Part shown: piece by piece, positions 1 through 64,000 of the stretch | How the letters are laid out: every line of letters starts with the position of its first letter | Position numbering within the stretch: the stretch's first letter is position 1 | From: Subtercola sp. | GTDB taxonomy: Bacteria > Actinomycetota > Actinomycetes > Actinomycetales > Microbacteriaceae | DNA: 64,000 nucleotides | Assembly: GCA_025463765.1 (NCBI GenBank) | Contig: JAODBC010000019.1 | Location: 62,001-126,000, forward strand | Reading direction: 5' to 3' | Notes under the pieces: generated by a model | Told to the model about the DNA's origin: nothing | Database searches by the model: none | What the model saw: the letters and a program-made list of their open reading frames with translations, nothing else | Position numbers and translations under genes: made by a program

Positions 1-608
1 TGCGGGCGCTGACCCGCCGGCAGAGAGCTCACGCCCGCGATGGTGATCGCGAAGAGGAAGGCGGCGAGTATCAGACTCGCCAGCAGAAGCTGGTTGAGCG
101 GGCGGTAGGCGACCAGCGCGAGCAGCGCCGCGCCCGCCCCGACGATGACGGTCACCTCGGGGACCGGTGTCGCGAATCCGCCCGACGAGACCAGATCGAG
201 AATGACGGCGACAGAGAGCACAACCAGCAGGGCGACAAAGGCCGGAGTGGGCAGTTGGCTGCCGAGCGAGTTGGCGATCAGAACGGCGGCTGTCGTCGCG
301 AAGGCGACCATCACCCAGGCGATCAGAGTGAGCCACGGATTGCTGTAGGCCGACCAGTCGAAGGCGAACGTCGCGATACCGCGCAGACTCAGCACCACGG
401 CGGCCACAATGGCGCCGGTACCGATGTAACCGATGCCGATGCGCGAGTCAGAAGCCACGTCTTTGCGCAGCGCCTCGAGCGCCTCTGGCCCGAGAGTGCG
501 GGCCCGCACGAGCCGGGTCAGGAGCCCGGTAGTGCCCTCGTCGTCGTGACCGTCGTGACCGTCGTGACCGTCCCGACCGTCGTGGCCTGCCGAGAAGCCG
601 GCGCTCAT
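1..608 (-). CDS. Partial multi-pass membrane protein, translationally coupled to the sensor kinase
   Basis: A leftward open frame of 202 codons starts with ATG at 608 and is still open at the window edge, so the C-terminus is missing. Its ATG overlaps the TGA of the histidine kinase (ATGA), so the two are almost certainly co-translated. After a short hydrophilic N-terminus carrying a His-Gly-Asp repeat (three GHD/GRD-type units around residues 8-21) there are about five hydrophobic segments, beginning near residue 59. I do not recognise a family. The position would fit an accessory membrane component or a second signalling protein of the kinase operon; a response regulator gene, if linked, lies further left outside the window. 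Confidence 0.75.
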   Translation of the reverse strand, partial: MSAGFSAGHDGRDGHDGHDGHDDEGTTGLLTRLVRARTLGPEALEALRKDVASDSRIGIGYIGTGAIVAAVVLSLRGIATFAFDWSAYSNPWLTLIAWVMVAFATTAAVLIANSLGSQLPTPAFVALLVVLSVAVILDLVSSGGFATPVPEVTVIVGAGAALLALVAYRPLNQLLLASLILAAFLFAITIAGVSSLPAGQRP

Positions 609-1747
609 CGCGGCACCTCCAGCACCACAGTCGTGCCGGCGCCTGGGGCAGAGAAGATGCGAGCGTTACCGCCGACATCACGGATTCGCGCCACGACCGA
701 TTCGGTGATGCCGAGTCGCCCGCTGGCGACCTCTGCCGTGTCGAAGCCGACCCCCGAGTCGGTGACCATGGCTCGCACTCCACCGGCGTCTTGCGAGATG
801 GTGACGTCGGCCTGGTCGACACCGGAGTGCCGCCGAACGTTCTCGAGACACTCCGACAACGACAGCAGAAACGCGCTGCGCACCAGCGGTGGCAGAGTCA
901 CGTCGCCTGCCCCGTGCCAGTGCACGGTGAGCCCGCGCCGCTCGAACCGTTGCTGCAGTTCGCGAATGTTATCGGTGACCGCGGCGACCTCGTGGGCTCG
1001 CAGATTGTAGTCACCGGATGCCCGGGGTGCCGGAGTCTCGCCGAGCCGCAGTTGTCGCAGCAGCACGGCGTCTTCCGCGGCCTGAATGCGCAGGGCCTCA
1101 GGCTCGACCCCGCGCCCGGAGTGCGCGAGCAGTGTCAGCGTGGCGAGCACGGTGTCGTGCAAGAGGCGAGCGCTTTGCCGCCGCTGCGCTTCGAGTTCGC
1201 TGGCCCGCCGTTCGGCCTGATGCGCTGTGCCGAGCCGGGCGATGCGCTCGCGGGCCCGCCGCACAGAGTCGCTGATCCAGATGCCGACCAGCACATTGAC
1301 AGACCAGCCGACGATGAAGATCGTCAGCGCCTGAATGAGGTCGCTGCCGTTCATGAACGGTAGCGTCACGGCGAGGTTGGCCACGAACATGGCGACGAGG
1401 TAGACGCGCCCGACCCCCGTGCTCTGCAGCACAATGGCCATCGCGCCGAGCCCACCACCCGAGACGAGCAGAATCGCGCTGAGCACAGAAGGGTTCTCGC
1501 CGCTGAGCGACCCGAGAAGCAGGCTGATCGAGAGCCCGATGACGGTGGTGATCACGATCCACCAGACCGACGACGATCGCCCAAGCATGAAGTAGCTGAA
1601 CAGCATCACCACGTAGAGAACGATGCCGAGAATGAGGGTGAACAGCGGCACGCCGCCCGCGATCGCCAGGCAGGCGAACGACGACACAGTGAACACCGTG
1701 CCTTCGAGCCAGGCCGCCGTGCCCAGCAGCGGTTCCTGGTGCCTCAC
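605..1747 (-). CDS. Sensor histidine kinase, NarL/DesK type
   Basis: 380 aa with GTG start at 1747. Residues about 15-160 contain five or six membrane segments with very short loops, so no large extracellular sensor domain is present. The cytoplasmic half carries the dimerisation/phosphoacceptor helix with LLHDTVLATL (likely phospho-His197), then an HATPase_c domain: N-box ECLENVRRHSG, G1 box DSGVGFD, and G2-type GRLGITESV followed by GAGTTVVLEVP at the C-terminus. This is the architecture of membrane-embedded kinases that pair with LuxR/NarL response regulators. No regulator is visible here; the coupled gene downstream (608 leftward) is a membrane protein. The signal sensed cannot be read from the sequence. 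Confidence 0.9.
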   Translation of the reverse strand: MRHQEPLLGTAAWLEGTVFTVSSFACLAIAGGVPLFTLILGIVLYVVMLFSYFMLGRSSSVWWIVITTVIGLSISLLLGSLSGENPSVLSAILLVSGGGLGAMAIVLQSTGVGRVYLVAMFVANLAVTLPFMNGSDLIQALTIFIVGWSVNVLVGIWISDSVRRARERIARLGTAHQAERRASELEAQRRQSARLLHDTVLATLTLLAHSGRGVEPEALRIQAAEDAVLLRQLRLGETPAPRASGDYNLRAHEVAAVTDNIRELQQRFERRGLTVHWHGAGDVTLPPLVRSAFLLSLSECLENVRRHSGVDQADVTISQDAGGVRAMVTDSGVGFDTAEVASGRLGITESVVARIRDVGGNARIFSAPGAGTTVVLEVPR

Positions 1748-1842
1748 CGCAGCCCATCGATCATGACACTGATGCTACCGGCAGGGCACAGCGTCCTTCG
1801 GCACGCAGCCGCCGGGCACGCCGTTGCTCGCCGGGCACGTCG

Positions 1843-3048
1843 TCACTGGGCGAGCAGGCGCCGCAGCTGCTCACCGACCAGCTCGAACTCGATCAAGAAG
1901 CCGTCGTGGCCGAACTTCGAGCTGATCACCGTGGCCTCGTCGCCGTCGATGTTGCCGGGAACGTGTTTCGCGATCAGTTGCTGATCGGGCACGGGAAAGA
2001 GCCGGTCGCTGTCGATGCCGATGATCAGCGACCGTGCCGTGACCCGCCGCAGAGCCTCGATGATGCCGCCGCGACCGCGACCGACATCGTGCGAATTCAT
2101 CGCCTCGACCAGAGTGATGTAACTGTTCGCGTCGAAACGCCGGGTGAACTTGTTGCCGTGAAAGTCGAGGTACGACTCCACCGCGAAGCGGCCGCCGCGG
2201 CCGAGCGGGCTGATGCCGCTCTGCCAGCTGCGTTCGAACCGGTCATTCAGTTCGGTGGGGCTGCGGTAATTCAGCAGGGCCATGCGCCGGGCCAGAGCGA
2301 GGCCGGAATGCGGCCCCTCGCCGACTTTGGCGTTGTAGTAGGCCCCGTGATGAAACAGCGGATCGGCCCGAATGGCCTCGATCTGCACCGAGTTCAGCGC
2401 GATCTGGTCGGCGCTCGAGATCGGGGGAGCAGCGATGATCGCCAGTCGCTCTGCCAGCTCGGGGTATTCGATGCCCCACTCGAGCACCTGCATGCCGCCC
2501 ATCGACCCGCCCACGATGGCGTGCCAGCGGCTGATGCCGAGATGGGTCATCACCGCGTGCTGCGCGCGTACCTGATCGCGAATGCTCGTGTACGGAAAGC
2601 GTGCACCCCACTCTTCGCCCTCGGCATCGAGCGACGCCGGACCCGTCGAGCCCTGGCAGCTGCCCAGCATGTTCGGCGCCACCACGAAGTACCGGTCGGT
2701 GTCGAGCGCGAGACCCGGCCCCACGATTCCGCCCCACCAGCCGGCGGTCTGGTGCCCGGGTTCGGCCGGGCCCGTGAGGTGCGAGTCTCCTGTGAGCGCG
2801 TGTGCCACGAGCACCGCGTTGTCACCCGCCGCGTTGAGGGTGCCGAACGACTCGTAGGCGATGCGCACATCTTCGACCACCCCGCCGTTCTCGAACGTCA
2901 CGTCGCCGATGTGGGCGAACATCCGTCGCCCCACCGGGTCGCCGTCGCGCCACGCGCCGGTAGCCGGAGGCTTGCCGAGAATCGACCGGATCTGCGCGTC
3001 GGTGATGAAATCGCTCGGAACGGTGTCTTCGGGTGTCTGCCAGTCCAT
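1843..3048 (-). CDS. metX: Homoserine O-acetyltransferase (MetX)
   Basis: 401 aa alpha/beta-hydrolase-fold acyltransferase that acetylates L-homoserine with acetyl-CoA, the first committed step of methionine synthesis. Family landmarks: ALTGDSH near residue 84, NMLGSCQGSTGP near 126, the nucleophile elbow GGSMGG with Ser182, the acid region GIDSDRLFPV, and FGHDGFL with catalytic His381. Length is as expected for the family. Actinobacterial MetX usually makes O-acetyl- rather than O-succinylhomoserine, which fits the O-acetylhomoserine sulfhydrylase just upstream. ATG at 3048. It is separated from metY by 192 bp of structured, repetitive DNA, so it may be read from metY or from its own promoter. 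Confidence 0.95.
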   Translation of the reverse strand: MDWQTPEDTVPSDFITDAQIRSILGKPPATGAWRDGDPVGRRMFAHIGDVTFENGGVVEDVRIAYESFGTLNAAGDNAVLVAHALTGDSHLTGPAEPGHQTAGWWGGIVGPGLALDTDRYFVVAPNMLGSCQGSTGPASLDAEGEEWGARFPYTSIRDQVRAQHAVMTHLGISRWHAIVGGSMGGMQVLEWGIEYPELAERLAIIAAPPISSADQIALNSVQIEAIRADPLFHHGAYYNAKVGEGPHSGLALARRMALLNYRSPTELNDRFERSWQSGISPLGRGGRFAVESYLDFHGNKFTRRFDANSYITLVEAMNSHDVGRGRGGIIEALRRVTARSLIIGIDSDRLFPVPDQQLIAKHVPGNIDGDEATVISSKFGHDGFLIEFELVGEQLRRLLAQ

Positions 3049-3081
3049 GGTTCTCTCATTCTCCCGAACGATTTCGCACTG

Positions 3082-3123
3082 TTACGCCCTAAACGCCCTC
3101 AACGCCCTAAACGCCCTCAACGC
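3082..3123. repeat. 9-bp tandem repeat (AACGCCCTM)
   Basis: About four and a half copies of a 9-bp unit, alternating AACGCCCTA and AACGCCCTC, sit between the metX start and the hairpin at 3126-3195. A very similar 9-bp array (unit GCACTGAAC) occurs at 24156-24195. Confidence 0.85.
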
Positions 3124-3125
3124 AA

Positions 3126-3195
3126 GCGAGACCGGCACTCGCGGCCGAGGTCAGCACGTAGAAGTGCCAGTCTCGGCCGATTGGGCCGGTCTCGC
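3126..3195 (-). other. Long nested hairpin between metY and metX
   Basis: Outer arms GCGAGACCGGC (3126-3136) and GCCGGTCTCGC (3185-3195) are perfectly complementary over 11 bp. Inside them GGCCGAG (3143-3149) pairs with CTCGGCC (3172-3178), and GGCACT also pairs with AGTGCC. On the metY transcript this gives a roughly 70-nt structure between the metY stop and the metX start. It could terminate or attenuate metY transcription, or act as a 5' leader for metX. No known methionine riboswitch consensus is recognisable. Confidence 0.65.
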
Positions 3196-3202
3196 GAACC
3201 GT

Positions 3203-3240
3203 GGGGGAGGGGAGGGGAGGGGAGGGGAGGGGAGGGAGGG
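3203..3240 (+). repeat. GGGGA tandem tract, G-quadruplex-prone
   Basis: A run of six or more GGGG/GGGGA units directly abuts the metY stop codon. The G-rich strand is the template strand for metY, so the metY transcript is C-rich here. Four G-runs separated by single A residues satisfy the usual G-quadruplex pattern. Confidence 0.8.
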
Positions 3241-4566
3241 CTAGAGCGCGTTCGCCCGAGCGACCTCACGAGCAGCGGCGAGGCCGCCGGCCAGGTCGGC
3301 CTTGATGTCGTCGATGTTCTCCAGGCCCACCGAGAGGCGCACCAGGCCGGGCGTGACACCCGAGGTGAGCTGCTGTTCCGGAGTGAGCTGCGAGTGCGTC
3401 GTCGACGCGGGGTGGATGACCAGCGAACGTACATCGCCGATGTTCGCCAGGTGCGAGAACAGGTTGAGGTTGTTCACCAGCGCGCGACCGGCATCCACAC
3501 CGCCCTTGAGCTCGAACGACAGCACCGCACCGACGCCCTTGGGCGCATACTTGTTGGCCGCGCCGTACCACGGGCTCGACGGCAGACCGGCGTAGTAGAC
3601 CGCAGCGACGTCTTCGTGGCTGTCGAGCCACTCGGCGACCTCCTGCGCGTTCTGCACGTGGCGCTCGATGCGCAGGCTGAGGGTTTCAATGCCCTGGATG
3701 AGCTGCCAGGCGCTGGCGGGGGCGATCGACGAACCCAGGTCGCGCAGCAGCTGCACGCGCGCCTTGATGATGTAGGCGATGCCGTCGCCGAGCGCCTCGG
3801 TGTAGGTGACACCGTGGTACGACTCGTCGGGGGTGGTGAGACCCGGGAACTTCTCCGAGTTCTCGCTCCACTTGAACTTTCCGCCGTCGACGATGACGCC
3901 GCCGATGATGGTGCCGTGACCGCCCAGGAATTTGGTCGCCGAGTGCACCACGATGTCGGCGCCGTGCTCGAACGGGCGGATCAGGTACGGCGTGGCGATC
4001 GTGTTGTCCACGATCAGCGGAACGCCGTTCTCGTGCGCAACGCCCGAGACCAGCTCGATGTCGAGAATGTTGATCTTCGGGTTGCCGATGGTCTCGGCGA
4101 AGAACAGCTTCGTGTTCGGGCGAACGGCGCGCTGCCACTCGGCCGCGTCGTCTTGGTTCTCCACGAAGGTGGTCTCGATGCCGAGCTTCGCGAGCGTGTA
4201 CTTGAACAGGTTGTAGGTGCCGCCGTAGATCGACGAGCTCGACACGATGTGGTCGCCGGCTTGCGCGATGTTCAGAACAGAGAACGTCTCGGCCGCCTGG
4301 CCCGAGGCGACCAGCAGCGCTGCTGTTCCGCCCTCGAGAGCTGCGACGCGCTCTTCGACCACGTTTTGCGTGGGGTTCTGAATGCGCGTGTAGATGTTGC
4401 CGAACTCGGCGAGAGCAAAGAGGTTCTTCGCGTGGTCGGCGTCGTTGAAGACGTACGAGGTCGTCTGGTAGATCGGTGTGGCGCGGGCGTTGGTCACGGG
4501 GTCTGGAGCGGCACCCGAGTGAATCTGTTTGGTCTCGAACTGCCAGTCGGCGGAGTTGTCGGTCAT
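3241..4566 (-). CDS. metY: O-acetylhomoserine sulfhydrylase (MetY)
   Basis: 441 aa PLP enzyme of the Cys/Met-metabolism family, converting O-acetylhomoserine and sulfide (or methanethiol) to homocysteine (or methionine). Visible landmarks: YTRIQNPTQ near 59, [14 protein letters not shown] near 79, [13 protein letters not shown] near 158, DNTIATPYL near 187 and the PLP-lysine motif [10 protein letters not shown] with Lys212. Length of about 440 aa is typical for MetY and longer than MetB/MetZ. ATG 4566 is preceded by AAAGGA at 8-nt spacing. It lies upstream of metX in the same direction, and the two together perform the direct-sulfhydrylation route. Promoter elements must lie in the 146-bp divergent region shared with the SDR at 4713. 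Confidence 0.95.
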
Positions 4567-4700
4567 GGTGTGTGTCCTTTGGTCTGACGAGAAATCGGTG
4601 GGCGAACTCTCGCAACAGTAAGCACGCGGCAGATGCGGGTCAATGCTTGCCGCAATACGGGGTAAGAATCGGCCCGTGGTTCGGCCCGCGCCGGTTCGGC

Positions 4701-4706
4701 TAGCGT
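4701..4706 (+). promoter_or_regulatory. -10 element, leaderless start of the SDR gene
   Basis: TAGCGT ends 6 bases before the ATG at 4713. With a start site 6-7 bases after the hexamer the transcript would begin at the ATG. No convincing -35 is seen. Confidence 0.5.
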
Positions 4707-4712
4707 TGAGGC

Positions 4713-5507
4713 ATGGCAGATAATCTCAGGCGCGCGGTTGTCACAGGCGCAAGTTCGGGTATCGGTGAGGCTACAGTGCGGGCGTTGCGTGCGCACGGCT
4801 GGCAGGTCGTGGGGGTAGCCCGGCGTGAAGACCGGCTGAAGGCGCTCGCCGACGAGACGGGCGCCACGTACTTCGTGGCCGACCTCACGCAACAGGCCGA
4901 TGTGGATGCTCTGGCCGCACATCTCGAATCCACCGGCGGTGTGAGCACCCTCATCAACAATGCGGGCGGCGCTGCCGGGCTCGACACCGTCGAGGCGGGT
5001 GACGCCGACGACTGGCGGTGGATGTTCGAGGTCAATGTCATCGCGGTGAAACAGGTCATCTCCGCTCTGCTGCCGTTACTTCGGGCATCCGTTGCGGGCG
5101 CGCCGACGGGAACCGCTGTCGCGGACATCCTCACCGTTTCGTCGATCGCCGGCCACATCGCGTATGAGAAGGGCGGCGGTTACAACGCGGCCAAGTTCGC
5201 CGTGGCGTCGATTCTCGACGTGCTGCGGCTCGAACTGAGCGGCGAGCCGATCCGGGTGCTCGAGATCGCTCCGGGCATGGTCAAGACAGAGGAGTTCTCG
5301 CTGAACCGACTGAAGGGTGACCAGGCCGCGGCCGACGCGGTCTATGCCGGCGTTCCCAACCCGCTCACCGCAGACGATGTCGCAGAGACGATTCGTTTCA
5401 TGGTGGAGCTGGCACCGCACATCAGCCTCGACCAGGTCGTCATCAAGCCGGTAGCGCAGTCGGCGGCGTACAAGGTATTTCGGGGCCCGCTGGCCGTCAA
5501 GGAGTAA
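4713..5507 (+). CDS. Short-chain dehydrogenase/reductase (YdfG/serine-dehydrogenase-like)
   Basis: 264 aa Rossmann-fold SDR. The cofactor motif TGASSGIG is at residues 11-18, NNAGG at about 82-86, and the catalytic set is Ser143/144, Tyr157 and Lys161 (YNAAK). The VARRED stretch after the second strand, with an Arg where NAD enzymes usually have Asp, suggests NADP(H). The layout resembles NADP-dependent 3-hydroxy-acid/serine dehydrogenases; the substrate is not determined by the sequence. Divergent from metY; starts at ATG 4713, 6 bases after a -10-like hexamer. Confidence 0.85.
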   Translation: MADNLRRAVVTGASSGIGEATVRALRAHGWQVVGVARREDRLKALADETGATYFVADLTQQADVDALAAHLESTGGVSTLINNAGGAAGLDTVEAGDADDWRWMFEVNVIAVKQVISALLPLLRASVAGAPTGTAVADILTVSSIAGHIAYEKGGGYNAAKFAVASILDVLRLELSGEPIRVLEIAPGMVKTEEFSLNRLKGDQAAADAVYAGVPNPLTADDVAETIRFMVELAPHISLDQVVIKPVAQSAAYKVFRGPLAVKE

Positions 5508-5542
5508 CGCGTGTCGCGCGCGATTACCGGTACCGTAGTCGG

Positions 5543-6061
5543 ATGGCCGAGAGCGCAGAAGTGACGGAAACAGTTCAGACACACGAGGCGAAACCCGAAC
5601 GCGAGGTGCTGGGCTGGCTGGAGTTCGGCGATGCGTCACGGGTGCTCGCCACAATGATTCTCGAGAGCGGATTTGTTCCCGACTTCGTGATCGCGATCGC
5701 CCGCGGCGGTCTGCTTCCCGCCGGTGCGCTCGCGTACGCGACCGGCACGAAGAGCTGCGGCAGCCTCAACGTAGAGTTCTACTCCGACATCGAGACGACA
5801 CTGCCCGAGCCGATCATCCTGCCCCCGATGCTCGACAACACGGCGTTGATCGGTAAGCGCATTCTGCTCGTCGACGACGTGGCCGACTCGGGCCGTACGT
5901 TGCGTCTGGTGGTCGACCTGCTCGAAAAGATCGGCGTCATCGTCAAGACGGCAACGTTGTATTCCAAGCCGCGCTCGGTGATCGAGCCCGACTTCTTCTG
6001 GCGCAAGACCGATCGCTGGATCGTCTTTCCCTGGTCGGCACTGCCGCCCGTCTCGGTCTGA
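5543..6061 (+). CDS. Type I phosphoribosyltransferase
   Basis: 172 aa. The PRPP-binding loop ILLVDDVADSGRTL is at residues 107-120, preceded by AIARGGLLPAGAL near 51, which matches the purine/xanthine-type PRTase fold. It probably transfers phosphoribose from PRPP to a purine base (hypoxanthine/xanthine-type salvage). The first 20 residues are a hydrophilic extension, so initiation slightly downstream is possible. ATG 5543 is 6 bases after a TACCGT hexamer, again compatible with a leaderless transcript. It stands alone between the SDR and the S51 peptidase. Confidence 0.85.
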   Translation: MAESAEVTETVQTHEAKPEREVLGWLEFGDASRVLATMILESGFVPDFVIAIARGGLLPAGALAYATGTKSCGSLNVEFYSDIETTLPEPIILPPMLDNTALIGKRILLVDDVADSGRTLRLVVDLLEKIGVIVKTATLYSKPRSVIEPDFFWRKTDRWIVFPWSALPPVSV

Positions 6062-6092
6062 GCAGACAGGGTTCAGGTTCGAGCAGGGCCGC

Positions 6093-6827
6093 ATGGGCAT
6101 CCATTTGGTGGGCGGCGGCTGGCCGCCAGAAGACGACGGCGCGGTCTACCGCGAATTCTTATCCGAGGCGGCAGAGCGCGCGCTGCAAGACGGCCGGCTC
6201 GACGGGCCGCGCGTGGCACTCATTCTGGTGCGCGACGGTGACGCGCCCGAGACGTACGCGGCGCTGCGGGCGGCGCTCGACGCGATCACCGTGTTCGAGC
6301 CCGTACCCGTGCTGTCACCCGAGGGCGTTGCGATCGACCCCGCAGCGCTCGCCGGCGTGCACGGCATTCTCGTCTGGGGCGGTCTGACGCCGGCCTACCG
6401 CGACAGTGTCGACCCGGCGTTCGACGAGATTCGTCGCCAGGTGACCGAGGGCGTGCCGTACCTCGGCTTCTCGGCCGGGGCCGCCATCGCCTCTGAGCGG
6501 GCGATTCTGGGCGGCTGGAAGATCGGCGAGGTGCCGGTTGCACCACAGGAGGCCTCAGAAGACCTCGAGGAGATCACCCTCGGTGAAGGAATCGGCCTGA
6601 TCGACCTCGCGGTCGACGTGCACGCCGCCCAGTGGGGCACGCTCGCCCGGCTGATCGCCGCGACGGAAGCCGGCCTGACCGATAGCGGAGTCGCGATCGA
6701 CGAACACACGGCGCTCATCGTGGGCGACGGCACATTGCGTGTCGTCGACCGCGGCAGTGTCTGGACGGTCACGCACGACAATGGCGGTGTGCGTATGGCC
6801 ACTATGGGCGAAATGAGCGAGAGCTGA
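6093..6827 (+). CDS. Peptidase S51 family protein (dipeptidase E/cyanophycinase-like)
   Basis: 244 aa. Features of the S51 serine hydrolase fold (class-I glutaminase-like): HLVGGG at the N-terminus, WGGLTPAY near 95, the nucleophile elbow YLGFSAGAAIAS with Ser127, and a later DVHAAQWGTLARLI segment corresponding to the conserved Asp-His region. Members cleave Asp-X dipeptides or beta-linked cyanophycin peptides; which applies here is unknown. Starts 32 bp after the phosphoribosyltransferase and may be cotranscribed with it. No signal peptide, so cytoplasmic. Confidence 0.85.
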   Translation: MGIHLVGGGWPPEDDGAVYREFLSEAAERALQDGRLDGPRVALILVRDGDAPETYAALRAALDAITVFEPVPVLSPEGVAIDPAALAGVHGILVWGGLTPAYRDSVDPAFDEIRRQVTEGVPYLGFSAGAAIASERAILGGWKIGEVPVAPQEASEDLEEITLGEGIGLIDLAVDVHAAQWGTLARLIAATEAGLTDSGVAIDEHTALIVGDGTLRVVDRGSVWTVTHDNGGVRMATMGEMSES

Positions 6828-6944
6828 GCGCCCTGGCGAGGTCGCGAACTCGGGTGGCGCTCGAGCTGTGAACGGCGAGCTGAGAGAAAAGGCGGGCGAG
6901 AGCTGACCCCGAAGACACTGCCCGAGCTGGCCGAGGCGGGCGAT

Positions 6945-7595
6945 ATGGATGCCGGCTGGGCCGAGGCGCTGGCCCCGGTGGCCGGCGACATCGCCCGCAT
7001 GGGCGACTTCTTGCGGGCCGAGGTTGCGGACGGGCGCGGCTACCTGCCCGCCGGCCCGAACGTGCTGCGCGCTTTTCGGTACCCGCTCGACGGCGTTCGG
7101 GTGCTCATTGTGGGGCAAGACCCGTACCCCACCCCCGGGCATCCGATCGGCCTCTCGTTCGCTGTGGAGCGACATGTGCGCCCGGTGCCGCGCAGCCTCG
7201 CCAACATCTATCGGGAGTTGAACACCGACCTCGGAGTGACGCCGCCGGCGCACGGCGATCTCACGTCGTGGTCGTCGAACGGTGTCATGTTGCTGAACAG
7301 GGTTCTCACGGTGCAGCCAGGCGTGGCCGGGTCGCATCGCGGCAAGGGCTGGGAGGCCGTGACCGAGCTCGCCATCAAGACCCTGGTCGCGCGCGGCACG
7401 CCGCTTGTCGCCATTCTGTGGGGTCGGGATGCCGCCAACCTGAAGCCGTGGCTCGGCGACGTGCCGGTCATCGAGTCGGCCCACCCCAGCCCGCTGTCAG
7501 CCAGTCGCGGGTTCTTCGGTTCGAAGCCCTTCAGCCGTGCCAACGCCGCCCTCGAGGCACAGGGTGCTGTCGCCGTTGACTGGTCGCTCGAATAG
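6945..7595 (+). CDS. ung: Uracil-DNA glycosylase, family 1
   Basis: Excises uracil from DNA to start base-excision repair. Counted from ATG 6945 (216 aa): catalytic motif A GQDPYP with Asp59, [11 protein letters not shown] in the middle, and motif B HPSPLS with His180. The family usually begins about a dozen residues earlier, and the frame continues upstream with [13 protein letters not shown], starting at a CTG codon at 6903 preceded by purine-rich sequence. No ATG/GTG/TTG is in frame there, so either CTG is used or the short form from 6945 is made. Confidence 0.95.
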
Positions 7596-7630
7596 CCCGT
7601 CTTTTCAGCTCACTCTGCGCCTCCCACCGT

Positions 7631-7636
7631 TAGAAT
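7631..7636 (+). promoter_or_regulatory. -10 element, leaderless start of the GNAT gene
   Basis: TAGAAT (five of six matches to TATAAT) ends 7 bases before ATG 7644, so transcription is expected to begin at or within one or two bases of the start codon. Confidence 0.55.
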
Positions 7637-7643
7637 CGTGCAC

Positions 7644-8222
7644 ATGCTCGAAGAGGAATATCAGCCCAGGCGCACGCTGCCCACCGCCCTGCGGCCGCCC
7701 TCGCCGCCGGTCGAGACGTTCTCGTTCAGCATTCGTGATGCGACGCTCGCCGACATGCCAGCGGTGCGTGAGCTCTACAACCACTACGTGGCCAATACCG
7801 TTGTGACGCTCGACGAAGATGCCATGTCGCTCAAGGAGTGGCGTTCGAAGTTCGAGTGGGTATCGAAACTGGGTCTGCCGTTTCTGCTCGCGGTGTCGCC
7901 CACCGATCAGATGATCGGTTTCGCGTACGTGTCTCCGTGGAAGCAGAAGGCCGCCTACCGTCGCACCGTCGAGGATTCGATCTACCTCGGGCCGGCCGCA
8001 ACCGGCAAAGGGCTCGGAAAGGCGCTCATGAAGGAGCTGCTGGCGCGCAGCAAGGCCGCCGGAGTGAAAGAAGTGCTCGCCGTCATCGTCGATAAGGGCG
8101 CCGAAGGGTCGATCCGCTTGCACGAGAGCCTCGGCTTCAAAGAGGTCGGGCGGCTCGGCAAGGTCGGCTTCAAGTTCAACCGGTGGCTCGGCACTGTCTT
8201 GCTTCAAAAACACCTCAAGTAA
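7644..8222 (+). CDS. GNAT N-acetyltransferase, phosphinothricin/MnaT type
   Basis: 192 aa from ATG 7644 (a GTG at 7638 is also in frame). The acetyl-CoA binding motif lies in GPAATGKGLGKALM, and the C-terminal SIRLHESLGFKEVGRLGKVG is the usual beta6-beta7 end of this subfamily, which acetylates small amines such as phosphinothricin, methionine sulfoximine or methionine sulfone. The first roughly 30 residues are a Pro/Arg-rich extension outside the domain. The substrate is not predictable from sequence. Monocistronic, with the amidase starting 85 bp downstream behind its own promoter. Confidence 0.85.
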   Translation: MLEEEYQPRRTLPTALRPPSPPVETFSFSIRDATLADMPAVRELYNHYVANTVVTLDEDAMSLKEWRSKFEWVSKLGLPFLLAVSPTDQMIGFAYVSPWKQKAAYRRTVEDSIYLGPAATGKGLGKALMKELLARSKAAGVKEVLAVIVDKGAEGSIRLHESLGFKEVGRLGKVGFKFNRWLGTVLLQKHLK

Positions 8223-8295
8223 GCTCCTTCGCCCTTTAGCCCGTCGATCGAGCGGTGTTCTCGGGCAAGCCGACGAGAGCAGCGGATGCCCGGCG

Positions 8296-8301
8296 TAGGC
8301 T
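8296..8301 (+). promoter_or_regulatory. -10 element, leaderless start of the amidase gene
   Basis: TAGGCT ends 6 bases before ATG 8308. The same hexamer and spacing class is used at argS. Confidence 0.5.
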
Positions 8302-8307
8302 CGAGGC

Positions 8308-9777
8308 ATGGCTGAGCTCCACGACCTGACCGCTCTCGAACAATGGCGATTGCTGCAGAAGGGCGACATCGGTGTGCTCGAGCTCACCGAGCACTACCTC
8401 GCCCGCATCGAACGGCTGAACCCGTCTCTCGGGGCGTTTCACGAGGTGACCGCCGACCGCGCTCGTACGCGCGCTCACGAGGTCGAGGCGACCGTGCCGC
8501 GCACGACCACCCTGTGGGGGCTGCCGTTCGGCGACAAAGACCTGGTGCGCCGACGCGGGGTGCGTACGACCTTCGGGTCTCGTGTCTTCGAGCAGTTCGT
8601 GCCCGAGGAGTCCGACGAGATCGCCGAGGTTCTCGACGAAGCCGGGGGAGTGAGCCTCGGCAAGACCGCCACGCCCGAGTTCGGACTGCCGAGCTACACC
8701 GAGAACCTCGTGGCGCCGCCGGCCCGCAACCCATACGACCTTGATCTCGGCCCGGGCGGGTCGAGCGGCGGGGCGGCCGTGGCGGTGGCCGCCGGGCTGC
8801 TGCCCTTCGCGCCCGGTTCAGACGGCGGCGGGTCGATACGCATCCCCGCCGCGGCCACCGGGCTCGTCGGGCTGAAGCCGACGCGCGGCCTGATTCCCGC
8901 CTCGTCGGGCATCGGAACTCTTGCCGGGCTCGGTGTGGGCGGCCCACTGGCACGAACCGTCGCCGATGCCGCCCTGCTTCTCGACGGCATGATCGCTCCC
9001 TCGGGCGGGGCGCCCCGGCATCACTTCTCGCTGCGCGCGCCGTCGAACGTCGAGGGCCCCTACCTCGGCGCGGCCATCCGCGGAGAAGGGCGCTTTCAGA
9101 TCGGCGTGCTGCTCGATTCACCCTGGCAGCTCGATTACGAGATCACCATCGACCCCGAGGTGCGTGAGACCTTCGAGCAGACCGTCGAGCTTCTGGCCGA
9201 CCTCGGGCACGGCCTCGAGACGCTCTCGCTGCTGCCCTCGCCCGAATACGGCCCCGCCTTTCGTACCATCTGGCAGGCCGGCGCTGCCATGCTGCCGGTC
9301 GACGAGACGAACGAACACCTGCTCGAACCCCTCACGCTCTGGCTCATGCGTCGCGGCCGTGAGCTGCCTGCGACGCAACTGATGGATGCCCTGCAGAAGC
9401 TCTCGGCCTTCGAGCGCTCGGTCATCTCACAGTTCGCCTCGTTCGACGCGGTGCTCACGCCGACCCTGGCGATGCCGCCGCGGCCGATCGGCTGGTTCGA
9501 TGCGGTGGATGCCGAGCTCAACTTCGCGCAACAGGTGCAGTACACGCCGTTCACGTCGTTTGTGAACGTGAGCGGGCTGCCCGCCATCACGCTTCCGGTC
9601 GGTGCGACTTCTGCTGTCGGTGCGGCTTCTGTTGTCGGTGCGGCTGAGGGCGGCCTGCCGATCGGCATTCAGCTGATCGGCAGGCCGGGAGGAGAAGCGA
9701 CGTTGTTCGCTCTCGGGCGCCAGCTCGAGCGGCGGCTGCAGTGGTACGACGTTCATCCGCCGGCCTTCTCGGCCTAG
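8308..9777 (+). CDS. Amidase (amidase-signature family)
   Basis: 489 aa hydrolase of the Ser-cisSer-Lys class. Lys77 lies in PFGDKDLV, the signature GPGGSSGGAAVAVAAG holds Ser152/Ser153, and the nucleophile Ser176 is in GGGSIRIPAA. The C-terminal GLPIGIQLIGRPGGEATL is typical. It hydrolyses an amide of unknown identity; GatA is unlikely because no gatB/gatC flank it. Just before the C-terminal motif (coding bases 9600-9650) there are three imperfect 18-bp units encoding VGATSA/VGAASV/VGAAEG, an in-frame repeat insertion absent from the conserved core. ATG 8308. Confidence 0.9.
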   Translation: MAELHDLTALEQWRLLQKGDIGVLELTEHYLARIERLNPSLGAFHEVTADRARTRAHEVEATVPRTTTLWGLPFGDKDLVRRRGVRTTFGSRVFEQFVPEESDEIAEVLDEAGGVSLGKTATPEFGLPSYTENLVAPPARNPYDLDLGPGGSSGGAAVAVAAGLLPFAPGSDGGGSIRIPAAATGLVGLKPTRGLIPASSGIGTLAGLGVGGPLARTVADAALLLDGMIAPSGGAPRHHFSLRAPSNVEGPYLGAAIRGEGRFQIGVLLDSPWQLDYEITIDPEVRETFEQTVELLADLGHGLETLSLLPSPEYGPAFRTIWQAGAAMLPVDETNEHLLEPLTLWLMRRGRELPATQLMDALQKLSAFERSVISQFASFDAVLTPTLAMPPRPIGWFDAVDAELNFAQQVQYTPFTSFVNVSGLPAITLPVGATSAVGAASVVGAAEGGLPIGIQLIGRPGGEATLFALGRQLERRLQWYDVHPPAFSA

Positions 9778-9828
9778 CGATCGGTATTCTGTGAGTTCTC
9801 TTACGCACGGTGACAGGGAGTTGTGCGA

Positions 9829-9847
9829 TTAGGTTAGGCAACCCTAT
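9829..9847 (+). promoter_or_regulatory. DtxR/IdeR-type iron box overlapping a promoter
   Basis: TTAGGTTAGGCAACCCTAT matches 16 of 19 positions of the actinobacterial iron-box consensus TTAGGTTAGGCTAACCTAA as I recall it. It lies between a possible -35 (TTGTGC, 9821-9826) and the -10 TATGCT (9845-9850), so an iron-loaded repressor here would block RNA polymerase. The next ATG (9859) is 8 bases past the -10. The gene downstream is therefore predicted to be iron-repressed and leaderless. Confidence 0.75.
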
Positions 9848-9858
9848 GCTTGAGGCAA

Positions 9859-10386
9859 ATGAGCGTAGTACTGACGAGGCCCGATGCAGCAATGCGAGCA
9901 TCCGGTGTCACCGAAACGGGCGGCCAGGTCGTATCTCCGAGTGCTGGCGTTTTAGCTGTCTCTACCTTGCGGGGCCGGGTTCTGCTGGCCGCCGAGGTTT
10001 CGTCGCTCGATGCCGTGCGTGACGTCATCGCGCAGATTTGGTCGGTGCAGACGCGCACGAATCGCACCCGCGGCCAGGTTTTCATCGAAGTCGCCTCGGC
10101 CGAGCAGATCGAGCAGATCAGTCTGCTCGAACCGCTCGAGACCCCGGAGCTGATCACCGTGACCTGGCTTGCGCGCGATGCACGCAGCGGGGCGCCGGGT
10201 ACCGGCGAGTTGTGCGGCGCCGGAGTCGCCCTCGGCCGAGCCGTTCGGGCCTGGGTGAGCGAAATGACCACGGGCGACCCCGAGGTCGACGGTGAAGAGC
10301 TCTCTGCCGTCGTCTTCGGCGACTCGGCAGAAATCGTCGACCTGCGTCTCGACCTCATCTCGACGCTGGGCCTCGTCTCCGTCTGA
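9859..10386 (+). CDS. Unknown protein under a predicted iron box
   Basis: 175 aa from ATG 9859 (a TTG nine bases upstream is also in frame, but the promoter geometry favours the ATG). Acidic, soluble, no signal peptide, membrane segment or recognised motif. Alternating beta/helix-like stretches such as LRGRVLLAAEVSSL and GQVFIEVASAEQIEQI suggest a small alpha/beta protein. I do not recognise the family. Its only functional clue is the iron box at 9829-9847, which implies expression under iron limitation; candidate roles are iron-sparing or siderophore-related. The neighbours (amidase, SDR) do not help. Confidence 0.75.
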   Translation: MSVVLTRPDAAMRASGVTETGGQVVSPSAGVLAVSTLRGRVLLAAEVSSLDAVRDVIAQIWSVQTRTNRTRGQVFIEVASAEQIEQISLLEPLETPELITVTWLARDARSGAPGTGELCGAGVALGRAVRAWVSEMTTGDPEVDGEELSAVVFGDSAEIVDLRLDLISTLGLVSV

Positions 10387-10429
10387 CGGGCTATTATCCG
10401 TCTGACGGGCTATCGCCGACTCGGCTGGG

Positions 10430-11260
10430 TCAGGCGGCGACCTCGCGGGCCGAGACCGCCCAGAACTTGGCGGCGAAGTCGGCGTCGTTGGCCTGCCGCG
10501 CGGTGTGGCCGTTCGGCTTCAGCTGGTCGAAGAACGTTCCGCTCGGGGCATCCACTCGGTCTGCCGACGCGAGGTGAACGAGGGGAGCCGCCCCGGCCTC
10601 GGGCGTCAGGCCGAGGCGGCCGCCGAGCAGCCCGTTCGAGATCTTCAGCGGCAGGGTGTCGGCGCCGAACGACGTCGAGACGAAGCCGGGGTGAAACGCG
10701 TAGGCCGAGATTGCACTGCCGGCCGTCTGGCGGGCAAGTTCTTTGATGAAGAGAATGTTCGCCAGCTTCGCCGCCCCGTAAGCCGGCCAGCCGCCCAGCC
10801 ACCGCCGATTGCGCAGATCGAGGTCGTCGAGCCGAATCTTTCCGAGCGTGTTCGCGCTCGACGCCGTCGAAATGACGCGCACCGGTGAAACGGTTGCGTT
10901 CTCGCGCAATCTCGGCAGAAGCAGTGTCGTCAGCAGGAACGGAGCGAGGTGGTTGCTCTGTATGGTGCGCTCGTGCCCGTCGACCGTCAGCGCGCGTTTT
11001 TTGACGAGCCCGCCGGCGTTGTTCGCCAGCACGTCGATGCGGTCGTAGCGGTTCAGCAGCGCATCCGCCAGCGCCCGCACGTCGTCGAGGCGGTCGTAGT
11101 CGGCGAGAAACGCTTCTCCGCCGATGTCTGCGGCAACCGACCGGGTGCGCTCTGCATTGCGCCCGACGACTGCGATGGTGTGACCTTGCGCGGCGAGAGT
11201 GCCGGCCGCCGACCGGCCGATGCCCGAACTGCCGCCGGTGATCACGATGACTTTGCTCAC
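10430..11260 (-). CDS. Short-chain dehydrogenase, retinol-dehydrogenase-like
   Basis: 276 aa classical SDR. TGGSSGIG is at residues 8-15, NNAGG near 80, the STASSA segment carries the catalytic Ser, and YGAAK supplies Tyr and Lys. The LDDLDLR.RRWLGGW segment before YGAAK is typical of the WWOX/retinol-dehydrogenase-like subgroup. Substrate unknown. The GTG start at 11260 overlaps the TGA of the preceding HExxH gene (GTGA), making a three-gene leftward operon with the disulfide oxidoreductase. Confidence 0.85.
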   Translation of the reverse strand: MSKVIVITGGSSGIGRSAAGTLAAQGHTIAVVGRNAERTRSVAADIGGEAFLADYDRLDDVRALADALLNRYDRIDVLANNAGGLVKKRALTVDGHERTIQSNHLAPFLLTTLLLPRLRENATVSPVRVISTASSANTLGKIRLDDLDLRNRRWLGGWPAYGAAKLANILFIKELARQTAGSAISAYAFHPGFVSTSFGADTLPLKISNGLLGGRLGLTPEAGAAPLVHLASADRVDAPSGTFFDQLKPNGHTARQANDADFAAKFWAVSAREVAA

Positions 11261-11655
11261 CGGTAGCCGCCTTTCTCGAGCCCGGCCTCGATTTCGAACC
11301 GGTTAGTGAGTGGGTCGCTTCCGGCCAGAAAGTACACGAAAGGAAACGTGAGGCCGTACTTCTGCCACTGTAGCCGGTGCACGGCCTCGTGTTCCAGCAC
11401 GGTCGGGCCCGCGTTGGTATCGGTGAGGTAGACGCCGCCGATGCACGACCCGCCGCGCGAAAACGCCCAGGTCGGCAGGCCGGTGCACACGAAGAGGCCA
11501 TCGACCCGGCGAATGCGGCCCGTACTCAGCATGGCACCCCAGACCAGCCCTACGAGGGTCGCGTATAGGTATCCGGCCCGCGCGAGCGGAGGGCTCAGCA
11601 GCACGGTACGAACGATGACGACGAACGGTGTCAGCAGAAGGCGAGCGATCTTCAC
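11257..11655 (-). CDS. Small membrane protein with HExxH metalloprotease-like motif
   Basis: 132 aa from a GTG at 11655, one base after the stop codon of the oxidoreductase gene, so coupled translation is likely. Residues about 5-45 are hydrophobic (one or two membrane segments). The C-terminal half contains HEAVHRLQW (HExxH at 89-93), then FEIEAGLEKGGYR, where a Glu could be the third zinc ligand. Similar short proteins occur in Microbacteriaceae under uninformative names. A role as a minimal zinc peptidase is an inference from the motif alone. A longer upstream start is unlikely because it would run deep into the preceding gene. Confidence 0.75.
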   Translation of the reverse strand: MKIARLLLTPFVVIVRTVLLSPPLARAGYLYATLVGLVWGAMLSTGRIRRVDGLFVCTGLPTWAFSRGGSCIGGVYLTDTNAGPTVLEHEAVHRLQWQKYGLTFPFVYFLAGSDPLTNRFEIEAGLEKGGYR

Positions 11656-11656
11656 G

Positions 11657-13117
11657 CTAGAAGCTCGAGTCGTCGCGGCCGTAGGTTTCGAGCAGTCGTA
11701 ACCACACCTCGCTGAGGGTCGGGTACGACGGCACGGCATGCCACAACCGATTCAGCGGAACCTCGCCCACCACGGCTACGGTCGCCGAGTGGATGAGCTC
11801 ACCCACGTCTTGGCCCACGAAGGTGACCCCGAGCAGCACCTGGCGCTTCTCGTCGACCACGGCCTTCGCCCGGCCGACATAGTTCTCGCTCGTTACGCTC
11901 GCGCCGGCGACCCAGCTGATGTCGTATTCCACGGCGCGCACCGAGTAGCCCGCCTTCTTCGCAGCCGCCTCGGTCAGGCCGACCGAAGCCACCTCGGGAT
12001 CGGTGAACGTCACTTGCGGAACAGCCTCGTGGTCGGCCGTCGCAACATGCGCACCCCAGGGCTTGATCGAGAGTTTCTTGCCAAGAGCGCGAGCGGCGAT
12101 CACGTCGCCGGCAGCGCGCGCCTGGTATTTACCCTGATGCGTCAGCAGCGCACGATGGTTCACGTCTCCGGTCGCATAGAGCCATTCGCCCTCGAGAGGT
12201 GCGCCGTCGGCACCGAGCACGAGCAGCGTGTCGTCGGTCGCCAGCCACTGGTTCGGTTTCAGCCCGATGGCCTCCAGCCCGAGATCGCCGGTGCGCGGCG
12301 ACCGCCCGATGGCCACCAGAATCTCGTCGACAACTAGCGTGTTGCCGTCGTCGAGAGCTATCGTCACGTCGCCGCCCGCCCCGCTACGCCGAACCGCCGT
12401 CGGCGACACACCGATGCTGACCGTCGCCCCGAGCCCGATGAGCGAGTCGCGAACCAGTTCGCCGGCGAACGGTTCTTGATTGCTGAGCAGGCCCGACCGC
12501 GACAGCAGCGTCACTTCGGAGCCCAAAGATGCGTACGCCGTGGCCATCTCGCAGCCGACGACTCCGCCGCCCAGAATCGCGAGCCGCTTCGGAACCACCT
12601 GTGATGAGGTGGCGTCTCGGCTGGTCCACGGGCCGGAATCGGCGAGCCCGGGGATGTCGGGCAGCAGCGCGGCCGACCCGGTAGAGACGGTGATCGCGTG
12701 CCGGGCGACAAGATGCGTGACTTCGCCGCGATCATTCGTCACGTCGAGCTCTTTCGGCGCAGTGAACCGTGCGTAGCCCCGAACGAGCGTGATGCCCGCG
12801 CCGGCGACCCACTCGACCTGGCTCGCGTCGTTCCATTCGTTCACGACGGCGTTGCGACGTTTGAAGACAGCGGCGGCGTCGAGCACTCCCGTGACGGCCT
12901 CGCGCGCGCCGGCGACGTTCTCGGCTGCACGCAGTGCGGCACCGCTTCGAAGCAGGGCCTTCGACGGCATGCACGCCCAGTACGAACATTCACCGCCGAC
13001 GAGTTCGGCTTCGACGATGGCGACCGTCAGGCCGCCCTGTACGGCCCGGTCGGCGACGTTCTCGCCCACCGCCCCCGCGCCGATGACGATGAGGTCGAAA
13101 GTCTCGGTGGTAACCAT
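11657..13117 (-). CDS. FAD-dependent pyridine nucleotide-disulfide oxidoreductase (Lpd/MerA-like)
   Basis: 486 aa. An N-terminal FAD Rossmann motif (VIGAGAVGENVAD), the redox-active disulfide in GECSYWACMPSK (Cys-x4-Cys), a second nucleotide motif (LAILGGGVVGCEMA) and a C-terminal dimerisation domain are all present. The C-terminal active-site motif normally reads HPT..E with a catalytic His; here it reads AVPSYPTLSE, so that His is replaced by Tyr. This makes a canonical dihydrolipoamide dehydrogenase unlikely and points to a divergent subgroup with unknown disulfide or quinone substrate. First gene of the operon with the HExxH protein and an SDR. Confidence 0.85.
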   Translation of the reverse strand: MVTTETFDLIVIGAGAVGENVADRAVQGGLTVAIVEAELVGGECSYWACMPSKALLRSGAALRAAENVAGAREAVTGVLDAAAVFKRRNAVVNEWNDASQVEWVAGAGITLVRGYARFTAPKELDVTNDRGEVTHLVARHAITVSTGSAALLPDIPGLADSGPWTSRDATSSQVVPKRLAILGGGVVGCEMATAYASLGSEVTLLSRSGLLSNQEPFAGELVRDSLIGLGATVSIGVSPTAVRRSGAGGDVTIALDDGNTLVVDEILVAIGRSPRTGDLGLEAIGLKPNQWLATDDTLLVLGADGAPLEGEWLYATGDVNHRALLTHQGKYQARAAGDVIAARALGKKLSIKPWGAHVATADHEAVPQVTFTDPEVASVGLTEAAAKKAGYSVRAVEYDISWVAGASVTSENYVGRAKAVVDEKRQVLLGVTFVGQDVGELIHSATVAVVGEVPLNRLWHAVPSYPTLSEVWLRLLETYGRDDSSF

Positions 13118-13126
13118 GACCTCACA

Positions 13127-13960
13127 CTACCTGCCGACAAAGTCTGCCGGCTGGCGGTTGACGAACGCCTGCATTCCGCGCACGGAATCTTCGGTGGCCG
13201 CGAGTCGCACGAGCTCGGGCTGCAGGGCGACGGCCGCGGCGACCTGCCCGGTGTCGTCACCGGCGCGTTCGGCGAGTCGTGCGTTCGCGAGGGTCGCCTG
13301 AACCGCGAGGGGCGCCTGGGCGGCGATGCGCTCGGCGATCGCGAGTGCGGCGTCGAGCTGCTCGCCGTCGGGCACCAGCTGCTGCACGAGGCCCATGCGG
13401 TGGGCTTCGACAGCGTCGAAGGTGTCGCCGGTGAGCATCCAGCGCATCGCGTTGCCCCAGCCGACGGCACGGGGAAACCGAATGGTCGCGCCGCCGAAGG
13501 GCAGAATGCCGCGGCTCACCTCGATCTGGGCGAATCGGGTCGACTGCGCGGCGACGGCGACATCGCTGGCGAGCATGAGCTCGATGCCGAGCGTGAGGCA
13601 GGTTCCGTGCACCGCGATCACCACGGGTTTGGTGCGCGGCGGGCTGCTGGGGCTGACCTGCCAGGGGTCGATGCCGCCCTCGGCTACGATATCGAGGCCC
13701 GCTGCCGAGATGCGTGGCCCGACGTCGGCCAGGTCGAGGCCCGCGGTGAAATGCTCGCCGATGGCGTGAACCACACCGACCCTCAGCTCGGGGTCGCGCT
13801 CGAGTTCGCCGTAGGCCAGCGAGAGCTGTTGCAGCAATTCGAAATCGGCGGCGTTGCGTTTCTCGGGTCGGTTGAAAGCCATCAGCAGAATGTGGCCGCG
13901 GCGTTCGACCAGGATGCGCGGAGAGGCGGACGGAATCTCAGAAGGAGTGTGCTCTGTCAT
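13127..13960 (-). CDS. Enoyl-CoA hydratase/isomerase (crotonase family)
   Basis: 277 aa from ATG 13960. Crotonase landmarks: FNRPEKRNA near the N-terminus, the oxyanion-hole segment EHFTAGLDLADV, and GTCLTLGIELMLASDVAVA in the middle, followed by GILPFGGATIRFPRAVGWGNAMRWMLTG. A Glu at the classical first catalytic position is not obvious in the segment after GTCLTLG, so hydratase versus isomerase or another crotonase reaction cannot be assigned. It is 9 bp upstream of the end of the oxidoreductase region and may feed the same transcript. Confidence 0.85.
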   Translation of the reverse strand: MTEHTPSEIPSASPRILVERRGHILLMAFNRPEKRNAADFELLQQLSLAYGELERDPELRVGVVHAIGEHFTAGLDLADVGPRISAAGLDIVAEGGIDPWQVSPSSPPRTKPVVIAVHGTCLTLGIELMLASDVAVAAQSTRFAQIEVSRGILPFGGATIRFPRAVGWGNAMRWMLTGDTFDAVEAHRMGLVQQLVPDGEQLDAALAIAERIAAQAPLAVQATLANARLAERAGDDTGQVAAAVALQPELVRLAATEDSVRGMQAFVNRQPADFVGR

Positions 13961-14033
13961 GCGACGACGATAACTGCGCAGGCGAACCGCTCGCTGGGTC
14001 GTTGTTGGATCTGTGCAGAACACCGTGCTCGGC

Positions 14034-14135
14034 GGCCTGTGGAATTAGGTGGCCTGTGGAATGGGGCGGCCTGTGGAATTGAATGGCCTGCGGAATGGGG
14101 CGGCCGGTGGAATGGGGCGGCCTGTGGAATGCGGC
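14034..14135. repeat. 17-bp tandem repeat, six copies
   Basis: Six consecutive imperfect copies of GGCCTGTGGAATGGGGC begin at 14034, 14051, 14068, 14085, 14102 and 14119. They lie between the arginase-like stop (14155) and the crotonase start (13960). A unit of 17 is not a multiple of three, so this is a non-coding array. A short hairpin (arms GCGGCT and AGCCGC) follows at 14133-14147, close to the arginase-like stop, and may serve as its terminator. Confidence 0.9.
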
Positions 14136-14154
14136 GGCTCGAAGCCGCGTGGAG

Positions 14155-15060
14155 TCAGAGGGCGCGCGTGAGCGCCGAGATGATGCGCAGAACAGCCGAC
14201 AGATCGTCTGACGCGGCGTCGGGATTGGCCGGCGCGAACTGCGTGATCGCGGCGCCGACCACGGTGAACCGGCGGCGAACGGCAACGATGTTCTCAACGA
14301 GGGCCGCCACGGTGAGGCCGAACGGCTCGGGGTAGCTCAGCCCGGTGATCTCGGCCGGATCGAGCACGTCGAGGTCGACATGCAGGTACACCTCCAACGC
14401 GCCCGTCGCCGAGATCGCCTCGACGAGGGCATCACCACGTTCGAGTTCTTCGCTCTGCTGCAGATCGTCGATGCTCACCTCGGTGATGTGGTTCTCGTCG
14501 ATATAGGCCTGTTCGGCGTCGTCGAGCGACCGCACTCCGGCGAGAATCACCCGCGAGGGCGAGAGGGTCGACGCGAAGTCGGGAACGAGCAGCTCTGTTC
14601 CGTCGCCGAGCAGGGTTCGCAGCACCATGCTCGAGAACGGCCCGCTGCCTGACGGCGCAGTGCCCGAGCCCGACGTTTCGGGGGCCACCAGGTCGGCATG
14701 GGCATCCAGCCAGACCACGGCCAGCTCGGGATGCAGCCGCTTCGCCTCGGCGATCGGCGCCAGCTCGACACCGCAGTCGCCGCCGATGGTCACCACGAGA
14801 TCGGGTCGAACGGCTCCTTCTTCGGTTGGTTCGAGAGCCTCGTTCAACGCACGCGTCACCGAGTCACGGATGCCCCGCAGCACACTCACGCGCGCCACCC
14901 CGCTGCCGAGACTCTCACCAGCGCCCAGAGTGACCTCGAGGCGACGCGTCACACTCGACGGCAGGTCACCGGCGATGGCGTCAGCTCCGTCGATGAGCTG
15001 CATCGCGCGAGAAGAACCGGAACCCTGCCACTCGGGCACGATGAGAAAAGTTGCGACCAT
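14155..15060 (-). CDS. Arginase/agmatinase-family (ureohydrolase) protein
   Basis: 301 aa from ATG 15060. The binuclear-manganese motifs are recognisable: GGDCG at 93-97, where many family members have GGDH; WLDAHADL with DAHAD at 119-123; and HVDLDVLDP near 230. The Cys in place of the first His ligand is seen in a subgroup of actinobacterial arginase-like proteins, so this may be an atypical ureohydrolase instead of a true arginase. No arginine-catabolism genes adjoin it. A strong hairpin at 15080-15116 separates it from the upstream gene. Confidence 0.8.
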   Translation of the reverse strand: MVATFLIVPEWQGSGSSRAMQLIDGADAIAGDLPSSVTRRLEVTLGAGESLGSGVARVSVLRGIRDSVTRALNEALEPTEEGAVRPDLVVTIGGDCGVELAPIAEAKRLHPELAVVWLDAHADLVAPETSGSGTAPSGSGPFSSMVLRTLLGDGTELLVPDFASTLSPSRVILAGVRSLDDAEQAYIDENHITEVSIDDLQQSEELERGDALVEAISATGALEVYLHVDLDVLDPAEITGLSYPEPFGLTVAALVENIVAVRRRFTVVGAAITQFAPANPDAASDDLSAVLRIISALTRAL

Positions 15061-15079
15061 AGCGCTTAGCCTATTGTTT

Positions 15080-15116
15080 CCGTGCGTTCGCCCGTCTTCG
15101 CCGGGCGAACGCACGG
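15080..15116 (-). terminator. Perfect 14-bp inverted repeat between two leftward genes
   Basis: CCGTGCGTTCGCCC (15080-15093) pairs perfectly with GGGCGAACGCACGG (15103-15116) around a 9-nt loop. It lies 57 bp past the stop of the F420-reductase-like gene and 20 bp before the arginase-like start. There is no U-tract on either side, which is common for actinobacterial terminators, but the symmetric core could also be a protein-binding site. Confidence 0.65.
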
Positions 15117-15173
15117 AGATCGACCGAGGGCGGTCACTCGAGAACCGTCTCTCGTCCCTCAGCTAAGCCTCTG

Positions 15174-15851
15174 CTACGCGTGCGTTCCGAACTCGTTCGG
15201 AACCATGTCGCGGTAGCGCTTGGCATTCGCCAGGTCGGCGGTGATCTCGTCGACCGTGCGGTACCCCGCCACGTAGCCGGGCTCATCGCGCTGAATGCGC
15301 CATCCCTCGGCGAGCGGGCCGGCGTCGACGGCGTCGAATCCGAATTCGTCGAGCAGGGTCGCGACCGTCGCCTTCGACGCATCGTCGTCGCCGGCGATGA
15401 CGAGCGCTCGCCGACCGAGCGAGCCGGCCGGCTTGCCGTCGGTGGTGATCTGATCGAAACGGATGTGGTTGAACGCCTTGACCACGTGCGAGGTGGGCAG
15501 GTGCTGTTGCAGCAGCTCCGACACGGTGGTGCTTTCGTCATCGAGTTCGGCGATGTGCCCATCGCGTTCGAAGTAGTAGTTGTTCGTATCGAGCACGACC
15601 TTGCCGGCCAGTTCTTCGACCGGCACCTCGGTGTACGCGATGAGCGGCACCGAAACAACAGCGATGTCGGCGGCCGCAGCCGCTTCGGTGGCAGTGCCGG
15701 CCGACGCCTGGGGGCCGAGCTCTTCGACGAGTTCGGCGAGGGTCTCCGGCCCGCGTGAGTTACTGAGCACGACCGTGTAGCCGTTCGCCACCGCGAGACG
15801 GGCGATCTGGGCGCCGATGTGGCCTGATCCGATGAATCCGAGAGTAGTCAT
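15174..15851 (-). CDS. NADPH-dependent F420-reductase-like oxidoreductase
   Basis: 225 aa. The N-terminal GFIGSGHIGAQIARLAVANG is the dinucleotide-binding loop of the NADP oxidoreductase/F420-dependent family, followed by VVLSNSRGPETL where the Arg favours NADPH. DTNNYYFERDG and VKAFNHIRFDQ are family segments. Members either reduce F420 with NADPH or use another partner; cofactor F420 dependence cannot be proved from this sequence. ATG 15851, divergent from the glutamine amidotransferase at 15957. Confidence 0.85.
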   Translation of the reverse strand: MTTLGFIGSGHIGAQIARLAVANGYTVVLSNSRGPETLAELVEELGPQASAGTATEAAAAADIAVVSVPLIAYTEVPVEELAGKVVLDTNNYYFERDGHIAELDDESTTVSELLQQHLPTSHVVKAFNHIRFDQITTDGKPAGSLGRRALVIAGDDDASKATVATLLDEFGFDAVDAGPLAEGWRIQRDEPGYVAGYRTVDEITADLANAKRYRDMVPNEFGTHA

Positions 15852-15944
15852 GAGATTTCGAACCTCGAGACTGGGCAGATTGTTCCGCTCGCGCGAGTAT
15901 TGCGAAACATTACCCGCGCCGGTGGTGGATGCCCGGGCGGATGC

Positions 15945-15950
15945 TTATAT
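15945..15950 (+). promoter_or_regulatory. -10 element, leaderless start of the amidotransferase
   Basis: TTATAT ends 6 bases before ATG 15957. The GGAGG in between is too close to the ATG to act as a ribosome-binding site, which supports the leaderless reading. Confidence 0.5.
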
Positions 15951-15956
15951 GGAGGT

Positions 15957-16724
15957 ATGCCTCGCCCGACAACGACACTGCGCCTCGCTGTGGTAGAGGT
16001 CACCCGGTCACGGCCTCACGATTCCGACTACCACTCCTACATCGATCTGCTCAATTCGCGGGTCGTGAACGCTGCTTCGGCACAGGGGTACTCGGTGACC
16101 CGCATCGCCGCCGCCGACGTCGGGGTCGAGTCACTGCTCGAGGCGACGAGAGACGTCGACGCCATCGTTGTGATGGGCGGAGAAGACATCGCTCCCCAGT
16201 ACTACGGGGGAGCATCCCCGTACCCGTCTGAGGGCCGCCATTACACGGCTGCAGACGAAGCGCAGATCGCTCTCGTGCGGCGGGCCGTCGACACCGCGAC
16301 TCCCTTGCTCGGCATCTGCCGCGGCCTGCAGGTCATCAACGTTGCGCTGGGCGGCACGCTGGTGCAAGACATCGGAACGCAGACGATTCACAAGAATCTC
16401 GACGTGGTCGCGGCCGAGACGATGGCCGGGCATGCGGTCGCAGTGCACTCGGCCAGCCGTTTGGCAAGCGCGCTCGGCGAACAGGTCACGGTTCAGAGTG
16501 CCCATCACCAGGCGGTGCAAACGCTCGGCTCAGGCCTGGTGGTCGTCGCGACGGCGGCCGACGGTCTGCCCGAGGCCGTGGAGCACGTCACGGCCCCCAT
16601 TCTCGGAATTCAGTGGCACCCCGAAGATCCGGGCGCCCCGGTGGGGCAGCTCGAACGGCTGCTTCGAGCGCTCAGCGACCGTGCGCTCAGCGGCCGTACA
16701 CTCGGCGACGCCTTCGCAGCCTGA
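15957..16724 (+). CDS. Class-I glutamine amidotransferase (gamma-glutamyl-GABA hydrolase-like, peptidase C26)
   Basis: 255 aa from ATG 15957. The nucleophile elbow GICRGLQVINVALGG carries the catalytic Cys, and IQWHPED supplies His and Glu. MGGEDIAPQYYG near residue 72 is the usual oxyanion/substrate region of PuuD-like hydrolases, which remove gamma-glutamyl groups from gamma-glutamyl-GABA in putrescine degradation. No other putrescine genes are nearby, so the substrate is uncertain. The C-terminus after residue 235 is a low-complexity repeat of ALSDRALSGRTLG. Confidence 0.85.
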   Translation: MPRPTTTLRLAVVEVTRSRPHDSDYHSYIDLLNSRVVNAASAQGYSVTRIAAADVGVESLLEATRDVDAIVVMGGEDIAPQYYGGASPYPSEGRHYTAADEAQIALVRRAVDTATPLLGICRGLQVINVALGGTLVQDIGTQTIHKNLDVVAAETMAGHAVAVHSASRLASALGEQVTVQSAHHQAVQTLGSGLVVVATAADGLPEAVEHVTAPILGIQWHPEDPGAPVGQLERLLRALSDRALSGRTLGDAFAA

Positions 16725-16784
16725 CCTCATCGCGCTTTCAGCCTGACGCGCCGCTAGCCTGCCAGCGTTGCTGGCCCGCCGCGC

Positions 16785-16943
16785 TCAGCGCGTGATGGTT
16801 CCGACGCTGCCGGTCGGATTGGCCTGAATGCGTCGTAGCTCGTCGCGCTCAGCGAGGCGAGGAATGCGGCCGATGATCAACGCGATGGGTAGTGACACGA
16901 TTACCCAGACCGTGCCGACCACGACGATCAATGCGAGCGTCAT
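16785..16943 (-). CDS. 52-aa single-pass membrane protein
   Basis: ATG 16943 is preceded by AAGGAG at 7-nt spacing, about the best ribosome-binding site in this window. The product starts MTLALIVVVGTVWVIVSLP, a single membrane helix, followed by a charged tail (RIPRLAERDELRRIQ) and ends at 16785. The frame is intact for 52 codons. Transcribed convergently to the amidotransferase and divergently from marR. No family is recognised; the size and design fit a small regulatory or accessory membrane peptide. Confidence 0.75.
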   Translation of the reverse strand: MTLALIVVVGTVWVIVSLPIALIIGRIPRLAERDELRRIQANPTGSVGTITR

Positions 16944-17112
16944 GTAGGACTCCTTCTGTGGTTCGTCGAGTGGGAATGATCCGTCGACGAGCTTCGAAGA
17001 GTCTGGCCCGACGCTGGGTCACTGGTGCGTTAGTTGAGAGCATAACTGTGTAAATCCACACGACACGCGACATGCGGGGTTTCTGCCGAATTTGTTCGTG
17101 TTTTTCCGGTCT

Positions 17113-17157
17113 GGCCCCTGATAGGGGGCCTAATGACCCCCGAACGGGGGCGGTTTT
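17113..17157. other. Two adjacent GC-rich hairpins in the marR/small-ORF intergenic region
   Basis: The 332-bp gap 16944-17275 between two divergent genes holds GGCCCCT/AGGGGGCC (17113-17130, loop GAT, one bulge) and CCCCC-gaac-GGGGG (17137-17150), the latter followed by CGGTTTTAGG. Read rightward the second resembles an intrinsic terminator. No rightward gene ends just before it, so it may block antisense transcription or belong to a leader RNA. Otherwise this gap contains only the marR promoter. Confidence 0.5.
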
Positions 17158-17239
17158 AGGGGATATGGCGCTGACCCTTGACGAACCGAGATCGGGGCTT
17201 GACTTCCTCGGCCACTATCAGTCCTATTTACTTCGACAG

Positions 17240-17273
17240 TTGACAGTTTGATCTCTAACTATTAGCGTTCTAA
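17240..17273 (+). promoter_or_regulatory. marR promoter with a candidate operator palindrome
   Basis: TTGACA (17240-17245), a 17-bp spacer and TAGCGT (17263-17268) form a good -35/-10 pair, 7 bases before ATG 17276. TTAG-cgtt-CTAA (17262-17273) is an inverted repeat covering the -10 and start site, where an autoregulating MarR dimer would block initiation. Confidence 0.6.
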
Positions 17274-17275
17274 AT

Positions 17276-17752
17276 ATGAACGAACCGCAGAACGCCAAAC
17301 CGACGGGTACGCAGCACGAGCTGAGGGTGACGAGCAGCCTCGAGCTGGTGCGCTGGATCGGTTGGGCTCAGCGTAAGGTCGGCGAAGACTGGATCAAGGC
17401 GCGCGAGCTCAGCCACGAGCAGGCTTTCGCCCTCGGCTTTCTGGCCCAGAACCCCGGTTCGATTCAGCGCGACATTGCGCAGATGACCCGAACGAGTGCG
17501 GCGAGTGTCTCGAGCCTTTTGCAGGGGCTCGAGCGTCGCGGCCTCGTCGAACGCCGAACGGAGGGCGGTAATGAACGCAGCAAGCGGGTGTACGCCACCC
17601 CCACGGGTGTCGATCTGATCGCGGGGTTCGAAACCGCGATGACCGCCGCAGACGACACGATTCTCGCGCCGCTGAACCAGGCGGAACGCGAGACACTGCA
17701 TGCGCTGCTCACGAAGGTGACTTCGGTACTGCCGCAGCCGACTCGGGGCTAG
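17276..17752 (+). CDS. MarR-family transcriptional regulator
   Basis: 158 aa winged-helix regulator. The recognition region is GSIQRDIAQMTRTSAASVSS (about 62-81), followed by the wing GLVERRTEGGNERSKRVYAT with the conserved D/E-R-R pattern. The dimerisation helices flank it. It is followed at 150 bp by a MATE exporter in the same direction, the usual arrangement of a repressor released by the exporter's substrate. Start at ATG 17276, 7 bases after the -10. Confidence 0.9.
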   Translation: MNEPQNAKPTGTQHELRVTSSLELVRWIGWAQRKVGEDWIKARELSHEQAFALGFLAQNPGSIQRDIAQMTRTSAASVSSLLQGLERRGLVERRTEGGNERSKRVYATPTGVDLIAGFETAMTAADDTILAPLNQAERETLHALLTKVTSVLPQPTRG

Positions 17753-17902
17753 CCGCCCGCTCGGTCGCCGAATGGATGATCGGCGAAACTCATCGGTCAA
17801 TCATCCGCCTCGTGCATTTCTTGAACTCACACGCCGCGCCGGCGTATTTCGGCGTGCCCCAAACACCTCTGCGCGGTCGAACGCGCTCGAAAAGGAGTCA
17901 TC

Positions 17903-19342
17903 ATGAGTGCCCTCACCCCCACCACTCAGGCCGACGCTGTCGGCACCAACCGCTGGTACCTCTCGGCCGCCCCGATCATCCGGGCCCTCGTGCACCTCTG
18001 TGTGCCGATGGCCGCCGCGATGATCGTCGGCGCGGTCTACAACGTCATCAACGCCGGATTCATCGGCTCGTTGCACGACGCCACCCTTCTTGCCGCCATC
18101 ACCTTCGGTACCCCCTTGCTCGGCCTCGTGATGGCGGTCGGCGGCGTTTTCGGCGTCGGTGGCGGCGCCCTGATCTCGCGTCTGCTCGGTGCTGCCGAAC
18201 ACGAACCGGCCAAAGCCGGCGAGATCAAGCACGTCTCGTCGTTCGCCCTCTGGGGCGCCATCATCACCGGCGCCGTGCTCGGCGGCGTCGGGCTGCTGCT
18301 GCTCGGGCCGCTCGTGTCAGTGCTGGGCGCCGACTCGTCGGCCATCGCCGCGACGAGCTCGTATGTCGCCGTCATGCTCGCCTTCGTACCTGTGCTCGCC
18401 GCTGCATTCTGTCTCGAACAGATCGTGCGGGCCGAGGGCGCAGCTCGCCAGGTGATGATCGGGCTCATCGCCTCGACTGTGGCGAACGTCATCTTCGACG
18501 TGCTCTTCATCTTGGTGCTGCACTGGGGCGTCGGGGGAGCGGCGCTGGCCATGGGCCTGTCGAACCTCGGTGTCGTGATCTACTTCATCGTCTGGCTGCA
18601 GCGGCACAGCGAGAACGTCAGCCTGTCGCCGCGCTGGTTCACGCTGTCGCCCGCCGTTCTCAGGCCCGTCTTCGGTGTGGGTATCGGCGAGCTGCTGCAG
18701 GCTTCGTTTCTCATCGTGACGTCACTCGTTCTCAACAACCTTGCGGTCGCCTACGGCGACAGTGCCCTGGCCGCGATGGGTGTGGCTGTGCGCATCGCGC
18801 AGGTTCCCGAATTCTTGGTGATGGGTGTGACACTCGGGGTGCTGCCGTTGCTGGCGTATTCGTACGGCAAGGGCGATCGCGAGCGGCTGCGCTCGGCGCT
18901 GCGGGTTTCGGCGATCACCGTGGGAGGCATCGTGCTGATCTCGGCGGTGACCGTGTTCGCCTTTCGCGATCAGGTGTTCTCGGCCTTCGTCGCCGATCCC
19001 TCAGTGCTGAGCATCGGAGTCACGATTCTGACGGCTCAGCTGGTGGCCATGATCGTGAACGGATTCACGGGGCTCATCACCTCGCTCTTTCAGGCCACGG
19101 GGCGTGCCTCCGCCGCGATCGTCATGTCGATGGCGCAGGGTGTGCTGTTCATTCCGATCGTGCTGCTCGGCAACCTGTGGTTCGGGCTCGCGGGAATCAT
19201 CTGGTCGCTCACCGTCTCTGAGGGTCTGGTCTTTGTCATCGGAGTCATCATGTGGCTCTCTTCGCGGCCCGCGATCGACCGCGGGTTGGCCGAGGGAAAC
19301 GCCGAACGCGCCGAGCAGGTGCTCGAGCAGGCGGCTACCTGA
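17903..19342 (+). CDS. MATE-family multidrug/metabolite exporter
   Basis: 479 aa with about twelve hydrophobic segments and the family's two-lobed repeat; the N-lobe begins at PIIRALVHLCVPMAAAMIVG and the C-lobe near VGIGELLQASFLIV. Likely a Na+- or H+-driven exporter of cationic drugs or metabolites in the cytoplasmic membrane. ATG 17903 has AAAAGGAG at 6-nt spacing. Probably controlled by the MarR protein encoded directly upstream. Confidence 0.92.
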   Translation: MSALTPTTQADAVGTNRWYLSAAPIIRALVHLCVPMAAAMIVGAVYNVINAGFIGSLHDATLLAAITFGTPLLGLVMAVGGVFGVGGGALISRLLGAAEHEPAKAGEIKHVSSFALWGAIITGAVLGGVGLLLLGPLVSVLGADSSAIAATSSYVAVMLAFVPVLAAAFCLEQIVRAEGAARQVMIGLIASTVANVIFDVLFILVLHWGVGGAALAMGLSNLGVVIYFIVWLQRHSENVSLSPRWFTLSPAVLRPVFGVGIGELLQASFLIVTSLVLNNLAVAYGDSALAAMGVAVRIAQVPEFLVMGVTLGVLPLLAYSYGKGDRERLRSALRVSAITVGGIVLISAVTVFAFRDQVFSAFVADPSVLSIGVTILTAQLVAMIVNGFTGLITSLFQATGRASAAIVMSMAQGVLFIPIVLLGNLWFGLAGIIWSLTVSEGLVFVIGVIMWLSSRPAIDRGLAEGNAERAEQVLEQAAT

Positions 19343-19421
19343 CCGGCGGCTGCCTGACCCCGACCGCCTGAACCGCGCCTGCCGGTCGCGCCCAGGCTCG
19401 ACGGTTAAACTTCGAATCACC

Positions 19422-20231
19422 ATGAGTGCCTATTTCGAACGAATCGCCCCAGACCGCTACCGCCCCACGTCGCATGCCGGGGGAGCGTGGAACGACTCGG
19501 AGATCCACTTCAGCCCGCTCGGCGGCCTGATCGTTCACGCGATCGACCTGCACCGGTCTGCGCAGGCCGACGCAGGCCGACAGCTTGTCGAGAAGCAGCT
19601 CGGGCGCATCAGCTTCGATATTCTCGGCTTTCTGGCCGCCGACGACTGCACCGTCAGCGTCGTGACAATACGGCCCGGGCGCACCATCGAGCTGATCGAG
19701 GCGACCGGCACGATCGGCGGGCGCACTGCGGTGCTCGCTCGGGCGTGGTTCATCGGAGTCGTCGACACCTCGGCGGTCGCCGGAGGTGAACCGCCGGCGC
19801 TGCCCGCACCGGATTCCCTGACGCGGTGGGCAATGGACGAGACCTGGACGGGCGGGTACGTTTCGTCAGTGGAGGTGCGGCCGGTGTCAGGCCCCGCGCC
19901 GGGGCGCACGACCGCATGGCTCGGCACGGGCATCCACCTCGTCGAAGGCGAAGAGGTCAGCCCGCATGCGTCGTTCATCGCCCTCGTCGACACCGCGAAC
20001 GGCATCGCCGTGCGTGAGTTGCCCACAGAATGGCTGTACCCGAACCTCGACCTGACCATCCACTTGTACCGTCAGCCCGTCGGGCGGTGGGTGGGGCTCG
20101 ACACCACTGTCACCTTCGGGCCGGCCGGGCACGGGCTCACCAGCAGCGTGCTGCACGACACCAGAGGCCCGGTCGGGCGTGCCGAGCAGATTCTGACCAT
20201 CCGCCCGGTGCAGCAGGAGGTCAGCCGATGA
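19422..20231 (+). CDS. Acyl-CoA thioesterase-like double hot-dog protein
   Basis: 269 aa from ATG 19422. The N-terminal GGAWNDSEIHFSPLGGLIVH and central WAMDETWTGGYVSS.EVRPV segments match the TesB/thioesterase-like superfamily built from two hot-dog folds, which hydrolyses acyl-CoA thioesters. Specificity is not readable. Its stop overlaps the ATG of the RraA-like gene (ATGA), so the two are cotranslated. A TTAAAC hexamer lies about 11 bases before the ATG. Confidence 0.8.
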   Translation: MSAYFERIAPDRYRPTSHAGGAWNDSEIHFSPLGGLIVHAIDLHRSAQADAGRQLVEKQLGRISFDILGFLAADDCTVSVVTIRPGRTIELIEATGTIGGRTAVLARAWFIGVVDTSAVAGGEPPALPAPDSLTRWAMDETWTGGYVSSVEVRPVSGPAPGRTTAWLGTGIHLVEGEEVSPHASFIALVDTANGIAVRELPTEWLYPNLDLTIHLYRQPVGRWVGLDTTVTFGPAGHGLTSSVLHDTRGPVGRAEQILTIRPVQQEVSR

Positions 20232-21004
20232 GTGCAGTCGAGGAGGGTGCAGTCGAGCAGAGCGCAGTCGAGGAGGGTGCAGTCGAGCAGAGTGCAGTCG
20301 AGCAGAGCGCAGTCGAGCGGGGTTCGTTTGCAGACCTCACCACACCGCACGTAGCCGACGCGCTGATGCGCCTGGGCATTCCCGTGCGCAGCGCCCCAGC
20401 ATCGGTGCATCCGATCTCCCGGGGCACGCACCTCGTCGGCCGCGCGCTCGTTGTGCGTCACTACGGCAGTGTCGACATCTTTCTCGAGGCGCTCGAGAAC
20501 GCCGAATCCGGTGATGTGCTGGTCGTCGACAACGCGGGCCGCGACGACGAGGCCTGTGTCGGTGATCTGGTCGCGCTCGAAGTGGCGCGTGCGGGCCTGT
20601 CGGGCATCGTCATCTGGGGTCTGCACCGCGACACGAGCGACCTGCTCGACATCGGCCTGCCGCTCTTCAGCCAGGGTGCTCTGCCCGTCGGGCCGCAGCG
20701 TCTCGACCCGCAAGAAGCGGATGCCCTGACCTCGGCCCGGTTCGGAGCACACAGCATCACGGCCGCAGACTTCGTGCTCGGCGACGACGACGGTGTGCTC
20801 TTCGCTCCTCTCGGTCGAGCGGCGGAAATCGCCGCGACCGCTCGCGCCATCCGCGACACAGAGCGCCGTCAGGCCGACCGCATGCGCGAGGGCACAAGCC
20901 TGCGCTCGCAGACACGATTCGCCGAGTTTCTCGCAGCGCGCGACGCTACCGGGCTTACGTTTCGTCAGCACCTGCGCCGTGTCGGCGGTGAAATCGAGGA
21001 GTAG
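20228..21004 (+). CDS. RraA-family protein (HMG/CHA aldolase-like)
   Basis: 258 aa from ATG 20228. The fold's core is GDLVALEVARAGLSGIVIWG followed by LHRDTSDL, the segment corresponding to the G-x20-R-D motif of HMG aldolase/RraA proteins; the D in FVLGDDDGVLF is the usual metal-binding end. Family members are aldolases/decarboxylases or RNase E inhibitors, and an aldolase-type role is more likely in an actinobacterium. The first 32 residues are a repeat of AVEQS/AVEEG not part of the domain. Cotranslated with the thioesterase. Confidence 0.8.
   Translation: MSAVEEGAVEQSAVEEGAVEQSAVEQSAVERGSFADLTTPHVADALMRLGIPVRSAPASVHPISRGTHLVGRALVVRHYGSVDIFLEALENAESGDVLVVDNAGRDDEACVGDLVALEVARAGLSGIVIWGLHRDTSDLLDIGLPLFSQGALPVGPQRLDPQEADALTSARFGAHSITAADFVLGDDDGVLFAPLGRAAEIAATARAIRDTERRQADRMREGTSLRSQTRFAEFLAARDATGLTFRQHLRRVGGEIEE
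20234..20322 (+). repeat. 15-bp in-frame tandem repeat, six copies
   Basis: Units GCAGTCGAGCAGAGC/GCAGTCGAGGAGGGT begin at 20234, 20249, 20264, 20279, 20294 and 20309 and encode AVEQS/AVEEG at the N-terminus of the RraA-like protein. The unit keeps frame, so copy-number change would alter length without disrupting the gene. Confidence 0.9.
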
Positions 21005-21058
21005 GCGGGTTCGTTGTTCAGCTACTAGACACCAAAGACTCGCATCTGCTCGACTTTG

Positions 21059-21499
21059 TCAGCTGGTGAGCGCCGTCTCGAGGGCGTCGAAGTTGAGCTG
21101 CCAGGCGAGGGTCACGCCTTCGTACTGTTCCGGCGTGAGATTGCCTCCCGTCTGACTGAAGTGCAGCTGGGTGCCGTCGTCGACAGCAGTGAGGGTGACC
21201 GAGATGAGTTCCCGCGCCTCTCCGGGCTCGTCGGTCATCGTGAACACGAGCGTGTTGGGTCGATTGATTTCGACGTACTCGCCGTAGAAGCGGTAGTCGG
21301 GCGTGCCGTCGCCGAGCATCATGGTCGCTTCCCAGAGGCCACCGGGCCGAGCATCCAAGGTTAAAGACTCCAGAGGCACCTCGACATCGATGCCGCCCCA
21401 CCAGGCGGCGAAAGTCTGCGGCGACACCCAGGCGTCGAAGACCTGTTCGGGAGTTGCGGCGAACGTGCGGGTGATGGTTGAGGCGAGGGAATCGGTCAT
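21059..21499 (-). CDS. SRPBCC/AHSA1-domain protein
   Basis: 146 aa from ATG 21499, with AAAGG at about 8-nt spacing. The START-like fold is evident from ITRTFAATPEQVFDAWVSP at the N-terminus, FAAWWGG, LDARPGGLWEATM and the C-terminal helix LAWQLNFDALETAL. Such proteins bind hydrophobic ligands; many sit beside ArsR regulators, but none is present here. Function undefined. The gene upstream on the other side is the broken LysM lipoprotein; 54 bp separate it from the RraA-like gene, which converges on it. Confidence 0.85.
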   Translation of the reverse strand: MTDSLASTITRTFAATPEQVFDAWVSPQTFAAWWGGIDVEVPLESLTLDARPGGLWEATMMLGDGTPDYRFYGEYVEINRPNTLVFTMTDEPGEARELISVTLTAVDDGTQLHFSQTGGNLTPEQYEGVTLAWQLNFDALETALTS

Positions 21500-21569
21500 T
21501 ACGCGTGCCTTTCGTGTTGTGACGGCCGCAGCGGCTTTCAACAGTAACTGCGACCTCCCGCGGGGCGGG

Positions 21570-22371
21570 TCAGCGGTGCGACTGATTCAGGTTGAGGGTT
21601 TCGCCTGCGATGACTTCGTCGCTGTTCCCGGTGCGTCTGGTGGGGTTGAGGTAGAGCACGTCGTCGTTCGTGAGGCCGAAACGTTCGGCGATGCCGTCGA
21701 GCGTGTCACCGGTCGCGACGTCGTAGGAGGTGATCTGCCCGGTGCTCAGTGTCACCTTTCCGGTTGCGCCCTGGCCGGTTCCTTTGTCGACTGCCACTGC
21801 GACGGTGCGGGATGCTGGCAGGGCCCAGGTTAGTGTTGCTGTCGCGATGATCGTTCCAGCGCAACTGGTGTCGGTCGATGCAGCGACGAGTACCGCGTTA
21901 GCCAGGAAGGTCGGGTCATCGCTCAAGAAGGAGGCTGCGGGGCCGAGAGAATACGACGACTGCGAGGCCGTGCTGATGTCGCCCGTTGAGATGGCGAAGC
22001 TGGGGCTGTAGCAGGCGTCGGTGGGGTCGTCGGATTGATCGAGCAGGCTGAGGCTGGCTTCGGCTGCCGTGTCTGTTACGAAGTTGTCGAGGCGAACTTC
22101 GACGTTGTTTTCGGCTGCTGTGACGACCGATACGCCACCGGTGATGCCGCCGTCAGATGACTTCCAGACGCCCGTCGCGAGGGTCAACGGGCTCGTGACC
22201 GTCGGCGCCGCGTCGATCGGCGCACGTGACTGTCTGGAAGCGGATGCGCTCGTCGGGCTCGAACTCACGCCGGCCTGGGATGGGGTGGTCGATGTTGCAT
22301 CCTGCAAGGCAGAGCATGGCGACCAGCCCGACAGCGCCAGCGCCAGCCATGCAGGTTTCGCGTTTGAGCAT
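21570..22371 (-). pseudogene. LysM-type lipoprotein, frameshifted after the lipobox
   Basis: ATG 22371 opens a lipoprotein signal peptide (MLKRETCMAGAGAVGLVAML) ending in the lipobox LAGC. Right after the Cys codon the frame becomes wrong; moving forward by one base gives the expected Ser/Thr-rich linker (TSTTPSQAGVSSSPTSAS) and then about 240 residues ending in a LysM-like domain, YDVATGDTLDGIAERFG, and GETLNLNQSHR at 21570. One extra base near 22294 explains it, so this is a recent pseudogene or a sequencing error. The ectodomain resembles the intact lipoprotein at 48320-48793. Confidence 0.7.
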
Positions 22372-22447
22372 CAGGCCCTTCGGTGTCTGCGAATCTTGTG
22401 GCGATGCGTGCGTTCGATACGCACGACGCTATCAGCGCGGCGCATTT

Positions 22448-23095
22448 CTACGTGGTCGTACCGGTGGATGCTCGGATGTCGCGTTGCGCATCGATGAGAC
22501 GTTGGCCGCGAACGAATCTGGGGACGCTGAACGTGGTGACGAACAGATGAACGTTCAAGGTCGTGCCGCCGTCACCGTTGTCGAGATGAAGCTCAAGACT
22601 CGGCACTATTCGTGCTCCGCTTTGCGATTCTCCGATACCGGTGGAGTGCAGCATCGACGTGGGGAAAGAAGCTTGCTCACGGGGTCTTCTCGACCCGGCG
22701 AAGAATCGGATCGAGCTTGTATCGGCGACGAGGGTCACGTACGAGGCCTGGCGAACCTTGCTGCGGCGCCCGTAGAGCCGAACCGAGAGTTCGTCGATCT
22801 GCCTGACCAATGTGGGGTCGGTGACAACATCGGCACGATACGCCGAGGGGTACATCTCCGCCAGCGATCGGGCCCGGGCCGTGTTCCGCCAGTCGAAGAA
22901 CGCGAACAGCACGAGCGTGAAAAGCAGGATTCCAACCACGCCGAGCCCCGCGACCGACACAATCGAAAGCCAGCCGAGCCCCTCGTTGTGAGCCGCTATC
23001 AACCGAACGGCGACACCGATAATGCCGAGCGCCAAGAGTATGACAAAGACGGTCACCGAGCCTCGGTCGAACTTTCGCCCCCGAGCTTGTTCCAC
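22448..23095 (-). CDS. Membrane protein of unknown function
   Basis: 215 aa with two hydrophobic segments at about residues 12-34 and 42-66, then a soluble C-terminal domain starting near DWRNTARARSL. No catalytic motif or family is recognised. It follows the S4-domain gene by 63 bp in the same direction and could share its transcript. The stop at 22448 precedes the LysM lipoprotein start by 76 bp. Confidence 0.7.
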   Translation of the reverse strand: MEQARGRKFDRGSVTVFVILLALGIIGVAVRLIAAHNEGLGWLSIVSVAGLGVVGILLFTLVLFAFFDWRNTARARSLAEMYPSAYRADVVTDPTLVRQIDELSVRLYGRRSKVRQASYVTLVADTSSIRFFAGSRRPREQASFPTSMLHSTGIGESQSGARIVPSLELHLDNGDGGTTLNVHLFVTTFSVPRFVRGQRLIDAQRDIRASTGTTT

Positions 23096-23158
23096 GTGCC
23101 GATACTAGCCCGATCGCTGGCCGGCCTTCACTCCGACGAAGAGTGACCACGCGACACC

Positions 23159-23386
23159 TCACGGGCAGACGCGCACCCTGCGCCCGTCGAAACTGACGAT
23201 GTCGCCGAGCTGCAGCTGCCTTCCTCGGCGCCGATCGACCTCCCCGTTCACCATCACCTGGCCATTCACGATGGCGTCTTTCACGTGCCCACCGGAGTCG
23301 AGGAATCCAGCGAACTTCAGAAACTGCCCGAGACGGATGATCTCACCACCGATCGGGATGTCGTCGACCGAAGCCTGGTTCGTCAT
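23159..23386 (-). CDS. RNA-binding S4-domain protein (YbcJ/YaaA-like)
   Basis: 75 aa, essentially one S4 domain: IRLGQFLKFAGFLDSGGHVK, VNGQVMVNGEVDRRRGRQL and GDIVSFDGRRVRV. The basic stretch RRRGRQ on the second half is the RNA-contact face. Stand-alone S4 proteins of this size bind structured RNA, often ribosomal. ATG 23386. Upstream is the 19-bp repeat array shared with the divergent regulator gene. Confidence 0.88.
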   Translation of the reverse strand: MTNQASVDDIPIGGEIIRLGQFLKFAGFLDSGGHVKDAIVNGQVMVNGEVDRRRGRQLQLGDIVSFDGRRVRVCP

Positions 23387-23475
23387 CCCGAAAGGCTAGC
23401 CGACCCCAGCCCCCTGCAAGCCGAACGCCGAGCGGCACGAAGAGGTACCCCACCGTTTCGGCGGAGCGACGCCCA

Positions 23476-23563
23476 ATTCGCGCAGCGTCACCCACTTCGC
23501 GGAGCGTCACCGACTTCGCGGAGCGTCACCGACTTCGCAGAGCGTCACCGACTTCGCAGAGCG
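23476..23563. repeat. 19-bp tandem repeat, about four and a half copies
   Basis: Unit CTTCGCGGAGCGTCACCGA starts at 23495, 23514, 23533 and 23552, with a degenerate copy before. It lies in the divergent region between the S4 gene and the PopR-like regulator, ending 4 bp before the regulator's operator. The last copies contain GCAGAG, similar to an operator half-site. Confidence 0.88.
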
Positions 23564-23566
23564 GAT

Positions 23567-23581
23567 TCTGCTGTGAGCAGA
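23567..23581 (+). promoter_or_regulatory. Operator palindrome TCTGCT-N3-AGCAGA upstream of the regulator
   Basis: TCTGCTgtgAGCAGA is a perfect 6+6 palindrome with a 3-base centre, 42 bp before the GTG at 23624. The same site, with one outer mismatch, precedes the clpP pair at 25475-25489. It resembles the Streptomyces PopR site TCTGCC-N3-GGCAGA as I recall it. Confidence 0.7.
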
Positions 23582-23623
23582 TTCGTGATGACGGATGATC
23601 GTGGTTGATGGTTCACTGGGAAG

Positions 23624-24142
23624 GTGACCGAGACAGCCGAGCCCGTGACGCCGCAGAGCCGCCCGACCGCGCAGAGCCGTCCGACCGCGCAGAGCCGTCC
23701 GACGGCGCAGAGCCGTCCGACGGCGCAGAGCCGTCCGACGGCGCAGAGCCGCCCGCTCGACGAACTCTGGAGGCGAGCGCTCGGGCGACAGCTGCGCGAA
23801 CTCCGCCTGGCGCGTGGTGAGCGTCTCGACGACACAGCGACCCGGGCCGGCATCTCTCCCCAGTACCTGTCCGAAGTCGAGCGCGGCCGAAAAGACGCCT
23901 CGAGTGAGATGATCGGCGCTATCGTCGGTGCGCTGCAGAGCCGGCTCGCCGACATTCTGCTGCGCGTCGCCGACGACCTCTCGACGGGCTACGCTTCGGC
24001 CCAGGTCATCGACATCAGGTCGACCACCTCTCGGGGAGGGCCGCGAAGCGAGCACGGCGGTACGCCGTTCGACGTTTCCGTGTCGATTGCCGGCATGTCG
24101 GTCACGGGCATGTCGATCGCTGCCCTGCCGGTCGCCGCCTGA
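23624..24142 (+). CDS. PopR/ClgR-type XRE regulator with C-terminal VAA
   Basis: 172 aa. Residues about 50-105 form an HTH_XRE domain with the ClgR/PopR signature GISPQYLSEVERGRKDASSE, where the YLSE.ERGRK.ASSE core is highly characteristic. In Streptomyces, ClgR and PopR activate clp genes and are themselves ClpP substrates recognised by C-terminal alanines; this protein ends LPVAA. Six in-frame 18-bp units encode QSRPTA at residues 11-46 (bases 23653-23761), an extension not needed by the domain, so a start after it is possible. The GTG at 23624 has no well-spaced ribosome-binding site. Converges on the clpP pair, 71 bp away. Confidence 0.85.
   Translation: MTETAEPVTPQSRPTAQSRPTAQSRPTAQSRPTAQSRPTAQSRPLDELWRRALGRQLRELRLARGERLDDTATRAGISPQYLSEVERGRKDASSEMIGAIVGALQSRLADILLRVADDLSTGYASAQVIDIRSTTSRGGPRSEHGGTPFDVSVSIAGMSVTGMSIAALPVAA
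23653..23761 (+). repeat. 18-bp in-frame tandem repeat, six copies
   Basis: Units CAGAGCCGTCCGACCGCG start at 23654, 23672, 23690, 23708, 23726 and 23744, encoding QSRPTA at the N-terminus of the PopR-like regulator. Confidence 0.92.
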
Positions 24143-24155
24143 AACCCAGCGTCAC

Positions 24156-24195
24156 GCACTGAACGCACTGAACGCACTGAACGCACTGAACGCAC
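24156..24195. repeat. 9-bp tandem repeat (GCACTGAAC)
   Basis: About four and a half copies start at 24156, 24165, 24174 and 24183 in the 71-bp gap between the regulator and the clpP-like gene tails. The unit is related to the AACGCCCTM array at 3082-3123. Confidence 0.88.
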
Positions 24196-24213
24196 CGTCG
24201 CACCGTCGCACCC

Positions 24214-24822
24214 TCACACCGCGGGCACCGGTTCGCGAGTCACCGTGACGACGTCGTCGACGAGCCCGTAGTCCCTGGCGGCCTGTGAGCTGAAGACACG
24301 GTCGCGGTCGGTGTCCAGGCGCAGCGTTTCGACGGATTGCCCGGTGTGCGCGCTCAGCACTTCTTCCATGTCTGAGCGCACCCTGACCAGTTCATCCGCC
24401 CGCAGAATGAGGTCGGGAATAGTGCCGCGACCCTGGTCGGCGGGCTGATGCAGCACAACCCGCGCGTGACGCAGAGCCGCACGCCGGCCGATGGCGCCCG
24501 CCGCCAGCAATGCGGCACCGGGGCCGATCGCCTCGCCGACGCACGTCGTCGCGATCGGCGATGTCACGTACTGCATGGTGTCGTAGATCGCGAGCGCGGC
24601 AGAGAGGTCGCCGCCCTCGCAGTTGATGTACATGCTGATCTCCCGCCCTGGCGCGCTTGCCTCGAGGTGCAGAAGCTGCGCGATCAGAGCGTTTGCCACC
24701 CCCGCGTCGATCGCTGAGCCGAGATAGACGATGCGCTCGGTCAGAAGGTGGGAGAAGACGTCCATGATGCGGTCGCCTCGTAGGCTCTCGCTGACAACAT
24801 TGGGGATCGTGTAGCTGCTCAC
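24214..24822 (-). CDS. ClpP-like protein lacking the catalytic serine (ClpR-like)
   Basis: 202 aa from GTG 24822, overlapping the stop of the catalytic clpP (GTGA). The ClpP fold is clear: RIVYLGSAID, MYINCEGGDL, ATTCVGEAIGPGAALLAAG, HARVVLHQP and DRDRVFSSQAARDYGLVDD. At the position of the nucleophile (usual A-S-M-G) it reads IGPG, so Ser is replaced by Gly100; His125 and the DRDR Asp are kept. It should therefore fold and assemble but not cleave, like ClpR subunits of cyanobacteria and plastids. Likely forms a mixed barrel with the neighbouring ClpP. Confidence 0.85.
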   Translation of the reverse strand: MSSYTIPNVVSESLRGDRIMDVFSHLLTERIVYLGSAIDAGVANALIAQLLHLEASAPGREISMYINCEGGDLSAALAIYDTMQYVTSPIATTCVGEAIGPGAALLAAGAIGRRAALRHARVVLHQPADQGRGTIPDLILRADELVRVRSDMEEVLSAHTGQSVETLRLDTDRDRVFSSQAARDYGLVDDVVTVTREPVPAV

Positions 24823-25433
24823 AGCGATGCCCCGATTCCGACCGTGCGGAAACGGCTCGGGCGAATCTGGTCGAACGAGTTGACGACATGGTCGATGAAT
24901 CCGTAGTCCATGGCCTCTTCTGCCGAGTACCAACGATCGTGCAACGAGTCTTCGAAGACTTTCTCGACAGGCTGGCCGGTGTCGTCGGCGATCAGTCCGA
25001 GCATCACATCGCGCGTGTAGCGCAGGTCGTTCGCCTGCACCTCGACCTCGACGGCCGACCCGCCGATTCCGGCTGAGCCCTGGTGCATCAGGATGCGCGC
25101 GTGCGGCAACGCGAACCGTTTGCCACGCGCGCCCGACGTCAGCAGAAACTGCCCAGCCGAGCAGGCAAGCCCGAGCGCGACCGTCGAGACGTCGCAGGGA
25201 ATGACATTCATGATGTCGCGGATGGCCAGCATGGACGGGACGGATCCGCCCGGTGAGTGAATCCAGAAGGCGATGTCTTCGCCCGGTTCGCTTGCGGCGA
25301 GCGTCATCAGCTGACTCGCGATCAGCATGCCGTTGTCGTCGGTGAGTGCGCCGTCGAGCACCACCACCCTGTTGAAGAGCAGCTGGGCCCTGGCCTGGTC
25401 GGTGAAGAAGAATCGTGCGTTCTCGTCTGTCAT
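24819..25433 (-). CDS. clpP: ClpP protease subunit, catalytic
   Basis: 204 aa from ATG 25433. Full catalytic triad: Ser92 in GLACSAGQFL, His117 in ILMHQGS and Asp166 in HDRWYSAEE, plus the oxyanion segment SPGGSVPSML. Without an adjacent clpX or tig and with a dedicated regulator, this resembles the second, inducible clpP3/clpP4 operon of Streptomyces more than the essential clpP1P2 locus. It probably works as a serine peptidase barrel docked to ClpX or ClpC in the cytoplasm. First gene of a two-gene overlapping operon. Confidence 0.88.
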   Translation of the reverse strand: MTDENARFFFTDQARAQLLFNRVVVLDGALTDDNGMLIASQLMTLAASEPGEDIAFWIHSPGGSVPSMLAIRDIMNVIPCDVSTVALGLACSAGQFLLTSGARGKRFALPHARILMHQGSAGIGGSAVEVEVQANDLRYTRDVMLGLIADDTGQPVEKVFEDSLHDRWYSAEEAMDYGFIDHVVNSFDQIRPSRFRTVGIGASL

Positions 25434-25474
25434 GCTCCCAGCATCGAACAGGGCTGCCGATGATCTCCACCGAT

Positions 25475-25489
25475 GCTGCTGCAAGCAGA
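25475..25489 (-). promoter_or_regulatory. Operator palindrome upstream of the clpP pair
   Basis: On the plus strand GCTGCTgcaAGCAGA: CTGCT-N3-AGCAG is a perfect palindrome 42 bp before the clpP ATG, the same distance as the matching site before the regulator gene. Eleven of its twelve arm bases match the regulator-gene site. Confidence 0.7.
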
Positions 25490-25580
25490 CCTGCTGAGCG
25501 CAGAACGCCCCGTGTTCAGCGGCGGTCAGAACGTGAACCTCGACCCAGTCGGTGACGTGCATCCGGCCCGGCCGTGCTCG

Positions 25581-26558
25581 CTAGGGGCGCAGCATGATCT
25601 TGCCGTCGCGGCCGGGAACGAAGTTCGCGTCGCTCGCTTCACGTGCTTCGTCGAACGCGTAGGTAGCTTCGACCGGCAGAGTCAGGTCGCCGTCGTGGAT
25701 GCGGCGAACGAGTTCTGCGAACAGCGCACGACGTGTGTCGGCCGGCATCGTTGCTCCAACGGTGCTGCCCCAGAACCCCTTCACCGTGAGATTCTTGAAG
25801 ATGATGTCACCCGAGCTGATCTGCATCTCAGGTGCGCCCATGGCGCCGAACACGACGAGCGAGCCGTTCTCGGCGAGCAGCGAGAGAACGTCGCCGCTCG
25901 CTGAACCGCCCACCGAATCGATGCCCACCCGAAGAGGCGCATCGCCGGTCAGGGCGCGAACCTGTTCAACCCAGTTGGCAGCGTCAGTCGACACGATGTT
26001 GACGATGCCTTGCGCTGCGAGTTCCTCAACGCCGGCTGCGCGGCGAACGAGCCCGAGAACGTTGATCTTGCGCGGAACGGCGAGCTGAGCCACGAGCCTG
26101 CCGACGGCACCGTTCGCCGCATTCTGAACCAGCCAGTCGCCCTCAGCGAGGTGGAGGCTTTCGAGCAGGCTGATGGCACTGAAGGGCATGGCCACCAGCT
26201 GGGCCGCTGCCTCGTCGGTGATGCTGTCGTCAACCGGTATCAGTGCGCTCGCTTTGGCGATGAAATACTCGGCCCAGACCCCGAAGGTCGAGCCAGAAGC
26301 GACCCGTTGCCCCAGGCTGAGGCGCGTGACTCCCTCGCCAAGGGCATCGACGATGCCAAGCGCTTCGGTACCCGCGCGGGCCGGGAGTTCGGGCTTGAAA
26401 CCGTATGTGCCGCGTATCGTCCAGAGGTCGTGGTTGTGAATGGGCGAGAGAATCGTACGCACCCGAACCTCACCGGCATCCGGTTCGGGTAGCGGTACGT
26501 CTTCGACCGAGAGCACATCGGAGGGCTCTCCGAACTGGGAATGAATGATGGCGCGCAT
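25581..26558 (-). CDS. Zinc-independent MDR oxidoreductase (quinone/enoyl reductase-like)
   Basis: 325 aa from ATG 26558. GroES-like N-terminal half (PLPEPDAGEVRVRTILSPIH) followed by a Rossmann domain with NAANGAVGRLVAQLA. The structural and catalytic zinc ligands of alcohol dehydrogenases are absent, placing it with NADPH:quinone or 2-enoyl thioester reductases (MECR-like). Substrate unknown. It sits 50 bp after the patatin gene in the same direction and 147 bp before the clpP start. Confidence 0.85.
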   Translation of the reverse strand: MRAIIHSQFGEPSDVLSVEDVPLPEPDAGEVRVRTILSPIHNHDLWTIRGTYGFKPELPARAGTEALGIVDALGEGVTRLSLGQRVASGSTFGVWAEYFIAKASALIPVDDSITDEAAAQLVAMPFSAISLLESLHLAEGDWLVQNAANGAVGRLVAQLAVPRKINVLGLVRRAAGVEELAAQGIVNIVSTDAANWVEQVRALTGDAPLRVGIDSVGGSASGDVLSLLAENGSLVVFGAMGAPEMQISSGDIIFKNLTVKGFWGSTVGATMPADTRRALFAELVRRIHDGDLTLPVEATYAFDEAREASDANFVPGRDGKIMLRP

Positions 26559-26607
26559 GACGGTGTTCCTTATCTTCGATGACTCTTCCAGCGGCCCGCA
26601 GAGCTGA

Positions 26608-27510
26608 TCAGTTCCAGAAGGCACGCACGGCTTCGGCAACCAGATCGGCCTGGCGTCGACCGGCCTCAGCCGAGGCGCGGCGCGTGTGTATCAGGAGGGG
26701 GTTCGCTCCGAACGCGAGGGTGCTTTCTTCGTCGGCCTGCACGACGAAGACCTCGCTGTTTCCTCTGAGGCTGTCGATGGTGGCGGGCAGGGTCGGCCCC
26801 ATGCCGCTGACAGGAGGCTCGGGGGAGCACGCGATCACCAGGATGCTCGCGCAATCGGCGGCAACGTCGGCGTTCGTTGCCGAGCGCATTCCCCCGTCCA
26901 TGTACGGATGCCCGTCAACTGTGATCGGCTTGAACACTCCCGGCACGGCGCAGCTGGCGGCGACCACGTTCGCGAGTTCGGCATTTGAGTCGCGGTCGAA
27001 GACGGTGAATTGGCCGGTCTCGGCGTCAACTGCAGTGATGCGCAGCTCACCCTCCGGCCATTCCTTGCCAGGCAGCAGGGGGGCGATGCGGGCAAGGCTT
27101 GCCGTGTCGTCGGATCGCTGGTAATCCTCGAGGGCCAGTTCGCCGATCGTGCGCCGGGTGGCCGCCTCGCCCTCCGTGCTGGCGATACCTGCCATGATGA
27201 CCTTCATCGTGCGGGAGAGGTCGCGATCTTCGGCGCCCTCGGGCGCGGGGTCTGCCACAGTGCGATCCTCGTCGCTCTCGGCCAAGAGCGATGCATACAT
27301 GGCGTCGAGCGATCCGGCGCGGAGGTTGACACCGACGACCGATCCGGCAGACGTTCCGACGACAACGTCAACGGCCTGCAAGTCGATGCCGTGCTGCAGC
27401 AGCCCAGTAAGGAGTCCGGTCTCCCATGCGATTCCCGCAACACCGCCGCCGCCCAGAACGATGGCGCGGCGCGAGCCGCTCTGGTCACGCCGAGTGTCTG
27501 CTTCGCTCAT
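26608..27510 (-). CDS. Patatin-like phospholipase/acylhydrolase
   Basis: 300 aa. LGGGGVAGIAWETGLL provides the oxyanion hole, VGTSAGSV the nucleophile Ser54, and YMDGGMRS the catalytic Asp205: the Ser-Asp dyad of the RssA/patatin family. No signal peptide or membrane segment, so a cytoplasmic lipid acylhydrolase. ATG 27510, followed closely by the MDR oxidoreductase. Substrates are likely phospholipids or acylglycerols but are not determined by sequence. Confidence 0.9.
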   Translation of the reverse strand: MSEADTRRDQSGSRRAIVLGGGGVAGIAWETGLLTGLLQHGIDLQAVDVVVGTSAGSVVGVNLRAGSLDAMYASLLAESDEDRTVADPAPEGAEDRDLSRTMKVIMAGIASTEGEAATRRTIGELALEDYQRSDDTASLARIAPLLPGKEWPEGELRITAVDAETGQFTVFDRDSNAELANVVAASCAVPGVFKPITVDGHPYMDGGMRSATNADVAADCASILVIACSPEPPVSGMGPTLPATIDSLRGNSEVFVVQADEESTLAFGANPLLIHTRRASAEAGRRQADLVAEAVRAFWN

Positions 27511-27712
27511 GCTTCCACGCTACGCCACACACACCTACCGTGAACCGACGTGGTCGAGTCAATTGCCGTGGCGTCGGGTATCTCAGCGAGTTACGCTCAC
27601 CTGGTTCGGGTGATGAGTCTGGAACGCCTCGCCACGAAATGCGGCAGAGAACGCATTGTCGAGCAACGTGAAAAGCTTCGACACGGTACGCGATAACCCG
27701 ACCGCAGCACAG

Positions 27713-27718
27713 TAAGGT
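27713..27718 (+). promoter_or_regulatory. -10 element, leaderless start of the acetyltransferase
   Basis: TAAGGT ends 6 bases before ATG 27725. Confidence 0.45.
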
Positions 27719-27724
27719 CGCGGT

Positions 27725-28354
27725 ATGACAGTAAGTGCTACCGCTACGGTCGAGAGTTCTGCTGACGTTTCGCCTGCCGCCGAGGTGGGTGCCGAGACCA
27801 AGATCTGGCATCTGGCCCAAGTGCGTGAAAACGCGAACGTCGGTAAGCAGTGCATCATCGGGCGGGGAGCGTACGTAGGCCCTGGCGTGATCATCGGCGA
27901 CCGCTGCAAGATACAGAATGGTGCCCTCGTCTACGAGCCGGCGGTGCTCGAAGACGGCGTCTTCATCGGCCCGGCGGTGGTGCTGACCAATGATCTGTTT
28001 CCTAGAGCGGTCACCCCGCGTGGTGACCTGAAAAGTGCCGATGATTGGCATGCAGTGGGCGTGACCATACGCACAGGCGCCTCCGTCGGGGCGAGAGCGG
28101 TATGCATCGCGCCCGTGACGATCGGTCGGTGGGCGATGGTCGCTGCTGGCGCTGTCGTGACCAAGGATGTACCAGACTTCGCCCTGGTGGTCGGGGTGCC
28201 CGCGCGTCGGGTCGGCTGGGTGGGCCGAGCGGGGGCACCGCTCGTGCCCGACACCTCTAGCGACGAAACCGGCAGATTCGTCTGCCCCGTTACCGGAGAG
28301 CTTTTTCGCGAGGATTCGCGGGGAGTGCTTGCCCCATCTGACCCTGTTCATTGA
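27725..28354 (+). CDS. WlbB/WbpD-type hexapeptide N-acetyltransferase
   Basis: 209 aa left-handed beta-helix acetyltransferase. Hexapeptide repeats run from about residue 20 to 150; IWHLAQV, IIGDRCKIQNGALVYE, GVFIGPAVVLTNDLFPRA and ALVVGVPARRVGW align closely with WlbB/WbpD, which acetylate the 3-amino group of UDP-linked diamino-uronic sugars. That fits the Gfo/Idh dehydrogenase and DegT aminotransferases in the facing operon, the other two enzymes of that pathway type. A C-terminal CPVTGELF segment is outside the helix. Its last 65 bp overlap the 3' end of the Wzz gene in the opposite direction. Confidence 0.88.
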   Translation: MTVSATATVESSADVSPAAEVGAETKIWHLAQVRENANVGKQCIIGRGAYVGPGVIIGDRCKIQNGALVYEPAVLEDGVFIGPAVVLTNDLFPRAVTPRGDLKSADDWHAVGVTIRTGASVGARAVCIAPVTIGRWAMVAAGAVVTKDVPDFALVVGVPARRVGWVGRAGAPLVPDTSSDETGRFVCPVTGELFREDSRGVLAPSDPVH

Positions 28355-29102
28355 GAGGGGGTGCGTGCCTGGTCGCGCCACTCGCCCGATCGGCTTGCCG
28401 GTAGCGGGGTGAGCTGACCTCCGAATCGTTCCGCGTTTGCGCTTCGCGATTTTCGCGCTTGTGCTTGCGAGCGGTGTCGATGGCCCTCGAGATCGAAACG
28501 GCCGCGAAAAGCAGAACGAACCCGCCGATACCGACAACGAGCAGAGCGCGCAGTCGGCTGGAGATCTGTTCGCGTGCGGTATCGGGTGACGCTATTTCGA
28601 GAGCCGTGAACAGGTACCGGTCGTCGGCACCGTTCACCTTTTGGATTATTTTCAGCTTGTCGGTGAGCAGCTCTCCAAGCTTGGCGGTCGTAGCAATGGA
28701 ACTTTCAGCAGACGGGCCGTAACTCGTGATCGCAAGCAGAAGTCCCTGGCCGCCGGCGGAGTCGCCTCGAGCGACGACGTAGTCGGTACTCAACCCTTCG
28801 CCGGTGAGCTGCTGCACTGTCGAATCTGAGGTCAGCTGGGTGATCAGCACCTGTACGGCCAGCGAGCTGTCGGATGACCGGAGGTACGGATTGTCGGAAT
28901 TGAGGGTTCCCAGCGCCGGATTCTTTTCGATGTCTATCGCTGACGGCACTTGCGGGTTCAAGAGCGCGTACGTTGACGTTGATTCATAGGTGAGCGGGGT
29001 GAAGAAGCAGACGTATGCTGCAGCGAGTCCGGTGAGCAGTACGACGGCTGCAGCAACGATTCGGTGATTCCAGAGGGCATGAAGAACGGCGATTGGGTCC
29101 AT
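28290..29102 (-). CDS. Wzz-type polysaccharide chain-length determinant
   Basis: 270 aa. Membrane helices at about 16-36 and 185-207 enclose a coiled-coil-prone extracytoplasmic domain, the Wzz topology. The cytoplasmic tail after residue 210 is basic and polar without a Walker motif, so the BY-kinase partner common in actinobacteria is not fused. It controls length of Wzy-polymerised glycan. ATG 29102 is 10 bp after the Wzy stop. Last gene of the operon, and it overlaps the convergent acetyltransferase by 65 bp. Confidence 0.82.
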   Translation of the reverse strand: MDPIAVLHALWNHRIVAAAVVLLTGLAAAYVCFFTPLTYESTSTYALLNPQVPSAIDIEKNPALGTLNSDNPYLRSSDSSLAVQVLITQLTSDSTVQQLTGEGLSTDYVVARGDSAGGQGLLLAITSYGPSAESSIATTAKLGELLTDKLKIIQKVNGADDRYLFTALEIASPDTAREQISSRLRALLVVGIGGFVLLFAAVSISRAIDTARKHKRENREAQTRNDSEVSSPRYRQADRASGATRHAPPLNEQGQMGQALPANPREKALR

Positions 29103-29112
29103 GGTGGGGGTG

Positions 29113-30474
29113 TCAACCTTTCAGTGAGCCGCGAGTAGTCGCGGCGAGGAGAGGGATGGGTGGGTGTAGGCGCTCCGGGCGAACGTGCCCGGAGAAGGCG
29201 GGAGTCAAGCCTTCGTGTTTTACGAGAATCCATGCTGAGCCCACGAGACCGACCATGATCGGCAACAAGAGCGAGACGACGGGAAAAGAGAGGGAGTCGA
29301 ACGTTCCCGACGACACGGCTGCCACCGTGCATCCGGCGGCCGCTGCCGCGGCGAACGACCGCAGCTTTTCGTTGCGCGCGTACTGCGCAGCAATGATGCC
29401 GAACAGTGCGGGTGCGATGAGATAGATCGCGATGGCTGCGGCGCCGATGAGTCCCATCTCGACGGCGCTGCGAAGGTATTCGTTGTCGAGAATGTAGATC
29501 GCGCTGTCGGGAAGGTACGTACCCGGGCCGGTACCGAGAAACGGGCGCTCGGCGACCATCTGCGCGACCCGGGGGTAGTTATCGAGCCGATTGGTGATCG
29601 AGGGGTCTGCGTCGCCGGCGGTGAACGAACCGGCGAGTGTGGCGATCAGTCCGGGGGTGGTCAGAAACAGTACGGCGATCGCTGCGGGGCTCGCCACCAG
29701 CGCCCATCGTCTGGCGAGGCGCGGCAGGAAGGGAATGAAGACGAGAGCAGCAACGGCGAGCGTCATGACCCCGGTGCGCGAGACGGTTGTCGAGTTGCCG
29801 ATCAGCAGAAGCACGGTGATGGTCCAGTGAATCCACTTGCGACCTTCTTTGTCGTAAAGAGCCCGCCACACCGAGAGCGGAAGCAGCATGGCCATGACGA
29901 CCGCGAGTTCGATGGGATGAGCGGTGCTGCCCGCGACTCGAACCAAGAGCCCGCGGTCTTGAAAGCTGGTCGTTCCGCCGTTGTCGACGAACCCCACCAT
30001 CACGGTCTGCACCCAGGTCATGGGGTTCAGGCGCACGGTGAACTGGATGATCGCGACAACAGCGCAGAACGCTCCCCCCGCCAGCATCGCGCGAACCAGC
30101 ACCATCGCGTCATCGAGCGAGCGCACCGTCTCGCTGGTCACGAGCACAAGGCCGACGCTCGCGCAGATCAGTAGCAACCAGCGGTCTGCGCTGAGTTGAG
30201 CGACCCCGGTCACGGGAATCGTCAGGCCGAGCACGAATGCGCCGTACGACAGGCAGCTCACCAGCACGAGGATGGCCATCGCCACCCGCGCGGGGTGGCG
30301 CGACGCGATCGGGTCGTGCAGGCCCAGAATCGACGAGCCGAACCAGAGCACTGTCAACAGCAGCGCCAGAAGCATGGAGACGTAGCCGAGCGCGCCGAGC
30401 GGCGCGATCACCATGCTGGCGGGAAAGACGAACATGGTCACCGCCACCGCGCGAAGGAGTAAAGGCGGTTTCAT
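29113..30474 (-). CDS. O-antigen polymerase/ligase-like (Wzy)
   Basis: 453 aa with about eleven or twelve membrane segments. The segment GPGTYLPDSAIYILDNEYL in the large loop before the last helices is the usual Wzy_C/O-antigen ligase-type periplasmic loop. With Wzx and Wzz in the same operon it most likely polymerises the lipid-linked repeat unit outside the membrane. ATG 30474 overlaps the TGA of the fusion glycosyltransferase gene. Confidence 0.85.
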   Translation of the reverse strand: MKPPLLLRAVAVTMFVFPASMVIAPLGALGYVSMLLALLLTVLWFGSSILGLHDPIASRHPARVAMAILVLVSCLSYGAFVLGLTIPVTGVAQLSADRWLLLICASVGLVLVTSETVRSLDDAMVLVRAMLAGGAFCAVVAIIQFTVRLNPMTWVQTVMVGFVDNGGTTSFQDRGLLVRVAGSTAHPIELAVVMAMLLPLSVWRALYDKEGRKWIHWTITVLLLIGNSTTVSRTGVMTLAVAALVFIPFLPRLARRWALVASPAAIAVLFLTTPGLIATLAGSFTAGDADPSITNRLDNYPRVAQMVAERPFLGTGPGTYLPDSAIYILDNEYLRSAVEMGLIGAAAIAIYLIAPALFGIIAAQYARNEKLRSFAAAAAAGCTVAAVSSGTFDSLSFPVVSLLLPIMVGLVGSAWILVKHEGLTPAFSGHVRPERLHPPIPLLAATTRGSLKG

Positions 30475-33446
30475 GGGGCCGGGATTCGCTGAGGTCGGGA
30501 CTCGGACTCGGACTGGGTCTCGGACTGGGGCTGGGACTGGGACTGGGACTGCGGCGGTGCCTCTGATCGGGGCACCGGCTGAAACGTGGGCACCGGCTGG
30601 CGAGTGGATTCGTCACGCGCCCAGCTTTCTCCCACCCGTGCTCCGGAACCGAGCTGGGGCATCCGCGCACGCACCGCGAACGAGGCGTACACCAGAGTGT
30701 CGGCCCAGTCGCTCGCCGACTTCGTCGATGCCACCAGTTCTTTGAACGTGCTGATGGTGGTGCGTTGTTCGGCTGAGAAGTTGCCGCTGTGGGTGCGACG
30801 CAACACCCCCACCAGAGCCGCGCCGTGGCGCGGTACGCGTACGAGCGCGGGCGATGATGCGACGATCTGCAATTCGGTGCGATCAAAGAGCGAGTCGACG
30901 AAGAGATCGTCGGGTTCGTCGCTCGGAAAGATCTCGAATCGGGAGTGCCCTTCCTGGGTCACCGCGTAGACGCCGGCGCCCCACAGCGCGGTGTCGGTCG
31001 AAGCCAGCCGTTTTCTCGCACGGTAGAAAGCACGAACACTCGCGGTCGCGTCGGTTGTGTCGTAGCGGAATTCAGGTCGGGCGGCGAGCAATCCGCCATT
31101 TGTGAGAAGCCGCAGCACCGTGACGACCGCGTCTTCTTCGACTTCGATGTCAGCGTCGAGGTAGATTCGCGGCCACAGCGTCGCTCGCTCGTCGCCTGCG
31201 TTGAGCGCCGCGGCCTTGGATGCTACGGCCAACTCGATCACGATCACCCCGGCAAACGCGCGGGCACGCTCGGCAGTGTCGTCATCACAGCCGTTGCACA
31301 CCACGATGATTTCGACTATCAGGCCGGCCGCCAGCGATTGCAGATGCGCGAGAGTGCGAGCGATCGAGGCGCTTTCATTGTGCGCTGCGATGATGATGGA
31401 ACCGGGCGGGCAGGTCGCGCCCGAGTTGGAACCCGCGCTGGGGCCGGCGGGTGCGAGCTGAATCACCCGCAGTTCGGCGTGGGGAAGTGTGTTCCAGCGA
31501 GAGCGGCGCACGAGCATCCAGGCCGCGGCGCGCTGATTCGATCGATGCATGCGCAGCAGGGCGGTCAGTAAAACAGCGGCCCGGAACGCCGTGGCGCGCC
31601 GTCTGGAGTGATGGAGTTCGGCGTAACGCACCCGATTCACTGCCATCAGTGCGGTCAGGTTGGAGGGTCCGCGTGACCCCCCGCCGTGGTGCACCATCTG
31701 CGCCGCCGGCTCGAACCAGATGGATGCGCCGAGCTCGCGCGCTCGGCGAAAGTAGTCGGTCTCTTCTGAGTACAAAAAGAAACGTTCGTCCCATTCGCCG
31801 AGCTGGCGAGCGATCTCCGCGTCGATGAGAAGCGCTGCTCCGGTGGCCCATTCGATGGGATGCGGGTGCCGGTAGCTCTCGTCTGAGTGGTCTGTCTCCG
31901 ACATCCAGTTCGGCCGCTCGGTGACATGATCTCCCAATACTGCATCGCTCCAGGTAGCGAGCAGTGTCGGCTCGCGGCGCAGCGACCGATGTGTGTGTCC
32001 GTCTGCGTCGATGAGCAGCGGCACCACGATTCCTGCTCGTGAAGAGCGGAGCCGATCGAGCAGGTGACGTATCGAGCCGGGCTGAACGGTAAGGTCGGGG
32101 TTCAGAATGAGCAGTGCGTCGGCGTCGTTGCACGACCGCACGGCAGCGTTGATGCCGCCCGCGTAGCCGAGGTTGCCCCCCGTCACGACGGTGAGCACGT
32201 CGAAGTGCTGCGTCAGCACGTCGAGGGTCGCGTCAGTCGAACCGTTGTCGGCAACGATCACGCGGATGCGCACGGCTCGCGCTTCGGCTCTGAGACTGGC
32301 GAGTAACGGGCCGATCGTGTCGGCGTTGTTATACGTCACGACGATGGCTTCGACGTCGGCGGGTTCGTCTGGCCCCACGAAGGTGCCGAGGCCAGACGGT
32401 AACAGCTGGTCGTGTGGAGCTCGATCGATGACCAAGAAGGGCTCTGAAGCATCGAGGCCCCGGGGCGCGCTGTGCTGCTGCAACCGAAGGTATGCCATGG
32501 GGCCTTCGACCAGGTAACGCCGGGCGAGCCGGCGGGGCTCGAGCATCAGGCGCCAAGCCCACTCCAGTTTCAGCCGAGAAACGAGCGCTGGTGCGCGGTG
32601 CACAGTGCCGCCCAGAAAATCGACAGCAGCTCCGAAAGCCAGAAGCGCCCGAGCCCCGGTTTGAATCCCGTATTCCTTGATGAAAAGCTCTTGACGCGGT
32701 TTTCCGAGCCCCACGATCAGAAGGTCGATCTCTGAACGGGCGATGTCTTCTGCAAGCTTCTGGCAGAACTCGGGGTCGATGAGCTCTTCTTTGCTCGGCG
32801 ACCACAGCCCTTCGAGACGGAGGGCTGGTCGCTCGGCCGCCAATTGGGCTTTCAGGAGTTCTTGCGCGTGCTGAGAACCACCCAGAACTCCGATGCGAAG
32901 GCCCGCCAGAACCGCCTGGTCGAGAATCGGGCCGACCAGGTCGCTTCCGGCGATGCGGGGCCACTCCCGGCCGGTGAGTTTATGGGCCTGCGTTGCGATC
33001 GGTGCGCCGTCGATCAGGTACAGCCAGTCGAGTTCACGCGCCGAGCAACTGTCGGCCGCTGCACCGGCGTCGGTCACAACGACGGTGTCGGTAGAAATGA
33101 CAGCGTTGGTAGAAATGACAGCATCGGTAGAAATGACAGCGTCGGTCGCCGACACGCTCGACAGATTTCCGGCGGCGGATGGCAGCACAATCACGTGGTT
33201 GTCGAGCACATGCTCCCATCGACCGCCGGTGCCGAAGTGATTGATGTGGTCGACGTTGACCGATACCACCGCCAGCGGCGCACCATCGCTGCTTCGCACC
33301 CGATCGATGATGGCGCTGACAGCCTCGTCTGCTTCCATCAGGTCGACCAGTGCGCCACCGAGAATGACCTGTCTCTGCTCCTCGCCGCTACCGGCATGCC
33401 GGGCGCGCTCGGTGAAGCGTGAATCGGGGGAGAATTCCACACTCAT
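30471..33446 (-). CDS. Three-domain glycosyltransferase fusion (GT26 WecG/TagA - GT2 - GT2)
   Basis: 991 aa from ATG 33446. Residues about 25-325: WecG/TagA/CpsF domain with VVSVNVDHINHF, LIDGAPI and LIVGLGKPRQELFI. Residues about 364-620: GT2 domain with TYNNADTIGP, VADNGSTDATL and LILNPDLTV, resembling rhamnosyl-/WbbL-type transferases. Residues about 682-910: second GT2 domain with IIIAAHNESASI, CNGCDDDTA and YLDADIE. Inside the WecG domain, between HVIVLPS and the LIDGAPI motif, is an insertion of roughly 45 residues containing four copies of DAVIST-type units (residues 102-125). The C-terminus is a Gln/Ser/Pro/Glu tail. Could add three successive sugars to the lipid-linked repeat. Confidence 0.85.
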   Translation of the reverse strand: MSVEFSPDSRFTERARHAGSGEEQRQVILGGALVDLMEADEAVSAIIDRVRSSDGAPLAVVSVNVDHINHFGTGGRWEHVLDNHVIVLPSAAGNLSSVSATDAVISTDAVISTNAVISTDTVVVTDAGAAADSCSARELDWLYLIDGAPIATQAHKLTGREWPRIAGSDLVGPILDQAVLAGLRIGVLGGSQHAQELLKAQLAAERPALRLEGLWSPSKEELIDPEFCQKLAEDIARSEIDLLIVGLGKPRQELFIKEYGIQTGARALLAFGAAVDFLGGTVHRAPALVSRLKLEWAWRLMLEPRRLARRYLVEGPMAYLRLQQHSAPRGLDASEPFLVIDRAPHDQLLPSGLGTFVGPDEPADVEAIVVTYNNADTIGPLLASLRAEARAVRIRVIVADNGSTDATLDVLTQHFDVLTVVTGGNLGYAGGINAAVRSCNDADALLILNPDLTVQPGSIRHLLDRLRSSRAGIVVPLLIDADGHTHRSLRREPTLLATWSDAVLGDHVTERPNWMSETDHSDESYRHPHPIEWATGAALLIDAEIARQLGEWDERFFLYSEETDYFRRARELGASIWFEPAAQMVHHGGGSRGPSNLTALMAVNRVRYAELHHSRRRATAFRAAVLLTALLRMHRSNQRAAAWMLVRRSRWNTLPHAELRVIQLAPAGPSAGSNSGATCPPGSIIIAAHNESASIARTLAHLQSLAAGLIVEIIVVCNGCDDDTAERARAFAGVIVIELAVASKAAALNAGDERATLWPRIYLDADIEVEEDAVVTVLRLLTNGGLLAARPEFRYDTTDATASVRAFYRARKRLASTDTALWGAGVYAVTQEGHSRFEIFPSDEPDDLFVDSLFDRTELQIVASSPALVRVPRHGAALVGVLRRTHSGNFSAEQRTTISTFKELVASTKSASDWADTLVYASFAVRARMPQLGSGARVGESWARDESTRQPVPTFQPVPRSEAPPQSQSQSQPQSETQSESESRPQRIPAP
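33090..33160 (-). repeat. 18-bp in-frame repeat inside the GT26 domain
   Basis: Three near-perfect 18-bp units (plus strand GTAGAAATGACAGCGTCG) and a degenerate fourth encode the STDAVI/STNAVI stretch inserted before the conserved LIDGAPI motif. Confidence 0.85.
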
Positions 33447-34723
33447 GAGACTTGCTCCTTTATATAGAGGTGCGTTGCTGCCGCCCGTGAATCGGGGCCG
33501 GTCGTCGCGGTGAGTATCGCCGTACGCATGATTTCTGCTGCGGGCTGCCAGCCCTGGCTGTGCGGTGGCGTCGAACGGATGCGCGGGCCCCGAATGGGGC
33601 CCGGGTCTGCGTCGAAGCACGCCGCCGTCGCGCCCCACGACTCGACGGCGCTTCCGAGCGCCTCGGCCAGGGCTGCAGGTGTGGCAAGCGCCCACTTCAC
33701 GCCGTCGCCAGGAAGGTCGGCGCGCGCATCGGCTGAGTCGTTGACGACCGGTGTCGCACCACAGGCCAGTAGTTCTTCGGCGACGAGAGAGATGTTCGTG
33801 AATGACAAGGCGAGTCCGGCGATCGACTCGTTGTAGAGCGACGCGAGTTCGCTCGGGGCCAGGGTCGCGTGCTGAATGACCGGAACCGACCATCCGGTGC
33901 TCGGTGTGCCGTACAAGTGGATCGGCTGATCGGGATGTGCAGCGTGAAACAGCTCGAGAGCACGCTTACCGAGCTCGAAACCGCGGCGATCGACAGCAGG
34001 CTTGCAGTAGAAGACGACTCCGCGCCTGCGCGTGCTGGTGTTGGTCAGAGTGTAGGTCGCGGTGTCGCAACCGAACGGTGCGAGATCGTACGGGGCACCG
34101 AGGGTGTCGAGATGGCCGCCCACCATCGTGCCGAGTGCGACCGTGTGAAACCCGAAGCGGTAGCTGTCTTCGGCGAGCGCGAAGAGCGACCCGCGCGGGT
34201 AGAACAGCGGCTCGTAGTCTTGAACGAAATACAGGCGAGGAATGTCGGCAGCGGCACGCTTGGCGACAACATGGGCGGTTTGCCAGGAGCTCGCCACCAC
34301 GGCGTCAACCCCCGAGATGCCGTCGCGGGCGTCTCGAATCGTAACGTCGAGCGTGGGCCACGACTGCCGAATGACGTCAGCGTGGCGCGTGAGGTCGCCG
34401 CCATGGCGATCGTAGAGAAACAGCGTCGACGAATGACCGTTGGCGGCCATCCATTCGACCATGCGAAAGAGCGTGGTGTGCCCGCCGGAGCCCCGGGCCG
34501 GGGGTGCACAGACCCATCCGACCGAAACGGGGGCTGACGAAGCGGCGCGCCTGGTGGCGCGCGGTCGCGGCATCAGCCGGGAGTCCGCGATGTCGTCATC
34601 GAGTAGCGGAAATTCCAGCGATGCGACGTCGACCCGTTCAGCCAGTCGGCGAACGGCACGGCGAGAGAGGTCTCTGAAACCGTCGCGCCGGAGCCGACGC
34701 CAGACCTCGGCCGGCGCGGTCAT
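33443..34723 (-). CDS. Glycosyltransferase, WsaF/rhamnosyltransferase-like
   Basis: 426 aa GT-B protein. The N-terminal domain has GSGGHTTLFRMVEWMAANGH and YFVQDYEPLFYPRGSLF, and the C-terminal domain has GLALSFTNISLVAEELLACG, all reminiscent of the S-layer glycan rhamnosyltransferase WsaF. The likely donor is a dTDP- or UDP-sugar, but rhamnose synthesis genes are not in this window. ATG 34723 overlaps the preceding stop and its own stop overlaps the next start (both ATGA). Confidence 0.82.
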   Translation of the reverse strand: MTAPAEVWRRLRRDGFRDLSRRAVRRLAERVDVASLEFPLLDDDIADSRLMPRPRATRRAASSAPVSVGWVCAPPARGSGGHTTLFRMVEWMAANGHSSTLFLYDRHGGDLTRHADVIRQSWPTLDVTIRDARDGISGVDAVVASSWQTAHVVAKRAAADIPRLYFVQDYEPLFYPRGSLFALAEDSYRFGFHTVALGTMVGGHLDTLGAPYDLAPFGCDTATYTLTNTSTRRRGVVFYCKPAVDRRGFELGKRALELFHAAHPDQPIHLYGTPSTGWSVPVIQHATLAPSELASLYNESIAGLALSFTNISLVAEELLACGATPVVNDSADARADLPGDGVKWALATPAALAEALGSAVESWGATAACFDADPGPIRGPRIRSTPPHSQGWQPAAEIMRTAILTATTGPDSRAAATHLYIKEQVS

Positions 34724-35922
34724 TCGAAGACCCCGTCACGATGCCAGCGGCGCCAGCTTCGATCGCTCTGCAGTCGCCTCGAGATGCGTTGCATGAGAAA
34801 GCGCGGGCGAGTCTGGGTGTTCTGCCCGGCGAGCCGGAGCCGGGCTTCCAGCGCCGGCCATTTTTCGAGATCTTCGATGCGCGTCGCGAAGGGATGCCTG
34901 TCGGCGTCGTCGTGAGAGGTTCTGAAATTCACCTCTCGAGAATTCAGGCGCACAATCATCTGGCGTGCGAATGCGACGAACTGCTCGATTTCTTCGTCGG
35001 TCGCCGTATTGCTGTCGAGCCGCTGACTGGCCTTGGCCAGAGCGCCATTCGCCAGCGCCGTGTCTGCCAGCGCCGCGAGCTCTGCGCTGTCGGGCAGAGA
35101 ACCCGCGCTCCCTGCGAAGAGCGTGTCGAAGACGTCTCGCCGAGTCTTCAGGTCATCGAGCAAAGGGTCCAGGTCAGCCGTCATGCTCGCATCGTGCTCC
35201 CGGTGCCAGGCCTGGTCTGCACCGTGCAGGTAGGCGACATCAGAGAACGCTGAGATGCGCAGCCACATCTCCATATCGTGTGCGTGGGCGAGGTTCTGCT
35301 GGCCCCCGACCACATCGACCACCGATCGCCGCATGAGTACCTCTGGCGAGGTGATCACGTTCACGCCGGTGCGGCAGCGGTCAGTCAGCCAGTCGTGGCC
35401 GGCCCAGACGCTCCAGGCGGTGGGGGTGGTGCGCGGTTGCGGCAGCTGATCGGCGTGATCGTCGTCGCTGTCAAAGTGCAATGGATGCCCGTATACGAGC
35501 CCGACCTCAGGAAAGGCACGGGCGAGATCGGTCGACCGCACGAGCGAACCGGGTGTCAGCAGGTCGTCAGCGTCGAGTCTCACCACGAACTCGCCTGTGG
35601 CCACAGCCAATCCGTGGTTGAAGGCCTGCACTGCCCCGCGGTTGAAGTGGTGTTCCAGTACTTGTACTCGGCGGTCGCCCGCTTCGAGTTCGCGTGCGAT
35701 CAGCAGGCTGTCGTCAGAAGAGGCGTCATCGACGATGATGACGTCGACCGTGACGCCGACTTGGTCGAGGGCGCTGCCGACACTCTGCAGAAGAAATCGG
35801 CCGTAGTTGTAACACGTGACGATCACCGACACCGTCGGCGCCGATGGCTTCTCGACGCTGTACGGTACAAACCGCTGTGCGCGGTGTCTTTGCGCCACCC
35901 GTGGGGCGCTGTTGATGCTCAT
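34720..35922 (-). CDS. Family 2 glycosyltransferase
   Basis: 400 aa. The GT-A fold is shown by VSVIVTCYNYGRFL (residue 31 on), VDVIIVDDASSDDS, and the metal-binding RLDADDL. C-terminal half is helical and ends in a basic Arg/Trp tail (RSWRRWHRDGVFE), also found in the GT2 at 38640-39743, to which it is clearly paralogous (YNYG/YNYA, YGHPL/YGFAL, WSVWAG/WSVWSG). Probably membrane-associated through the basic tail. Confidence 0.88.
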   Translation of the reverse strand: MSINSAPRVAQRHRAQRFVPYSVEKPSAPTVSVIVTCYNYGRFLLQSVGSALDQVGVTVDVIIVDDASSDDSLLIARELEAGDRRVQVLEHHFNRGAVQAFNHGLAVATGEFVVRLDADDLLTPGSLVRSTDLARAFPEVGLVYGHPLHFDSDDDHADQLPQPRTTPTAWSVWAGHDWLTDRCRTGVNVITSPEVLMRRSVVDVVGGQQNLAHAHDMEMWLRISAFSDVAYLHGADQAWHREHDASMTADLDPLLDDLKTRRDVFDTLFAGSAGSLPDSAELAALADTALANGALAKASQRLDSNTATDEEIEQFVAFARQMIVRLNSREVNFRTSHDDADRHPFATRIEDLEKWPALEARLRLAGQNTQTRPRFLMQRISRRLQSDRSWRRWHRDGVFE

Positions 35923-37058
35923 CGAAGAGCCTCCTTCTTCATCGTGGTGGTTGACGAGAGCGCCTCGCTGAGACCGTCGACAACACGGGTCTGCTGCTGC
36001 GGGGTGATGCCGGGAAAGATCGGCAGCGAAAGAATTTCTGCGCTCTGCTGCTCTGACCGCGGCAGAACGCGCGGCATGCCTTGTTCAGGGAGAAAGGGCT
36101 CGAGCAGATGCACGGGCCTCGGGTAATGGATGGCCGTAGCGATGCCATTGGCGGTCAGCTGTTCGTGCACCTCGTCGCGGTTCGGAACGCGAACGACGTA
36201 GAGGTGATAGACGTGTTCGTTGCCCGGCAGCGTCAGCGGGGTCGTGACGTCGGCAACGTCTGTCAGCAACGCGTCGTACAGTGCTGCCGCGACTCGACGC
36301 TCTTCGTTCCAGTCATCGAGAACCGCCAGTTTCGCGTTGAGTACGACCGCCTGAAGGCCGTCGAGGCGTGAGTTCAAGCCGAGCATCCGGTGCTCGTAGC
36401 GTGCGGTTCCACCGTGGTTTCGCAAATCGCGGGTGTTCTTTGCCAAGTCGGCGCGCGGCGTCATCACTGCACCGGCGTCGCCGTAGGCGCCGAGGTTCTT
36501 GCCCGGGTAGAAACTGGTCGCTGCGATGTCCCCGAGGGAGCCGGCTCTGGCCCCGAACCGACGCGCTCCTTGCGCCTGCGCCGCATCTTCGAGCAGCAGA
36601 ACCTCGGGCCCGACGATGCGGCGAATCTCTTCCATCGGAGCACACTGGCCGTAAAGATGCACACCAATGACAGCCGCCGTGCGCTCACTCAGAACTCGCG
36701 GCAGGTCGTCGACGTCGAGCAAGAAGTGGTCGTCGCAATCGGCAAAGACCACCGAGGCGCCGGAGCGCACAACTGCTTCGGCTGTGGCGACGAAAGTGTT
36801 CGCGGGAACGATGACCTCGTCACCCTTGCCGATTCCCGCCGATCGCAGGGCGAGCTCGATGGCATCGGTGCCGTTGGCCACGCCGATCACGTGGTCGACC
36901 TCGCAGTATCGAGCGAAGGCGCGCTCGAAGGTCTCGACCTCAGGGCCGAGAATGAACGAAGAATCAGCCAGTACGCGGTCGAACCCGGCCCGTACTTCGG
37001 CTTCGATTCTGAGGTGCGCGAGGTGCAGGTCGGCAGAAGGAACGCCCGGATCAGTCAT
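35919..37058 (-). CDS. DegT/DnrJ/EryC1 sugar aminotransferase (3-keto type)
   Basis: 379 aa PLP-dependent enzyme of the sugar aminotransferase family. PLP-lysine motif TSFYPGKNLGAYGDAG with Lys187; GTDAIELALRSAGIG near 63; EDAAQAQGA near 157. This type resembles FdtB/WlbC-like enzymes that aminate a 3-keto nucleotide sugar, consistent with the WlbB-type acetyltransferase at the end of the locus. ATG 37058 overlaps the flippase gene by 8 bp, and its stop overlaps the next GT2 start. Confidence 0.88.
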   Translation of the reverse strand: MTDPGVPSADLHLAHLRIEAEVRAGFDRVLADSSFILGPEVETFERAFARYCEVDHVIGVANGTDAIELALRSAGIGKGDEVIVPANTFVATAEAVVRSGASVVFADCDDHFLLDVDDLPRVLSERTAAVIGVHLYGQCAPMEEIRRIVGPEVLLLEDAAQAQGARRFGARAGSLGDIAATSFYPGKNLGAYGDAGAVMTPRADLAKNTRDLRNHGGTARYEHRMLGLNSRLDGLQAVVLNAKLAVLDDWNEERRVAAALYDALLTDVADVTTPLTLPGNEHVYHLYVVRVPNRDEVHEQLTANGIATAIHYPRPVHLLEPFLPEQGMPRVLPRSEQQSAEILSLPIFPGITPQQQTRVVDGLSEALSSTTTMKKEALR

Positions 37059-38643
37059 GGTCTACTCCGTGTTGTGTGAGGGTGGATGTGGATGTGGAGG
37101 TGGAGGTGGAGGTGGCGAGTTCGTCGTGCGTGGGTTCGTCGCGGTGTGTGAGGTCGTCGATGACGTCGTCGTGCGAAGCAGAGAGCGCGACAAGGTTCGA
37201 ACGCATCCACCGGTACAGCAGGGCACCGTAAATGGCCAAGGCGGCAGCCGATCCGGTGGCCAGCGCGAGCCAGTCGTTGCTGATCGCTTGGGCAGCGACC
37301 ATCGCGGCGGCGGCAGCGGGAACGGCGGCGGCAAGCGGCGGCCAGGCGGCTCGTGCGAGAGCGGCCAGCGAACATCCTGCTGCCCGCAGCGCGATCAGAT
37401 ACGCCGGCATGACGATGACCAATGACACGGCGACGTGCGCCCAGGCCGCGCCTTGGTAGCCCCACCACGTCACCGCGGGCACCAGCGTCAGCAGCAGGGC
37501 CGCGAACCACACGGCCTGAATGACCATCACCCGGCCGGAATGCCCGAGTGCCAGAAGGTACGAGGCGAAGAGGTCGAAGACGACCCGGATCGATCCGAGA
37601 ATTCCGAGCCCGACCAGCGCAGCCGCAGCCGGGGCCCACTTCTGGCCGTACAGAACCTGGATCACCGGAACCGCGAGCACAGCGAGCAGCCCCCCGAGCG
37701 GCAGGGCGAGGGCCCACGTCACCGCGAAGGCACGCACCAGCCCCTGCCTACTGTTGCGACGAGCGAACGCAGGAAGAGCAACAGAACGAACAACCTGCCC
37801 GAGAGCCGTCATCGGCCAGGTCGAGATGTTGAAGGCCAGAACGTAATAGCCCAGCGAGATCGGGTCGGTCAACAAAGCGATGACGATCTTGTCTGAACCG
37901 AGAACCGCCCACGAGAGCACATTCGCTCCCGCAACGGGCAGACCGAAGCGCAACACCGACGCGGCGAGTGACCGATCGAATCCGAACCGGGGGCGTACGC
38001 CCGAGAGCGCGTACTGCAGCACTAGCGTGCAGAGCTGCGCAACCACCCTGCCGATGGCGAGCGAGAGTACGCCCCAGCCGAGCGCGAGCAGCACGAGCGT
38101 CACCGTGGTACTGACAGCGAAGTCGACAACGGCGATCACGAACAGCCTGCGTTGATCGAACCGCCGCTGCAGGGCGGCGAACGGAACCGCTCCCGCACCG
38201 CCGAGCAACAGCGTGATTGAGAGAATGGCGAGAATGGGAGCCGAATCGGGGCTTCCGAGGCTGCTCGCGAGCGTCGCTGAGCCTAGAAGCATCGTCGTCA
38301 TCAGAACGGCGCCCACGGCGAGCCCGAGGGATGCGACGGTCGGTGCCCGTGCCGCGAAATCTTTAGAGCGAATCAAGTCGGCGCTGAGCCCGAAGTCTGC
38401 CAGGGTCGCGACGATGGCCTGCACGCTCAGCGCGACGGCGTACACGCCGAACTGCTGCGGGGTCAGAATACGAGCCAGCAGAATGCCCAGTGCCAGCCCG
38501 CCGAGACGCAGCACCACGTTGTTCATCGCTGACCACACCAGTCCTGAACGAACGCGCGCGCCGAGAACGGTCGCGTTCTCGGTGATGCCGGGCAGCGTTG
38601 GCTGCAGCGCAGCAACCCCCGCGGTCACGTCGGGGCGGCTCAT
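37051..38643 (-). CDS. Wzx-type polysaccharide flippase (MOP superfamily)
   Basis: 530 aa from ATG 38643, with about 14 membrane segments starting at GLALGILLARILTPQQFGVY, the typical beginning of the polysaccharide synthesis/transport family. It moves the undecaprenyl-linked repeat unit across the membrane. The C-terminal cytoplasmic tail ends in a (TS)n low-complexity stretch, encoded by a 6-bp repeat at about 37081-37118, just before the 8-bp overlap with the aminotransferase start. Confidence 0.88.
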   Translation of the reverse strand: MSRPDVTAGVAALQPTLPGITENATVLGARVRSGLVWSAMNNVVLRLGGLALGILLARILTPQQFGVYAVALSVQAIVATLADFGLSADLIRSKDFAARAPTVASLGLAVGAVLMTTMLLGSATLASSLGSPDSAPILAILSITLLLGGAGAVPFAALQRRFDQRRLFVIAVVDFAVSTTVTLVLLALGWGVLSLAIGRVVAQLCTLVLQYALSGVRPRFGFDRSLAASVLRFGLPVAGANVLSWAVLGSDKIVIALLTDPISLGYYVLAFNISTWPMTALGQVVRSVALPAFARRNSRQGLVRAFAVTWALALPLGGLLAVLAVPVIQVLYGQKWAPAAAALVGLGILGSIRVVFDLFASYLLALGHSGRVMVIQAVWFAALLLTLVPAVTWWGYQGAAWAHVAVSLVIVMPAYLIALRAAGCSLAALARAAWPPLAAAVPAAAAAMVAAQAISNDWLALATGSAAALAIYGALLYRWMRSNLVALSASHDDVIDDLTHRDEPTHDELATSTSTSTSTSTLTQHGVDHD

Positions 38644-39743
38644 GTGCCGTACCTGCGCCAACGACGCCAGCGCACAATGCTTCTCACGCGCTCTGTGCGC
38701 AATTCGGCGTAGCCGACGAGAGGATGCACGTGGGAGCGCCGCCTCGAAAGATACGTCTTCCAGCTGCGGCTGTCGACAATGCCCGGGTCGGTGGCCTTCG
38801 CGAACTGCGCGTACTCGGCTGCTGAGATTCGGTCGGTCATGCTTGTGCCATCGACGCTGCCGGGCTCTCGATCGGCTGGCGCTGAGAGCAGCGCGATCGC
38901 CCGCCGCAGCCCTTCTCGCGCGAGAGCGCGCTTGGCGATTCCGAGCCGGGCGTCGTCAGCGCTGCCCGAAGCGCCGAAGAAACGGGTGAACGTATCGGTG
39001 CGCGAATTCAGTTCGCGAAGACCCCCGCCCAGAGTGGTGAGATGCATGTTCTCGCCGTGAACTCGGTAGTAGCCCTGAACACGCCCGTTCACGCGGCCTA
39101 TGTCGCCGGCGGCCGCGGCACGCATCCAGAGCATCATGTCTGCGCTCTGAGGCAGTTCGGCATCGTAGAACCCGGTCTGATGCAGAACCGATCGGCGCAT
39201 GATCGCTTCGGGATTGATGATGGTATTGCTGCCGCGCTCGCACATCCGGGTGATCCAGTCAGAGCCGCTCCAGACAGACCAGCTCTCGACTCGCGAGCCC
39301 GCAGCGATGCTTTCGTTCACCGGAGGCATGCCCGTGAATGTCAGGGCGAACCCGTAAACCAGCCCCACGTTCGGGTGGTTCTCCATCAGTCGAGCGGCTC
39401 GGCCGAGGCATCCTTCGGGCAGCAGGTCATCGGCTGAGAGCAGAACGACATAGTCTCCCGCCGCGCGCGCCAGGCCGTCGTTGTACGTGGCGATGTGCCC
39501 GGCGTTGATTTCGTGCGCCACAACAGTGATGCGGGCATCCGCAGCAGCCAGGCTCTGGGCGAGATTCACACTGTCATCGGTCGAAGCGTCGTCGACGATG
39601 ATGATCTCGACCTCGACGCCCTCTTGGTTGGCTGCACTTTCGACCGCGCCGGCCAGGTACTGCGCGTAGTTGTAGGTCGGAATGACGACCGTGACCGTGG
39701 GCAGGCGGCCCTCGGGCAGCTGCTGCACTCGCACGCGGGTCAC
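38640..39743 (-). CDS. Family 2 glycosyltransferase
   Basis: 367 aa from GTG 39743 overlapping the acyltransferase stop (GTGA). VTVVIPTYNYAQYLAG, EIIIVDDASTDDS and LLSADDLLPEG define the GT-A domain; the usual DxD is S-A-D-D here. Paralogue of the GT2 at 34720-35922, with the same helical C-terminal half and basic Arg/Trp tail (VRWRRWRRYGT). The duplication suggests two related linkages in the repeat unit. Confidence 0.88.
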   Translation of the reverse strand: MTRVRVQQLPEGRLPTVTVVIPTYNYAQYLAGAVESAANQEGVEVEIIIVDDASTDDSVNLAQSLAAADARITVVAHEINAGHIATYNDGLARAAGDYVVLLSADDLLPEGCLGRAARLMENHPNVGLVYGFALTFTGMPPVNESIAAGSRVESWSVWSGSDWITRMCERGSNTIINPEAIMRRSVLHQTGFYDAELPQSADMMLWMRAAAAGDIGRVNGRVQGYYRVHGENMHLTTLGGGLRELNSRTDTFTRFFGASGSADDARLGIAKRALAREGLRRAIALLSAPADREPGSVDGTSMTDRISAAEYAQFAKATDPGIVDSRSWKTYLSRRRSHVHPLVGYAELRTERVRSIVRWRRWRRYGT

Positions 39744-40420
39744 CGGCTTCGGCTTTCAGCCTCGGTCAGTCGTTTGCTTTGCACCACGGGCGCGAGGGCC
39801 CTGGCCGCCGGAACGCCGACCCAGGTTTCACCCGCGGGCAGGTCGTGCAGCAACGCCGCCCCCATGCCGAGCGTCGCCCGGCGGCCGATGCGAACGCGTT
39901 CACGAACGGCCGAGTTCATTCCGAGGTAGGCCTCTTCTGCCACTCGAACACCGCCGCCCAGGGTGACTCCGGCGCAGAGCGTAGCGAAGGATTCCACGCG
40001 ATTTCCGTGCGTCAGCGTCGCGTTCGGCATGACCACGACATGACGGCCCAGAATGACTCCGGAGGTCAAGACCACGCCGGCAAGCACAATGCTGCCGGCC
40101 CCGACGTGGCAGTCGCGTGGCACATCGACAGCTGAGTGGATGACCCGGGCGTAGCGTTTGTCGGTCACACCGATCCGGCGCAGACGCTCATCGATCAGAG
40201 CACGGTGGGTGCCTCGCCCCACGCAGATCACCAGGCTGGCCGAAGGGTGCTCGTGTACTAACGACAAGGCGCCAAGAACCCCGACCCCGTCGATGGTAGT
40301 GCCGTAGCGGCCTTCGTTGTCGTCAAGAATGCCGATCACCCTGAACTCGAGCGATGCGCGCACCACATTCAGTGCTTCCCTGGCGAGGCCGCTGGCGCCA
40401 ACCAGTAACAGATCAGTCAT
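39740..40420 (-). CDS. NeuD/PglD-type sugar O/N-acyltransferase
   Basis: 226 aa. N-terminal Rossmann-like LLLVGASGLAREALNVV, then a left-handed beta-helix from about residue 95 (VDVPRDCHVGAGSIVLAG, VILGRHVVVMPNATL) ending at WVGVPAARAL. Acetylates an amino or hydroxyl group on a nucleotide sugar. It overlaps the upstream DegT gene by 8 bp, and the pairing DegT plus NeuD/PglD is the usual amination-acetylation couple. Confidence 0.87.
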   Translation of the reverse strand: MTDLLLVGASGLAREALNVVRASLEFRVIGILDDNEGRYGTTIDGVGVLGALSLVHEHPSASLVICVGRGTHRALIDERLRRIGVTDKRYARVIHSAVDVPRDCHVGAGSIVLAGVVLTSGVILGRHVVVMPNATLTHGNRVESFATLCAGVTLGGGVRVAEEAYLGMNSAVRERVRIGRRATLGMGAALLHDLPAGETWVGVPAARALAPVVQSKRLTEAESRSR

Positions 40421-41627
40421 TCCGGCGGCCTCCAGCCGGCACAGCTTTGCCGAGCACAGCTTCGCCGAGCACAGCGCCGGCCTCCGGAGCGGGCGCTTGC
40501 AGCGCCCCGATCACCCGATCGTGATCTTCCATCGTGAGCTGGTGGTACAACGGCAGAATGAGTGTCGAGTCGGTCAGTCGAGCCGTGTTCGAGAGCCCCG
40601 AGTCGAGGGCATCTTCCGGGCCGGGCCGACCATAAGCGGGCTGGCGATGAGCCGCCATGATTCCGCGTCTGGCAGACACGTCGTTCTCGGCGAGCTTCGC
40701 GAGCAACTGGTCGCGATTCAGCGGGTACTCGGGCAGCACTTCCAGCCAGAACGACTGAAAATTGGTCGTTCCCCAGCTCGGGTCGGCGACCGCACGCAGA
40801 CCGTCGATGCTCTCGATCGCCCGGGTGTATCGTGCCGCGAGCCGGCGACGCCGCTCGATGATCGTCGGCAGTTTCTGCAGCTGCACAAGACCGACGGCGG
40901 CTTGCAGGTCGGTCATGCGGTAGTTGTAACCGACCTCGGTGTACACCTCGGCCGGTGCCAGTGCGCTCAAGTGTCGTTCGGCGGCGGAGACAGACATCGC
41001 GTGTTCGCGCAGGCGCCGCGCCCGGTCGGCGTGGGCCGCACTGATCGTGGTCAGCATTCCGCCTTCACCCGTCGTCAGAATCTTTCGCGGGTGAAACGAC
41101 CACACGGTGAGCTCAGCTCGAGAACCCACCGGCCGGCCGAGGTAGGTCGAACCGACGCCGCAGGCGGCATCTTCGATGACGATGATGCCCAGCGGATCTG
41201 TTACCGCACGAATCGAGTCGAGGTCGACAGGAACGCCGCCCTGGTCGACGACGATGACAGCAGTGGTGTTCGGCGTGAGCGCCCGCAGTACCGTCTCTGC
41301 GGTGACGTTTCCGGTGACGAGGTCGACGTCGGCGAACACCGGTCTGGCACCCACATAGACTGCCGCGTTGGCGGTGGCGATGAACGAGAACGACGGAACC
41401 ACGACATCGTCACCGGCACCGATCCCGGCCACGATCAGGGCGAGATGCAACGCCGCGGTGCAGCTCGATACGGCGACTGCGTGTGAGCACTGCTGCGACC
41501 GCGCGAACGCACTCTCGAACTCCGCGACCCGCGGCCCCTGTGCCACCCAGCCCGAGCACATGACCTCAGTGACGGCGGCGATCTCTTCCTCGCCCAGCCA
41601 TGGCTTCATAACGGCGATACGGTTCAT
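40413..41627 (-). CDS. DegT/DnrJ/EryC1 sugar aminotransferase
   Basis: 404 aa from ATG 41627. Motifs: SSCTAALHLALIVAGIG near 54, EDAACGVGS near 152 and VWSFHPRKILTTGEGG with PLP-Lys182; the HPRKI form is typical of PglE/PseC-like 4-amino sugar aminotransferases, in contrast to the GKNLGA type at 35919. The C-terminus has a 15-bp repeat encoding AVLGE/AVLGK. With the following PglD-like acetyltransferase it may form an N-acetylated 4-amino sugar. Confidence 0.88.
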   Translation of the reverse strand: MNRIAVMKPWLGEEEIAAVTEVMCSGWVAQGPRVAEFESAFARSQQCSHAVAVSSCTAALHLALIVAGIGAGDDVVVPSFSFIATANAAVYVGARPVFADVDLVTGNVTAETVLRALTPNTTAVIVVDQGGVPVDLDSIRAVTDPLGIIVIEDAACGVGSTYLGRPVGSRAELTVWSFHPRKILTTGEGGMLTTISAAHADRARRLREHAMSVSAAERHLSALAPAEVYTEVGYNYRMTDLQAAVGLVQLQKLPTIIERRRRLAARYTRAIESIDGLRAVADPSWGTTNFQSFWLEVLPEYPLNRDQLLAKLAENDVSARRGIMAAHRQPAYGRPGPEDALDSGLSNTARLTDSTLILPLYHQLTMEDHDRVIGALQAPAPEAGAVLGEAVLGKAVPAGGRRND

Positions 41628-42601
41628 GCGGCACTGACCAAGTCGTGCCGTTCCGACCACCATTGCACAAGTGCTCGCAAGCCGTCGTGCAGGTCGACCT
41701 GAGTCGTGAAGCCCAGGTCGTGGGTGGCGGCGCCCGTAGCTGCGAGTCGTCTGCTGACACCGTTGACGGCACGTTCGGGCCCGAATTCAATAGAGAGGGG
41801 TGAATCCATGACGTCGAGCAGGGCCTCTGCAAGCGAGACCAGGCTCGTTTCGACGCCGGAGCCGATGTTGTAGACGCCTTTCACCACGTCGCTCTGCGCG
41901 GCCAAGATGTTCGCCTGCGCGACGTCGGCAGTGAAGACGAAATCCATCGTCTGCTGGCCATCGCCGAAAATCAGCGGTGGTCGCCCGTCGGCGATGCGCT
42001 CCATCCACCGCACCAGCACTTCGGTGTAGACACCGTGCACGTCCATTCGTGGCCCGTATACGTTGAAGTAGCGCAGAGCGACATAGTCGAGGTTGCTCAT
42101 CGCATGAAAGCTCGCGAGCAGCCCTTCGTTGAACGTCTTGGCCGCCCCGTAGATCGTGTCGTTGGCGTAGGGGTTCTGCTTCTCGGTGGTCGGAAAGGTG
42201 TCGGACAGACCGTAGACCGACGCGCTCGAGGCCGAAATGACCTTCTCGACGCCGCATTCGGCCGCGGCCTCATACACGTTGAAACTGCCGTCGACCAGAA
42301 CTTCAAGGGCCAAGCGGGGTTCGGCCGCGCACTGGGTGATACGAATAGCCGCCTCGTGAAAGACCAGATTCTTGCCGCGGGTCACGTCTCTCACCAGGTC
42401 GCGATCGCGAATGTCTCCCTCAACGAGCGTTACTCGGCCCGAGCGAACCGCGTCGTCGAGGTTGGCGACTGTTCCGCGATCGAGGTTGTCGAGCACATCG
42501 ATGTGGGCCACGTTCTGTTCGAGCAGCTGGTCGACGAGGGTCGATCCGATCGTTCCCGCTCCGCCAGTGACCAGCACCGACGCTCCGTCGAGCGCGCTCA
42601 T
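41624..42601 (-). CDS. NAD-dependent nucleotide-sugar epimerase/dehydratase
   Basis: 325 aa extended SDR. TGGAGTIGSTLVDQLL at the N-terminus, SSASVYG with the catalytic Ser/Thr region, YGAAK with Tyr and Lys, and RYFNVYGPRMDVHGVYTEV as substrate-binding segment. Closest in style to UDP-GlcNAc/UDP-glucose 4-epimerases. It provides an epimerised or dehydrated nucleotide sugar for the locus. ATG 42601 overlaps the Gfo/Idh stop, and its stop overlaps the aminotransferase start. Confidence 0.88.
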   Translation of the reverse strand: MSALDGASVLVTGGAGTIGSTLVDQLLEQNVAHIDVLDNLDRGTVANLDDAVRSGRVTLVEGDIRDRDLVRDVTRGKNLVFHEAAIRITQCAAEPRLALEVLVDGSFNVYEAAAECGVEKVISASSASVYGLSDTFPTTEKQNPYANDTIYGAAKTFNEGLLASFHAMSNLDYVALRYFNVYGPRMDVHGVYTEVLVRWMERIADGRPPLIFGDGQQTMDFVFTADVAQANILAAQSDVVKGVYNIGSGVETSLVSLAEALLDVMDSPLSIEFGPERAVNGVSRRLAATGAATHDLGFTTQVDLHDGLRALVQWWSERHDLVSAA

Positions 42602-43719
42602 GCTGCGACCTCAAGCTCGGCATCGACTGAGTGACTGACAGCGGTACGTGCTCCGTTGTTCGCCAAGCTCTCGCGAACCGCTTCGAGCACAGACAGCACT
42701 CGCAACGCAGCGTTGCCGTCGGTGCGCGGTGCCCGATGCTGCCGGATGCTCGCGGCGAACTCCGTTACCATGTCGGCGAGAGGCTCCCGTTCTGCAAGTG
42801 CCGGCGACCAGGTATCGCCCAAGCGGTACGAAATGGCCGAAGCTCTGCGGCTCGGCGACTCAGCGGAATGGGAGTCAGCCGAATGGCCGCCCAGATCGAC
42901 ACCGCGGTCGAAGATGCTGAGGCGCTGGGAGGGGTTCAGATCATCCCAGACCAGCGTGCGTCTCGAACCGCCGATCACCATTCGCCGAATCTTCGTCGGG
43001 CTCAGCCAGTTGATGTGAATCTGTGCCACAGCGCCCTGCGGGCGAATCGGCTTCGCGCCTGCTTCGACGGGCCCCCCGTTGAGCGGAATCGTCAAGTACC
43101 CGACACAGCTTGAACCAGCCCCCAGCGGGTCGAACCCTTGGGCCGAGATCGCATCGGGCTGAAGCCCGCCCGGAAGAATGAAGTCGAGAATGGAGAGGTC
43201 GTGGGGTGCAAGATCCCAGAAGACATCCACGTCGGGCTGGATCAGCCCCAGATTGATTCGCACCGCATCGACGAACAAGATGTCGCCGAGCGAACCGTCG
43301 GCAATCAGTTCTCGCATCTTCAGCACGGCCGGCGTGTAGCAGTAGGTGTGATCTGCCATCAGAATCAGGTCGAGTTCACTCGCGGTCTGCACCATCTCCA
43401 GGCCGTGAGCGCGGCTGTCGGCGAGCGGCTTCTCGACCAGAACGTGTTTGCCCGCCTTCAGCGCCTGCAGCGCGATGGAGTGGTGAGTGTGCGCTGGTGT
43501 GGCAATGGCGATGGCGTCGAGTCCGGGCAGAGCGAGCACATCGGCGAGCGCGGTGAATACCGAGACCGGGCCGACGGATTGAGCCACCCGCTGTGCTCGA
43601 TCACTGTCGAGGTCACAGATTGCGACGAGGTTCCAATCGGAACTGTTGCGTAGATTGCGGGCCAGGTTCGGGCCCCAATAGCCCGCGCCGACCAGCGCGA
43701 TAGACAGAGTGTCAGGCAT
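42598..43719 (-). CDS. Gfo/Idh/MocA-family oxidoreductase (WlbA-like)
   Basis: 373 aa. N-terminal Rossmann motif GAGYWGPNLARNLRN and the family's EKPLA motif (residues about 115-119) supplying the catalytic Lys. WlbA/WbpB oxidise the 3-hydroxyl of UDP-N-acetylglucosaminuronate before amination by WlbC and acetylation by WlbB; relatives of the latter two are in this locus, so that chemistry is plausible. The short HSADSHSAES repeat near residue 280 is a local low-complexity insertion. ATG 43719 starts the fully overlapping gene run. Confidence 0.87.
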   Translation of the reverse strand: MPDTLSIALVGAGYWGPNLARNLRNSSDWNLVAICDLDSDRAQRVAQSVGPVSVFTALADVLALPGLDAIAIATPAHTHHSIALQALKAGKHVLVEKPLADSRAHGLEMVQTASELDLILMADHTYCYTPAVLKMRELIADGSLGDILFVDAVRINLGLIQPDVDVFWDLAPHDLSILDFILPGGLQPDAISAQGFDPLGAGSSCVGYLTIPLNGGPVEAGAKPIRPQGAVAQIHINWLSPTKIRRMVIGGSRRTLVWDDLNPSQRLSIFDRGVDLGGHSADSHSAESPSRRASAISYRLGDTWSPALAEREPLADMVTEFAASIRQHRAPRTDGNAALRVLSVLEAVRESLANNGARTAVSHSVDAELEVAA

Positions 43720-43828
43720 GGTTGTCTCTTCTCGTTCATAGAGGTGAAGGGTGATTTGGGCAGAGCTGCGCCCGCGGAAGGGGCGATTGTGCTGTTAGTG
43801 CGCCGCTGAAGGGCGACTCGGCAGGTGG

Positions 43829-43843
43829 CGCCCCTGTGGGGCG
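43829..43843. other. Small hairpin in the only sizeable intra-operon gap
   Basis: CGCCCC-tgt-GGGGCG lies just after the phosphotransferase stop in a 133-bp gap that also repeats the motif GGGCGAY three times. It may attenuate read-through into the downstream genes; no U-tract is seen. Confidence 0.4.
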
Positions 43844-43852
43844 ACCGGGCGT

Positions 43853-45358
43853 TTAGTACGCCCCCGAGGGGTGAACCAGCATCTTCGCGGTGCGCAACAA
43901 GATGACGATGTCGCCGACGATCGACCAGTTTTCGACGTAATAGAGGTCGAGCCGTACGCTTTCTTCCCAGCCGAGATCTGATCGGCCGTTCACCTGCCAC
44001 ATCCCCGTGATGCCCGGCTTGGTGTACAAGCGTCTGCGCACCATGTCGTCGTAGGTGTCGACCTCGCCGGCGAGTGGTGGTCGTGGGCCGACAAGGCTCA
44101 TCTGCCCGAGAAGAACGTTCCAGAACTGCGGCAACTCGTCGAGCGAGTACCGGCGCAGAATCGAGCCGATCGATGTCACGCGTGGGTCGTTCGCGAGTTT
44201 GAAGAGCGGGCCGGCGGCCTGGTTGAGGTGCTCGAGCTCGGCTCGCCGCGACTCGGCATCGACCGCCATGGTGCGAAACTTGAGGATGGTGAAAGGTGTG
44301 CCGTCACGCCCGATGCGCTGTTGGCGAAAGAAGGCCGAGCCAGTGCTGTCACGCATGATCAGAATGGCCAGAAACAGAAAGAGCGGTGCGAGAACGAGAA
44401 GCGCCATCGAGGAAAGCACCACGTCGAGCATGCGCTTGAGTACGTGTTTCGGGCCGGAATACTGGGGGAGTTCGACGTGCATCAGCGGCAGACCCTCGAC
44501 CGGGCGCCAGCGGATGCGCGGCCCGGCCACGTTGGTGAGCCCCGGTGCGAGAACGAGCTGAATCGACGAATCCTCGAGCTGCCAACCGAGTCGTTGAATG
44601 AACACGTTACCGCCATCCACAGGGCCGGCCACGATAACGGCATCTGCGCCGACGTGGGCGATGGCAATGGCGACGCGGTCGATCGAGCTGACGATGGGCA
44701 CAGCGTGGCCTTTGACGGTCACCGTCGTCTCGTCTCCGGGCTCTGGCACCGCAGCGCCGACCACGGTGTACTCGACCGCACCCCGCTGGGCATTGATGGC
44801 GCTGATCACGTAACGAACATCGTCGACTTCGCCGAGCACGATGACTTTCGAGAGGTATTTGCCGCTCCGCCTTGCCCTGGCTAGCCAGCGCCGGTTGAGC
44901 CAGCGCTCGCTGACCAGGCCGATCAGTCCGATGGGCAAAGCAATCGCGAAGTAGCTCCGAGCGAGATCGAACTGAACCAGGCATGCGGTGATGGCTATCA
45001 GCCCGAAAACGGCGAAGGTCGAATTGACGACCCGACCGTATTCGGTCAACCCTGTTCCGACTGCCCGGTAGTCGCGGCTGCGGGAGAGGGAAAGAGCGAC
45101 CAGCCAGGCGATGACGAGTGAAAATGAGAGGGCGAGGTATGACACGGCGGCTGCCGGTTCGCCACGACCGCTGAGATCGAATCTCAGCAGGCTGAGGTGA
45201 GCCAGCATCGTCGTGAGCGTGATGACGAGAGCGTCAGAGAGAATGAGGCGCGCGCCGTATCGTTGCGACCAGCGGGGCTGGCTTGTTTTGGTACGAAGGG
45301 CGTGTCGACTCTGATGGAGTGAGGCCGAAGCGGAGTATCGCCGGCCTGTCACAGACAC
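43853..45358 (-). CDS. Polyprenyl glycosylphosphotransferase (WbaP-like initiating enzyme)
   Basis: 501 aa from GTG 45358. About five membrane helices and a central CoA-binding-like domain precede the bacterial sugar transferase domain, from about residue 305: KRMLDVVLSSMALLVLAPLF, then FFRQQRIGRDGTPFTILKFR, YSLDELPQFWNVLLGQMSLV and GPRPPL. It transfers a sugar-1-phosphate to undecaprenyl phosphate, beginning the repeat unit. First gene of the operon; 133 bp separate it from the Gfo/Idh gene. Confidence 0.92.
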   Translation of the reverse strand: MSVTGRRYSASASLHQSRHALRTKTSQPRWSQRYGARLILSDALVITLTTMLAHLSLLRFDLSGRGEPAAAVSYLALSFSLVIAWLVALSLSRSRDYRAVGTGLTEYGRVVNSTFAVFGLIAITACLVQFDLARSYFAIALPIGLIGLVSERWLNRRWLARARRSGKYLSKVIVLGEVDDVRYVISAINAQRGAVEYTVVGAAVPEPGDETTVTVKGHAVPIVSSIDRVAIAIAHVGADAVIVAGPVDGGNVFIQRLGWQLEDSSIQLVLAPGLTNVAGPRIRWRPVEGLPLMHVELPQYSGPKHVLKRMLDVVLSSMALLVLAPLFLFLAILIMRDSTGSAFFRQQRIGRDGTPFTILKFRTMAVDAESRRAELEHLNQAAGPLFKLANDPRVTSIGSILRRYSLDELPQFWNVLLGQMSLVGPRPPLAGEVDTYDDMVRRRLYTKPGITGMWQVNGRSDLGWEESVRLDLYYVENWSIVGDIVILLRTAKMLVHPSGAY

Positions 45359-45707
45359 GGCCGCTACCGGTTCGCGCCGCTCTGGAATGTTCGTTTCGGT
45401 AAGTCGTCGCGATAGCGACTGGGGGAAGTGTGGTTCACGGTATCAACCTGGATCAGTTCGGTTCACAGGGAATTCTCTGTTGCAAGGTGCCGGGCCGAAA
45501 ACGCGTCAGGGTGGGCGGTTCAGGTGTGTCCAACTCGACCCAGAGAGCGAGCACCTCTCTAGGAAAGGCAGGTGCTCGACAGGCTGGGCGTCTGATTGGC
45601 CTTACGACGAGAAGTTCTAGGAAAACCGCTTCGAGGTGATTGGCCGTGGGTAAGTACTAGAACCATAGCGAAGCGCGCGTAGTTCAAAACCCCCCAGTAA
45701 AAGGGTC

Positions 45708-45729
45708 AAACTTCTCAAATGAGAAGTTT
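45708..45729. repeat. AT-rich perfect palindrome
   Basis: AAACTTCTC (45708-45716), loop AAAT, GAGAAGTTT (45721-45729), followed by T and preceded by GGGTC. It could be a terminator for leftward or rightward transcription or an operator. The AT-rich composition contrasts with the surrounding genome. Confidence 0.65.
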
Positions 45730-45732
45730 TGG

Positions 45733-45951
45733 CTAGTATTTCCGAACTAAATAGCGTTCTATGTACAGCGTGGGGCTCGGAACAGCAACGATGCTGAGTG
45801 AGCTGAGAACGATATCGACTACACACGAGGGCGTAGTCAGATCACGAACAAGCAGTTGGAACACCAGCAGAGCTGTCGGAATACAAGATGCCGACGTGGC
45901 CCGCGCGAATAACCAGCTACGGACCACGTCGATGACGAAAAGATCGAGCAC
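45733..45951 (-). pseudogene. Possible C-terminal remnant of an acyltransferase-3 membrane protein
   Basis: A 72-codon leftward frame encodes two hydrophobic stretches and ends PTLYIERYLVRKY, resembling the Y-x-I-E-R-P-hydrophobic-R end of acyltransferase-3 proteins. There is no N-terminal half, no clear ribosome-binding site, and the Pro of IERP is replaced. It may equally be non-coding. Low confidence. Confidence 0.25.
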
Positions 45952-46050
45952 CAGTTCCTAGCTGATCCTGCGATCCACACTCCCGCCAGACACGTCCCGT
46001 TGCCGAACGCGTCGAAACATGTCTTTGACATCCTAATGCAGGAGTAGTGC

Positions 46051-46623
46051 ATGAATTTCAACTTTCGTCGCCGAAATGAGGAAAAGTGTCGCAACCTGAT
46101 CATGGTTGTCACACTCGGCACCGTTCTTTCGCTGATAGCGCTGTATCTGCCGATCTCGTACGTTCTGCTGGGGCTGCCCGCGACTGACGCCCCCGTGAAG
46201 ACAGACGTGATCTTTGTCATCGGCCCGGTCACACCCACCCGCATGGCGATAGCCGAACAAATGCTCGATGAGGGGGTGAGTGACAACCTGGCCATCTCCG
46301 AAAGCGGACCTTTCAACTCGATACTCGCCATGTGCAACGGCCACTATGCCTACACGGTGTACTGCCAGAAGCCCGATCCGTTCACCACCCAAGGCGAAGC
46401 ACGTTACCTGCGAGACCTCACGGCGGCTCACGGTTGGCGGAGCGCCACGATCATCACGAGCACGCTGCACGTGACCCGATCACGAATTCTGATGTCGAGA
46501 TGCTTTACCGGAACGCTCTCGATGGTCGCCGACACCACCCCCCTGTCGATCAAGCAGTGGCTTTACCAGTATGCCTACCAGAGTGCAGCATTCGCGAAGG
46601 TTCTCGTCGACGAAAGCTGTTGA
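46051..46623 (+). CDS. YdcF/SanA-like DUF218 membrane-anchored protein
   Basis: 190 aa. One N-terminal membrane helix (residues about 17-40), then the DUF218 domain: DVIFVIGP, the TTQGEARYLRDLTAAHGW segment and TSTLHVTRSRILMSRCF. DUF218 proteins act in envelope biology (SanA, ElyC, YdcF) with unproven chemistry. ATG 46051 has AGGAG at 7-nt spacing. It borders the polysaccharide operon and may serve it, though it also adjoins the island remnants. Confidence 0.82.
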   Translation: MNFNFRRRNEEKCRNLIMVVTLGTVLSLIALYLPISYVLLGLPATDAPVKTDVIFVIGPVTPTRMAIAEQMLDEGVSDNLAISESGPFNSILAMCNGHYAYTVYCQKPDPFTTQGEARYLRDLTAAHGWRSATIITSTLHVTRSRILMSRCFTGTLSMVADTTPLSIKQWLYQYAYQSAAFAKVLVDESC

Positions 46624-46653
46624 ATCACACGGGAAATAACTCCGGAGTTATTC

Positions 46654-46839
46654 GTCCGCAGGTTCACCCGAAGCTACTTGGACCCGGCCGCGATCGAGAT
46701 TGGTATTGACGGCCTGACACCACATGAACTTGGTCATACCTGTGTTGCAGTCGCCCTGAATGACGTCGTTGCCCAAAAAAGTGTGGGTGAAGTGTGGGCA
46801 CGGCCTCACTCGGCGAAAGAAGCGGCAGAGGCCCGATAG
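46654..46839 (+). pseudogene. Integrase C-terminal fragment with internal deletion
   Basis: Without a start codon, this 61-codon frame reads VRRFTRSYLDPAAIEIGIDG, then LTPHELGHTC, then VAVALNDVVAQKSVGEVWAR and on to a stop at 46839. It matches the integrase end at 52190-52486 almost residue for residue, except that 40 residues (120 bp, including the GH and catalytic Tyr region) are missing between HTC and VAV. HELRH has become HELGH, so the catalytic Arg is also lost. Dead remnant. Confidence 0.85.
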
Positions 46840-46982
46840 CTTTCGGTCCCGGTCTGGCCCTTGATCACAGCCATAGTTCTGGCTCTGTTGCCGAAACGTT
46901 GCCACGCGGAGCGCACGGAGTTTCTCGATTACTCCATTGATACCGCGGATGAGGTCGCCTCGATCGAGTTGATCACCGGGCG

Positions 46983-47558
46983 CTAGATGCTTTCCAGAGT
47001 TGCAGCTTCGATCAGAATCCCGCGTCGGAGAAACGCGTCAGGCACCAGCGTCGCATCTGCCGGAATGTCGTAGTCGCTAGTGCGCGGAGCCCAAGGCGAA
47101 TCGGGGTGTCCAACTCGCTTCGCGACCCAGGTCGGGATCGGCAGGGCGCTGGCGTCCAGCCTGAATTCACAGAGCGCAGCGATGGCGGTGTCCCAGTGCT
47201 CAGAGCCGGTGGGGGCTGGCACTGTGAGTACAAGGCCGACCTTGGTCGCTCCATATTCAGCGGCGAGGTTGTCGGCCAGTTGCAGGAAGCGCCGAAATGC
47301 TGAGGCGTCGTCCGACCTCGTGAGCGCGTCACCGATTTCGGAGGCTATGCGTGCTGCGTCGCTGCGCACGGTCGGGATAGTGACGGCGGTCTGACCTGTC
47401 GCGCGCAAAAGCGTGTCGAGCGTGGCGACGGTGGGCTCGCGCTTTCCGTGCTCGATGAGGGAGAGTGATGACCCGGCGATTCCAGAACGGATCGCGAGCT
47501 CACTCTGCGTAAGCCCGCTTGCCGCCCTGGCGGAACGGGCAAGAACTTTCGCTGACAT
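46983..47558 (-). CDS. XRE-family regulator with C-terminal antitoxin-like domain
   Basis: 191 aa. HTH_XRE at residues about 5-55 (GLTQSELAIRSGIAGSSLSLIEHGKREPT). The C-terminal half ends DAFLRRGILIEAATLESI, similar to actinobacterial XRE proteins that are often paired with AbiEii-type nucleotidyltransferase toxins. No such toxin gene is next to it: the downstream side is non-coding and the integrase fragment, and upstream is an 89-aa membrane protein. Either an orphan antitoxin left after toxin loss or a plain regulator. Confidence 0.75.
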   Translation of the reverse strand: MSAKVLARSARAASGLTQSELAIRSGIAGSSLSLIEHGKREPTVATLDTLLRATGQTAVTIPTVRSDAARIASEIGDALTRSDDASAFRRFLQLADNLAAEYGATKVGLVLTVPAPTGSEHWDTAIAALCEFRLDASALPIPTWVAKRVGHPDSPWAPRTSDYDIPADATLVPDAFLRRGILIEAATLESI

Positions 47559-47586
47559 GTCGAACCTCTTTTACTAGTTCGGCTAC

Positions 47587-47856
47587 TTATCGGATTCCAA
47601 ACAAGCCGGTGCCGGCCAAGATCAAGCCCAATATCAAGTATGTCGCTCCAACGTAGGCAGCATCCCTTGGACTTTTCCGCGCACGAACAAAGGTCAGCTG
47701 GCTGGCCGCATAATTTCGAAACGAAAATCCTGGCTGCTCTTTTTTTGTCGCGTCCTCTCTCTGACGCGACACACGATCTCGAAACAGAATGAGCAGAACG
47801 CCACAGAGCGCAAGCAGAAGTGCGATACCCGTGAATATCGCGCGCCCTAGCTCCAT
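47587..47856 (-). CDS. Two-pass small membrane protein
   Basis: 89 aa, ATG 47856. Hydrophobic segments at about 5-26 and 66-88 flank a polar, charged middle. No family recognised. 28 bp upstream of the XRE regulator and in the same direction, so probably cotranscribed with it. Confidence 0.55.
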   Translation of the reverse strand: MELGRAIFTGIALLLALCGVLLILFRDRVSRQREDATKKEQPGFSFRNYAASQLTFVRARKSPRDAAYVGATYLILGLILAGTGLFGIR

Positions 47857-48319
47857 GGTCCGAGGCTAATGCATGCGCTGCGAATACGGATTGACGCAAC
47901 CTGTCACAAAACGGCCGCCTCTGAGACGGGCCGCGACCGGGACGACTTCTCGCTCGAAGAGCGGAGCTGCCGGGCTCAAGCAGATTGGCCGCAGACAGTG
48001 ACCCCGAACGCAGCGGCTGGGCTTCGCCGGCGTTTAATTCGCCGGAAAGATCCAGTCGGTAACTGGGGTCAACTGAGCGCGCGGCGCCTTGCGCTCGAAT
48101 GCTGAACCGCGTGGCGCGTCGCGGTGAGGGATGACGCCGGCGATCCCACTCGTTTCGTTCGCCACCAGGAGCCTGCCTCATCCTGAGCGCACGCATCCTT
48201 GGCGCTTCATTGAAGGCGCAGTCAGGCAAAATGGGGGGACGTTGATTTTTTGGGGGAAGTATGAAGCGTTACCGGGGGGCTGTCATCTCGATGAATATGC
48301 AGATTGGCAAGGAGAGCCG
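47857..48319. other. 463-bp gap without a supported gene
   Basis: Open frames here lack start signals and family features. The part just before 48320 contains runs of G and T (48226-48260) that may hold the promoter of the LysM lipoprotein. Nothing else seen. Confidence 0.5.
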
Positions 48320-48793
48320 TTGAAGCGGCTGTTTGGCACGCTCATTCTCGCCGGTATCTTGTTCTCGGTGTCTGCGTGCACGGCCACGAACCTGACAACC
48401 GCTGCTTCGGTTGCGTCGGCAGCGGTCAGCGTCGCTCCGACTGCTGACGCGTCCGTCGGCCAGGCGTCGAGCAGCCCCGCTGACCTAGCGGCACCAACGC
48501 CGACGGCGAGTTCGTCGGCCATCTTCCTCCCGGTCGATTCGGGACCACAGCCGGCTGCCAACGGCACGGTGACTGTCGACTCCAGCGGCAAACCCGAGTC
48601 CTACATTGTCGCCGAAGGCGACGCCGTATCCGCAATCGCGGACCGCTTCGGCATCTTCGTTTACGGCCTGACACAGCCTGACGGATCCCGATTGACGTAC
48701 GACAAGACACTGATTGAGACCGGCGAGACTCTCACGTTCAAAACATATCTACCGTCATGTCGAAGCGTGCCTGACCCCAACGCCTGCACCTAA
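48320..48793 (+). CDS. LysM-domain lipoprotein
   Basis: 157 aa from TTG 48320, chosen because GGAG lies 5-8 bases upstream and because it starts exactly at a lipoprotein signal peptide: LKRLFGTLILAGILFSVSAC, with lipobox SVSAC. An Ala/Ser/Thr-rich linker follows, then a LysM-like domain with SYIVAEGDAVSAIADRFGIF and ETGETLTFK. A peptidoglycan- or glycan-binding surface lipoprotein. Its domain order copies the frameshifted lipoprotein at 21570-22371. Confidence 0.75.
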   Translation: MKRLFGTLILAGILFSVSACTATNLTTAASVASAAVSVAPTADASVGQASSSPADLAAPTPTASSSAIFLPVDSGPQPAANGTVTVDSSGKPESYIVAEGDAVSAIADRFGIFVYGLTQPDGSRLTYDKTLIETGETLTFKTYLPSCRSVPDPNACT

Positions 48794-48815
48794 CGCCTCA
48801 CTACCCGTATGAGCT

Positions 48816-49148
48816 TCAACCGCGATCCACAACGGTATTCTCAGCTGCGGCCGCTAGTGACGGCGACACGCACTTCAGTGGCCGAAATTCAGACTTTCCC
48901 GAAGGATAAGAAAGCCCGGGTAATGGTCGCTTCCCCGGCGTCGTCGGGAACGTTCTTGTCGAGCCACAGCTCATAGAGTCGGGCTTCCGGATCGCTGCCA
49001 ACATTTGCAGCCTGGTCAGTGTCGGGTCATACGGTCTGAGAACATCGACCATCTGATCGGCCAGCGCGTATCTCCCGTTCTTCCCGTTCCGGGCGGCGAT
49101 CATCAGGCCGTAGCCGATACCTATCAGCAGGCCGCATGCCAGGAGCAC
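48816..49148 (-). CDS. Weak small membrane protein candidate
   Basis: 110 aa from GTG 49148; hydrophobic residues 1-20 followed by a charged helix-like segment (ADQMVDVLRPYDPTLTRLQ). The C-terminal 40 residues are low in family-like features. The frame remains open upstream through a further hydrophobic stretch to the stop of the 49233-49823 gene, so the true start may be earlier. The coding call is uncertain. Confidence 0.35.
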   Translation of the reverse strand: MLLACGLLIGIGYGLMIAARNGKNGRYALADQMVDVLRPYDPTLTRLQMLAAIRKPDSMSCGSTRTFPTTPGKRPLPGLSYPSGKSEFRPLKCVSPSLAAAAENTVVDRG

Positions 49149-49232
49149 AACGGGAATGACACGGTTCGTTCCGAGTACCGCAAGCAGCAGAAATGTGAGG
49201 GAGGCGATGAACAGCGCGCCCGTGAAGAACAG

Positions 49233-49823
49233 CTAGCGCGGGGGTCGAGCCGGTAGTGGATAGCGCCAGACATCTCGGTCACCATCAGCATTCGTAGTCC
49301 AAGTAACAGTGATGGTGGAGTCGGCGGTTGTGAACGTCCGAGCCGCCATGAAGGTGATGGCTTCATCTGGAGCGAGATCGGGACCACCAGTGACGTTTTG
49401 CGGGCCGATCATCGATTCGTCGGCGCTAACGTCAACCTGAATCGCAATCACACCGCCGACGTTCGTCAGAATGTACGTGTCGCCCTGAAAGTGATTTAGG
49501 CTCCACTTCACCCCCAAAGGTGCAGCTTCGGCGTAAAGGGTTGAACCATTAGCTGGCTTGAGGGCGATGGACTCGACTGCGTCGGCTATCCGCCCGAGCG
49601 TGTCGATCGTGAGTGACGCAGCTCTTTCTGAGCGCTCCGCGGCTGCTTCGGCTGCCGCATTTGATCTCTCCGCTCTCTGAGCTTCCTCGGTCACTCGCTG
49701 CAGGTCGAGCCGCTGACCTCTTCGAGTGAAGAGAACCGTCGCCGCAAGGCCGGCTAGCGCAACGATTGTGCCCACGGCCTGGATCAGTGTGGCGATGCCT
49801 TCCCAACCATTGCTAGACCCCAT
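49233..49823 (-). CDS. Membrane-anchored protein with coiled coil, unknown
   Basis: 196 aa. One membrane helix at about 10-33, then an Ala/Glu/Arg-rich coiled coil (EEAQRAERSNAAAEAAAERS) and a beta-rich C-terminal domain ending VTWTTNADGDRDVWRYPLP. No family recognised. Its single-helix-plus-domain layout resembles that of 50332-50859. Encoded in the island. Confidence 0.6.
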   Translation of the reverse strand: MGSSNGWEGIATLIQAVGTIVALAGLAATVLFTRRGQRLDLQRVTEEAQRAERSNAAAEAAAERSERAASLTIDTLGRIADAVESIALKPANGSTLYAEAAPLGVKWSLNHFQGDTYILTNVGGVIAIQVDVSADESMIGPQNVTGGPDLAPDEAITFMAARTFTTADSTITVTWTTNADGDRDVWRYPLPARPPR

Positions 49824-49957
49824 GCGGCAATGATGCCCTAGTTCGCAGGCGAGGGTCGGCGCAGTAGAGACATCGAATCAATCGGTCACCCAACCGCTTG
49901 GCCTGAATGAATTGATTTGCCTTCCGGGCTCAGCAAGGAAGCTGCGAAGATCGCTCT

Positions 49958-50311
49958 ATGACGACAAGTGCAGCACAGGCTGCAACCTTCTACTCGGAGG
50001 TCTTGGAGCACGACGAGGTCTGGTCAATCCGAGACGAAGAAGGCTTTCCTTCGCCTCTCAATCAAGACGGTCAGCGTTCAATTCCTTTTTGGTCGAGACG
50101 ATCCCGAGCTGAAATTGTGTTGAAAGTTCCTGCCTTCGATGGATTTAGTATCACCTCAATTTCGTTGAACGTTTGGCGTGAGCGATGGCTCCCTGGGCTT
50201 GAGCGTGACGGAATACTCGTTGGCCTCAATTGGGCAGGTCCGCGAGCATCCGGATATGACATTGAGCCTCGGACAGTTGAGTCCAACCTGGCCGCACGGG
50301 ACGCAAGCTGA
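49958..50311 (+). CDS. DUF2750-family protein
   Basis: 117 aa covering the whole domain: ATFYSEVLEHDEVWSIRDEE, FPSPLNQDGQRSIPFWSRRS, FEVEISL-equivalent FSITSISLNVW, and RWLPGLERDGILVGLNWAG. DUF2750 has no proven function; genes of this family are common in accessory regions and some are immunity-like. ATG 49958. Stands between two opposite-facing island genes. Confidence 0.82.
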   Translation: MTTSAAQAATFYSEVLEHDEVWSIRDEEGFPSPLNQDGQRSIPFWSRRSRAEIVLKVPAFDGFSITSISLNVWRERWLPGLERDGILVGLNWAGPRASGYDIEPRTVESNLAARDAS

Positions 50312-50331
50312 CAGCACCGCTCGACGTTGAC

Positions 50332-50859
50332 GTGCTCCCAGGTCTGCTGGATTACATCGCAATTTGCATTTCCTTACTCGCCGCGATTGGGACAGTCACT
50401 GCTGTATGGCTGTCAATCCGGCTGGCAACGCGGGAAGCCCGGGAGCGTTCGCGTCGGCAAGCGACGGCCGTCACCGCATGGTTTGGTCATATGGAACCGA
50501 AGATCCCAAATCCAACTATGAGTACTGTCGTCGTCGGAAACGGTTCGGAATCAGCGATTTACGACGTCCTAGTCTCCTTCGGCGCTGCTTGGGGTAGGCA
50601 TGCGGCAGATGTACCCATGAGCTTCGCGTGCACCGTTTGGTTGACTATGGTCTCTCCCGGGGCGTGGTACTTCGAGGGCCCCTATTTCGAGGGCGAAGCG
50701 GTGGATTTTCGACTTGGCGTGCTAATGGAGTTCACTGACGCAGCGCGCCGCCGGTGGAGACGCTCGGCCAACGGCGAGTTGAATCTCGCTAACGACGAGT
50801 GGTTTGCTGAACAGCGCGCCGGGAACAAGCCAGGCGGCAAGGTCACGCGACTACCGTAG
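50332..50859 (+). CDS. Single-pass membrane protein, unknown
   Basis: 175 aa from GTG 50332. Membrane helix at about 6-28 followed by a basic stretch (RLATREARERSRRQ) and a soluble domain with VVVGNGSESAIYDVLVSFG and PYFEGEAVDFRLGV. Begins 20 bp after the DUF2750 gene and is likely cotranscribed with it. No function assigned. Confidence 0.6.
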   Translation: MLPGLLDYIAICISLLAAIGTVTAVWLSIRLATREARERSRRQATAVTAWFGHMEPKIPNPTMSTVVVGNGSESAIYDVLVSFGAAWGRHAADVPMSFACTVWLTMVSPGAWYFEGPYFEGEAVDFRLGVLMEFTDAARRRWRRSANGELNLANDEWFAEQRAGNKPGGKVTRLP

Positions 50860-50952
50860 GATCGTAATAGTCCTTTCGTGTGCGGAGTGGTTCGAACCAG
50901 TTGCGATGGCCGCGCCTCGATCGGTGGTGACGAACGCTGTCATAATCTGCAG

Positions 50953-51189
50953 ATGGACCACGACCTAATCGAGCTTCTTGTTGGGGTCGCGTTCGTGGCG
51001 TTCGGCATCTTCTTTTGGCGATTCGCTGATGCCACGGCCAATTATTTCCGAAAGAGGGGCAGCCCCTTTTTGACGGAAGCGCAGAACGACAAGGTGTACA
51101 CGGCGACTGGGGTTCGTTGGGCTGCTGGGCCGGCATTCGTGATCGGCGTCATCATGATCATCGTCAACGCGCACAATTTGGCTAACTAG
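50953..51189 (+). CDS. 78-aa two-pass membrane protein
   Basis: From ATG 50953: helices at about 5-25 (LLVGVAFVAFGIFFWRFA) and 55-74 (AAGPAFVIGVIMIIVNA). A CATAAT hexamer lies 6 bases upstream, consistent with a leaderless transcript. No family recognised. Confidence 0.55.
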   Translation: MDHDLIELLVGVAFVAFGIFFWRFADATANYFRKRGSPFLTEAQNDKVYTATGVRWAAGPAFVIGVIMIIVNAHNLAN

Positions 51190-51322
51190 CAGCTGCATCG
51201 ATCCCGACACGGTTAGTGCCCGTTCGAGGCATCCAACAGTGTCTCTTCGCTGATGTCAGGTGCCTCTCGTACCGTTGTCTTGGACGATACGAAAGACGCG
51301 GGCGACTGACGCAGGCGTCCGA

Positions 51323-52486
51323 ATGATTTCGAACTTGCTTGTGGGAAGTGTCACTCCATACGAGACCGCGGCGGGTAGGCGATACCAGTTGCTTTACCGG
51401 AAACCTGACCGCGCTCAGACGGATAAGCGCGGGTTCAAGACGAAACGCGAGGCAGAACTGTTTCTGGCGTCGATCGAGACATCGAAGAGTCGTGGCGCGT
51501 ATGTCAACCCGACGCTCTCGCGTGTGACCGTGGGCGATTGGTGCGAGAGATGGGTGGCAACGAGGACGGACCTAGGAGCGTCTACTCTCGACCGGGTGGA
51601 AGGCATTTTGCGGCGCAATATCCGGCCAAGCCTCGGGAACGTCGCGCACGGCGACTTGAATCGTCTGCAAGTTCAACAGTGGGCGTCGGCTCTTTCTGAG
51701 ACGCAGTCGCCCTGGTCAGTGCGAAAGATCGTCAACACGCTGTCTGGCGCGCCTCAGCTCGCTGTCGATGATGGTCGTATCGTCGCGGATCCTGCTGCCA
51801 AACTGAAACTGCCCAAGGTCGTCAAAGAGGGGAAAACGGTATCTGTCGCACGAGCAGGTTCACGGCCTCGCTGGGGCCGTCGAGAATCGAGGTGAGGGAT
51901 TTTGGGCTAGTCGTGCTAGTTCTGGCTTACTGTGGCCTGCGCTGGGGCGAATTAGCGGGCCTGCGAGTCGGCGACGTCGATGTGCAACGCGGTCGGCTCG
52001 AGGTCAGGCACACCTACATCGAGGTGAACGGCTATCTCGAAGCGTCAACGCCGAAGGACTACGAAGAACGGTCGATTCCGGTGCCGAGGTTTGTGCTCGA
52101 CCTTCTGGCCGAGGCGATCGCCAGTCGTTCTGACGACGAGCAACTTTTTCAGGGCCAGCGGTGGGGGAGCGGTCTTGCGTAATCGGCGTTTCCGTCGCAG
52201 TTACTTCGATCCAGCCGCTACAGAGGTCGGCATCGAGGGTCTGACTCCGCATGAGTTGCGCCACACCTGCGCCAGCCTCGCAGTGAGCGCGGGTGCGAAC
52301 GTCAAAGCGCTGCAACAGATGCTCGGTCACAGTTCCGCGAAGGAGACCCTCGACACCTACGCAGACTTATTCGACGATGACCTGGACAGCGTTGCGGTCA
52401 CCCTGAATGACATCGTCGCCCAGAAGAGTGTGGGCAAAGCGTGGGCAAATCCGAAGCAGATGGCGGGTGCGGGAGAGGCCCGATAG
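51323..52486 (+). pseudogene. Tyrosine recombinase (phage-type integrase), frameshifted
   Basis: The arm-binding and core-binding parts read cleanly from about 51323 (KPDRAQTDKRGFKTKREAEL) to about 51840. The next piece, YLSHEQVHGLAGAVE, is in a second frame to about 51890; then YCGLRWGELAGLRVGDVDV in a third frame to about 52170; and finally YFDPAATEVGIEGLTPHELR...LGHSS...DTYADLF in the original frame to 52486. All catalytic residues (R, HxxR, GH, Y) survive, but about three frameshifts break the gene. It ends 34 bp before the CCA end of tRNA-Arg, the normal place for an integrase using that tRNA as attB. Confidence 0.88.
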
Positions 52487-52519
52487 CCGTCAATCCCAGT
52501 GCTGGTGCGGATGTACTGC

Positions 52520-52594
52520 TGGTGGCCCCACGCAGATTCGAACTGCGGCCCCTGCCTCCGGAGGGCAGTGCTCTATCCCCTGAGCTATGGGGCC
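52520..52594 (-). tRNA. tRNA-Arg (anticodon CCG)
   Basis: Acceptor arms GGCCCCA and TGGGGCC, D stem GCTC/GAGC, anticodon stem CTGCC/GGCAG around loop CTCCGGA (anticodon CCG), T arm CGCAG-TTCGAAT-CTGCG, and an encoded CCA at 52520-52522. Reads CGG codons. Its 3' end faces the broken integrase and the island. Confidence 0.96.
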
Positions 52595-52679
52595 AGGAGT
52601 GCGGTCTACACATTACCATCGCGTGAAGGGTGCCTCTCACGTCGCGAGCACAGCCGCGATTCATGGCAGCATTGAGAGC

Positions 52680-53474
52680 ATGAAGCGAACGGTCAGCGCC
52701 CACCTCGAATGTGACATCGATGCGCCCGCCAACCTGGTCTTTTCGATAGCAATTGCAGCGGGGCTCAGCGCAAGCACTGAAACGGTCGAATACGTGTTCA
52801 ACGGGCATCCGATCACGCCCGTCGAGATCGGCGACGTGCACGGAACGCGCCTCCACGAGTTCAACGTCGGCAAGGGCACGCTCGTCGCCGACTACTGGGC
52901 CGTCGTCGACGGTAACGCGGCCCCGGCCGACGTGACGAAGAACGACCTCATTACGTATCTGCGCCCCAGCCGCTACTGCGAGAGCGACATTCTGCTGCCG
53001 ACGGCGCGCTCGGAGTTCGCGGGGCTCGAGGGGCGCATGCTGCTCGACAGCGTGAGCTCGTGGGTGGGCGACAAGCTCAGTTACGTTCCGGGCTCGAGCC
53101 TGCCGACCGACGGCGCCGTGCGCACGCTGCTGTCGCGTCAAGGCGTCTGCCGCGACTATGCGCATCTCGTGGTCGCGTTGCTTCGCGCGCTCGACGTGCC
53201 GGCCCGCCTCGTGTCGGTGTACGCGCCGGGCCTTGACCCCATGGACTTTCACGCCGTCGCCGAAGCATACGTGAACGATGAGTGGTACGTGGTCGACGCG
53301 ACCGCGCTCGCGCCGCGACAGAGCCTGGTGCGCATAGCGACCGGGCGCGATGCGGCCGACACGGCGTTCCTCAGCAACCACGGCGGCTGGCTCGCCCTGA
53401 ACAAGCTCGAGGTGACGGCGACGGTGGATGCCCTGCCCCGCGATGACACCCGCGAGCTCGCACAGCTGCACTAG
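52680..53474 (+). CDS. Transglutaminase-like cysteine hydrolase
   Basis: 264 aa from ATG 52680. Triad Cys157 in [20 protein letters not shown], His191 in [11 protein letters not shown] and Asp206 in WYVVDAT, the standard microbial transglutaminase-like arrangement. N-terminal beta domain (residues 1-110) as in related proteins. No signal peptide. Such proteins are usually peptidases or amidases. Sits alone between tRNA-Arg and argS. Confidence 0.88.
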
Positions 53475-53499
53475 TCCCGCATCCCGGGCGTCCACTTTT

Positions 53500-53539
53500 C
53501 GAAAAAGTCCCCAAAATCGACCGCAAAGGGCCTTTTTCG
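53500..53539. terminator. AAAAAG/CTTTTT hairpin between the transglutaminase-like gene and argS
   Basis: CGAAAAAG (53500-53507) pairs with CTTTTTCG (53532-53539); CCC/GGG extends the stem inside after one mismatch. The U-rich arm lies on the rightward transcript, so it can end the transglutaminase-like mRNA 26 bp after its stop. Confidence 0.55.
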
Positions 53540-53593
53540 CAAAGTCGATCGCTGAAGCAGACTCTCCCGCAGGAGGCGGTCAGGGCGTCGCGA

Positions 53594-53599
53594 TAGGCT
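53594..53599 (+). promoter_or_regulatory. -10 element of argS
   Basis: TAGGCT ends 8 bases before GTG 53608; transcription should start within a base or two of the start codon. Confidence 0.5.
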
Positions 53600-53607
53600 T
53601 GAACACC

Positions 53608-55317
53608 GTGACTCCCGAAGACCTTTCCAGCGCCCTGTTCGACATCGTGACCGCCCGTCTCGAGTCGCGACGAGCGAGCGAAGGCGAGTCGAACGGCGAG
53701 TCATCGGGCGAGGCGGATGCTCCTGCCGTCACTATTTCGGTGGTCGACGTTCAGCTCGAGCGCCCGCGCAACCGCGACCACGGCGACTGGACCACGAACA
53801 TCGCCATGAAGCTCGCCAAGTCGCTCGGAACAAACCCTCGCGCCTTCGCCGCCGAGATCGTGCCCCAGATCGAGGCACTCGACGGCGTCGCGAAAGTGGA
53901 TGTTGCGGGCCCCGGCTTCATCAACATCACCCTCGAGACGGCCGCAGCCGGCGAGATCGTGCGCACGATCCTTACGCAGGGCGACTCGTACGGTCACAAC
54001 CACGTGCTCGACGGCCTCAGCGTCAATATGGAATTCGTGTCGGCGAACCCCACCGGGCCGTTGCACCTGGGGCACACCAGGTGGGCCGCTCTGGGCGATG
54101 CCATCGCGCGGGTGCTGAGTGCATCCGGTGCCGAGGTGACGACCGAGTACTACATCAACGACGCCGGCAACCAGATGGACAACTTCGGCGCCTCGGTGCT
54201 GGCGGCCGCCAAGGGCGAGCCGACGCCCGAGGGCGGGTACCCGGGGGAGTACATACAGGAGCTGGCGGCGAAGGTGCTGGCCCAGGTGCCTGACCTGCTC
54301 GACCTGCCCGAAAAAGAGGCGATCGCGGTCGCCCGCGACCTCGCCTACCTGCAGCAGCTCGAAGAGATCAAGACCTCGCTCGAGAATTTTCATGTGCACT
54401 TCGACGTGTACTTTTCTGAGCGCACCCTGCACGCGGTCGACCCTGAGACCGGCACGAGCCTCATCGACCAGGCCGCCGTGCGTCTGCGCGAACAAGGTCA
54501 TGTGTTCGAGAAAGACGACGCCGTCTGGGTGCGCACCACCGATTTCGGCGACGACAAAGACCGCGTGCTGACGCGCGGCAACGGAATCGTCACATACTTC
54601 GCCGCCGACGCGGCCTACTACCTCAACAAGAAAGACCGCGGCTTCACCGAGAAGATCTACCTGCTCGGCGCCGACCACCACGGTTACGTCGGGCGACTCA
54701 AGGCCCTTGCCGCCGCCGCCGGCGACGACCCCGACGTGAACATCAAGATTCTCATCGGCCAGCTGGTCAACCTCAATGGAGCCAAGCTGTCGAAGCGCGC
54801 AGGCAATATCGTCGAGCTTGACGACTTGCTGAAGTGGGTAGGTGCGGATGCCCTGCGGTACTCCCTCGCCAGGTACCCCGCCGATTCACCGCTCTCACTC
54901 GACGGCGAGAAGCTGCGCGAGCGTACGAACGACAACCCCGTCTTCTACGTTCAGTACGCGCACTCGCGCACGCGTTCGGTGGCGAAGAACGCCGCCGCCT
55001 CTGGCGTCGACCGCAGTGCTTTCGAGCCGTCGCTTCTCACGCACGAGACCGAGACCGAATTGCTCGGCTCGCTGCAGGAACTGCCGCGCATCGTGGCCCA
55101 GTCTGCCGAACTGCGCGAGCCGCACCGCGTGGCACGTTACCTCGAAGAGGTCGCCGGGCACTACCACCGCTGGTACGGCGCCTGCCGCGTGCTGCCTCTC
55201 GGCGACGAGCCGGTCACCGACCTGCACCGCACCCGTCTCTGGCTGAACGACGCCACGGGGCAGGTCATTCGTAACGGCCTCGAGCTGCTGGGTGTTTCGG
55301 CACCGGACCGCATGTAA
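53608..55317 (+). CDS. argS: Arginyl-tRNA synthetase
   Basis: 569 aa class-I synthetase charging tRNA-Arg. N-terminal Arg-tRNA-synthetase domain, then [14 protein letters not shown] with the HIGH-type signature, [24 protein letters not shown], the KMSKS-equivalent KLSKRAG and a DALR anticodon-binding C-terminus ([12 protein letters not shown] onward). GTG 53608 is chosen because the upstream frame lacks family similarity and because a -10 hexamer precedes it closely. A short Ser/Glu/Gly stretch at residues about 20-34 is an insertion. argS upstream of lysA-hom is a conserved actinobacterial order. Confidence 0.96.
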
Positions 55318-55335
55318 GGCACTCTTATTCGAATA

Positions 55336-55570
55336 GAGGTAGCTCTGAGCAGGCCATCGCCGGGATGCCGACGCTGGCCCGACAATTGACGCAAGCCCCC
55401 TTACCGCTCCCTTAACTTGCGTATTGAGGTAGCTCTGAGCAGGCCTTCGCCGGGATGCCGACGCTGGCCCGACAATTGAGGCAAGCCCCTTACCGCTCCC
55501 TTAACTTGCGTATAGAGGTAGCTCTGAGCAGGCCGGCGTGTCGAGGTAGCTCTGAGCAACTGAGCAGGCC
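55336..55570. repeat. 90-bp tandem repeat, two full and two partial copies
   Basis: Units starting GAGGTAGCTCTGAGCAGGCC begin at 55336, 55426 and 55515, with a truncated one at 55543. Copies one and two are nearly identical over 90 bp, including GACAATTGA and CCGCTCCCTTAACTTGCG. This fills most of the 327-bp gap between argS and the first DUF2993 gene. No spacers of variable sequence, hence not a CRISPR. Confidence 0.92.
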
Positions 55571-55644
55571 ATCGCCGCAGGCGCGTAACCGCTCGTTCAT
55601 GCGGGGTTGGCCTGGGTGTCGACCGTCGGCCGTACGTTGCGGGG

Positions 55645-56478
55645 ATGGGTAAGCGCGAGCATAAGCGGCGACCGATCGCGGCAGTTCTGGTGGCCCTGGT
55701 TGCGCTGGCGCTGGTGGTGTTCGTGGGCGGAGACTTCGCGACGCGCGCCTTTGTCGAAGCGCGCATCCGCACGGCTGTGGTGGCTCAGCTGCCCGAAGGC
55801 ATGGCGGGAGATGTCAACGTGAATCTGGGCGGCGCGCCGATGCTCGTGCAGTTCGCGAGCGGCTCCTTCGCGCAGGTCACCGTCGTCAGCAAGGGAATGC
55901 TCGACCGCGGTGTTCCCTTTCAGTCCACCGTCGTCGTATCGAACCTGCCCTTCGACCCGGCGAAACCGATCTCGCGGATCACCGCGACAGTCTCCCTGAG
56001 CGACGAAGCGGCCACTTCTCTGAGCGCGCTTCCCGGTGCGGTGACCGTCGCCTTCGGCGATGGAACCATCGTGTACCGGATGCCCGGCCAGACCGCCACG
56101 GCCGTCGCAGCAACCGCCGGGCTCACCGCAGCTGTTTCGGCCGACGGAACGAGCATCGTGCTGGCAGTGGGCGACAGCCCGACGGCGTCGGTCGCGGGCT
56201 CGCCCGATGCGAGTGCGGCCGGCGCGATAGCCGCCGGCGCTGCTGCCCCCGTATCTGCGCCCGGCGCTGCTACCGGCGCGGCTGCGGCCGTTGCCGGAGC
56301 ACGGAGCCCCGATGCCGACCAGGCGGCGTCTGTTTCGGTCTGCGTCGCGAAATTTCTACCCGCCGGCGTCCACGTCACCAGCATCACTCCGACGGTCGGC
56401 AGTATTTCGATGACTGTCGAGGGCACCAACGTGTTGTTCTCACGAGACGCCTTGGCGGTCGCGGGCACCTGCCCGTGA
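55645..56478 (+). CDS. DUF2993 (LmeA-like) membrane-anchored protein
   Basis: 277 aa. Short basic N-terminus, one membrane helix (residues about 10-30), then a DUF2993 domain: VNVNLGGAPMLVQFASGSFA, TVVSKGMLDRGVPF and a C-terminal VCVAKFLPAGVHVTSITPTV. LmeA-like proteins act in mannan/cell-envelope maturation in mycobacteria. A roughly 45-residue Ala/Gly/Pro-rich insertion precedes the C-terminal segment. Tandem paralogue of the next gene. ATG 55645 lies 6 bases after TACGTT. Confidence 0.82.
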   Translation: MGKREHKRRPIAAVLVALVALALVVFVGGDFATRAFVEARIRTAVVAQLPEGMAGDVNVNLGGAPMLVQFASGSFAQVTVVSKGMLDRGVPFQSTVVVSNLPFDPAKPISRITATVSLSDEAATSLSALPGAVTVAFGDGTIVYRMPGQTATAVAATAGLTAAVSADGTSIVLAVGDSPTASVAGSPDASAAGAIAAGAAAPVSAPGAATGAAAAVAGARSPDADQAASVSVCVAKFLPAGVHVTSITPTVGSISMTVEGTNVLFSRDALAVAGTCP

Positions 56479-56671
56479 GCAGCCGGCTCCCGTGCACGGC
56501 TCTTCTTCGGCTCACGGCCGGCCAGGTTCAGCGCGAACCGTCGAAGCGCAACGGATGATCGGGGCTATGCGCGCCGGATGAGCTGAGGTTCGACCGTTTT
56601 CGGCGTAAGGGCGCGGTGGCTGTACCGCGTCACACGGAGCCTTCAGCCGCGGCGGCGGTATGCTCCTCACC

Positions 56672-57568
56672 ATGACCACCCCGCCGCCCGTCTCGCCCTC
56701 GCCCCGGTCGTCGGGAGCATCGTGGTCGCCGGGCGGCCCGGGGCACTCCGCGCCGCAGTCGCCGCAGTCGCCGCAGCCGCCGCAGCCGCCGCCGCCGCAG
56801 TCGCAGCCGCCGCACTCGGGCGCGCAACAGGGCCGGCCCCGCAGGCGCGGGCGTATCATCGCGATCGTTGTCGGTGCGGTCGTGCTGCTCGCGATCATCC
56901 TCGTGGCCGTCGACTTCGGCGTGCGCGCCTACGCCGAGTCGCAGGTGAAGTCGGCCGTGCGGGAAAACCTGCCCAGCACGGTGACCGGAGACGTCGATGT
57001 CAGCATCGGCGGCGGCCCTTTTCTGCTGCAGTACCTGTCGGGAACGTTCAGTGAAGTAACCCTGACCAGCAAAAACATGCAGGTGAACGGCGTGCCGGTG
57101 CAGATCGCCGTGACGGCGAACGACGTGTCGACCGACGCGTCGAAGCCGGTGCCGTCGGCGACGGGCAGCATCACTCTCGATGAGGCTGCCGTGAATTCCT
57201 TCCTCAGTGTGAAGGGATCAAACCAGATCACCTTGGCGAACGGAACCGTCGGGTACTCGGGTTCGACGCAGGTATTCGGGCTCACCCTGGGTTACGACGT
57301 CACGGCGACAGCCACACCGCAGGGCCCAGATGTTCTGCTCACGCCGACCGGAGCGCAGCTGAAGGCAGGCTCGTCGTCGATCGACGTGGGTGGAGCGTTG
57401 AAGGCCGTGGTCTCCCAGCCGATCTCGATCTGCGTGGCGCGGTACCTGCCCGAAGGCGTGCAGATCACCTCGATCACGCCGACGCCGGGCAGCGTGACGG
57501 TGACTGCCGAGGCGACGAACCTTACGCTGACCGAGGACGCCCTGAAGACCACCGGCAGCTGCGACTGA
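56672..57568 (+). CDS. DUF2993 (LmeA-like) membrane-anchored protein, paralogue
   Basis: 298 aa from ATG 56672, 7 bases after a TATGCT hexamer (56659-56664). N-terminal 55 residues are a Pro/Gln/Ser repeat tail encoded by a CCGCAGTCG/CCGCAGCCG array (56752-56815), then one membrane helix (RIIAIVVGAVVLLAIILVAV) and the DUF2993 domain (VDVSIGGGPFLLQYLSGTFS, ICVARYLPEGVQITSITPTP). It shares domain order with the preceding gene, showing a tandem duplication. The Pro-rich tail is cytoplasmic and could bind partner proteins. Confidence 0.85.
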   Translation: MTTPPPVSPSPRSSGASWSPGGPGHSAPQSPQSPQPPQPPPPQSQPPHSGAQQGRPRRRGRIIAIVVGAVVLLAIILVAVDFGVRAYAESQVKSAVRENLPSTVTGDVDVSIGGGPFLLQYLSGTFSEVTLTSKNMQVNGVPVQIAVTANDVSTDASKPVPSATGSITLDEAAVNSFLSVKGSNQITLANGTVGYSGSTQVFGLTLGYDVTATATPQGPDVLLTPTGAQLKAGSSSIDVGGALKAVVSQPISICVARYLPEGVQITSITPTPGSVTVTAEATNLTLTEDALKTTGSCD

Positions 57569-57631
57569 CGCCGCGCCTCCGCGGCGGTCGCTTTGCTCCG
57601 CAGATGTCGCTCTCGGCAAGGCCGCCCCGCG

Positions 57632-58015
57632 CTACTGCTTGGGGTGGTCGTCGACTTTCGTGTCGATGTGAAAGTCGGTGCCGTGCACGTTGCTGATGGT
57701 GGTGGTGGAGTCGTAGTGCACGTCGGGGCTGTCGGTGGCGCTGAAGTCGCAGTGCACGACGGCACCCTCGACGATGTCGATCTGTGCGGTGCCGCAGTCG
57801 ACGATGGGAGTCACGTTGAGCTGTTTCTGAAACTGTTCGCTGACCTGTTTTGCGAAGTCGGTGGGCGACATGGTGACGTTCGAGTTGAACGAACAGCCGG
57901 CGAGGGCGACCGCGGCGAGCATGACGCCGGCGACCGATGCGGACAGGCGCGCGGTGCGCGACGATCGGTACACGGATCGCCTGGCAGGGGAGTCGAAGGG
58001 TGTGAGTTTTAACAT
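57632..58015 (-). CDS. DUF4333 lipoprotein
   Basis: 127 aa from ATG 58015 (another ATG is in frame at 58030). Signal peptide ending in lipobox LAGC near residue 40, then a DUF4333 domain with the two conserved cysteines (VDCGTAQIDIVEGAVVHCDF). Function unknown; the family is confined to actinobacterial exported proteins. Converges with the DUF2993 gene and is divergent from lysA. Confidence 0.82.
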   Translation of the reverse strand: MLKLTPFDSPARRSVYRSSRTARLSASVAGVMLAAVALAGCSFNSNVTMSPTDFAKQVSEQFQKQLNVTPIVDCGTAQIDIVEGAVVHCDFSATDSPDVHYDSTTTISNVHGTDFHIDTKVDDHPKQ

Positions 58016-58262
58016 GATTAATGCTCGCATAAAACGGAGCTTTGCTCAAGCCCGCTATGCCGAATATACCGTGACGCGAAAAACCAGCGCTCGGTGATCT
58101 CCGATAGGATTTTCTCGACCCCTCAAGCTCCGCAAAAAGCACCATCGGGCGCCGGGGTCGACGGCTTCAGGGACCAATCCGGGTTCGCTCGCCCGCTCCT
58201 GTCGCGCACCCCGCTCGTCGTAAGGCTTGCCGGGCGCCCCGTTACATTCGCCGAAGGTTTTG

Positions 58263-59681
58263 ATGACTGCCAACCCGCTTGCTCCGCCGTGGCTCGCCGT
58301 GCCCGACGACGCAAACGACCTGCCGCGCGCCGTCTGGCCCACCACCTCGGCTCGAACGGATTCCGGCGAGCTCACCCTCGGCGGCGTCTCCGCCTCCGAG
58401 CTGCTGGCCCGGTTCGGCAGCCCGCTCTACGTCGTCGACGAGGTGGATGCCCGGGGCCGGGCTCGCACCGTACGCGAGGCGTTCGAGCGAGCATCCACCC
58501 GCATCGGCACCGACGTCACCGTTTACTACGCAGGCAAGGCCTTCTTGTGCGCTGCAGTGGCCGAATGGATGACCGCTGAAGGCCTCTCGATCGATGTCTG
58601 CAGCGCAGGGGAGTTCGCGGTCGCGCGAGCATCGGGAGTCGACCCCGCGCGAATCGGGTATCACGGTAACAACAAGTCGCTCGCCGAGATCGACTCCGCG
58701 GTTGAGAACGGCGTCGGAGCCATCGTGATCGACAGCGCCATCGAGGTCGAGCGGGTCGCCGCGGCGGCAGTGCGGCACGGAGTCGTGCAGGCGGTCAGGC
58801 TGCGCGTGAACAGCGGCGTGCACGCGCACACCCACGATTTTCTGGCCACCGCGCACGAAGACCAGAAGTTCGGCGTCACTCTCGATGACGCCCCGACGCT
58901 GGTCGCGAGCATCCGGTCGTACCCTTCGCTTCGTTTTCTCGGGCTGCACTGCCACATCGGCTCCCAGATCTTCGGGGCCGACGGCTTCTCGGAGTCGGCC
59001 GCGCGTCTGCTCGGCCTGCATGCGACGCTGCTCGAGGGCGGCGACATTCCCGAACTCAATCTCGGCGGCGGCTTCGGCATCGCCTATACGACCGCCGACG
59101 ACCCGACCTCGATCGATCTGTTGGCCGACCAGATCGCCGACATCGTCGCGGCCGAATGCGCGCGCCTGGCCATCGCGGTGCCCCGCCTGGCCTTCGAGCC
59201 GGGGCGCCTCATCATCGGGCCGAGCGGCGTGACCCTCTACACCGTCGGCACGATCAAGCCGGTGTCGGTCGGCGATGCCGTGCGAACCTACGTCAGTGTC
59301 GACGGCGGAATGAGCGACAACGTGCGCCCCGCCCTGTACGGCGCCGACTACTCGGTGCGCCTCGCGAATCGCGTGTCAGCGGTCGACCCGGCACTCGTCA
59401 GAGTGGCCGGCAAGCACTGCGAGAGCGGCGACATCGTGGTGCACGCGGACTACCTGCCCGGCGACGTGGAGCCCGGCGACCTGCTCGCCGTGCCGGTGAC
59501 GGGAGCGTACTGCTGGTCGATGTCGAGCAACTACAACTATCTCGGGCGCCCGCCCGTCGTCGCCGTCGCCGACCGGGAGGCGCGGCTGATCATGCGCGGC
59601 GAGACCATCGACGACCTGCTCGCCCGCGACCCGGGAATCGGCCGCGAAACCCGTAAAGCGCCGCTCGTCGCGTCGCACTGA
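58263..59681 (+). CDS. lysA: Diaminopimelate decarboxylase
   Basis: 472 aa from ATG 58263. Decarboxylates meso-diaminopimelate to lysine. PLP-Lys92 in VYYAGKAF, the glycine loop NLGGGFGIAY, EPGRLI, and the dimer-partner Cys in GKHCESGD. A TACATT hexamer lies 14 bases upstream, so the 5' leader is very short. First gene of the lysA-hom-thrC-thrB run, the conserved actinobacterial aspartate-family cluster. Confidence 0.95.
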   Translation: MTANPLAPPWLAVPDDANDLPRAVWPTTSARTDSGELTLGGVSASELLARFGSPLYVVDEVDARGRARTVREAFERASTRIGTDVTVYYAGKAFLCAAVAEWMTAEGLSIDVCSAGEFAVARASGVDPARIGYHGNNKSLAEIDSAVENGVGAIVIDSAIEVERVAAAAVRHGVVQAVRLRVNSGVHAHTHDFLATAHEDQKFGVTLDDAPTLVASIRSYPSLRFLGLHCHIGSQIFGADGFSESAARLLGLHATLLEGGDIPELNLGGGFGIAYTTADDPTSIDLLADQIADIVAAECARLAIAVPRLAFEPGRLIIGPSGVTLYTVGTIKPVSVGDAVRTYVSVDGGMSDNVRPALYGADYSVRLANRVSAVDPALVRVAGKHCESGDIVVHADYLPGDVEPGDLLAVPVTGAYCWSMSSNYNYLGRPPVVAVADREARLIMRGETIDDLLARDPGIGRETRKAPLVASH

Positions 59682-59720
59682 CCGTCGCCACCACTTTTTC
59701 TGCACACCGAAGAAAGCATC

Positions 59721-61061
59721 ATGATCGAATACCGAAACCTCAAGATCGCGCTGCTCGGCGCCGGCACCGTGGGCGCCCAGGTCGCCCAGTTGCTGCGCGA
59801 GCACGGCGATGAGCTCGCCTCCCGCGTCGGCGCGGGGCTCGAGCTCGTCGGAATCGCAGTGCGCGACGTCGACGCCGTGCGCGACGTCGACCTGCCGCAC
59901 GAGCTCTACACAACTGACGCCGAGTCGCTCATTCTCTCGGCCGACATCGTGATCGAGCTGATGGGCGGCATCGAGCCGGCTCGCACGTACATTCTGCAGG
60001 CGCTGCACTCGGGCGCCGATGTGGTGACCGGCAATAAGGCGCTTCTCGCGCTGCACGGCAGCGAGCTGTTCGAGGCGGCAGACCAAGTCGGCGCGCAGCT
60101 TTACTACGAGGCCGCCGCCGGGGGAGCGATTCCCATCATCCGCCCGCTGCGCGACAGCCTCGCGGGCGACCGGGTCAAGCGCATTCTCGGCATCGTGAAC
60201 GGCACGACGAACTACATTCTCGACCGAATGGATGTCGACGGCGACACGCTCGACGAAGCGCTGGCCCGCGCCACCGAACTCGGGTATGCCGAGGCAGACC
60301 CGACGGCCGACATCGAAGGGTACGACGCCGCACAGAAGGCGGCCATTCTCGCCCGGCTGGCGTTCCACTCCGCCGTACCTGTCGAATCGGTGTACCGCGA
60401 GGGCATCACCGGCGTCACGGCCGAACTCGTCGACCAGGCGCGCGCCTCGGGGTACGTGGTGAAGCTGCTGGCGATCTGCGAACGATTCACCGACCCCGAG
60501 ACGGGAGTGGAGGGAATCGCCGCTCGGGTGCACCCCGCGCTGGTGTCGCGGCTGCATCCTCTCGCGGCGGTGCACGGGGCGAAGAACGCCGTGTTCGTCG
60601 AGGCGGAGGCAGCGGGGGATCTCATGTTCTACGGCGCCGGAGCCGGGGGGCTGGAGACGGCATCCGCTGTGCTCGGCGACCTCGTGTCGGCCGCGCGCCG
60701 CCATGTCGCTGGTGGCCCGGGCGTGGCGGAATCCGTCGCCGCCCACCTGCCCATTCTCGGCCTCGGCTCGGTGCGCACCCGCTACCAGATCACCCTCGAA
60801 GTCGCCGACGAACCGGGTGTACTGGCGCGCATCGCCGGCCTGTTCAGCGAACACGGGGTCTCGGTCGAAGCGGTGCAGCAGTCGTCGGGCCGACAGGCGG
60901 GCTCGCCCGCGGCCTCGCCGTCGGGTGCCGCGAGCACCGCTACCCTTGTCATTGTCACGCACGAGTCGACCGAGGCGGCGCTCAGCGCCACCGTCACGGC
61001 GCTCGCCGACCACGCCGCTGTCGCCAGCGTGACGTCTGTTATGAGAGTTGAAGGAGCCTGA
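59721..61061 (+). CDS. hom: Homoserine dehydrogenase with ACT domain
   Basis: 446 aa. N-terminal NAD(P) motif ALLGAGTVGAQVAQLL, ELMGGIEPAR, the catalytic region NGTTNYIL and EGYDAAQKAAILARLAF, and a C-terminal ACT domain (residues about 355-446) that gives feedback inhibition by threonine in relatives. Reduces aspartate semialdehyde to homoserine, the branch point to MetX as well as ThrB. The ACT domain contains an extra Ala/Gly/Ser stretch (GRQAGSPAASPSGAAS). TGA overlaps the thrC ATG. Confidence 0.95.
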   Translation: MIEYRNLKIALLGAGTVGAQVAQLLREHGDELASRVGAGLELVGIAVRDVDAVRDVDLPHELYTTDAESLILSADIVIELMGGIEPARTYILQALHSGADVVTGNKALLALHGSELFEAADQVGAQLYYEAAAGGAIPIIRPLRDSLAGDRVKRILGIVNGTTNYILDRMDVDGDTLDEALARATELGYAEADPTADIEGYDAAQKAAILARLAFHSAVPVESVYREGITGVTAELVDQARASGYVVKLLAICERFTDPETGVEGIAARVHPALVSRLHPLAAVHGAKNAVFVEAEAAGDLMFYGAGAGGLETASAVLGDLVSAARRHVAGGPGVAESVAAHLPILGLGSVRTRYQITLEVADEPGVLARIAGLFSEHGVSVEAVQQSSGRQAGSPAASPSGAASTATLVIVTHESTEAALSATVTALADHAAVASVTSVMRVEGA

Positions 61062-62182
61062 TGGCCGCCGAAAGTGCCCGAATCGTGTCGCGACCGATTG
61101 TTTCCAGGCAGTGGAGAGGTGTGCTGAACGAGTACGCCGACCGCCTGAACATCAGCGCTGCGACGCCCATCATCACGCTCGGCGAGGGTGGTACTCCGCT
61201 GATTCCCGCGCCGGCGCTCTCTGCGCGCACGGGCGCGAAGGTGTGGGTGAAGTTCGAGGGCATGAACCCCACGGGCTCGTTCAAAGACCGTGGCATGACC
61301 ATGGCCATTTCGAAGGCCGTCGAGCACGGCGCGAAGGCCGTCATCTGCGCCTCGACCGGCAACACGTCGGCCTCGGCCGCCGCGTATGCCGCGCACGCGG
61401 GCATCACCGCCGCGGTGCTCGTGCCCGAGGGCAAGATCGCCCTGGGCAAGCTCAGCCAGGCCATCGCGCACAACGCCGAGCTGCTGCAGGTGCAGGGCAA
61501 CTTCGACGACTGCCTCGACATCGCCCGCGAGCTCGCCGACCACTACCCGGTGCACCTGGTGAACTCGGTGAACCCCGACCGCATCGAGGGCCAGAAGACG
61601 GCCGCGTTCGAGGTCGTCGAGGTGCTGGAAGATGCGCCGGACTTTCACATCGTGCCGGTGGGCAATGCGGGTAACTACACAGCGTATTTCCGCGGCTACA
61701 GCGAAGAGCTCGAGCGCGGCGCCACCACGAAGCTGCCACGTATGTTCGGCTTCCAGGCCAGCGGCAGCGCTCCGATCGTGCTGGGACACGTCGTGAAGCA
61801 CCCCGAGACCATCGCCAGCGCCATTCGCATCGGCAACCCCGCGTCGTGGAACCTGGCGACCGCCGCCCGCGAGGCGAGCGACGGGTACTTCGGCGCCATC
61901 GACGACGCGAAGATCCTCGAAGCGCATCGCATTCTCTCGGCCGAGGTCGGCATCTTCGTCGAGCCCGCCTCGGCGATCAGCGTCGCCGGTCTGCTCGAGC
62001 GCGCAGAGGCCGGCCAGATTCCGGCAGGCGCCACCGTCGTGCTCACGGTCACGGGCCACGGCCTGAAAGACCCCCAGTGGGCGCTGCGCAACGCAGACGG
62101 CGGCGACATCACGCCGACGATCGTGCCGATCGACGCGGCCGAGATCGCCGGCGTGCTCGGCCTCGTCAAGGGTGCCGAGTGA
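61061..62182 (+). CDS. thrC: Threonine synthase
   Basis: 373 aa fold-type II PLP enzyme converting O-phosphohomoserine to threonine. PLP-Lys75 in GSFKDRGMT, GNTSASAAAYA near 109, and the phosphate-binding VGNAGNYTAYFRG. ATG 61061 overlaps the hom stop (TGATG), and its own TGA overlaps the thrB GTG, so the three genes are translationally coupled. Confidence 0.96.
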   Translation: MAAESARIVSRPIVSRQWRGVLNEYADRLNISAATPIITLGEGGTPLIPAPALSARTGAKVWVKFEGMNPTGSFKDRGMTMAISKAVEHGAKAVICASTGNTSASAAAYAAHAGITAAVLVPEGKIALGKLSQAIAHNAELLQVQGNFDDCLDIARELADHYPVHLVNSVNPDRIEGQKTAAFEVVEVLEDAPDFHIVPVGNAGNYTAYFRGYSEELERGATTKLPRMFGFQASGSAPIVLGHVVKHPETIASAIRIGNPASWNLATAAREASDGYFGAIDDAKILEAHRILSAEVGIFVEPASAISVAGLLERAEAGQIPAGATVVLTVTGHGLKDPQWALRNADGGDITPTIVPIDAAEIAGVLGLVKGAE

Positions 62183-63174
62183 CGGCCGAACGGGCTGACG
62201 CTGCTACCGCGCAGACTGTGACCGAAACCGCCGCCGGGCATCCGCTTGCCACCGGCCTCTCGGTCAGCGTTCGTGTTCCCGCGACCAGCGCGAACCTCGG
62301 CCCGGGTTTCGACACGCTCGGGCTTTCGCTCTCGCTCTACGACGAGCTCACGGTGACCGTGCGCGACGCGCCCGGTGCGACAGTGGATGTTCGTGGGGTC
62401 GGCGCCGGAGAAGTACCCACCGACGAATCCAACTTGGTGGTGCGGTCGATCGCGCACACGTTCGCTGCGTACGATCAGCCGATGCCGGGCCTCGACCTCA
62501 TCGCGCGTAACTCGATTCCCCACGGTCGCGGGCTCGGATCATCCGGTGCCGCCATCGTGAGCGGCATCATGGCCGCGAAAGGCCTGCTCGAAGGCATCGT
62601 CGAGATCGACGCGCTCGGGCTGCTCGCCCGCGCGACCGAGCTCGAAGGGCATCCCGACAACGTGGCGCCCGCGCTCTTCGGCGGGCTCACCATCGCCTGG
62701 GTCACCCCAGAAGGTCCGCAGTTCAAGAAGCTGATGGTGCACCGCGGCGTCTCTCCGCTCGTGCTCGTACCGCAGGCGACCATGTCGACCGCGCTGGCCC
62801 GCAGCCTGCAGCCGGCGACCGTGCCGCACGAAGACGCCATCTTCAACGTGTCGCGGTCGACGCTGCTCATCGCGGCGCTGATTCAGAGCCCCGAGCTGCT
62901 GTTCGCGGCCACCGAAGACAAACTGCACCAGAGCTACCGTGCGGCCGCGATGCCCGAGACCGACCGGCTCATCGGGCTGCTGCGCGCGCAGGGCTTTCCG
63001 GCCGTCGTCTCGGGTGCCGGCCCGAGCATCCTGGTGCTCTGCAGTGACCCCGGTCAGCGATTGGCGGCCGCCGAGCTGGTGGCTCAACACGCCGATACAC
63101 CCTGGGATTCGCTAGTACTGGCCGTCGACTTCAAAGGTGCTACAGTGATACCGCACCCGGCCGAAGCCGCGTAG
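62179..63174 (+). CDS. thrB: Homoserine kinase
   Basis: 331 aa from GTG 62179. GHMP kinase: N-terminal VRVPATSANLGPGFDTLG, the ATP loop PHGRGLGSSGAAI and the C-terminal GAGPSILVL. Phosphorylates homoserine for ThrC. The first 25 residues are an Ala/Thr-rich extension. Overlaps thrC by four bases (GTGA). A 206-bp gap to rho follows, in which I see no gene and no clear terminator. Confidence 0.95.
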   Translation: MTAERADAATAQTVTETAAGHPLATGLSVSVRVPATSANLGPGFDTLGLSLSLYDELTVTVRDAPGATVDVRGVGAGEVPTDESNLVVRSIAHTFAAYDQPMPGLDLIARNSIPHGRGLGSSGAAIVSGIMAAKGLLEGIVEIDALGLLARATELEGHPDNVAPALFGGLTIAWVTPEGPQFKKLMVHRGVSPLVLVPQATMSTALARSLQPATVPHEDAIFNVSRSTLLIAALIQSPELLFAATEDKLHQSYRAAAMPETDRLIGLLRAQGFPAVVSGAGPSILVLCSDPGQRLAAAELVAQHADTPWDSLVLAVDFKGATVIPHPAEAA

Positions 63175-63380
63175 ATCAAAACGCCGCGAACCACTTGGTT
63201 TCCGAACTCCAGTTCGAGTAGCTTCAGTTCTCAAACCGATTCGCCGGTTGCACATCCTCCACATTACCGCTGACGTCTGCAGTGCCGTGGAGCCACGACT
63301 CGTGGCCTCCGCCGACGCATCCAGGCGCGTACAGCTCTCTTGCCGCAACTCATAAGACGGCAGAGGAAGGAATCACCTTA

Positions 63381-64000
63381 GTGACTGACACCAATCTCCA
63401 CGCTCCCAGCGCGGAATCGACCGGCGCGGAATCTGCCGCTGCTTCCACCAGCGCAGAGACCACCGCAGCACCTGCCGACCTCTCGACCCTGAAGGTCTCC
63501 GAGCTTCAGACGCTGGCTGCCGCACTCGGCATCGCCGGTGCATCCAAACTCCGTAAGGGCGAACTGGTCGCCGCCATCGCCGGCGCGCAACCGAACGGCT
63601 CTGCTGCTGCCGAGGCGCCTGCTGCCGAGGTTCCTGCCGCCGAGGCTCCTGCCACCGCACCCGCTGCCGACGCGCCCGCTGCCGACGCTGCGACTGTCGC
63701 GGCGCCCGTAACTGCGGCCCCCGTGACCGAGGCGCCTGTCGCCGACGCTCCCGTGACTGAGGCGCCCGTCGCCGACGCTCCCGTGACTGAGGCGCCCGTC
63801 GTCGACGCGCCTGCCACCGCTCCCCGCCGCCGCGCCTCGCGCCGCGTCACCTCCGCCGAGCCCACCAGCGCTCCCGCGGCTGCTCCCGTTGCAGTCGCCA
63901 ACACCCGTGAGACCCGCTCGGGCCGAGTCGGTGCTGCCTCGCACGTCAACGCCGGCGCTGCCGAGCACGCTCCGCTCGTTCCCACGAACGACGATGCGAC
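63381..64000 (+). CDS. rho: Transcription termination factor Rho, N-terminal part
   Basis: 206 codons from GTG 63381 to the window end; the ATPase core lies beyond the edge. The Rho_N (SAP-like) domain is at residues about 33-68 (LSTLKVSELQTLAAALGIAG then KLRKGELVAAIAG). It is followed by the actinobacterial Ala/Pro/Glu insertion and RRRASRRV. Three exact or near-exact 30-bp units (63721-63810) encode PVTEAPVADA. GGAAGG precedes the GTG at suitable spacing. Position after thrB is the common actinobacterial order. Confidence 0.9.
   Translation, partial: MTDTNLHAPSAESTGAESAAASTSAETTAAPADLSTLKVSELQTLAAALGIAGASKLRKGELVAAIAGAQPNGSAAAEAPAAEVPAAEAPATAPAADAPAADAATVAAPVTAAPVTEAPVADAPVTEAPVADAPVTEAPVVDAPATAPRRRASRRVTSAEPTSAPAAAPVAVANTRETRSGRVGAASHVNAGAAEHAPLVPTNDDA
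63721..63810 (+). repeat. 30-bp in-frame repeat in rho
   Basis: Three consecutive 30-bp units begin at 63721, 63751 and 63781, encoding PVTEAPVADA/PVTEAPVVDA in the low-complexity insertion of Rho. Confidence 0.9.

Follow-up and report, generated by a model that had tools for sequence, protein, structure and literature searches.

The locus analysed here, which lies in a 64,000-nucleotide stretch (the window) of a draft 4.3 Mb genome of Subtercola (Microbacteriaceae), most probably encodes a PopR/ClpP3P4 backup-protease circuit, a reading to which we give a probability of about 0.8 from comparative sequence evidence, and PopR probably activates its own gene as well. We assign the system to PopR/ClpP3P4 because of the orthology of its two ClpP subunits, the same tandem operator, a convergent regulator ending in Ala-Ala and the match of the operator to the published PopR site. 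The backup-protease circuit governed by PopR, which the available portions of the literature describe only for Streptomyces, would thereby extend to Subtercola and to many other actinobacteria. The elements of the locus, in window coordinates, are as follows.

23567..23581, plus strand: PopR box of the popR promoter (candidate self-operator), TCTGCTGTGAGCAGA, a perfect palindrome with 0 mismatches
23612..23617, plus strand: TTCACT, a weak candidate for the -10 hexamer of popR, at -12 to -7 relative to the GTG
23624..24142, plus strand: popR-like gene with GTG start, encoding a 172-aa XRE-type regulator with C-terminal VAA (HTH_31/HTH_3; nearest solved structures are ClgR chains)
24214..24822, minus strand: clpP4-like gene, in which Gly takes the place of the catalytic Ser (GEAIGPG) (CLP_protease; alignments; tree)
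24819..25433, minus strand: clpP3-like gene with ATG at 25433 and the triad Ser, His, Asp present (CLP_protease; alignments; tree)
25440..25445, minus strand: -10-like element GATGCT of clpP3, in a predicted leaderless promoter (dyad positions relative to the ATG: A -11, T -7)
25475..25489, minus strand: proximal PopR box of clpP3, GCTGCTGCAAGCAGA, 1 mismatch, -56 to -42
25490..25504, minus strand: distal PopR box of clpP3, CCTGCTGAGCGCAGA, 2 mismatches, -71 to -57, directly adjoining the proximal box

The clpP3 and clpP4 genes overlap on the minus strand, and the plus-strand popR-like gene, whose product ends in ALPVAA, converges on both. A preliminary description of this DNA had named a PopR-class regulator ending in VAA, convergent with an overlapping pair of ClpP/ClpR type, and had placed the palindrome TCTGCT-N3-AGCAGA at 23567-23581 and 25475-25489, 42 bp before both starts and resembling the Streptomyces PopR box. 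The gene content agrees with this, one subunit does have an incomplete triad (Ser to Gly), the two palindromes carry 0 and 1 mismatch, and the spacers between box and start codon measure 42 nt for the popR GTG and 41 nt for the clpP3 ATG. The operator likewise matches the site printed in the available part of a review (PMC9775585), TCTGCC-3N-GGCGAATCTGCC-3N-GGCAGA. Both boxes of that first inventory are retained, but the adjoining second clpP box at 25490-25504 had been overlooked. The clpP3 reading frame has a second ATG upstream at 25562, from which the boxes would fall within the coding region; we favour 25433, since the proteins of relatives begin there.

Short repeats are found around popR. 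A 19-bp unit in 5.4 copies (window 23461-23563) ends 3 nt ahead of the popR box, an 18-bp unit in 6.1 copies (23647-23755) within popR encodes an N-terminal QSRPTA array that has fewer copies in the sister genome G005, and a 9-bp unit in 4.7 copies (24154-24195) lies between the convergent stop codons of popR and clpP4.

Orthology and catalytic residues of the ClpP subunits

We surveyed 114 loci, comprising 80 named loci, 30 from the family (the best-scoring 30 of 58 family matches) and 4 from the genus, which left 106 after removal of identical clpP3-like proteins. In the tree, Streptomyces-type ClpP3 forms one group with the first subunits (support 95/97) and Streptomyces-type ClpP4 another with the second (99/92, with an inner fork at 94/62), and both groups are separate from the housekeeping ClpP1 and ClpP2, for which the window's genome has a separate clpP pair. 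A C-terminal piece of a further ClpP, truncated by the end of its contig, is also present (L020, G000:C14).

All three triad residues, Ser, His and Asp, are retained by the first subunit at 106/106 loci of the alignment. The second subunit (n = 105; L082 ends early) has Ala at the nucleophile position in 89 cases, Gly in 13 and Ser in 3, so that the serine is replaced in 102/105, while two sequences also lack the His and two the Asp. The Streptomyces-type ClpP4 proteins are altered at the other residue, with Ser kept and Gly in place of His in 9/9. Since the second subunits of the deep relatives L187, L188 and L205 still have both Ser and His, the active site of the partner subunit appears to have been lost at least twice. 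Judged from these residues, it is most likely that only the ClpP3 subunits contribute working sites to the ClpP3P4 core.

Tandem operators upstream of clpP3

Two boxes in tandem precede clpP3 in 105/106 loci at summed mismatches of no more than 5, with a spacing of 15 bp in 94, 20 bp in 10 and 19 bp in 1; the only locus lacking the tandem is L159. By comparison, the 15-bp arrangement, which was the only spacing covered by the control, occurs in 0/2157 control windows. Neither a clear tandem nor a self-box is seen in the deep relatives L187 and L188, and the tandem of L204 is weak (sum 6). At L178, a clpP gene carries two perfect adjoining PopR boxes, with no AA-ending regulator recognised in the locus.

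In 105/106 loci an in-frame start is located 54-60 nt downstream of the first base of a box (3 mismatches or fewer). This number is partly selected, as the in-frame start was picked for its fit with the box; without any such selection, 93 candidate clpP3 starts stand at 55-57 nt. This placement provides a position-specific operator rule for PopR boxes that can be used in searches. Counted from the start codon, 83/105 clpP3 promoters have a dyad of A at position -11 and T at position -7 (the next best offset gives 21), where a -10 element would lie if transcription of clpP3 begins at the start codon. From its promoter sequence, clpP3 thus looks leaderless. A TTGAC-like -35 sequence was found in at most 6/105 loci at any clpP3 offset.

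In a GC-rich genome the palindromes might be no more than chance matches, and for the single 15-mer the count would allow it. With one mismatch or fewer, it occurs at 18 places in the assembly against 24 for a reversed control pattern, so there is no genome-wide enrichment of the single box and counting boxes alone gives no support for a regulon. Only 2 of these boxes are perfect, the second being inside a 507-aa ORF. Fifteen of the 18 places were inspected with a crude ORF call: 9/15 fall within an ORF (one of them the clpP3 site itself, with its ORF taken from the first possible start), 3/15 lie no more than 300 nt before a start (popR, L004 and L009) and 3/15 are near nothing. L004 and L009, the latter 86 nt before a 460-aa ORF, are unproven as further targets. 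Within the window, a one-mismatch box at 39430-39444 sits inside a 367-aa ORF, 50 nt before another ORF, and is probably due to chance.

What decisively sets the boxes of popR and clpP3 apart from chance is their placement and conservation. With the pattern TCTGCY-N3-RGCAGA, a box with at most one mismatch is present in 63/106 clpP upstream regions against 7/2120 shuffles, and in 49/98 popR upstream regions against 3/1960 shuffles; the corresponding values for real control windows are 6/2157 (clpP comparison) and 6/1330 (popR comparison). These windows were taken from 70 of the same loci, excluding ten loci with an off-centre clpP; with the latter left in, 4/2361 control windows had perfect boxes. 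The popR counts refer to 98 loci, as 8/106 have no regulator scoring above 90 in the locus. The preliminary description had held that many random genomic copies of the palindrome would speak against it. Such copies do exist for single boxes, but the mismatch-free tandem, searched in 12 genus genomes, occurs only before clpP3, in two of them (the window's genome and its sister G005). At one mismatch or fewer, the tandem gives 30 matches in these genomes against 16 for the reversed control. Considering boxes that are conserved and placed alike across many genera, with a tandem absent from the controls, an origin by chance is hardly credible.

A second tandem-like match that recurs in the genus (CTGCGGTGAGCAGAACGG..., one mismatch) was rejected as coding; it is also found in genomes that have no popR, and in the window's genome it overlaps the in-ORF site L011. 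In the sister genome G005 (L022 108-197) the 30-bp box pair before clpP3 is repeated three times, giving six boxes in a row, a natural expansion of the operator.

The regulator is distinct from ClgR

Domain matches and comparison with solved structures place the PopR-like protein among XRE-type regulators, related to ClgR yet distinct from it. Ala-Ala is the C-terminus in 95/98 relatives, and in 92/98 loci the regulator converges on the clpP pair from less than 400 nt away. In an AlphaFold model of the window regulator the helices at 43-134 are confident and the tail at 135-172 is of low confidence. The fold alignment (A4) holds the relatives without their last residue and was used for fold only. 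The regulator tree is poorly resolved, with strong support at only 10/48 inner branches and a long ClgR branch, and in it Streptomyces PopR is not exclusively joined to the window class.

It could be argued that the window regulator is a mere variant of ClgR and that the boxes belong to ClgR, given that its nearest solved structures are ClgR chains. A separate ClgR-like gene, with ClgR as best solved relative, is however present in 12/12 genus genomes, and in the window's genome it scores 80 bits to solved ClgR compared with 57 for the window regulator, which we therefore rejected as the ClgR orthologue. The operators lead to the same view. The ClgR box is given as GTTCGC-5N-GCG in the available text of PMC9775585; a match to GTTCGC-N5-GCG with at most one mismatch is found nowhere in the 100 nt preceding popR or clpP3, whereas a perfect match, a predicted ClgR site, lies upstream of clpP1P2 in Subtercola. 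Ownership of the boxes by ClgR is accordingly very improbable, and a PopR-class regulator remains the preferred reading.

A PopR box at the popR promoter

Of the 12 genus genomes, 5 carry a PopR-like gene (identity 46% or above). At the 4 genus loci other than the window, the clpP pair towards which the regulator converges is the same, and a perfect box of identical sequence precedes the regulator's start by 41-42 nt. In Microbacteriaceae, 33/33 loci have a self-box of one mismatch or fewer, compared with 16/65 other loci; L051 was counted among the 65, and since its clpP3 is that of L135, a genome of the same family, the figure for Microbacteriaceae could be 34/34. The self-boxes of three further Microbacteriaceae, L202-L204, carry 0, 1 and 2 mismatches. 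For the 8 genomes with no regulator at the clpP locus, we considered the best PopR-like gene elsewhere, and this carries a box at the same threshold in 5/8: perfect in 3 Kribbella and 1 Aeromicrobium, and with one mismatch in Amycolatopsis. The unlinked genes of one Glycomyces and two Nocardia (3/8) have no box with one mismatch or fewer. In two Kribbella a second box adjoins the first at the unlinked gene; the Kribbella proteins score lower, at 77-79 bits, which makes their class less certain.

Among Microbacteriaceae, 31/33 popR boxes end 40-43 nt ahead of the chosen start and the other 2 end 51 nt ahead of it (starts fitted), and the proximal clpP3 box ends 40-42 nt before the start in most candidates. 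The like position of the box in both promoters argues for activation of both. A TAnnnT sequence starting at -13 to -11 is seen at popR in 23/33 Microbacteriaceae loci; at the Subtercola popR promoters this -10 element is found in 0/5 loci, so that there the activator geometry is read from box position alone. TTGAC-like sequences are found at popR -36 in 3/33 loci only, and the 9/33 matches at position -12 coincide with the -10 region of popR.

XRE-type regulators commonly repress their own genes, and the popR box might serve negative autoregulation, with PopR repressing itself while activating clpP3P4. The box at popR is single rather than tandem as at clpP3, and the lack of a clear -10 element in Subtercola popR promoters would also suit a repressor. 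The distance from box to start, though, is that of the proximal clpP3 box in 31/33 loci, and the -10-like element, where seen (23/33), is left uncovered by the box. We regard self-repression as unlikely, if still a serious contender, and rather favour activation by PopR of its own gene in Subtercola as the probable outcome, judging from promoter architecture.

Proposed mechanism

We propose the following mechanism for the circuit. PopR, a paralogue of ClgR, would bind the tandem TCTGCY-N3-RGCAGA boxes just upstream of the clpP3P4 core promoter and, once bound there, activate clpP3P4. As long as the housekeeping ClpP1P2 is working, it would destroy PopR by way of the C-terminal Ala-Ala and thereby keep the second protease off; the Ala-Ala end and the low-confidence tail of the model fit degradation by ClpP1P2 through the C-terminus. 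When ClpP1P2 is overloaded or blocked, PopR would accumulate and clpP3P4 would be switched on. Because box and start codon are spaced alike at popR and at the proximal box of clpP3, PopR bound at its self-box most likely activates popR as well, and such self-activation, opposed by proteolysis, may give a threshold and possibly a bistable switch. The preliminary description had also predicted a closed circuit, without considering whether PopR would act positively or negatively on its own gene.

A wider and more speculative picture, which we would sooner doubt than accept at present, is that in Microbacteriaceae and scattered actinobacteria the self-activation of PopR forms a bistable switch held only by degradation through the AA tail, while the Streptomyces loop is open, and that the switch controls a protease with half of its sites dead, a design arisen at least twice, by loss of either Ser or His.

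Comparison with known systems

The ClgR/clpP1P2 system is similar in that ClgR and PopR belong to a common regulator superfamily, and in Streptomyces ClgR too is an activator degraded by ClpP1P2, according to the available portions of the literature. The ClgR-like ORF of Subtercola (L036 1531-1833) ends in ALASR, however, as opposed to the AA reported for Streptomyces ClgR in the accessible text of PMC9775585. The ClgR box and its target are likewise unlike those of PopR.

The closest comparison is with the PopR system of Streptomyces. PopR and clpP3clpP4 of Streptomyces lividans were reportedly described by Viala et al. in 2000 and 2002. In the parts of PMC9765437 and PMC12607617 that were available, Streptomyces PopR is the activator of clpP3P4 and is degraded by ClpP1P2 with a Clp-ATPase, and ClpP3P4 appears upon failure of ClpP1P2; the latter source adds that the ClpP3P4 core is insensitive to ADEP. 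Among the literature matches listed, seen as partial texts and including PMC9765437, PMC12607617, PMC9775585, PMC8182300, PMC7142297 and PMC11754652, neither a PopR circuit in any genus other than Streptomyces nor a PopR self-operator was seen, nor any mention of an inactive ClpP4; the founding Viala papers stand aside from these, and earlier priority is possible.

Our Streptomyces-type set consists of nine loci, namely the plasmid locus of S. fungicidicus and eight genome loci, taken to be from Streptomyces on account of their 84-90% identity to S. fungicidicus ClpP3. All nine share with the window an AA-ending regulator convergent with the clpP pair, two adjoining 15-bp boxes before clpP3 and an equal distance from box to -10-like dyad. 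Their first clpP3 box reads TCTGCC-N3-RGCGAA in 8/9 and TCTGCC-N3-GGCAGA in L170, and it is directly followed by TCTGCY-N3-GGCMGA in 9/9. Against this common plan, several differences stand out. The inner arm position varies in the boxes here (T or C, A or G), and the clpP3 start codon lies at the expected transcription start, but follows a leader in the Streptomyces-type genes. In the second ClpP, Ser is the residue lost here and His the one lost in the Streptomyces type. Finally, popR carries a self-box here, while a box with at most one mismatch is found in 0/9 Streptomyces-type loci, which predicts a difference in circuit logic between a closed loop in Microbacteriaceae and an open one in Streptomyces.

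The ClpR proteins of plastids and cyanobacteria are partner subunits that do not have a complete catalytic triad. The system described here resembles these ClpP/ClpR proteases in pairing a partner of incomplete triad with an active subunit, a likeness in working. The same arrangement, with the incomplete-triad partner beside the active subunit, is reported for ClpP/ClpR cores in the available part of PMC6508832. Together, ClpP cores with one inactive partner may point to a recurrent bacterial design.
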